Positions 1-35,461 of a DNA stretch of 35,461 nucleotides are shown here, one piece after another. Each line of letters begins with the position of its first letter. Positions within the stretch are counted from its first letter, which is position 1. The DNA is from an uncultured Butyrivibrio sp. Its GTDB lineage: Bacteria; Bacillota; Clostridia; Lachnospirales; Lachnospiraceae. The notes beneath the pieces are model-generated. The model worked only from the letters and a program-made list of their open reading frames with translations, was not told the DNA's origin and searched no databases. The stretch is from assembly GCA_946404845.1 (NCBI GenBank), contig CAMJFD010000005.1:1-35461 (forward strand), read 5' to 3'. Made by a program: the position numbers and the translations under genes.

Positions 1-38
1 AAATTTTGATTAATAATTATACTTTAGTTTTACATAAA

Positions 39-2229
39 TTAAAAATTAATTCTATTAATATCGTCCTCTTTAAAAGTAACTACAAGATAATCATCAAAAA
101 TCCTATAATCATCAAACGCCTCATATCTGTCTTCAGAAAAAGAACTATACTGATCATCATAAACATTTATATCATAACAAATGATATCTGATGATCCCCT
201 TTGATGTACAAAAAATGCATTGTTTGAAGATAGCTTATTTAGATCGTTTGCAAAATACTTAACAAGATTGATCGTCTGTTTACCATTTTCATTTGATTTA
301 ATAATTCCTATCTGTCCATTACTTGTAAAAAAGTACATATTACTATTATTAGTTCCAGTTGCATTTATAAGAGGAACATTGAAATTATAGGTATTAAGCT
401 CAGATCCATCATTTATTGAATATACAGAAGCCTTATTGCCTGAATAGAAGACAATAGCAGGTACATCCTGACCATTTTCATCAGTATATGTTATATTCAG
501 CAAACCATTTTTTAGATTGACCTGATCTGTTTCAAAGTTACTTTGCCATATATATTCCTGAGATACGCAGTCAATATAATCAATTGTCATCTCATAATTG
601 GACAGTACCATAGTGTTATATATTCCATAACTTGCATCATCAACATTTGTACCATTAACGGCGATAAATGTATCATCTGTAACAAAAAAGACATCTGAAA
701 TATATCCATAGTCATTCTGACCTGTATAAAATTCTCCTGTTAAACAGGTCAGAATGACTATGGATAAATGTATCATCTGTAACAAAAAAGACATCTGAAA
801 TATATCCATAGTCATTCTGACCTGTATAAAATTCTCCTGTTAACAGATCACAACAACCTGTTCTATAAATATCTTCTTCGGTATCATAAGAATATATCAA
901 CTTAGATCCATCACTATTAACTTTTATAGATGAAACATGACTAATATAATCAGGGTAATCATATCTGTTTGTTATAGTTCCGTCACTACAATCAATAATG
1001 AAAATACCATTTCCTACTGTGGCAAGATACATTAAATTACCAACAATATCAGCATTTGGGCCGTAATATATAGAGTCAATTTCAGTTCCTTGGCTGGTCC
1101 ATATCTGAGATCCTGTAGAGCAGTCCATGCAATATATTACACTGTCTTCAATAACTATAAGATTATCATTTTCAGTAAAAGAAATATAATTAACTGATGT
1201 ATCTGCATGATCATCATAAACAAGCGAATTATCTTCCAGATTCCAAATATATAAGTTACTAGAGCTGTCATATGCAGCCAGATATTTTCTGTTAGGACTT
1301 ATAACATAATCACTTACAGTATCTGCACACTGATAATTCCATGTACTGTCAATTGTTGAACCATTTTCTGCAACATAAGCTCGTGTTGCCATAGTAAGAG
1401 CATACTCAGCTTCTGAAGTTACAGGCATATCTGGATCAGCCTCAGATGGGAGAGCAGCAAGTGCAAGCTGTATAGCTGTAATTCTCTGCTCATCTTCAAG
1501 AAGGCTTGTAGATTCAGTAGCGAGGAACTTCGCTTTATTTTTTAGAGCATCATAATAATTATCTCTTATGCGAATCGTACTCCATACAAGATAAGAGATT
1601 GCAATAGCAACTAATATAAAGGCTACAGACAAGATAGCCGCAAGCCTTTTTATCATATACTGTTTCTGGCGCTGAACAAGTTCATCATATGAACAGCCTA
1701 TAAGAGCAGCTGCAAGACGCGGAATCTCATCCTTTTTGCTCTTCTTGATGCCTTTTCTAAGATCACAAGATAAAGGCTCTATAGGAATTTGTTCGATATA
1801 TTCAACACCATTTATATCCTTACGTGTAACAGTATCTGTCAGTAGTACTTCAGGTATAACTTCCTGTGGTTCCCCATCAGCCAAAATAGTCAGAATCTGA
1901 CTCTTACTATGGCTTTTTAGGAAATATTCAATTTCTCTGGAAACCCATATAGATTCATTAGTATGAGTAGAACAAATAACTATAAGATACTCTGAATTTT
2001 CAAGAGCTTCTGAAATATCAGCATCAAGATTACTTGTTATAGGCAGCTCATTCTTATCTCTAAAAATGGGCGGTATATTCTTTAAACCTTTACTTTTCTG
2101 GATTTCTTTTGGAATATGATAATGCTCAAGCAGTTTCTGAACTTCTTCAGCCACATGTATATCCAGCTCAGCATGTCTATATGAAATAAATGCGCTATAA
2201 TGATCCGGCATTTCCCCTTGCTCCTCCAA
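39..2229 (-). pseudogene. TIR-domain protein with TM helix and C-terminal beta-propeller/WD40- or PQQ-like region; frame broken by a 100-bp duplication (ORF pieces 712-2229 and 39-815)
   Basis: N-terminus HYSAFISYRHAELDIHVAEEVQKLL...PPIFRDKNELPITSNLDADISEALENSEYLIVICSTHTNESIWVSREIEYF is TIR-like; TM segment RLAAILSVAFILVAIAISYLVW; downstream repeats such as YLAAYDSSSNLYIWNLEDNSLVYDDH. The two ORFs share the duplicated peptide QNDYGYISDVFFVTDDTFI and join in frame if 100 bp is removed. Confidence 0.85.
663..843. repeat. 81-bp direct duplication (663-743 and 763-843, offset exactly 100 bp) joined by a segment that is the inverted complement of 703-725
   Basis: gataaatgtatcatctg...attctcctgttaa occurs twice; 744-766 is the exact reverse complement of 703-725. 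Confidence 0.95.
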
Positions 2230-2240
2230 CTTTTAAAATA

Positions 2241-2400
2241 AAGAGCCGCTTGCGGCTCTTCGCGCCGAGCGCGGCTGCATTTTTGCAGCATTTACACTTC
2301 GCGCGAGTGCGCATCCTGCATGGAATGCTTTTTGTATAATAGGAAATTTGCAACGCAATTTCCTATTATACAAAAAATGTTACAAATAATTTGCAACATG
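2241..2400. repeat. Chain of palindromes in the divergent TIR/RyR intergenic region
   Basis: aagagccgc-tt-gcggctctt (2241-2260); ctgca..tgcag (about 2275-2288); 20-bp perfect stem tttttgtataataggaaatt / aatttcctattatacaaaaa (2329-2348 / 2357-2376); imperfect tgttacaaa..tttgcaaca after it. Confidence 0.9.
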
Positions 2401-2470
2401 CGCTCAATATACCATATTATATGATAAAATACCAACATATTTCATTATATCAAAAGATTTAGGGGAAACT

Positions 2471-4249
2471 ATGATTATAATTCTTTATGCAATAGGCTTA
2501 TTCTTTATATATTTATATTTAAAGAGCATCGATAAAAGGTACGAAAGCTTATATTTAATAGCATATAATTTCATCGCAGTAGTAGTGATGCTGATATATA
2601 CATATATGTCAACAACAGGGGGCACATTCAGTGACATATTCTTTGACGTAATCTACAGAACTCCAGCCATCATGACATTCCAGGGAGAAACTGACGGTCT
2701 TGGTAATCAGCAGCTGTTCGTAATGTTCATTGCATCCGTTCTGACATTAGGAGCTGTTGTATACATCTTCTTTTATCAGGCAATTACACATTCAATGATC
2801 AGAACACAGATATTCCTGAGCCGCAATGTATATGTTGTCTGCGGTGATGACAATCTAGCTCAGCCACTAATAGACGACATTCGTAAGAATTCACCAAGAA
2901 CACCTATTGTATATATAAATGAAAAAGCCGAGGTAGATGAATTTGATGAACCACAGATACAGCTTATCAGAGGAACACTCCAGGCAACACGTAATTATAT
3001 AGACAAGCTTAGTAAGAACAAGAACTATACCTTTGTACTCTTACCTACTGAAAATAATAATAACATAACATGGCTAACTGACCTTAACAGGATAGGAGAG
3101 CATGTTAAGAGTATTAAAGTTACAGCTTTTCTTGATAACAGTCTTATGAGGCATATGGATTTAGAATTTGAGAATATAGATGCTTTTCTTATTTCAAAAG
3201 AGTCTCTTTTGATTCATAATTTTATGGCTGAAAATCTGCCTATCGATTTAATGGTACAAAAGGGGCTATGCACAAGTGTAAATGGTGTTTATAAATGTTG
3301 TAAGTCGTTAAATATAGGTTTAATTGGCTACTTACCTCTCTCAGAAGAATATTTACTTGAAGTTATTGAAAATTCAGGCATTGAAGACATTAACTCAGAC
3401 AAATGGGCAATAAAAGCAAGCATATTTGATGAACAGTATAAAATCAAAAAAGCTGGTATGTACCAGGATTATCCATATTTTAAGGATGACAACTGCATAC
3501 ATTTTGAAAAATACTGTCCAGGTTCCCAGAAATTCTACGAACATATTGAAAAGAAAGCTGATAAATATCATGAATTCGTAATATGCCTTGGAGATACAGA
3601 AAAAAATATACAGATGGCTCTTAGACTTATTAGATTATATGACAAACTTGGCAAAGACATCCCAAGACCTCAGATAATTGTAGTACTTCACGACCAGGCA
3701 AATGGTAGTATCAGATTATTACAGGATCAAAAAAATGTAATGTTCCTACAATATAACGAATCAATTTATTCATATGAAGATCTCGTCCTGAGAAAAACTG
3801 ACCTTGAGGCTGAACGAATTCACAATGAATATATGAACAGTAGCCACACAACTATTAGATGGAGCCAGCTAGGAACATTTACCAAGCAGTCAAACAGGGC
3901 CGTTGTCTGGGATGTTGCTAATAAAATAGCACTTATGCCTTCACTTAAAGAGCTAAAAGAAAATGGCAATTCTAATATGAATAATTCACAAGAAACAGAA
4001 GCATCCTTCTGGGAACTTGCCAAATATGAGCATCGCAGATGGTGCGCTTTTCACTATACACATGGATGGTCACAACTGCCAGTATCAGAACTGACAGAAG
4101 ATGAAATTCAAAATGGAACTACCAAGCATCTTGATGAAAAAAGGCATATCTGCCTCGTACCATGGGATGAGCTTGACAGCCTGCCACAGAGCGAGCCAGG
4201 CATTCTAAAACAATATGATTATGATAATATAAAGAGAATTGTGTTATAA
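2471..4249 (+). CDS. Membrane protein with TrkA-N/RCK-like Rossmann region(s) and C-terminal RyR domain
   Basis: N-terminal TM helices; NVYVVCGDDNLAQPLIDDIRKNSPRTPIVYINEKAEV (Rossmann-like); C-terminus FTKQSNRAVVWDVANKIALM...FWELAKYEHRRWCAFHYTHGWSQLP...KRHICLVPWDELD matches the bacterial RyR-domain pattern. Confidence 0.8.
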   Translation: MIIILYAIGLFFIYLYLKSIDKRYESLYLIAYNFIAVVVMLIYTYMSTTGGTFSDIFFDVIYRTPAIMTFQGETDGLGNQQLFVMFIASVLTLGAVVYIFFYQAITHSMIRTQIFLSRNVYVVCGDDNLAQPLIDDIRKNSPRTPIVYINEKAEVDEFDEPQIQLIRGTLQATRNYIDKLSKNKNYTFVLLPTENNNNITWLTDLNRIGEHVKSIKVTAFLDNSLMRHMDLEFENIDAFLISKESLLIHNFMAENLPIDLMVQKGLCTSVNGVYKCCKSLNIGLIGYLPLSEEYLLEVIENSGIEDINSDKWAIKASIFDEQYKIKKAGMYQDYPYFKDDNCIHFEKYCPGSQKFYEHIEKKADKYHEFVICLGDTEKNIQMALRLIRLYDKLGKDIPRPQIIVVLHDQANGSIRLLQDQKNVMFLQYNESIYSYEDLVLRKTDLEAERIHNEYMNSSHTTIRWSQLGTFTKQSNRAVVWDVANKIALMPSLKELKENGNSNMNNSQETEASFWELAKYEHRRWCAFHYTHGWSQLPVSELTEDEIQNGTTKHLDEKRHICLVPWDELDSLPQSEPGILKQYDYDNIKRIVL

Positions 4250-4292
4250 TACCTTTTATATATAAATAACAACGAGGAAGGCAGATTTCATA

Positions 4293-5135
4293 ATGGACTA
4301 TAACTTCGACGACAAGGACCGCAATCTCTTATATTATGATAACGTGGTACCTAACGCTAGGAAGCTTACTATTACTGATATATACGAACAATTATCAGTG
4401 CTTTCAATAACTTATGGAACAGTAACACTTCGCGGTGAAGAATCGCATACAATAACTATTGAACCTAAGGACCTTAGCACAGACAAAAATATCATTTCAA
4501 TTGCTCTTGAAGGGCACGATATTCTAGTGTCTGGCACCTATAAGACTTTAGAACAATATCAAATAATAATCAAAACTGAAAATCTTATCAGCAAAATATC
4601 AGAAAATAAAATGATAGAAAAAAATGATCCAGATTTATCAGAACCTGAGAATCATGAAATATGTTTCAGACAGGTGTTCACACTTTTTGGCACAGGAATT
4701 AAAATACATGATTCAGACAGATCAGTTCTATACAAATGTAACTACGATTCAGCACAGTCTACTTTCAATATAACTGATGATAAAGGTAAAATTGGCAGCA
4801 TCAAAAAGAGTTACAAAGGACATATGCCAGTTTATACAATAAGAATTAATGGAGAGACTATAACAACTCTTGAATACATACCTGGTAAGGATAAAGAATT
4901 CCAGTTAACTGGACCATACGGCGAAGAACAGATTACAATTGATGTTCCAGCAGACAGTTATAGAACTCTGTTTGTATTTAATGGTAAAAAAGCTCTTGGT
5001 TCAATCAAAAGAGTAGATGATAATAAAATAGTTACAAATGATATGTATATTTCAAGCTTTGAAAATGAATCAGACAAGAAACTTATGTGCCTCATAACAA
5101 TTGCTTATGACGATTCATTAGAAACAAGAAAATAA
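4293..5135 (+). CDS. Uncharacterised 280-aa protein, possibly tubby/LURP-one-like in the second half
   Basis: Intact ORF 44 bp after the RyR gene. Beta-rich FGTGIKIHDSDRSVLYKCNYDSAQSTFNITDDKGKIGSIKKS...FVFNGKKALGSIKRV resembles LURP-one-related folds; weak inference. Confidence 0.6.
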   Translation: MDYNFDDKDRNLLYYDNVVPNARKLTITDIYEQLSVLSITYGTVTLRGEESHTITIEPKDLSTDKNIISIALEGHDILVSGTYKTLEQYQIIIKTENLISKISENKMIEKNDPDLSEPENHEICFRQVFTLFGTGIKIHDSDRSVLYKCNYDSAQSTFNITDDKGKIGSIKKSYKGHMPVYTIRINGETITTLEYIPGKDKEFQLTGPYGEEQITIDVPADSYRTLFVFNGKKALGSIKRVDDNKIVTNDMYISSFENESDKKLMCLITIAYDDSLETRK

Positions 5136-5163
5136 AAAATAACCAAAGAAAAGAGGGTAACTT

Positions 5164-6363
5164 ATGAATCAGATAATAAACAGCTTATTAGAAATCGATC
5201 TGTATAAGTTCTCAATGGGACAGGCTATATATCACCAATTCCCAAGCTATATCACAACATGGACATTTAAATGCAGAAATAAAGATGTAAAATTCACATC
5301 AGAAATGGTTGAAGAAATCAAGAATCAGATCAAGCTCTATTGTGATCTTAGATTCACAGAAGAAGAACTTGATTATCTTAGAAAAATCAAATGGTTTAAA
5401 CACTCATATATTGATTTTCTGAGATTATGGCAGCCAAGATATGAAGACTTTACAATCACAACTGATGCTGAATGCGGACTTGCAATTGAGACAAATGGAA
5501 CATGGCTCAATACATCAATGTATGAAATTCCAACTCTGGCAATCGTCAACGAAGTATATTTCAGAATGGCATATGATTACGACGATCTACTAAGGAGCTT
5601 TAATGAAAGACTTGATGCCAAGACACAGAAACTCATAGATGGTACATACAGTCTTGGAGCATTTAGTGAATTTGGCCTTAGAAGACGTTTATCAGCTGAA
5701 GCTCAGGAACTAGCCTGCAACAAGCTGGCTAACTCTAAATTTGAAAGTTCAACATTTGTAGGGACTTCGAATGTATATCTTGCTAAAAAGTTCAATCTGA
5801 TACCAGTAGGAACTATGGCTCATGAATGGATCATGTGTGTAGGTCAGGGTAATCACAAGCACAATCCTGCTTATTCTAACTGGTACTCACTTGATGCATG
5901 GGTTACAGAATATGGTGTACTAAACGGAACAGCTCTCACAGATACAATCACAACAGATTGTTTCCTCAAGGACTTCCAGTTGACATATGCGACACTGTTC
6001 AGCGGTGTTCGTCATGACTCTGGTGATCCAATTGAGTGGGGCGAAAAAATGATAGCTCATTACGAAATGCTTGGTATAGATGCCAAAACTAAAACACTTC
6101 TCTTTAGTGACAGTCTCGATTTTGAACGCGCAGATAAAATCAAGAGACATTTTGAAGGAAGAGTAAAGGTAGCATTTGGAATAGGTACATATATTGCAAA
6201 TGATACAGATGAAAATGCACTTAACATAGTTATGAAGATTACCTTCTGCAACGGTCAGGATGTAGCCAAGATATCTGATACACCTGGCAAAGGAATGTGC
6301 AAAAACCCGGATTACGTAGATTATCTCCAGAGATGTATCACATGGAGGATGGAACACAAGTAA
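5164..6363 (+). CDS. pncB: Nicotinate phosphoribosyltransferase
   Basis: MNQIINSLLEIDLYKFSMGQAIYHQFP...FGLRRRLSAEAQ...SNVYLAKKFNLIPVGTMAHEWIM...GVRHDSGDPIEWGEK is characteristic; RBS agagggtaact upstream. Confidence 0.95.
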   Translation: MNQIINSLLEIDLYKFSMGQAIYHQFPSYITTWTFKCRNKDVKFTSEMVEEIKNQIKLYCDLRFTEEELDYLRKIKWFKHSYIDFLRLWQPRYEDFTITTDAECGLAIETNGTWLNTSMYEIPTLAIVNEVYFRMAYDYDDLLRSFNERLDAKTQKLIDGTYSLGAFSEFGLRRRLSAEAQELACNKLANSKFESSTFVGTSNVYLAKKFNLIPVGTMAHEWIMCVGQGNHKHNPAYSNWYSLDAWVTEYGVLNGTALTDTITTDCFLKDFQLTYATLFSGVRHDSGDPIEWGEKMIAHYEMLGIDAKTKTLLFSDSLDFERADKIKRHFEGRVKVAFGIGTYIANDTDENALNIVMKITFCNGQDVAKISDTPGKGMCKNPDYVDYLQRCITWRMEHK

Positions 6364-6371
6364 AACACAAG

Positions 6372-6422
6372 ATAAACGTTATATAAAAATCTAAAATGCA
6401 TTTTTATATAACGTTTATTTTT
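6372..6422 (+). terminator. Terminator downstream of pncB
   Basis: 19-bp perfect stem ataaacgttatataaaaat / atttttatataacgtttat followed by T-tract. Confidence 0.85.
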
Positions 6423-6511
6423 TTATTATAATTTAAGGCGTAGAAATATCATATAATTATTTCATAAAGAGTTAATTACTTATCATTTTTACATTCTTTT
6501 TATGAGGGTAA

Positions 6512-6600
6512 GTTTGAAAATGTTCCATTTTCAAACACGAATTGGTGTCGCGAGCTCCACCAATATCGAACCATTAGCCACTCGTTTTACTCGCGGCATG
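6512..6600. repeat. Consecutive palindromes upstream of the L,D-transpeptidase gene
   Basis: gtttgaaaatg-ttc-cattttcaaac (6512-6536), attggtg..caccaat (6541-6564), gcc..actcgttttactcg..ggc. Confidence 0.8.
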
Positions 6601-6609
6601 AGGTAAAAT

Positions 6610-7278
6610 ATGAAAATACAAATTATTTCTACGCTGACAATTGTCATTGTATTGGCAAATGTCTTATCAATGACTGCACTGGCAAATGGATTTGATGCAA
6701 ACTATTATGCCAACAAATATCCTGATGTAGTATCTGTTCTGGGAAATGATCCAACTGTATTATATAACCACTATGTTAATTATGGCTCCAAAGAAGGACG
6801 CTTTCAAAGTGCACAAGATGAATATGAAAGCTATACTAATGCACTTGCTGGTATAACAAATACTACTGCAGTTACACCTGCACAACCAGTGGCAAATGCA
6901 GCTATGGCCAACCAGACATATATAGACGTTGATATTGCCACACAAAAGGTTACATATTATCTGGATGGACAGGTTGCCCTTCAGACAGACTGCGTTACAG
7001 GTAATGAAAGTCTTGGAAGAGGTACTCCACGAGGTACATTTTCTATCAAATCCAAAACAGCTGGAAAATATCTAACTGGCCCAACATGGCATGTGTGGGT
7101 AGATACATGGATGCCCTTTGAGGGAGGCTGCGGATTACATGATGCTACCTGGCGTTCGAGCTTTGGAGGTGACATCTATACTACAGATGGTTCACATGGA
7201 TGCGTTAACTTACCACATGATGCTGCGGTTACACTTTTCAATAGTGTTGCAGTCGGTACTACTGTTGTAGTTCACTGA
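6610..7278 (+). CDS. Secreted L,D-transpeptidase (YkuD catalytic domain)
   Basis: Signal peptide; YYANKYPDVV...LYNHYVNYGSKEGR motif; catalytic DGSHGCVNLPHDAAVTLF. Confidence 0.92.
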   Translation: MKIQIISTLTIVIVLANVLSMTALANGFDANYYANKYPDVVSVLGNDPTVLYNHYVNYGSKEGRFQSAQDEYESYTNALAGITNTTAVTPAQPVANAAMANQTYIDVDIATQKVTYYLDGQVALQTDCVTGNESLGRGTPRGTFSIKSKTAGKYLTGPTWHVWVDTWMPFEGGCGLHDATWRSSFGGDIYTTDGSHGCVNLPHDAAVTLFNSVAVGTTVVVH

Positions 7279-7315
7279 TTTGTTATAATATATGTATTAT
7301 TGTTACTGCAATTAG

Positions 7316-7480
7316 AAATCCGCACTAGCTGCGGATTTCGTGAAAAAGTGATTCAAGTGGCAAATAGGCCCTTCGACGAAGTCGATTTCAATTGGCCTAT
7401 TTGCATGACTTTTGGAACGAAGTGACAAAAAGTCATGTATTTTAAAAGGATGTATTTTTAATCAGAAAACATCCTTTTAT
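7316..7480. repeat. Four consecutive perfect-stem hairpins in intergenic DNA; the last resembles a terminator
   Basis: aaatccgca/tgcggattt (7316-7338), caaataggcc/ggcctatttg (7361-7403), catgactttt/aaaagtcatg (7404-7436), aaaaggatgt/acatcctttt (7444-7478). Confidence 0.9.
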
Positions 7481-7575
7481 TTTGGAAAAACACTCATAAA
7501 GTTATTATGAATTTTTGTTATAATAAACAGGAAATAACTGTAGACCATTTATTTGTATTAGTTGGAGGAGTGCTG

Positions 7576-7812
7576 ATGTCACTTAGTATGAAGCAAAAAG
7601 ATGTTGCAGTACGGCTTATGGCTGATGCGGTTATAACCGAAAAAGATGAAAATCACCTATTATGGCGACTGGAATCTTTTGAACAGAGCTTTGGAATGGA
7701 TATTCCCAATTGGGAATTAGATGTTCTCAGAATAGCGAGAACTAAAGGGGTAGATCCAAAGAATTTCCGTATCCTCGATAAATGGATTGGAAATCACAGT
7801 CTGGCTATGTAG
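7576..7812 (+). CDS. Small hypothetical protein (78 aa)
   Basis: ggaggag RBS 6 nt before ATG 7576; MSLSMKQKDVAVRLMADAVITEKDENHLLWRLESFEQ. Confidence 0.65.
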   Translation: MSLSMKQKDVAVRLMADAVITEKDENHLLWRLESFEQSFGMDIPNWELDVLRIARTKGVDPKNFRILDKWIGNHSLAM

Positions 7813-7850
7813 TAAATGTAATATTTAAAACTGAATATGTACCAAAAACA

Positions 7851-7880
7851 AGGGCTATGAATAAGTATTCACAGCCCTTT
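7851..7880. terminator. Bidirectional terminator between convergent genes
   Basis: agggctatgaataagtattcacagcccttttctttt. Confidence 0.75.
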
Positions 7881-7890
7881 TCTTTTTATA

Positions 7891-8565
7891 TTATTCTTCT
7901 GATTCACTTCCTAAAGGTATAAATTCTAATGTACCATCCATAGTTGCTGCAACATTTATTACAACATCTTTTTTTCTATTTTTCTTAGTATTCTTGGTAA
8001 AATCCATTGCTACAGCATCAACCATATATCCTTCTATAAGAGTATGTGCTTCTTCAATACTTAATAATGTACCATCGCCATCTGTAAATGTACTAGTACC
8101 ATTAGTATCAGTCACTACAATAGTCTGTACTTCCTTAAATGTATTTTTATTATATTCATAAATTACATAGGTAATAACAGTTGAATTATCTTTTTTAGAA
8201 CTCTGCTTAGACATAATGCATTTATTTGAAGATGAATAATAATAACTATCAACTGCATCTGAAGACTTATAAATCTTTTTATTTTTGCCCTTTTTATATA
8301 ATACAGTTGTAAGCTTTATAGAATCTGACTTATCAGTGTCACAGTACATTTCAGGAACACCATTGTTATCCAGATCCAGTATATAAAAACCATACGTCCT
8401 GTTAGAAGAAGATTTTTTTGCTGTCTTTGTAAGATATGACTTATAACTGGCAAGAGCTTTTGTCTGCTTATTAGAAGCTGCCTTTACTCCCACCCCTGGA
8501 ATCATAGAAAATGTAAATGCAGTAATTAATGCGATACTTGCTATCTTTTTAAATAGTCTCTTCAT
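7891..8565 (-). CDS. Secreted hypothetical protein
   Basis: Signal peptide MKRLFKKIASIALITAFTFSMIPGVGVKAA; FYILDLDNNGVPEMYC motif seen in secreted Firmicute proteins of unknown function. Confidence 0.75.
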   Translation of the reverse strand: MKRLFKKIASIALITAFTFSMIPGVGVKAASNKQTKALASYKSYLTKTAKKSSSNRTYGFYILDLDNNGVPEMYCDTDKSDSIKLTTVLYKKGKNKKIYKSSDAVDSYYYSSSNKCIMSKQSSKKDNSTVITYVIYEYNKNTFKEVQTIVVTDTNGTSTFTDGDGTLLSIEEAHTLIEGYMVDAVAMDFTKNTKKNRKKDVVINVAATMDGTLEFIPLGSESEE

Positions 8566-8769
8566 TTTTTTATACCATCCTTCTCATAAGTTTCTATAAC
8601 AAATAAAACGTCTAATACAATTGTAATATAAACGACTTAAGCTACTATAAATCGATAATGAAGAGCTTATGAAATTTCTATTATATTATTGTTATACAGT
8701 TTATTTTGGAGCAAAAAAAAGATTATAATAAAAGTGGAAATTTATTCAAAATACAAGGAGGAACCCCTT

Positions 8770-9120
8770 ATGAAATATATAGTTAATTCAGACAGAATAA
8801 CACTTATAGATGATGAGCAAAAAGAGCTTGCATATGTAGAATTTCCAGAATTTGAGGAAGGCAAAGTAGAGGTAACTCACACAGTAGTTGACAGTTCATT
8901 ACGCGGTAAAGGAATTGCCGGAACGCTTACACAAAAGCTTGCAGACCACCTTCGTAAAACTGGGCAAAAAGCCGAACTTACATGTTCTTATGCAATTAAA
9001 TGGTTTGCTGATCATAAGGAATATGCAGATGTCCTTATAGATTCAGCAGCTGAATTTGAAAAAGCAAAACACATGCAAAACGAAGCCTGCCAGATACCAA
9101 AGCATCCTAAAAAACAGTGA
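8770..9120 (+). CDS. Small GNAT-like N-acetyltransferase (YidJ/YjdJ type)
   Basis: MKYIVNSDRITLIDDEQKELAYVEFP...THTVVDSSLRGKGIAGTLTQKLADHLR...CSYAIKWFADH; aaggagg RBS. Start moved from 8689 to 8770. Confidence 0.85.
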   Translation: MKYIVNSDRITLIDDEQKELAYVEFPEFEEGKVEVTHTVVDSSLRGKGIAGTLTQKLADHLRKTGQKAELTCSYAIKWFADHKEYADVLIDSAAEFEKAKHMQNEACQIPKHPKKQ

Positions 9121-9144
9121 TAATTTCATAATCGGAGAAATATT

Positions 9145-9834
9145 ATGAGTAAGAGTAATAAAAAAGCTATTGTGATAATTATCATAGTTGCTGTAATAAT
9201 TGTTGCCCTAGGGCAAATATACACGATACTAACAACCTTCCACTATGAAGACCATCTAGATGATACAGTTATCACAATCGACAGTACCGAAATAAGTCTT
9301 AGAGAATTTGGATACTATATATATGACATAGAAGCATATGTACAGGAACAGGCTCTTCAATATGACTCGGAAAACCCGTCTCACTGGTGGAATACGCATT
9401 TTGCCGCAGGTCTAGATTCTACATATATTTGTGACTATGCCAAAGAGACTGCAATTAATAGCTGCGTATGTGATGAAATATATTATCAGCTGGCCATCCA
9501 AAATGGCATTAGTTTAGATGATACAGAAAAATCCTATGCCGCAGATGAAGCAAATCAGACTTATGAGCAAATGAACGATTATCAGCTGAGTGTAACTGGA
9601 TTAGATGCAGATATTATACTGGAATATAGATTAAAACAGGCTCTTGCAACCAAATATGCACAGACTCTATTAGACACAGTAGACTTTTCTGCATATGAAG
9701 ATGATCCCAATACCTTATTAAGCGGAAATGGTGATTACTTCCAGGATGTAATATTACCTGACCATACTGTAACGGAAAATACCAAAATTCTAGATAATCT
9801 ATACTTTGGAAAAATAACTGTTAACTATGAGTGA
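9145..9834 (+). CDS. Membrane-anchored protein, SurA/PrsA N-domain-like
   Basis: N-terminal TM; ITIDSTEISLREFGYYIYDIEAYVQEQA...; no PPIase domain visible. Confidence 0.55.
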   Translation: MSKSNKKAIVIIIIVAVIIVALGQIYTILTTFHYEDHLDDTVITIDSTEISLREFGYYIYDIEAYVQEQALQYDSENPSHWWNTHFAAGLDSTYICDYAKETAINSCVCDEIYYQLAIQNGISLDDTEKSYAADEANQTYEQMNDYQLSVTGLDADIILEYRLKQALATKYAQTLLDTVDFSAYEDDPNTLLSGNGDYFQDVILPDHTVTENTKILDNLYFGKITVNYE

Positions 9835-9861
9835 TAGATCATTCGGAGAATACAAATAACT

Positions 9862-11337
9862 ATGGCCTATAAATATAGAAAATATGCAGCTAATAAGAAT
9901 ATTGTAACCATAACAACCTTCATCATTCTGCTAATTATTAGCATGGGTTTTCTGGTTGTAGAAATCAATATGATGAAATTCTACAACGAATCTGCCAAGG
10001 AGCAGGCACAAGATGACGTAATTCTAACAGGTATAGATGTATCATCTCAGATAACTAATATATCAACAGGGCAGCGTGTTGCTTCTGTGATGATAGCCAA
10101 TGACATATTCCTACAGGATTGGGCACAAAACGAAGAGGCTTATCTTGAAGATTCTAATGATTCAAGCCTTGAGACTCTCTATGATTATCTTAAGACTTAC
10201 CAGAAAGTTCTTGATTATGACACTGTCTTTTTTGTATCAGAGACGACTGGAAATTATTATTATCAAGACGGATTTAATAAAACTATTTCTCCAACTGATG
10301 ATTTTGATGTTTGGTACTATAATTTCCTGGATTTGGAAAAAGAATACGATATAGAAATAGACAGAGATGAAACATTGGATTATTCTGTCAGCCTATTCGT
10401 TAACTGCAGAGTAGAAGATTCGGAAGGTAATCTTATAGGTGTTGCAGGAACAGCTCAACAGATAAATGATATTAATTCCAATATTTCCACTTATGAAAGC
10501 ACACTTGGCGTAAATGTTTATGTCATAAATACAGGTAATGCCGTTAATTCTTTTACCGGAAGCGATGAATATTACAAAGCAGTTGAAGAAGTATCAGAAA
10601 TTCTGGGCATTTCAGAAGACACTCTTCTTGCTACAGGTAATACAGCCTATGAATATACATGGCTTGATTCAACTCATTGTATGACATGCCAATACAATTC
10701 AGAAATGGGCTGGAACATAATAGTAGTCAAAGATATTTCAAATATTCAGTGGGAATACCGTAAACAGATGCTCTACGGAGCTGCATTCCTGTTTATTGTA
10801 TTAATAATATTTGTAACAGGAAGTTCCGTACTACTGAGCCGACTGAATAAGCTATCCCGCGAGGCAGAGAATACTGATGACCTCACAGGCCTATGTAATA
10901 ACAGACTCTTTAGAGAAAAATATCATGAAGAATTAAGGAAACGTCATTCTCATGATATGACACTATTCATGGTAGATATCGATGATTTCAAGGTATTCAA
11001 CGATACCTATGGTCATTTATATGGTAACGCAGTAATTAAGCTTGTTGCTTCTGAACTTGATTCAGCATTTAACGATATCGGTATAGTCGGCAGATGGGGC
11101 GGAGACGAATTCATTGGAATAACTGTTGTGAATAACACTGAATGTACAGATATATTCTACACCATTCAGGAATCAATCAAAGCAAAGAGTACCAAGAACA
11201 TCTCTGTATCCATAAGTGTAGGCATAACTACAATCAAATCACATGAATCTGTTGATTCTGCTATAAAGCGAGCAGATATAGGTTTATATGAGAGCAAAAA
11301 AGATGGTAAAGGAAAAATAGTGACTATAAAAGATTAA
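9862..11337 (+). CDS. Diguanylate cyclase with extracellular Cache-like sensor
   Basis: Two TM segments; DDLTGLCNNRLF...FMVDIDDFKVFNDTYGH...GRWGGDEFIGI. Confidence 0.93.
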   Translation: MAYKYRKYAANKNIVTITTFIILLIISMGFLVVEINMMKFYNESAKEQAQDDVILTGIDVSSQITNISTGQRVASVMIANDIFLQDWAQNEEAYLEDSNDSSLETLYDYLKTYQKVLDYDTVFFVSETTGNYYYQDGFNKTISPTDDFDVWYYNFLDLEKEYDIEIDRDETLDYSVSLFVNCRVEDSEGNLIGVAGTAQQINDINSNISTYESTLGVNVYVINTGNAVNSFTGSDEYYKAVEEVSEILGISEDTLLATGNTAYEYTWLDSTHCMTCQYNSEMGWNIIVVKDISNIQWEYRKQMLYGAAFLFIVLIIFVTGSSVLLSRLNKLSREAENTDDLTGLCNNRLFREKYHEELRKRHSHDMTLFMVDIDDFKVFNDTYGHLYGNAVIKLVASELDSAFNDIGIVGRWGGDEFIGITVVNNTECTDIFYTIQESIKAKSTKNISVSISVGITTIKSHESVDSAIKRADIGLYESKKDGKGKIVTIKD

Positions 11338-11468
11338 AAATACTGATATTAATTATTTAATTTTTACAGAATTTAGGACTAATTTTTCATGTTTTTAGAA
11401 CAATACTTCCCATGTATTATTGTGAAAGGGTTTTCTTTATTTACAAAAATATTTGGGAGGTATTTTTA

Positions 11469-14198
11469 ATGAAAAAAGCAATTACCAAAGTTTCCGCTGC
11501 TATTCTTGCAGCAACTATGGCAATGAGCCTTACAGCATGTGGCTGTTCATGGGACAAGCCTCAGCAGGATAAGACTCAGGAGGACAGACCAGGTGATCCT
11601 GACCATGGCGGAAAACCTTCAGACAGACCAGATGAAGGCTCCTCACACAACGACTCAGCATCAGAGGATGCGTCCACAACAGATTCCAGTAGTGATAGTA
11701 GTTCAGAATCAAGTTCAGACAGCAGTTCTGATGCAAGCTCTGAAGCAAATTCTGGCAGCAGTGCATCAGATGGTGCCAGCACAGAAGATTCAAGCGATGC
11801 AGCAAATACTGGTGATTCTGTAGTAGATTCAGATGATGAGACTGATTCAACAGATACAGATGATCTTAGTTCTCTATCTTCAATCGAATTCTCAAGACTT
11901 CTTGGAAATGGTATAGATCTTGGTAATACCCTTGAGGCAACAGGTTCTTCAGGAGTTGCAACAACAGCAGATGAAGTTACGGCTTATGAAGTTTCATGGG
12001 GACAGCCAGAAACAACTAAGGAAATGATACAGGGCATGAAAGATGCTGGATTTGACAGCATACGTATTCCAGTAGCCTGGACAAATGGTATAGATGTAGC
12101 AAGTGGCATGGAAAATGGCGATTTTACTATTTCAGAAGCTTTGTTTGAAAGAGTAGAGGAGGTTGTAGACTATGCGCTTGACAGTGATATGTATGTCGTA
12201 CTAAATGATCACTGGGATGGCGGCTGGTGGGCCATGTTCGGAAACTCTGATACAGAGATTCAGGACTCAGCTTATGAATTATACAGCCAGATGTGGACTC
12301 AGATAACAGACAGATTCAAGGATAAAGGCGACCACCTGATATTTGAAAGTGGTAATGAAGAACTAGGTGACCGTTTCAACGATAAAGCCAGCAGTACAAG
12401 ATATAGCGACTATGTCTTAGAAGACGGCGGCGTACTTACAACAGATGAATGTTATGAACTAACTAATAAGCTCAACCAGACTTTCGTAGATATAGTCAGA
12501 AGTTCTGGTTCAAATAACACAGACAGATTCCTCTTACTTGCAGGATATGGAACAAATATTGACCAGACAGTTGATTCAAGATATGTAATTCCAACAGATA
12601 CAGCTACAGATAAGCTCCTCGTATCCGTTCACTATTATGATCCATCTGGATACTGTATCTTTGGAAGCGTTAATAAATGGGGCAGTACAAGTGATTTCTC
12701 ATATATGGAATCACAAATGGCCAAACTCAGCACAACATTCACATCAAACGGGGTAGGTGTAATTGTAGGTGAATGGGGCGTTCTCATGGACGATAACGAA
12801 CTGCGTGATGGCACAGAGACCTATATGAAAGCCTTCCTTGATACATGTGTGATCAACGATGTGGCACCTATTATGTGGGACTGCAACAATGAATATGACA
12901 AAGAAACATGTTCTATGAGATATGACAATATTGCAGAGATATTCTCTTCAAGAGATGTTGATTCAGAATCTGGTAAAACAGTTGACGAACTTGTAGAAGA
13001 AGCAACAACAGAATTTGAAGCACTTAGAGCAGAAGCTTATGAGGAAGCAGGCGCAACAGATGGTGTAGCCACTGCATGGCTTATGTATACATCAAGTGAC
13101 TGGTCTATCCAGTATAGTGTTGGAGATGAATACAAGCCAGACAGCTCATCTTCAGGAATTGAATCAACAGCAGTTGATATTACAGGCGACGGCGAATACA
13201 CAGTAGGACTTGATTTTACAGAAAACGGTGGTACAACAGGAACAGCATTTATGGCACTTGGCATTGCTAATGGCGAAGAGTTATATCCTAATAGCGTTGT
13301 TCAGGTAACAGATATTAAGGTAGACGGTGAAAGCATTGATATTGCAGATAACTGCTATACAACAACAGATGACGGCGCATGCACAAGAGTTAACCTCTAC
13401 AATGAATGGGTAGTTGGTTATGGTAAGACACTTGGCTCAAGTGCTCCATCATCAGCAAGAGTCCTTACAGGCTCAGTTTCAAATGCTACATCATGTCTGT
13501 TTGATAATTCAACACTTGGTACATTCAATACAATCGAGATTACATTTACATTCTATACAGAAGATTCTGCAGCAGAATATAGAGCAGCTCATCCAGATGA
13601 AAGCTCTGATGATGAGACAGATGAAACAAATGAAGATGTTTCAGGTAACTCAAGTGATTCATCAGAAGATGCAAGTGATGAAACAACTGATACCAGCACA
13701 GCAACAGCTTTTCTTATGTACACTTCAAGCGACTGGGGAACTCAGTACTGCGTTGGTGAATATAATCCAGCTTCTGCTACTGAAGGTATCGTAGCAACAG
13801 ATACTGAAATTACTGGTGCAGGTGAGTACAGCGTATCAATAGACCTTACTCAGACAGCCAATGGATCAGCTGATGGTACAGCATTTATGGCTCTTGGAAT
13901 CACAAATGGTGAATCATTATTCCCAGGTGCTATTGTAGAAATCAAAGATATTCTAGTAAACGGCGAATCTATTGAATTTGCTGATAATTATTACACAACA
14001 TCAGATGACGGTGTTATGACAAGAGTTAATCTCTACAATGAATGGATCGTTAGCTATGGTTCAACACTTGGATCAAGTGCTCCATCAAACGGTCGCTGCA
14101 GCGGAACACTCAGTGACTGCACAAGCTGCCTATTTGACAAGGAATCACTTGGAACAATAGAAACTCTTGAAGTACAGTTCGAAGTTGTAACAGAATAA
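11469..14198 (+). CDS. Lipoprotein GH5 endoglucanase with Ser/Asp linkers and two C-terminal CBM-like repeats
   Basis: Lipobox MSLTACGC; GH5 motifs LGNGIDLGNTLEA, ISEALFERVEEVVDYALDSDMYVVLNDHWDGGWW, FESGNEELGDR, VIVGEWG; two homologous modules ATAWLMYTSSDWSIQYSVG.. and ATAFLMYTSSDWGTQYCVG.. Confidence 0.93.
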   Translation: MKKAITKVSAAILAATMAMSLTACGCSWDKPQQDKTQEDRPGDPDHGGKPSDRPDEGSSHNDSASEDASTTDSSSDSSSESSSDSSSDASSEANSGSSASDGASTEDSSDAANTGDSVVDSDDETDSTDTDDLSSLSSIEFSRLLGNGIDLGNTLEATGSSGVATTADEVTAYEVSWGQPETTKEMIQGMKDAGFDSIRIPVAWTNGIDVASGMENGDFTISEALFERVEEVVDYALDSDMYVVLNDHWDGGWWAMFGNSDTEIQDSAYELYSQMWTQITDRFKDKGDHLIFESGNEELGDRFNDKASSTRYSDYVLEDGGVLTTDECYELTNKLNQTFVDIVRSSGSNNTDRFLLLAGYGTNIDQTVDSRYVIPTDTATDKLLVSVHYYDPSGYCIFGSVNKWGSTSDFSYMESQMAKLSTTFTSNGVGVIVGEWGVLMDDNELRDGTETYMKAFLDTCVINDVAPIMWDCNNEYDKETCSMRYDNIAEIFSSRDVDSESGKTVDELVEEATTEFEALRAEAYEEAGATDGVATAWLMYTSSDWSIQYSVGDEYKPDSSSSGIESTAVDITGDGEYTVGLDFTENGGTTGTAFMALGIANGEELYPNSVVQVTDIKVDGESIDIADNCYTTTDDGACTRVNLYNEWVVGYGKTLGSSAPSSARVLTGSVSNATSCLFDNSTLGTFNTIEITFTFYTEDSAAEYRAAHPDESSDDETDETNEDVSGNSSDSSEDASDETTDTSTATAFLMYTSSDWGTQYCVGEYNPASATEGIVATDTEITGAGEYSVSIDLTQTANGSADGTAFMALGITNGESLFPGAIVEIKDILVNGESIEFADNYYTTSDDGVMTRVNLYNEWIVSYGSTLGSSAPSNGRCSGTLSDCTSCLFDKESLGTIETLEVQFEVVTE

Positions 14199-14220
14199 AA
14201 AAATCATACATATAATATAT

Positions 14221-14260
14221 GGCCCTGTTCAGATTGAATAAATCTGACCAGGGCCTTTTA
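14221..14260 (+). terminator. Terminator after the GH5 gene
   Basis: ggccctgttcagatt gaata aatctgaccagggcc followed by tttta. Confidence 0.85.
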
Positions 14261-14438
14261 TCATTAATAAGAAATTGCTCTGGTGGTTTCAAATAATATG
14301 AATAAAAAGTTATAATCATAAAAACAAATGATAATCATAAATATCTACTTGTGTACAATTTAATTTGAGATATAATATAAACAGTATTGCTAATTTAAAT
14401 CTAATTTCAAAACTATTTTTCAACCGGAGGTAATAAAT

Positions 14439-14753
14439 ATGTTTAAAGTATACGGAAGCCCAATGTGCCCAGATTGTAGAGAATGCAAGGCTAATTTTGA
14501 CGATCATAATATCGAATATGAATATCTTGATATAAATGCCAATCTCAAGAACCTAAAAGAATTCCTCATCTTAAGGGATTCAAATCCTGTTTTTGACAGA
14601 CTGAAAAAAATACATGATATTGGAATACCAGCTATCGTAGCAGAAGATGGCACAGTGTTCACTGACTGGGAAGGATATCTCAAGGAAAAAGGCCTTCCAA
14701 TCACATATAGAGAACAGGGTCAGGCTTGCAGCATAGACGGAAAAGGCTGCTAA
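14439..14753 (+). CDS. Glutaredoxin-like protein
   Basis: MFKVYGSPMCPDCRECKANFDDHNIEYEYLDI...GIPAIVAEDGTVFTDW; CPDC active site; accggaggt RBS. Confidence 0.85.
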   Translation: MFKVYGSPMCPDCRECKANFDDHNIEYEYLDINANLKNLKEFLILRDSNPVFDRLKKIHDIGIPAIVAEDGTVFTDWEGYLKEKGLPITYREQGQACSIDGKGC

Positions 14754-14830
14754 TTATAACAATGCCAAAAAACTGGCTTTAATCTATTTTGATTCTCAAA
14801 TCTATTTCTTAAGAGAAGGGCTGGAAGACC

Positions 14831-15508
14831 ATGAGCAAACTAAGTAAAATTACGATAATTACATGTCTTACTCTAATAATAGTATTCATAATAATCTATT
14901 TAAGTAGTTCTCACAATGATACAGACACAGTATCTGATGCTAATGATGGATCATCTAATACTACCAAAACAGAATATGTAAATAAAAAAATCATTCATAC
15001 AGAATCTCAGATTGATACAGAAGTAATTGAAGAAGGCCTTACAAACATGGGCTTTCTAATTACTTCAAAATATTATTTCACAGACACTACGACTACAAGT
15101 AAAGTCACTTCTATAGGTAGTATTACTCTTGGCTTTACTAAAGCCAATATGATCGTCAAATATTCAGGTTATGTTCCAGCAGGAATTGATTTTACCAAAG
15201 TCGCCGTATCTGTAGATGATGACAACAAGATAATAACTGTCTCCATTCCAGAAGCTGAGCTTCAGGACGTTGTAATAGATCATGACAGCTTTGAACTTCT
15301 TGATGAAGACAAAAATATCTTCAATAAATTCGAAGTATCTGACCTTAACGATTCTCTCGTAGAATTAGAAGAGAGTAATCTCGAAAGAGCAGAAGAATTA
15401 GGGCTTCTAGAAGAAGCAAATAGTAACGCAGAGCTCATAATCACTAACTTTGTAAACAGCATAACTGATGGAACCGGCTATAAGCTCAGTATTCAAAAAG
15501 CTGAATAA
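14831..15508 (+). CDS. DUF4230-like membrane-anchored protein
   Basis: N-terminal TM then KYYFTDTTTTSK...IVKYSGYVPAGIDFTKVAVSVDDDNKIITVSIPEAEL. Confidence 0.75.
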   Translation: MSKLSKITIITCLTLIIVFIIIYLSSSHNDTDTVSDANDGSSNTTKTEYVNKKIIHTESQIDTEVIEEGLTNMGFLITSKYYFTDTTTTSKVTSIGSITLGFTKANMIVKYSGYVPAGIDFTKVAVSVDDDNKIITVSIPEAELQDVVIDHDSFELLDEDKNIFNKFEVSDLNDSLVELEESNLERAEELGLLEEANSNAELIITNFVNSITDGTGYKLSIQKAE

Positions 15509-15581
15509 TATATGATTAGTTTTATAAATCATTTTTTAGACAATAATTAACATGTAATCAAAAGACTTAAAGGGGAAAAAA

Positions 15582-16400
15582 ATGGATATAAACTTAGGTA
15601 AAAGCATAGAATCAAAAATCAGAGGGACTGTAATCCTGATTACTATCGCAATTTTCTCAATTTTTATAATAGGTGGACTGTTCATCACACAAGACAGGTA
15701 TCATGGACAGGTTGAAATCATTGACCGCAATATAGAAACTGTATTATCACTTACAGAAGCTTCTACAATTTCATCAGCTGCAGTCACTATGATACCGGGT
15801 GATACAGCAACTCCAATAGCAGAGAAACTTGCAGACTTTAGCACATATTTTATAGCTGTGCTAAGCGTTTTGTATTTGGAAAAATTTCTGATAGTATTAT
15901 CCGGCAAACTCGCAGCAATAGTTTTTATTCCTGCTGCCTGTGCGTTTCAAATATTATCCATATGGATTAAAAAAGACAATATTAAAAGCTTTGCTAATAG
16001 CATCGCTATCAAAGTATTTATATTAGGACTTGGAATCGGACTTGTTATTCCAGTAAGCGTATTCGCATCAAATGCGGTCTATCTAGAATTCCAGACTACA
16101 ATTGATGAAGCAGTAACATCTGCAAACACTGTCAGCAGTGATATACAAGGTTCTGTAGAAGAAAGTGAAGAGGAAGATTCCGGATTTCTTTCTGGAATTA
16201 CAAATACTATTTCTGCCAAGTTTTCACTTGCTATAGATGGTGCCAAAAAGCTTATAAACAGCTTTGTTGAATCACTTGCAATTATGTTGGTAGTTTCCTG
16301 CCTTATACCGATTCTGATATTTATATTATTCATCTGGCTTGTAAAGTCACTTCTGAATATACAGTCGGAAAGCCTGATATCATTTAACAGACGGTTATAA
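15582..16400 (+). CDS. Hypothetical multi-pass membrane protein
   Basis: Intact ORF with several hydrophobic segments; aaaggggaaaa RBS. Confidence 0.75.
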   Translation: MDINLGKSIESKIRGTVILITIAIFSIFIIGGLFITQDRYHGQVEIIDRNIETVLSLTEASTISSAAVTMIPGDTATPIAEKLADFSTYFIAVLSVLYLEKFLIVLSGKLAAIVFIPAACAFQILSIWIKKDNIKSFANSIAIKVFILGLGIGLVIPVSVFASNAVYLEFQTTIDEAVTSANTVSSDIQGSVEESEEEDSGFLSGITNTISAKFSLAIDGAKKLINSFVESLAIMLVVSCLIPILIFILFIWLVKSLLNIQSESLISFNRRL

Positions 16401-16497
16401 TATATGATATATATAATAACTAATATCGCAGAACTAATTAAAAATTATAAACATAATTATAGACAATCTATAATAATTACCTGAAAGGCTTAGATCA

Positions 16498-17253
16498 ATG
16501 AACACAGAAGAGCAATTATTATCACAGATAGAAGAAATTATGAAACACTGCGGCAATATAATGCTGACTGCAGACAGAAGTTCCAACGTAATTGAATCCA
16601 AGGAAGGTCATGCCAACTTTGTAACCAAGTATGACAAAATGATTCAGGACATCCTTGAAGAGAAGCTCATTGAGATTCTGCCAGAAGCCGTTTTTGTCGG
16701 AGAGGAAAGCGGACTAAATGGCAATATATCAAATGGCTATGCTTACATCGTTGATCCAATTGATGGAACTACCAATTTTATCAAAGATTACAAGGCAAGC
16801 GCTATTTCAGTCGGACTTCTCAAGGACGGAGCTCCTTATATAGCAGCCGTTTATAACCCTTACCTTGATGAAATGTTCACAGCTATTAAGGGGCAGGGTG
16901 CTAAATGCAATGGTAAGAGCATCCATGTTTCTGGCAAAAAACTCAACGAAGGACTTGTACTATTTGGAACCGCTCCATATTATGAGGATCTTGCAAAAAA
17001 ATCTTTTGAAGCAGCCTATGAATTATTTAAGGGCGCAATGGACCTTAGAAGAAGTGGTTCAGCAGCACTTGACCTTTGCAGCATAGCATCAGGAAGAGCA
17101 GAAGTATATTTCGAACTAATATTGCAGCCTTGGGACTATGCAGCCGGATGTCTTATAGTAACAGAAGCTGGCGGAACTGTAACAACCTATGAGGGAAATT
17201 CTATTACTTTTGAAAAACCATGTTCCATAAAAGCATGTGGAACCACAGAGTGA
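16498..17253 (+). CDS. Inositol monophosphatase family protein
   Basis: FVGEESG, YIVDPIDGTTNFIKDY, RSGSAALDLCSIASGRAEVYFE..PWDYAAGCLIVTEAGG. Confidence 0.93.
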   Translation: MNTEEQLLSQIEEIMKHCGNIMLTADRSSNVIESKEGHANFVTKYDKMIQDILEEKLIEILPEAVFVGEESGLNGNISNGYAYIVDPIDGTTNFIKDYKASAISVGLLKDGAPYIAAVYNPYLDEMFTAIKGQGAKCNGKSIHVSGKKLNEGLVLFGTAPYYEDLAKKSFEAAYELFKGAMDLRRSGSAALDLCSIASGRAEVYFELILQPWDYAAGCLIVTEAGGTVTTYEGNSITFEKPCSIKACGTTE

Positions 17254-17376
17254 GTATATCACAAGAAAATTAAATGAAAGCGGATATTTCAGCCTGGATG
17301 AAATCCTTGGTAAAATTGAGAGATACATCGGACTTATTAAATAAAAAATGATTAAATACCTTATAAAAACAGACAT

Positions 17377-17422
17377 ACGAGATTATAACGTTTATATTAA
17401 ATGTTTATAATCTCGTTTTTCT
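17377..17422 (+). terminator. Terminator
   Basis: acgagattataac...gtttataatctcgtttttct. Confidence 0.75.
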
Positions 17423-17485
17423 ATGTCTTTTTTACGTTATAATAAATATCACAAATCACTACTTCATATATCAAGGAGGCATATT

Positions 17486-17713
17486 ATGCAAAATTTCGTA
17501 TTAGATCACATTGAAATTATATTTTTACTAATCGTAATTGCCTTTTTTGCATGCCAAATTTCAAGACTCATCAAAATATCCAGAAAGCTTGAATCTGAAG
17601 GCATTAAAAAGAATACCAAAAAAGATATATCAACAACAGATACAGCTGCAAATATCAATGTCACACAGACATCTGGTCTTACAGATGAATTACCTAATAA
17701 AACCAGAACATAA
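17486..17713 (+). CDS. Small single-TM hypothetical protein
   Basis: caaggagg RBS; MQNFVLDHIEIIFLLIVIAFFACQISRLIKISRK. Confidence 0.65.
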   Translation: MQNFVLDHIEIIFLLIVIAFFACQISRLIKISRKLESEGIKKNTKKDISTTDTAANINVTQTSGLTDELPNKTRT

Positions 17714-17749
17714 CTATATTTTTTTATGTATCAAATATAAAGCACCAGA

Positions 17750-19798
17750 TTAGTTATTAACCTTATCTGGAAGATCTCCATTTGATATAATCGCAAGGTG
17801 CTGTGTAGCACGAGACATTGCTGTGTACAGGCAGTGATTACCCAGTTCTGTATCTGGATAGGACTTAGAGTCTGCATCTGCCAGAATTACATGATCAAAT
17901 TCAAGTCCCTTTGCAAGTGTCAGCTCTATTAGGAATGCACCGTTCTTTGGAAGTGCATCATGTCCTGTAATTACCTGAGGCGCCTTATCGCCAAGCGCAG
18001 CCATGATTTTCTCAAGATTACTGTCATTTCTACAGATAATTGCTGTAAGGCCATCCATTTCACTGTATTTATCTATTGTTTCCTGAAGCTCTTTATAATA
18101 CTCATCTTCAGATACACACTGTTTTACAATAGTCTTTTCACCAGGTCTCTTAACAGAGGATACCATCATCTTTTTCTCCTCTGGCAGGATAGAAGCGAAC
18201 ATATCAGTTATTTCTGGTGAACTACGATAACTTGTCATAAGTGGCAGTTCCACAAAGTCTTTTTTATCAGCCCTAGCCATTTCTTCTATTTGTGCAAATG
18301 TTATTGTACCCTCACGAATAGCCTGGAATTCATCGCCTAATAGCATAAATTTTGCATTAGGGAAATATTTCTTAAACACCTGCATCTGAGCCATTGTATA
18401 ATCCTGAACTTCATCAATCATAACGTATTTCATATTACGATCGCAGATTCCAGTTAGTTCCATCTTGGTATATAACCACTCAGCAGCAGTGATACGAGGC
18501 TTTCCTAGAATACGCTTTGCCACATGCATTACATTTACAAAGCTGCAGCGTCTTATATCACGAAGAGCTCCGCCAAAATCATTTTCAATACGGTTATCTT
18601 CTGCAGAACCATTTTTGGCTACTCCGCTTGAACCATTCTCCCTATTATTATCCTTGTTATGAAGAGCATACTTGGCTCTATGCTCAAGCTCATCAGCTAC
18701 AGTCTGAATAAGACGCACGCCCATTGGAAACTGACTAAACTGTCTTACAACAGACAATACCTCTTTTCTGGACATTACAAGATTCTCTTTCTGCCTGATG
18801 TCATAGAAATCACCAGCTTCAGGAATCAGATCAGGGAGAGCATCATGTATCAACTGAAGACTCTCAGCCTCTGTATAATCGTACTCGCTATCCATAAATG
18901 GCACATTAACCATTTCCATAAACTCCTGCCATGTAAGAGTAAGAGGATTAGTCTCACCAAGGTCAGGCAATACGTTATCAATATAATCCCTGAATACAGG
19001 ATTAAGTGTCATAAGGCACACCTGATCAGGACGCAGTGTCTTTCTCTTCTGGTAAAAAAGATATGCAATTCTCTGAAGGAGTACAGATGTCTTACCACTT
19101 CCTGCAATACCATTTACAAGCAGAACAGGAACATCTGGATATCTGATAACTGTATTCTGCTCCTTCTGAATAGTAGCAGTTATAGCCTGCATCTTGTCAG
19201 AACGAGTTTGTGAAAGAGATTCTAGAAGCATAGGATCCTCAATTGCAATCTGCGTATCAAAATATGATATAAGCTCATTTTTGTGCAGTTCAAACTGACG
19301 ACGCAGCTGCAGGTCAACAGGAATCTCCCTGTCTTCAACTGTATAATGAGTCTGACCACTTTCCTGATTGTAATATACTTCTGCGATAGGAGATCTCCAG
19401 TCTACAACCATCTGATCATATCCATTTTCTGAAATGGCAGCTCTACCTATATAATAGCTTTCAGGCTCTTCTGAAGGATCGAACTGAACCTGAATCTTGG
19501 CAAAATATGGTGATTCTAAGAGCTTATTAACTATTGCAAGACGCTTACCAAGTGAGGAACTCTCGATATTATATGTATCAATATATCTGTTCCAGACTTC
19601 AATTTCACCAAGTGTTTCCATAGTTGTTTCATAATCAGCATAATCTAGACGGATATTATCACGAATATCATTTTTTTCATCAGATGCCTTTTCATCAAGC
19701 GCTGATATCTGCTCCTCAATCTCTTTTTTCATCTCGAGGAGCTTGTTATATGTTTTATCCAAATGCTTTTGTTCTAAATCAAATACTTCTTTTTCCAT
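17750..19798 (-). CDS. helD: HelD-like UvrD-superfamily helicase
   Basis: Coiled N-terminus, YIGRAAIS...VVDWRSPIAEVYYN, VNGIAGSGKTSVLLQRIAYL (Walker A), VMIDEVQDYTMAQMQV (Walker B), AMSRATQHLAII. Confidence 0.92.
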   Translation of the reverse strand: MEKEVFDLEQKHLDKTYNKLLEMKKEIEEQISALDEKASDEKNDIRDNIRLDYADYETTMETLGEIEVWNRYIDTYNIESSSLGKRLAIVNKLLESPYFAKIQVQFDPSEEPESYYIGRAAISENGYDQMVVDWRSPIAEVYYNQESGQTHYTVEDREIPVDLQLRRQFELHKNELISYFDTQIAIEDPMLLESLSQTRSDKMQAITATIQKEQNTVIRYPDVPVLLVNGIAGSGKTSVLLQRIAYLFYQKRKTLRPDQVCLMTLNPVFRDYIDNVLPDLGETNPLTLTWQEFMEMVNVPFMDSEYDYTEAESLQLIHDALPDLIPEAGDFYDIRQKENLVMSRKEVLSVVRQFSQFPMGVRLIQTVADELEHRAKYALHNKDNNRENGSSGVAKNGSAEDNRIENDFGGALRDIRRCSFVNVMHVAKRILGKPRITAAEWLYTKMELTGICDRNMKYVMIDEVQDYTMAQMQVFKKYFPNAKFMLLGDEFQAIREGTITFAQIEEMARADKKDFVELPLMTSYRSSPEITDMFASILPEEKKMMVSSVKRPGEKTIVKQCVSEDEYYKELQETIDKYSEMDGLTAIICRNDSNLEKIMAALGDKAPQVITGHDALPKNGAFLIELTLAKGLEFDHVILADADSKSYPDTELGNHCLYTAMSRATQHLAIISNGDLPDKVNN

Positions 19799-20155
19799 AA
19801 TTCCTAAACCTTACCTTATTTATTCAAATGATACCCTAACTTCCCTGTACCATCCTCAACATCATTTATATGGAATCTGGTATCAATCATTTCTTATTTA
19901 TATCGTGTCTATCTTTTTAGTATACCATACTCACTGCATTCATAAGCAAAGATTAGTTCCAAATGAAAGAAATAATAGAAATAGGAACTAGTAAGAATCA
20001 TATACATCTTGAATAAATGGTCAGAAATAGCACAAATTGGGCAAAAAAAGCAATAAACAAATATTGTTTTTTGATGCTGTTATCTGTACTATTAAATATG
20101 TGCGAAAGCACACAGAATAAACGTTTTAACTAAATTGTAGTTGGGAGAGGTTTTA

Positions 20156-21643
20156 ATGAATAACATAATAATTAACGGCAACGTAAGTAAAGGTACAATT
20201 AATAAAAACATCTACGGCCAGTTCACAGAGCATCTTGGACGCTGTGTATACGAAGGCATCTATGTCAAGGACGAGGACAATATTCCAAACGTAAATGGTA
20301 TCAGAAAAGATGTCATGAAGGCATTAAAGGATATTGAAGTTCCTGTAGTTCGCTGGCCAGGTGGATGTTTTGCAGATACATATCACTGGAAAGATGGTAT
20401 TGGTCCTAAGGAGCAGAGAAAAACAATCGTAAATACTAACTGGGGCGGTGTAACAGAAGATAACTCTTTTGGTACACATGAATTCATGGAATTTGCCAAG
20501 CAGCTGGGCTGCGATGTATATCTGTCAGGTAATGTAGGAAGCGGTACAGTTCAGGAACTATCTGATTGGATTGAATACTGCAACATGGGCGGTATCTCTC
20601 CAATGGCAAATCTCAGAAGAGAAAACGGACAGGACGAACCTTGGAACGTTAAGTACTGGGGAATCGGCAATGAAGCATGGGGCTGCGGTGGTAATATGAG
20701 AGCAGAATACTATGCTGATGAGACTAGAAAATTCTCAACATATATGAGAAATTATGATAACGAACACCCTATCTATAAGATTGCATCAGGTAGTAACGGA
20801 CCTGATTATAACTGGACCAAGACTGTATGTGAAAAGGCTGGCAACATGATTGATGCCATCACATTCCATCATTATACAGTTACATATGACTGGGAACATA
20901 AGGGCAAGGCAACTGGATTCACATCAGATGAATACTACCGCCTGCTGCACAATACACTTAAGATGAACCAGATGGTAGAAAACCACAGCAATATCATCAA
21001 GCAGTACGAAACAGACAAGCACAAGATTGGTCTTATCATCGATGAATGGGGAACATGGTTTGAAGTAGAAGATGGTACAAATCCAGGATTCCTGTATCAG
21101 CAGAACACAATCAGAGACGCTATACTTGCTGGTATCAACCTCAATATCTTCAACAACCACTGTGATACAGTTGTTATGACTAATATCGCACAGATGATCA
21201 ATGTTCTACAGGCTATGATTCTGACAGAAGGCGAGAAAATGGTACTCACTCCAACATACTATGTATACTATCTCTTCAAAAAGCACATGGATGCCCATCA
21301 TCTTGAAAGCTATGTAGATTCAGATATTCTAAACGACGCAGAGGAACTCAAGGTTCCACGTCTTACAGTATCTGCAAGTGAAAAAGATGGTAAGGCAACT
21401 GTAACTGTTGTAAACCTGTCAGAAAATGAAGAGTCAGATGTAAATGTAATGCTCACAGGCCTTAAGGCAACTGCCGTATGTGGTCAGTGCGTAACAGGTA
21501 ATACAGGTGACTTTAACTCATTTGAAAATCCAGATGTTGTAGGCCTTACAAAGGTTGATGCTGTATTAAGCACAGATGGAATGAGCTTTACAGCTAAGCT
21601 TCCAAAGAGCTCAGTTTGCTCATTTGAGGTTACTCTGGCATGA
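20156..21643 (+). CDS. abfA: Intracellular alpha-L-arabinofuranosidase (GH51)
   Basis: IYGQFTEHLGRCVYEGIYV...VVRWPGGCFADTYHWKDGIGP...WGIGNEAWGCGG...DEWGTWFEVEDG; gggagagg RBS. Confidence 0.94.
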   Translation: MNNIIINGNVSKGTINKNIYGQFTEHLGRCVYEGIYVKDEDNIPNVNGIRKDVMKALKDIEVPVVRWPGGCFADTYHWKDGIGPKEQRKTIVNTNWGGVTEDNSFGTHEFMEFAKQLGCDVYLSGNVGSGTVQELSDWIEYCNMGGISPMANLRRENGQDEPWNVKYWGIGNEAWGCGGNMRAEYYADETRKFSTYMRNYDNEHPIYKIASGSNGPDYNWTKTVCEKAGNMIDAITFHHYTVTYDWEHKGKATGFTSDEYYRLLHNTLKMNQMVENHSNIIKQYETDKHKIGLIIDEWGTWFEVEDGTNPGFLYQQNTIRDAILAGINLNIFNNHCDTVVMTNIAQMINVLQAMILTEGEKMVLTPTYYVYYLFKKHMDAHHLESYVDSDILNDAEELKVPRLTVSASEKDGKATVTVVNLSENEESDVNVMLTGLKATAVCGQCVTGNTGDFNSFENPDVVGLTKVDAVLSTDGMSFTAKLPKSSVCSFEVTLA

Positions 21644-21885
21644 CATTATGTCGCAGATGTCTCTTATACGAAATGGCAGGAACGGAAGACATCTATGCAC
21701 ATGTTCTAAGGGCCAAAGAACTAATGCCATTATCCGAGCAGACAACAGACAGTGAATATCAGGAAAGGCTCATCGTATGTAAAGAGTGTAACAACCTTCT
21801 GGATGCTACATGCCTTAAATGCGGTTGCTATGTAGAGATAAGAGCTATTAAAAAATCTGCACACTGCCCGGTTAAAAAATGGTGA
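21640..21885 (+). CDS. Small zinc-ribbon-like protein (DUF6171-like) overlapping the abfA stop (ATGA)
   Basis: MTLCRRCLLYEMAGTEDIYAHVLRAKELMP...YQERLIVCKECNNLLDATCLKCGCYVEIRA; paired CxxC motifs. Confidence 0.8.
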   Translation: MTLCRRCLLYEMAGTEDIYAHVLRAKELMPLSEQTTDSEYQERLIVCKECNNLLDATCLKCGCYVEIRAIKKSAHCPVKKW

Positions 21886-21908
21886 TGGAATACTAGATTC
21901 ATTTAATG

Positions 21909-21955
21909 AAGCTAACATTTAACATATGTTGTGTGTTAGATGTTAGCTTTTTTAC
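21909..21955 (+). terminator. Terminator after the abfA/zinc-ribbon pair
   Basis: aagctaacat...atgttagctttttta. Confidence 0.75.
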
Positions 21956-22277
21956 TTTGTGCAGGATGCGCACCTCGTGGAAATGAATTTAATATTTTCT
22001 CAGAGAGATTATTCCACTTGGAACTAAGAGCCACAAGAATACATACAGTTTTCAATTTGACTTAATATGCGAAATAAATAAAGCAATTTTTTTATTAAAC
22101 ATAATTACCCCAAACACCTAAAAAATTTGCACTAAATCCAAAAAAAAGAACATATATATCTTATCATAAAATGCTAATATATAGGAGGTGGGAAGCCGTA
22201 TCAAAACAGAATTCCACAATCAAAACCAATATACGGCTCAAATAATAATCTATTTATTAGAAAAGGGGTAATTAAAC

Positions 22278-24689
22278 ATGAAAAAATGGGTCAGGGCTAA
22301 ATTTCAGCCAAGTCTTCCATTATATGGAGATAAGCGCGTCACAGTTTGTGATGAGCACATACAGCTATCAGAACAGGCAGCACTTGAAGGAATGGTTCTG
22401 TTAAAAAATGTAGCTAACACACTTCCAATAAATAAGGGCAGTAAAATAGCTCTTTTTGGGAAAGGCACCTTTGATTATGTAAAAGGCGGCGGTGGAAGCG
22501 GTGACGTATATACCAAATATATTCATAATATTTATGACGGATTCAAGATTCTCGGCGTAGACGTATATGAACCAGTATGTGACTATTACCGCAAAGACAT
22601 AGAAAACCAATATGCAAATGGCTCAGCACCAGGCATGACAATTGAACCTGAACTTGATAAGGCTCTTATAAATTCAGCAAGAGCATATACAGATACAGCT
22701 GTAATCAGCATCAGTAGATTCTCAGGAGAAGGCTGGGACCGCTCTGATGTAGAATATGATGCAGAATATAATCCATGGGGCAATGAAGTCAGCATGCCTA
22801 AGACAGCAGGCAAGATTTTCCCTAAGGGAGATTTCTACCTTACTGATGCAGAAGAGCAGATGATAAGTGCTGTAAGTAATGCTTTTGATAAAACTATCGT
22901 AGTATTAAATGTCGGCGGCGTTATTGATACTAAATGGATAGCCGGTAATGACAAGATAAATGCAGCTCTTTTATCATGGCAGGGCGGTATGGAAGGCGGA
23001 CTTGCAACAGCCAAGATTATTATGGGACTTGCAAATCCATCAGGTAGACTTCCTGATACATTTGCTATGGATATAACTGATTATCCATCTACAGAAGGCT
23101 TCCATGAATCACCAGAATACGTAAACTACACGGAAGATATCTATGTAGGATACAGATATTTTGAAACCATTAAGGGAGCAGCCGATAAAGTTGTTTATCC
23201 ATTTGGATATGGACTTTCATATACAAGTTTTGAAAGAGAATTTGTAAGAGCAGATGAAACTCCAGAAGGATTTAAATTCCTCATAAACGTAACTAATACA
23301 GGCGCTATTGCCGGAAAAGACGTAGCACAGCTATATATGCAGGCTCCTCAGGGACAACTTGGTAAACCTTCAAGAGTTCTCGTAGCTTTTGAAAAAACAA
23401 GATTATTACAGGCAGGTGAATCTCAGGTAATAACACTTGAAGTATCTAAATATCAGCTCTCATCCTATGATGACCTTGGTAAAATCGCTGAGTCAGCCTA
23501 TGTAATAGAGAAAGGTGATTATGCTTTTTATCTCGGAGGAAACGTAAGAGATGCAGAACCTACAGGATATGAATTTTCAGTATCTGAGGATATCATATAT
23601 GAGCAGTTAACAAGACAGCTCTCACCTGTATCCCTTCCTAAGAGACTTCTTGCAGACGGCAGCTATGAGGATCTTCCTGTAGGACCAGCAAGAGACATTA
23701 ACGAATGCATTTTTGACAAAATGGTTCCTGGTACTGAAGAAGCCATGGTTCCTGAAGATAAAGGTCGTAAGATGTACCTTCTGATGAATCCATATAAAGA
23801 GGGTGCACAGCCTCTTATGGATGTATTTGAAGGTAAGCTATCAGTAGATGAATTCATTGATCAGTTAAATGATGATGATCTTATTGATCTACTTGGCGGC
23901 CAGCCAAATACAGGCGTTGCCAACACATGGGGCATGGGTAATAAGCCAGAATATGGTATTCCAAATGTTATGACAGCAGATGGACCTGCAGGTGTCAGAA
24001 TCAATCCTGAATGCGAAGTTGCTACAACTGCCTGGCCTTGTGCAACACTTCTGGCTGCCACATGGAACAGATCAATCGTAAATGCAGTAGGTACTGCAGG
24101 CGGAGAAGAATTAAAAGAGAATAACCTTCAGATCTGGCTTACACCAGCTGTTAACATCCACAGAAATCCACTGTGCGGACGTAACTTTGAGTACTATTCG
24201 GAAGATCCATATCTTGCAGGTAAGCTTGCATCACAGATGGTAAAAGGCATACAGTCCAATAACGTTGCCTGCAGCGTCAAGCACTTTGCAGTTAATAACA
24301 AAGAGACTAACAGAAAACACAGTGATTCAAGAGTTTCAGAGAGAGCACTTAGAGAGATCTATCTGAAAGTATTTGAAATCGTAGTTAAAGATGCTGATCC
24401 ATGGACAATTATGTCTGCCTACAATGCAGTTAATGGTCAGAGAGCATCTGAGTCAAAAGACCTTCTAACTAACATTCTGAGAAAAGAATGGGGTTATAAA
24501 GGTATGGTTACAAGTGACTGGTGGAACAGAGCAGAGCAGTACAAGGAAATTCTTGCTGGTAATGATGTCAAGATGGCGAACGGCTATCCAGAAAGAGTTA
24601 AGAAGGCAATGGAAATGGGCGTTCTTACAAGAGATGACCTCAAGATCTGCGCAAAGAGAGTAGTAGAAATGATACTCAAATTAGACTAA
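22278..24689 (+). CDS. GH3 beta-glucosidase-like enzyme with permuted domain order
   Basis: GH3 C-terminal alpha/beta sandwich and Fn3-like region come first (EGMVLLKN..LPI, PSGRLPDTFA, YPFGYGLSYTSFE); TIM barrel comes last (VMTADGPAGVR, AATWNRSI, VKHFAVNNKETNR, VTSDWW). Confidence 0.95.
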   Translation: MKKWVRAKFQPSLPLYGDKRVTVCDEHIQLSEQAALEGMVLLKNVANTLPINKGSKIALFGKGTFDYVKGGGGSGDVYTKYIHNIYDGFKILGVDVYEPVCDYYRKDIENQYANGSAPGMTIEPELDKALINSARAYTDTAVISISRFSGEGWDRSDVEYDAEYNPWGNEVSMPKTAGKIFPKGDFYLTDAEEQMISAVSNAFDKTIVVLNVGGVIDTKWIAGNDKINAALLSWQGGMEGGLATAKIIMGLANPSGRLPDTFAMDITDYPSTEGFHESPEYVNYTEDIYVGYRYFETIKGAADKVVYPFGYGLSYTSFEREFVRADETPEGFKFLINVTNTGAIAGKDVAQLYMQAPQGQLGKPSRVLVAFEKTRLLQAGESQVITLEVSKYQLSSYDDLGKIAESAYVIEKGDYAFYLGGNVRDAEPTGYEFSVSEDIIYEQLTRQLSPVSLPKRLLADGSYEDLPVGPARDINECIFDKMVPGTEEAMVPEDKGRKMYLLMNPYKEGAQPLMDVFEGKLSVDEFIDQLNDDDLIDLLGGQPNTGVANTWGMGNKPEYGIPNVMTADGPAGVRINPECEVATTAWPCATLLAATWNRSIVNAVGTAGGEELKENNLQIWLTPAVNIHRNPLCGRNFEYYSEDPYLAGKLASQMVKGIQSNNVACSVKHFAVNNKETNRKHSDSRVSERALREIYLKVFEIVVKDADPWTIMSAYNAVNGQRASESKDLLTNILRKEWGYKGMVTSDWWNRAEQYKEILAGNDVKMANGYPERVKKAMEMGVLTRDDLKICAKRVVEMILKLD

Positions 24690-24702
24690 ACTATTCCAGA
24701 TA

Positions 24703-24745
24703 AAAATCCCCTAAAGAAGACTTTATCTACTTTAGGGGATTTTGT
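24703..24745 (+). terminator. Terminator after the GH3 gene
   Basis: aaaatcccctaaag..ctttaggggatttt. Confidence 0.85.
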
Positions 24746-24793
24746 TTTAGGGAAATTAGTATATTTCAATAATAATCTAACCAGTGTATAAGT

Positions 24794-26824
24794 TTATTTG
24801 AAAAATTCCATTTCTTTATTTAATTCTTCAGCAATCTCATTAAGGTCAGATGCAGCTCCTGCAAGAGTAGTAACTGTAGCTGACAATTCTTCCATAGAAG
24901 CACCAGTCTCTTCTGAGGATGCTGCATTTTCTTCTGAGATAGCTGAAAGAGCACTCATTGTATCTACTACAGCATTCTTAGAATTATCACATGTATTAGC
25001 ACCTTCAGTAATAAGCTGTACACCATCTACAGTTGACCTGATATCTTCTAACATACCATTTACTGATTGCAAAGTTTCTCCAAGAGCTATCTGCTGATCG
25101 CTGTTACCTTGACGTACGTCCTCAGCTGCTTTAACAGCAGCATTTGACTGTTGTAACAGAGTCTCCATTTCTGTTTTAATCTCATCAGCCATCTGTTTAG
25201 AATCTTCTGCCAATTTACCAATTTCTTCTGCAACAACAGCAAATCCTTTTCCTGCTTCACCTGCTCTGGCTGCTTCGATAGAAGCATTAAGAGATAGCAG
25301 ATTGGTCTGTGTAGCAATAGAAGTAATTCCTTCAACTTTATCACTAATATTATTGACCGCATTCTGAGTTGATCCAATAGTGCGGGATATCTCATCAATT
25401 TTTTCAGTCATTTCTGCTGACGAATCCTGAAGAGAAGCGAGAGATTTACTTGATATTTCAGAGGCCTCCTTCATCTTATTTGCAAGCTCAGAAAGGTTGT
25501 TAGTTGAGTTTTGAACATCACTTACTGCATCACCAATCTGTCCCACATTTTCAGAAGCGTTCTGTATCTCATCAGCCTGTTGTGTTGCTCCTGTAGCAAT
25601 TTCCTGAACGGCCGTTGATACATCATCAGCTGTTTGTGATATTTGTTTGGACATATCAGCGAGCTCTTCAGACGATGTTCCAACACTGGATGCTGACTCT
25701 TTAATCTTAGAAACAATGCTTCCAAGAGTTGTAATAACTGAATTAGTATTATCTATCATATGTCCAAATTCGTCTTTTCTGCCAATATTACTTGTAATAT
25801 TAGTGAAACGACCCTCGGATAGATCTGATAGAGATTTGTTGATATCTGTAATAGGACTTGTAAATGCTTTCGCCATAATAATTGAAATAATCACAGCAAT
25901 AATCAGCAAAATAACTCCAATGATTATAACTACAGCAGCAGATCTTTGAGCACTAGCCATTACAGTAGCTTTACTGAAGGATACTGCTACAGTATATCCA
26001 GAAATAGGTTCCCTTACATAAGCAAGATAAGATTTTCAATTATCAGAATGATTTACAACTTCATAAAAACCTGAAGAATCGTTGTTGGTCATGAATGCAT
26101 CACCTGCAACACTTTTTGGTTCGTCTTCAGCAGATATAGTAAACTGTGCATGAGCTGCTATAACAGCATCTCTATCAACTACAAATGCATCGTCTGCGTT
26201 TTCTGCCAGGAAATCGTGGACTGCTGATAAGGCATAGTTTCGCTGAACCAGACCTATTACATTATTATTATCATCATAGACTGGAACTATAATAGTCATA
26301 ATCATTTCCCCAGTAGATTTACTGGCCATGGCATTTGATATATATATCTGTCCTTGAATAGCAGTTTCGAAATCCTCACTTCCATTAGCATCGGCCAAAG
26401 TATTTCCATCTGTTCTAAGTAGCTGTTTACCTGCGCTGGAGGTTATAATTGTTACATTTCCATCGTCAAATATATCATTTATAGCTTCAAGCTGGACAAG
26501 CATATCCGCTTCTAATGAATCATTGCCACCTTCACTAAGATACATTTTAGTTGCAGGTGAACAGGCAAGAGTTTGCATTGAAGTTATATTGTTCTCTATA
26601 ATGGCTGAAAATTCTGATTCAATATAGTTAGCCTGCCATTGCAAATTTTCTTGTGCATCTGATTCCGCTTTACTTGTAGAAGAAATATAGCTGACCACAA
26701 GTGATACTATTAGTGGCACAGCTGCCGTAAGTAACATTGCTGCAACTAGCTTAGTCTTGATACTGTCAGTGAATTTAATAGAATTATTGTTTTTGTTTTT
26801 AACTTCTGTTTTCATAAATTCCAT
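24794..26824 (-). pseudogene. Methyl-accepting chemotaxis protein interrupted by one in-frame TGA (26036-26038)
   Basis: 262-aa TM + sensor ORF (26036-26824) and 388-aa HAMP + signalling ORF (24794-25960) are in the same frame; read-through gives ...[44 protein letters not shown]...; the second ORF has [42 protein letters not shown]. Confidence 0.9.
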
Positions 26825-26991
26825 CTCATTCTGTTTTGTAACTCAAACGATATAAAAATATGTAATGAAAATCATAAGAATAGTATAATACCGATATAAC
26901 TTTTTTTTATAAACGCTACAATATTTTTTATTAAATATTCGTTGTCAATTCTAAATAAAAATAAAACCTAAAAAGCGAAATTATTTATTAC

Positions 26992-27333
26992 AAGTCGTTC
27001 CTCAAGCTCTTTTGGCTCTTGAGGGACGACTTTTATTCTTATGGAATAAGTGCATTTTGGTAAAAATCGTTCTTATTTACTTATTTTTGCGAATGGGAAC
27101 GATTTTTATTTTTATTACATACGTGCATTAGAAAAAAATCGGTCCTCTTGGATATATTTGCTTAATAGGAACGACTTTTTTACACCTAGACCTATTACCC
27201 AAAATAAAAAGTCGTTCCTTTTCCTTATTTTCCCTGTTTGGGAACGATTTTTTACTAATATTACAAATGACATGTTTAATAAAATCGTTCCTAATTGCTT
27301 ATTTTTACTGATTGGAACGACAAAAATGAGACT
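26992..27333. repeat. Tandem stem-loop array 1: 5 units, period 72-73 bp
   Basis: Left arms (..TCGTTCC..) have tcg at 26995, 27067, 27139, 27212, 27285; right arms (..GGAACGA..) have cga at 27027, 27100, 27172, 27245, 27318. Confidence 0.9.
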
Positions 27334-27334
27334 C

Positions 27335-27762
27335 ACTCATTTTCTGATTATTGGGAAAGAAGTGAAAAAGCGAGGGTTATTAGTTACTCAATATTAAAAT
27401 ATAGAGAAAAAGAGTGAATAGCAGATTTTGGAAATTGCTCAAAATTGTAAATAAAGAAAATTGAGTTATTATAAATTAGACGTTCACCACTCATTTATAT
27501 GTAGAATGGAAAAAGAGTGAAAGGAAATAATAGTACGGAATACTCATTTATTTGATTTATGATAAAAAGAGTGAATTTGTGAAATTGTAGTATTACTCAA
27601 AATTTCTATATGTAAAAAATGAGTGATTCTCCAAAAATAAGATTCACTCATTTTGGGGTTACTAGGAAAAGGAGTGAAATATACATAAAGCTTGATATAC
27701 TCTGAATGTGATTTATAAAGAAAAAGAGAGTGAAGGCTTGTAAACTGCTTAACTAAAGCTCA
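27335..27762. repeat. Tandem stem-loop array 2: 8-9 units, period 51-53 bp
   Basis: Left arm ACTCA (or gctca/actct) at 27335, 27386, 27437, 27489, 27542, 27595, 27646, 27699, degenerate at 27758; right arm AGTGA about 26-28 nt later in most units. Confidence 0.85.
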
Positions 27763-27981
27763 TTATTTGATAAATAGAAATAATAGTGTAATTATTCAAA
27801 AATAAAAAAGTATACAAAAACCTTGTTCTTCCATAATTCAGAAAGTAATTGCGGCTATATCAATATCTACACTTCCTTTAACAGGATGTAATGTGTTTAT
27901 CTGCCCATTTACATAATCAATTGTACATATCCAATTATATTTTATATAATGAAAGAACAAAGAATGTCGCTATCGGCAGTC

Positions 27982-28127
27982 TCGCGCCGAGCGCGGCTGC
28001 ATTTTACAGCATTTACAGTTTCTGCACGGAGTGCTTTTTGTTGCACAAGACCGGCAAGCGAATGGATGCTTGCATACAAATTCATTTGCCGGTCGTAAGA
28101 ACATGGAGCACTAAGTGCGGAATGTTC
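27982..28127. repeat. Palindromic intergenic element with second copy of the dispersed GC-rich repeat
   Basis: tcgcgccgagcgcggctgcatttt-acagcatttaca shared with 2260-2296; gaccggcaa/ttgccggtc (28049-28057 / 28086-28094); gaacat..gcac-taa-gtgc..atgttc (28099-28127). Confidence 0.85.
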
Positions 28128-28212
28128 GTGTGCGAAATAGTAGGAGTCAGCCTACTCGATTTAATAAGATTCATACTTATACTACATTCAAAATACATCG
28201 GGGGATATCAAC

Positions 28213-29373
28213 ATGTCAGAGAGTTCAACCAGTACCACAGCTCAGTCATCAGAAAAATTAGTTACAAATAATAGAAACCGCCTTATAATCCGCACTAGTA
28301 TACACATAATAATCGCAAACCTAATGCTGGCGTTAATGAAGGCTGTAATCGGACTTCTGACTAATTCAATAGCTATCGTACTCGATGCCATCAACAATTT
28401 TACAGATGCCGGATCTTCACTAATAACAATAATAGGAACCAAGCTTGCTTCTAAAAAGCCAGACAGAGAGCACCCTTGGGGACATGGCAGAATAGAATAT
28501 ATCAGTTCCATGATTATCGGCGCAATCATCACATCAGCAGGCCTTTCTTCTCTAATAGAATCTAGTCACAAGATACTTAGCCCACAGACACCTGATTACA
28601 ATATGACTTCACTCATAATCATTGGTATCTGCGTGCTAGTCAAGATTGTTCTGGGCCGATATGCTTCCCATATAGGTCAAAAATGTAACAGCGAAACCCT
28701 TATAAATTCTGGAAAAGATGCGCTTCTTGATGCTGTAATTTCTACATCAACACTGATTGCTGCTATCATTTTTATTTTTTACAACATATCACTCGAAGCC
28801 TACCTCGCTGCTATAATTTCCATCATTATCATCAAGGCCGGCTTTGACATGATCAGAAATACTATTTCTGAAATTCTTGGTGAACGAGTAAATCCAGAAA
28901 TCGCTCATAATGTCAAAAAAACTATTATGAGTTTCCCAGAAGTTCATGGCGTATATGACATGGTGTTCCATGATTATGGCCCAACCATGGTATTTGGATC
29001 AGTGCATATCCAGGTTGATGAAAATATGAGAGCTCCGGAAATCAGTGAACTCATAAGGCGCATATCTCTGGAAGTCTTTGAAGTACACCAGGTCGTAATC
29101 ACAGCCATCAGTATTTATTCTCTCAGCGCCTCTAACGAAAATGCAATTGAAATTCAAGAAACTGCGACAGAAATCGCCATGAGTCATGAACATGTTATTC
29201 AGATTCACGGTTTTTATATACTTAATAATGTAATTCAGTTCGACGTTATAGTCGATTTTGACGCACCTAATAGGCTTGAAATCTGCGACCAGATAGCAGA
29301 AGAAGTACATAAAAAGTACCCTGAATTTGCAGTACAGGCAATACTCGACGCCGACTATGGCTTTAGCGAATGA
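28213..29373 (+). CDS. Cation diffusion facilitator family transporter
   Basis: SIAIVLDAINNFTDAGSSLITIIGTKLASKKPDREHPWGHGRIEYIS; C-terminal cytoplasmic domain; RBS gggg upstream. Confidence 0.94.
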   Translation: MSESSTSTTAQSSEKLVTNNRNRLIIRTSIHIIIANLMLALMKAVIGLLTNSIAIVLDAINNFTDAGSSLITIIGTKLASKKPDREHPWGHGRIEYISSMIIGAIITSAGLSSLIESSHKILSPQTPDYNMTSLIIIGICVLVKIVLGRYASHIGQKCNSETLINSGKDALLDAVISTSTLIAAIIFIFYNISLEAYLAAIISIIIIKAGFDMIRNTISEILGERVNPEIAHNVKKTIMSFPEVHGVYDMVFHDYGPTMVFGSVHIQVDENMRAPEISELIRRISLEVFEVHQVVITAISIYSLSASNENAIEIQETATEIAMSHEHVIQIHGFYILNNVIQFDVIVDFDAPNRLEICDQIAEEVHKKYPEFAVQAILDADYGFSE

Positions 29374-29482
29374 CAATGTGTCTTTGGTTCATTGTGACTT
29401 TGTCACATAAATCGTAGCTGCATAATGTTACAATACTTTCAAATTCCCGCTCCCAGAACGGAAACAAATGACAGAGGTGAAT

Positions 29483-30925
29483 ATGAATATTACACTAGAT
29501 ACAAGCGTTTCAATAATTACCGTTTTCCTACAGGGGCTAATCAGCTTCTTTTCCCCATGTGTTCTTCCACTTCTCCCAGTATATATGGGATACCTTGCCG
29601 GCGGAACAGCAGTGAGAGATGAGAACAATCAGGTTCACTATAATAGAAAAAAAGTTCTTCTTAACACAATATTTTTTGTAATAGGTGTAAGCTTTGCATT
29701 CTTCCTTCTAGGATTTGGAATGAGCGCCATAGGACGATTCTTTAGTGGCAATCAGATGATTTTTACCAGAATAGGTGCTGTAATCGTAATTCTATTTGGT
29801 CTCTATCAGCTCGGAATCTTTGGTAGTAACAGACTTCTGAATTCCGAAGTGAGACTTCCTTTTTCTATGGAAAAAATGTCAATGTCTCCAATAACAGCTG
29901 TAATTATGGGATTCGTTTTGAGCTTTGCCTGGAGTCCATGTGTAGGACCAATACTTTCATCAGTACTTATTATGGCTGCTACGACAGGAACTTCTGGCGC
30001 AGGATTCCTTCTAATCGGTATCTACACACTTGGATATATAATTCCATTCCTGTTAGTTGGACTATTCACAACCGGGCTCATAGAATTCTTTAGCAAACAC
30101 AAATCTATTGTCAAATATACTGTAAAATTAGGCGGCGTCCTGATGATCATAATGGGAATACTCATGTTCTCAGGTCATCTTGGGAATATTTCAAATTCAC
30201 TCGCAGCAATATCTGGAGGAAGCAGTGCAACCGTATCAGAAAATTCTGCCAAAAATAATGCAAATAATAGCGATATGTCTTCAATAGCTGGTTCAAACTC
30301 ATCACAGACAGACTATGACACTGTTGTAGATGTTGAAGATGGGTCTATTGAAATCCAGGAATCTGCTGATGAATCTACAAGTGCACAGGATGAAAGTTCA
30401 TCAACAAATACAGAATCCAGTACAGCATCAGATTCATCCAATACCGAAACCACAGATGAATCTGATACATCAGCTTCAGACAATAGCACTTTAGTAGCAG
30501 CACCAGACTTTTCTCTAGTAGATCAGTATGGCAACATACACAGCCTTTCTGACTATAAAGGAAAAGTTGTATTCCTTAACTTTTGGGCTACATGGTGTCC
30601 GCCATGCAATTCAGAAATGCCAGATATTCAGGAATTGTATGACAAATACTCAGCTGATCCAAACTCAGAAGTTGCAATACTTTCAGTTGCCTTTCCTGAT
30701 TATGGAACAGAGACAAGTGTCGATGGTATCAAGGAGTTTCTTGATTCAAACGGCTATACATATCCAGTACTAATGGACGAAAATGCCGACCTTTTGCTCA
30801 GCTATTATATTACAGCCTATCCAACAACATTTATAATAAACGCTGATGGATACATACTAGGCTATATTCCTGGTGCAATGGACAAAGAAACCATGGAAAG
30901 CGTAATTGCCCAAGCACTTGAGTAA
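29483..30925 (+). CDS. CcdA-like membrane protein fused through a Ser/Thr/Asp linker to a TlpA/ResA-like thioredoxin domain
   Basis: GLISFFSPCVLPLLPVYMGYLAGG, FAWSPCVGPILSSVL; C-terminus FSLVDQYGNIHSLSDYKGKVVFLNFWATWCPPCNSEMP. Confidence 0.94.
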   Translation: MNITLDTSVSIITVFLQGLISFFSPCVLPLLPVYMGYLAGGTAVRDENNQVHYNRKKVLLNTIFFVIGVSFAFFLLGFGMSAIGRFFSGNQMIFTRIGAVIVILFGLYQLGIFGSNRLLNSEVRLPFSMEKMSMSPITAVIMGFVLSFAWSPCVGPILSSVLIMAATTGTSGAGFLLIGIYTLGYIIPFLLVGLFTTGLIEFFSKHKSIVKYTVKLGGVLMIIMGILMFSGHLGNISNSLAAISGGSSATVSENSAKNNANNSDMSSIAGSNSSQTDYDTVVDVEDGSIEIQESADESTSAQDESSSTNTESSTASDSSNTETTDESDTSASDNSTLVAAPDFSLVDQYGNIHSLSDYKGKVVFLNFWATWCPPCNSEMPDIQELYDKYSADPNSEVAILSVAFPDYGTETSVDGIKEFLDSNGYTYPVLMDENADLLLSYYITAYPTTFIINADGYILGYIPGAMDKETMESVIAQALE

Positions 30926-31072
30926 TAAATTGCAAAGGCGGAGTTTAAGTTTTTTCCGACGGAAGCATAACAGTTGGAGCCCTGCTTATAATCGAGATTA
31001 TTATTGGAATTCTGTACTAAGTGACAAAGAGGAGAATAACGAATAACCATAATACTAAGGGGGAAAAATACA

Positions 31073-31915
31073 ATGGTACACGTACTATCTGATAGCACAT
31101 GCGATTTATCTGATGAATTGATCAAGAAATACAATATAACGATTATCCCATTATACGTGCGTCTTGGTGATGATGAATATAAGGACGGCGTAAATATAAT
31201 TCCAGATGAGTTATATAAATGGTCTGATGAGCATGGAGAAACGCCTAAAACAGCCGCTCCAAGCGTAGCTGACATAGAATCATATTTAGAAAAAGACAGT
31301 GAAGATGAATATATCATTTTTACCATATCGTCATCAATGTCTGCGTGTTTCAATAATTGCAGGCTTGCAGCCGATGATCTGGACATGTCAGAACGGGTAT
31401 TTCCAATAGATTCAGCGAATCTTTCAACAGGAATAGGTCTGCAAATCTTAAGAGCTGCAGAACTTGCCCTTGAAGGCAAAAAAGCTGCTGAAATAGTGTG
31501 CGAAATAGAAAGCCTTAAGGATAAAGTTCGAGCAAGCTTTGTAATCGATACACTTACATATCTCTACAGAGGCGGCAGATGTTCAGGCGTTGCAGCACTT
31601 GTAGGTTCTGCTCTAAAGCTCCATCCTCGTATAGCTGTAGAAAACGGTGCTATGCATCCAGAAAAGAAATATCGCGGAAATAGCTCTAAATATGTTATGG
31701 ACTATGTCAAAGACATGGAAGAGCCGCTAAAATCATCCAGAAGAGATCGAGTATTTATCACACATTCTGGATGTAATCCAGAAATAGTAGATCGAGTAAG
31801 AGCATACCTTGAAAGTCTGGATCACTTCGATGAAATTCTTGAAACCAGAGCCGGTGCAGTAGTTTCATCACACTGCGGCCCAGGAACTTTAGGTGTACTA
31901 TTTATTGAAGGCTAA
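31073..31915 (+). CDS. DegV family protein
   Basis: VLSDSTCDLSDELIKKYNITIIPLYV...FTISSSMSACFNNCRLAA...RGGRCSGVAALVGSALKLHPRI. Confidence 0.93.
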   Translation: MVHVLSDSTCDLSDELIKKYNITIIPLYVRLGDDEYKDGVNIIPDELYKWSDEHGETPKTAAPSVADIESYLEKDSEDEYIIFTISSSMSACFNNCRLAADDLDMSERVFPIDSANLSTGIGLQILRAAELALEGKKAAEIVCEIESLKDKVRASFVIDTLTYLYRGGRCSGVAALVGSALKLHPRIAVENGAMHPEKKYRGNSSKYVMDYVKDMEEPLKSSRRDRVFITHSGCNPEIVDRVRAYLESLDHFDEILETRAGAVVSSHCGPGTLGVLFIEG

Positions 31916-32044
31916 TTTTATAGTTGTTTACTTATAACAAATAATCTAAACGTATAGAGAAGTATGGAGAAATATGGGAATAATAAGAAAATTGGGCAAC
32001 TATTATTAAATGCATAAATCGTTTTTTAATTAAGAGGAAATTGT

Positions 32045-32740
32045 ATGAAAATACTGTTTATAGGTAATAGCCACACATATATGAATGACATGCCAAAACT
32101 TGTACAAGAGATGATTGAAACTGTTAAGGATGATGTATGTGAAGTGGTTATGATGGCCTACTCGGCCAGATCTTTGAAGTGGCATGTAAATGAAGAATAT
32201 TTTTCAGTACGTTTCAATATACTTTATGGAAAATATAATTTCTGCGTGATTCAGGAACAAGCACATCCAATGGCGGAGGAACATGATACAGCCGTGTATG
32301 CTAACCAGATTATTGAATGGTGCAAAAAAGCAAAAACTATTCCGATCATATTTGAGCCTTGGGCCGAAAAAAATAGTCCGGAGATTCAAAATGAAATGAA
32401 TCGTAGATATCGTAGTTTAGCCCACAAAGAGAATGTATTATTAGCTCCAATTGGTGAGGTATGGAGTTCCGTTTATAAAGAAATAAAGAATCAATTTGAT
32501 GTAGATTTATATTATAAGGACGGCTCGCATGCTTCATATGTAGGAGACTATTTAGTAGCAATGGTCTTAACAAAAGTAATAACAAATAAACTACCAGCTA
32601 TTGATAGCCTAAAAGCATATGATTTTACTATACCCGAAAGTGATTTTATTCCGGTTAATGAAAATCCAGAGGATGAAGTGAGATTTGTATCATCGGAAAT
32701 AAGTGAAGTAATAAGAAAGAATATAATGCTTGTTTGTTGA
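32045..32740 (+). CDS. SGNH-hydrolase/DUF4886-like protein
   Basis: MKILFIGNSHTYMNDMPKLV...YNFCVIQEQAH...DGSHASYVGDYLVA. Confidence 0.75.
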   Translation: MKILFIGNSHTYMNDMPKLVQEMIETVKDDVCEVVMMAYSARSLKWHVNEEYFSVRFNILYGKYNFCVIQEQAHPMAEEHDTAVYANQIIEWCKKAKTIPIIFEPWAEKNSPEIQNEMNRRYRSLAHKENVLLAPIGEVWSSVYKEIKNQFDVDLYYKDGSHASYVGDYLVAMVLTKVITNKLPAIDSLKAYDFTIPESDFIPVNENPEDEVRFVSSEISEVIRKNIMLVC

Positions 32741-32829
32741 GGATATAGATAACTCCAAGTTTATCGGAATGTATGGTGGAATGTTATAACGGAAGGTATT
32801 ATAGGACTTCATATTTGTGAGGTAAGAAC

Positions 32830-33258
32830 ATGGAGTATGTTAGAGACAGAAAAAGCAATGTTTCATTTAGTTTGCATGATAGCAGGATATTAAATATGGA
32901 AATAATCAGAGACACTTTGTCTTTGAAGTTAGATCGAATATATCAAATTGCTGACGATGAAGAAAAATGGCATCAAGGAATAATTGAATTTACAAGAGTT
33001 GATATAGATGAGTGCGACATAATGATGTTTAACACTCCTTATGGATATAATGGAGAGAAATCTTTTTCTGGAAAATCATTATCTGTTGAAGAGTTTAATG
33101 CAAAATTTCCAAATGCCGAGTTCGAAATTGTTACGGAAGGATATAATGGATATGATACAGTATTTCAGGGATGGATATGGCAAAACGACGATGATCCGTT
33201 ATTTGGAATTATGCGAATATGGAATATGGGTGATATGATATATCGTATAATCGAATGA
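32830..33258 (+). CDS. Hypothetical protein (142 aa)
   Basis: Intact ORF with plausible upstream RBS (gaggtaag). Confidence 0.6.
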   Translation: MEYVRDRKSNVSFSLHDSRILNMEIIRDTLSLKLDRIYQIADDEEKWHQGIIEFTRVDIDECDIMMFNTPYGYNGEKSFSGKSLSVEEFNAKFPNAEFEIVTEGYNGYDTVFQGWIWQNDDDPLFGIMRIWNMGDMIYRIIE

Positions 33259-33287
33259 AGGAATTAATATGGATATAGAAAGAACGT

Positions 33288-33482
33288 TTGAGTAAAGTAG
33301 ACTCACCTAAAGCTGTGCAGTTTAGAAAAAGGGCAAACACAATTATTGACTACGATCCCTCAGCTAATAAAACAAAAAGTTTTTTCGCAGATGTTCAAAA
33401 TAAATTGCATTATGCAGTTCATGGCCATACAGCAGCCGAATTAATTGTTGAAAGGGCTGATGCCGAAAATTGTTATATTTGA
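33288..33482 (+). pseudogene. RhuM-family C-terminal fragment
   Basis: SPKAVQFRKRANTIIDYDPSANKTKSFFADVQNKLHYAVHGHTAAELIVERADAE resembles the RhuM C-terminal region; no upstream N-terminus. Confidence 0.7.
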
Positions 33483-33645
33483 AAAAGGAGCTAAGGAACG
33501 ACGAGTATATTTTGATGCAAAAACAAAAGTGCATCTCCGAAACTATTTAGATTCTAGAATTGATTCAAACAATGCTTTATTTGTTACGTTAGATTCACCA
33601 TTTGATAGATTAAAGGATACTTTTATTAAACAAAAAAGCAAGTAA
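33460..33645 (+). pseudogene. Tyrosine recombinase (integrase) internal fragment
   Basis: IVIFEKGAKERRVYFDAKTKVHLRNYLDSRIDSNNALFVTLDSPFDRLK resembles XerC/D-type integrase; catalytic C-terminus missing. Confidence 0.7.
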
Positions 33646-33804
33646 AGCAGGTCTGTTTTTAATTATAGTAGGTAGTCTGGCACAGATAATTGCACAATTT
33701 CTCTAAATCTTCAAATTGAGATTGAATTTGCCGAATTGATGAGGAGTGTCGGATCAAGTGGAATCCGAGTGGCACTCTGAGTTATACGAAAACTGAATAT
33801 ATGT

Positions 33805-33833
33805 TTGACGATAAAGAGCGGTAATGGTAATAT
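33805..33833 (+). promoter_or_regulatory. Predicted promoter of the antitoxin-like RNA
   Basis: TTGACG (33805-33810), 17-bp spacer, TAATAT (33828-33833). Confidence 0.6.
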
Positions 33834-33840
33834 TATATTA

Positions 33841-33930
33841 ATTAAAGGTGCTACCGGTAGACGGTTAGTCCTATGTATAATTGATTAGTTAAAATAACCG
33901 CTCAACTTACCAGGCTGGGGCGGTTATTTT
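33841..33930 (+). ncRNA. Predicted antitoxin-like RNA converging on the toxin 3' end
   Basis: Starts near aaaGGTGCTACCGGTAGACGGTTAGTCC, ends at the shared hairpin aaaataaccgc...gcggttatttt. Confidence 0.5.
33891..33930. terminator. Bidirectional terminator shared by toxin mRNA and antitoxin-like RNA
   Basis: aaaataaccgctcaacttaccaggctggggcggttatttt. Confidence 0.8.
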
Positions 33931-34025
33931 TGTGTCTTGGAATCATGCTTGCCAAACATGTAACCAAGACTAAAGAAAGTCGCACACAGTGCAAGCACTG
34001 CGATAAGGTCACTAATGGTGAGCAT
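33924..34025 (-). CDS. Putative holin-like type I toxin peptide (Hol-Tox-like, 33 aa)
   Basis: Minus-strand translation MLTISDLIAVLALCATFFSLGYMFGKHDSKTQK; RBS ggaggt upstream of ATG; stop lies in the terminator stem. Absent from the supplied ORF track because it is short. Confidence 0.85.
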   Translation of the reverse strand: MLTISDLIAVLALCATFFSLGYMFGKHDSKTQK

Positions 34026-34140
34026 AAGCAAGTACCTCCAACAAAGATTTCTCAAAAGAGATTTCTATGATAAACAGAGGTCACAGTCCTCCGATTGAAG
34101 GACTAACCGCCTACCGTGATTACTGGTAGCACCAAAAACG

Positions 34141-34169
34141 ATTATATCGAACATACATTCGCAAGTCAA
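34141..34169 (-). promoter_or_regulatory. Predicted toxin promoter
   Basis: On the minus strand: TTGACT, 17 bp, TATAAT (34169-34141), then cgtttttGGTGCTACC. Confidence 0.75.
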
Positions 34170-34253
34170 TGACAAATGGAATGATTTGTAGGGATGATAT
34201 GAAAGTTGACAGAAAAATACATTATTACTGACGATTACAGTGTTGGAGGAAGA

Positions 34254-35279
34254 GTGAAAAAACCAAATAAACTGCAGCGTGGAGATACAATTGCTACAAT
34301 TAGTCCATCTTGGGGATGTGCTGGGACCCCACGTGTGATATGGCAATACAAATTGGGATGTGAAAGACTTAAAAAATTGGGACTAAATGTGATAGCTGCA
34401 CCCAATTCAATGAAAGGTACAGCGTATTTGGATCAAAACCCGCAGGCCAGGGCAGAAGATATAAACTGGGCTTTTGAAAACAAGGACGTAAAGGCCATTA
34501 TCAGTAATATTGGTGGGAATGATTCAGCACGTTTATTTCCGTATTTGTCAAAAAATATTATAAAAAATAATCCAAAAATCTTTTGCGGATATTCGGATGT
34601 TATGTCATTGCATCTTTTTTGTTATAGGCTTGGACTTATGACATTTTATGGTGATAATCTGTTAACCACGATAGCAGAGAATCCCAGATGGCATCCTTAT
34701 AGTGAATATTGGTTTAAGTAAACCTTTTTTGACGCTTCACCTATAGGCGAAATCTTTCCTTCAGATGAATGGTCATACGATCCTAACAAACATACTGATA
34801 AATCTTATACTAAAACGTTTATTTTAAACAAAGGTATTGGGAAAATTCAAGGGGAAGGCATAGCCAGAGGAAAACTATTTGGAGGTCACGGAGATTTAAT
34901 ACATATTAAAGATAGCAATGGCCAGTTTTTGGTTAGAGATGAAGACTTTATGGGTTCAATACTTTTCTTTGAAGATATACCTGAAGTTTCTGATGTTAAT
35001 TATATAAAGTGTTTTTTTGATTGTTTAGGGGAAAGAGGTTATTTGCATTTGGTAAATGGAATAATAATTGGAAAAATGCGTTCTCCTAATAGTTTTAAGC
35101 CATATATAAATGCAATAAAGGAAATAGTTGCAGAAAAATATGGACTACCTAATTTACCGATATTGTATGATATGAATTTTGGGCATTCATCACCTATTTT
35201 CATATTGCCTTATGGTGCAATGGCTGAATTAGATGTTGATAATCTAAAGTTCACAATTTTGGAAAATGGAGTTATGTGA
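34254..35279 (+). pseudogene. S66 LD-carboxypeptidase/MccF-like protein interrupted by an in-frame TAA (34719-34721)
   Basis: VKKPNKLQRGDTIATISPSWGCAGTPRV...KAIISNIGGNDSARLFPYL...FCGYSDVMSLHLFCYRLGLMTFYGDN; after TAA the same frame continues TFFDASPIGEIFPSDEWSYDP...GKLFGGHGDLIHI...GSILFFEDIPEV...GHSSPIFILPYGAMAELDVD. GTG start with ggagga RBS. Confidence 0.88.
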
Positions 35280-35424
35280 AGTTCTTTCCAGAATTGGGAC
35301 TTACAAAAATTTTTCCAGATATTAGAAAGACAACATTACTAACTCCAAAGCCATGGAAACCACCAATAAAGAAATTTATTGATTACAATTAGAGTTTATC
35401 TCATAATCAAAGGAGAATACGGAA

Positions 35425-35461
35425 ATGAAAAAAGAAGAATTTATACAATCAATGAACGATA
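35425..35461 (+). CDS. Start of a CDS truncated by the window edge
   Basis: aaggagaatacggaaATGAAAAAAGAAGAATTTATACAATCAATG. Confidence 0.5.
   Translation, partial: MKKEEFIQSMND

Follow-up and report, generated by a model that had tools for sequence, protein, structure and literature searches.

The window considered here is a stretch of 35,461 nucleotides from an uncultured Butyrivibrio sp. (contig CAMJFD010000005.1), taken from a draft genome of 263 contigs that is 82.6% complete. Between two divergent genes it holds two arrays of short inverted repeats, the second of which (array 2) had been described in an earlier note as a series of base-paired hairpins. The question raised by this locus is whether array 2 is indeed a set of hairpins or an element of another kind.

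Array 2 and its surroundings

Array 2 (27333–27789) has eight good units, followed by a degenerate ninth, and the second, distinct array claimed in the earlier note is present. The unit consensus is a pair of 6-bp half-sites, TNACTC and GAGTNA, whose gap is almost always 22 bp (within the window mostly 22 bp, with an overall range of 21–25 bp). Unit 1 reads TCACTC-21-AAGTGA (27333–27365; the number gives the gap in bp), unit 2 TTACTC-22-GAGTGA (27384–27417), unit 3 TTGCTC-22-GAGTTA (27435–27468), unit 4 CCACTC-22-GAGTGA (27487–27520), unit 5 ATACTC-23-GAGTGA (27540–27574), unit 6 TTACTC-22-GAGTGA (27593–27626), unit 7 TCACTC-22-GAGTGA (27644–27677), unit 8, which is irregular, ATACTC-25-GAGTGA (27697–27733), and the degenerate unit 9 AAGCTC-22-TAGTGT (27756–27789). 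Consecutive starts are 51, 51, 52, 53, 53, 51 and 53 bp apart, followed by a last step of 59 bp, so that the step is 51–53 bp except at the end. The cores ACTC and GAGT alternate along the array with 22 bp on either side and a step of 52 bp. Units were found at the positions noted before, although the starts had been placed at the ACTC core and therefore 2 bp late; the arm separation of 26–28 nt fits a distance from centre to centre or from core to core, whereas the gap between the 6-nt arms is mostly 22 bp.

Array 2 in the window is real and stands far above shuffled DNA. Exact core dyads of the form ACTC-(21–23)-GAGT were observed five times as compared with 0.011 expected (maximum of one in 5000 dinucleotide shuffles), and a periodic chain of five units was reached in 0 of 1000 dinucleotide shuffles; the equal periodicity in randomised sequence that, according to the earlier note, would have spoken against the array was therefore not found. 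Tandem Repeats Finder did not detect array 2 because the likeness of the units is limited to the arms. The location is non-coding, and the statement that the array is not a standard annotated feature was borne out, with no match for the arrays among 4227 Rfam families.

Array 1 (26994–27321) belongs to the same class as array 2 and carries different arms. It contains five units of the form RTCGKTCC-22-GGAMCGAY (starts at 26994, 27066, 27138, 27211 and 27284; step 72–73 bp; family form GTCGKTCC-22-GGAMCGAC), with A-runs before the arms and T-runs after them. Both arrays sit between the 5′ ends of a gene for a dCache-domain sensor protein (26036–26824, minus strand) and of a gene for a CDF cation-efflux transporter (28213–29373, plus strand). 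Although the two arrays lie side by side here, as had been noted, their abutment is uncertain and should be held loosely: a segment of 55 bp at their border (27322–27376), with which array 2 begins, is identical to positions 1–55 of contig C25, where it comes after an agmatine-deiminase-like gene and not after array 1. Contig ends that overlap by a fixed word length suggest a branch of the assembly graph, which leaves array 2 with two possible left neighbours. Variation between strains, the presence of two copies or a choice made in assembly may lie behind them, and the agmatine-deiminase-like gene may be the left neighbour of array 2 in part of the population. Elsewhere in the window (663–850), an imperfect tandem duplication of 100 bp (97%) spans two overlapping minus-strand ORFs, and may be either a real repeat or an assembly artefact.

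Arrays in the host genome and in congeners

A genome-wide search for the pattern, as had been proposed, placed the array-2 family at about six loci of the host genome, on contigs C5, C44, C123, C131, C201 and C247. Arrays of the array-1 type (73-bp step) were present on contigs C5, C31, C92, C178, C214 and C227. The gap was 22 bp in 25 of 34 units of the array-2 family and in 30 of 31 units of the array-1 family. Adjacent units are nearly identical in some arrays (C227, C31 and C214 here, and the congener array G334b). The genes beside the arrays are diverse (GH127, MATE, cytidylate-kinase-like, MCP, mraZ, SDR and others), with no gene family common to the neighbourhoods examined. Most arrays with visible flanks adjoin at least one 3′ gene end, unlike those in the window, and in many cases the array starts 20–200 bp past the stop codon. 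An exchange of arrays between contigs C247 and C92 was considered and rejected, the 52-bp border shared by them being a dispersed repeat instead.

The claim that the period is close to an integral number of helical turns was upheld, and it extends to other arrays and species. The main steps (50–54, 62–64 and 72–74 bp, and one of 84 bp) correspond to 10.5–10.6 bp per turn with a phase near 0, and the classes of 52, 63, 73 and 84 bp to five, six, seven and eight turns, the integral-turn step expected of a phased array. Random sets of six fitted equally well with a p of about 0.0001 when these four classes were taken together with the 64 and 74 bp of the congener G374. Jumps of one turn occur inside single arrays (62 bp in C123, 63 bp in C201, 63-62-63 bp in C247, 84 bp in C92). 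Rare steps of 55, 59, 67 and 96 bp are off phase and count against phasing; since, in addition, the step classes were picked after being seen, the phase is strong support rather than proof.

The arm sequences themselves were confined to the host in the searches made. The array-1 motif gave single chance matches, at the level of a reversed control, in 298 sampled genomes of the family; the array-1 pattern gave single matches in GTDB and IMG/VR, with no arrays in those re-examined; and models of both arrays found neither arm family in about 60 congeners, nor in G374 and G306, which are the two nearest. With a detector free of any assumption on the arm sequence (gap 10–44, step 30–150), which replaced an earlier, stricter version that had missed array 2, arrays of like kind whose arms are different were uncovered in five congeners: G309 (TCTGTG, CAACAA, and ACCAAGAT at two loci), G334 (GCTGTGA, and ATCTATGA at two loci), G312 (GAGTCA), G306 (GCAGAC) and G374 (TTATGACT). 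Their steps were 51–54 bp, except in the nearest congener, G374, where 64 and 74 bp alternate. The array of G374, at 7718–8448 of its sequence piece, has blocks of several units in both orientations, and inversions inside arrays were seen in this congener only. On contig C22 of G334, single terminator-like hairpins (GCTGTGATT..AATCACAGC) lie near an array with similar arms.

The same detector returned no arrays from shuffled sequence or from plasmids of B. proteoclasticus (150 kb) and, coding repeats apart, none from unrelated and viral DNA (0.95 Mb). Its matches in coding DNA are protein repeats, with steps that are mostly multiples of three. A coding repeat rich in His and Asp, probably of a metal-binding protein, was noticed on contig C15 of genome G000 (8941–9133 of its sequence piece). 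No description of such arrays was found in the literature searched.

Pairing of the arms and proposed binding of a protein

Details of the arms of array 2 given in the earlier note are borne out: the T.G pairs of units 2 and 6 are present, and both arms of unit 3 (TTGCTC/GAGTTA) are indeed changed. The latter, however, form one T.T mismatch and one G.T position, so that clean compensation is not the case. At the second arm position of the array-2 family, Watson-Crick pairs were counted in 10 of 34 units as compared with 13.4 expected, and the pair counts of the whole structure were not above those of shuffles (weakly above, and not significantly so, for array 1). Pooled over 10 families, covariation gave a z of −0.48 for Watson-Crick pairs and of 0.12 when G.U was included. 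When halves were swapped between units, the native (cis) halves were no better in pairing or folding energy in nine of the 10 families; in array 2, the swapped halves even paired slightly better than the native ones (p = 0.96). In array 2, the arms vary independently and the hairpin, as which the units had been presented in the earlier note, is the wrong reading.

Conservation between loci follows the arms. In the array-2 family, identity was 0.83 for the arms, 0.47 for the inner and 0.31 for the outer spacers; the values for the array-1 family were 0.88 (arms) and 0.38 and 0.39 (inner and outer spacers, respectively). Spacer identity of 0.31–0.47 resembles that of AT-rich random DNA, and the 22-bp gap and the step are nonetheless kept.

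It is unlikely that the arrays act as RNA, transcribed as tandem terminators or as structured 3′ ends, although many of them start shortly past a stop codon, which would suit such a role. The best case for this explanation is array 1, whose A- and T-runs resemble bidirectional terminators; in array 2 the arms are short, a GC-rich stem is missing and no T-run follows the arms, which does not correspond to an intrinsic terminator. Long stems in some gene-proximal units also favour RNA, as does the somewhat better folding of the inner sequences of several families relative to their shuffled versions. The latter is expected if the half-sites extend inward symmetrically, and alone does not exclude structure. 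One family, the congener array G309b, does show a cis preference (p between 0.003 and 0.013), which favours RNA and counts against the binding of protein to phased DNA sites. Against RNA, array 2, array 1 and most families show neither compensatory changes in the arms nor a cis preference, no Rfam family matches, and the arrays of the window lie between divergent genes. Moreover, an RNA would need neither a fixed gap of 22 bp nor steps of integral turns.

The preferred reading, with a probability of about 0.55, is that array 2 consists of helically phased, putative dyad-symmetric sites at which DNA is bound by protein. What can be seen in the sequence are dyads with kept half-sites, unconserved spacers, independent arms, a fixed gap of 22 bp and an integral-turn step, and the recurrence of this geometry with other half-sites in congeners. 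Each unit would offer a pair of inverted half-sites, about 28 bp apart, to a dimeric or two-headed DNA-binding protein; adjacent dimers would share one face of the helix, possibly with cooperative binding, and the stretch of nucleoprotein so formed may serve as an architectural element or an insulator in intergenic DNA, in most cases close behind the 3′ end of a gene. The different array families would then be bound by proteins of different specificity. That several specificities are needed for the several arm families of one genome counts against a phased array of protein sites, as do the fact that no candidate binding protein was found among the flanking genes of the examined arrays, the lack of a gene family common to their neighbourhoods, and the position of the window's arrays between two 5′ gene ends, which differs from that of most arrays. 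A half-turn insertion is predicted to disrupt such an array, and a full-turn insertion to be tolerated.

A wider proposal is made more tentatively, and we consider it possible rather than probable: the arrays might form a chromatin-like class of intergenic elements of this rumen genus that keep their geometry (an integral-turn step and dyads with a width of about 34 bp) while the half-site sequence is replaced between arrays and species, and that would be read by a fast-diversifying family of DNA-binding proteins or by a factor that recognises geometry more than sequence. The usual explanation of intergenic repeats in bacteria is that they are mobile hairpins or terminators. What is conserved in these arrays is the spacing on the helix, in several species with unrelated arms, which points to an undescribed DNA-binding system. 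Such a system possibly organises the chromosome, and its hosts are important fibre-degrading bacteria of the rumen.

Comparison with mobile repeats, recombination sites and known systems

Mobile hairpins of the REPIN or BIME kind, which a REP-associated Y1 transposase (RAYT) would move and which would have accumulated in ordered clusters, are about as improbable an origin of the arrays as RNA. The arms are inverted, dispersed, intergenic and genome-specific, the middles are variable, several families occur per genome, and ordered tandem clusters of REPINs are on record (PMC3116915). A Y1 transposase gene is present in the host genome and in four of the five congeners searched. The R1/R2 model matches, however, lie in array loci, and none was found on C11, the contig with the only Y1 gene found; near this gene lies a different dispersed element. 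In addition, the nearest congener has an array and no Y1 match (its genome is a draft). Neither copies beside a cognate RAYT nor mostly single or paired dispersed copies, both of which would characterise REPINs, were observed; the copies are in arrays. As to the different element, a dispersed hairpin (AAATAGGCCAATTGAAATCGACTTCGTCGAAGGGCCTATTTGCCACTTGAATCA...) was seen around 7340–7420 and on several contigs, one of its copies lying close to the gene for the Y1 transposase, and is a candidate for a true REP-like family.

Little credence is given to sites of a site-specific recombinase with the geometry of serine resolvase accessory sites, where a dimer sits on inverted motifs with phased neighbours. 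The two end motifs that are read by resolvase dimers, with a variable middle between them (PMC9943657), resemble the dyads of the arrays; next to one array lies a gene for a tyrosine recombinase, and the array blocks of G374 occur in both orientations. The other loci examined have no recombinase gene, the inverted blocks are restricted to one species, and no crossover site was recognised. Still less is given to a neutral, functionless minisatellite with arms alike through recent tandem duplication: the nearly identical adjacent units of some arrays would suit it, yet the spacers of array 2 in the window are unalike among units (identity 0.29–0.48) while arms and spacing are kept, and drift is not expected to produce one geometry with unrelated arms in several species.

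Several known systems share part of this architecture. The res sites of Tn3 and γδ resolvases likewise have two outer motifs and a variable middle, and the complex takes its geometry from the spacing and orientation of these motifs (PMC9943657); there, three sites lie beside the resolvase gene, whereas the arrays have 4–11 like units and no resolvase was found. REPINs and the ordered REPIN/BIME clusters of Pseudomonas and enterobacteria have in common with the arrays that they are intergenic and dispersed, with genome-specific inverted arms, a variable middle and ordered tandem clusters. The arrays differ in having arms of 6–11 bp that do not covary and an integral-turn step, and in being neither singles or doublets nor placed beside the Y1 gene found. 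Plasmid partition centromeres, such as sopC of F, are made of tandem units, each with an inverted repeat, and are bound by a dimeric protein. The arrays resemble them as tandem dyad sites for a dimeric protein, which is putative here, and differ in occupying many chromosomal loci and in having several arm families, unrelated to each other, in one genome; genes for partition (ParA/ParM or an adaptor) are absent beside the arrays examined. The BOX elements of Streptococcus pneumoniae are modular repeats between genes in which the number of middle units varies, again similar to the arrays in modularity and variable unit number. Their modules are conserved over the full length, whereas the arrays conserve only the arms and the spacing.
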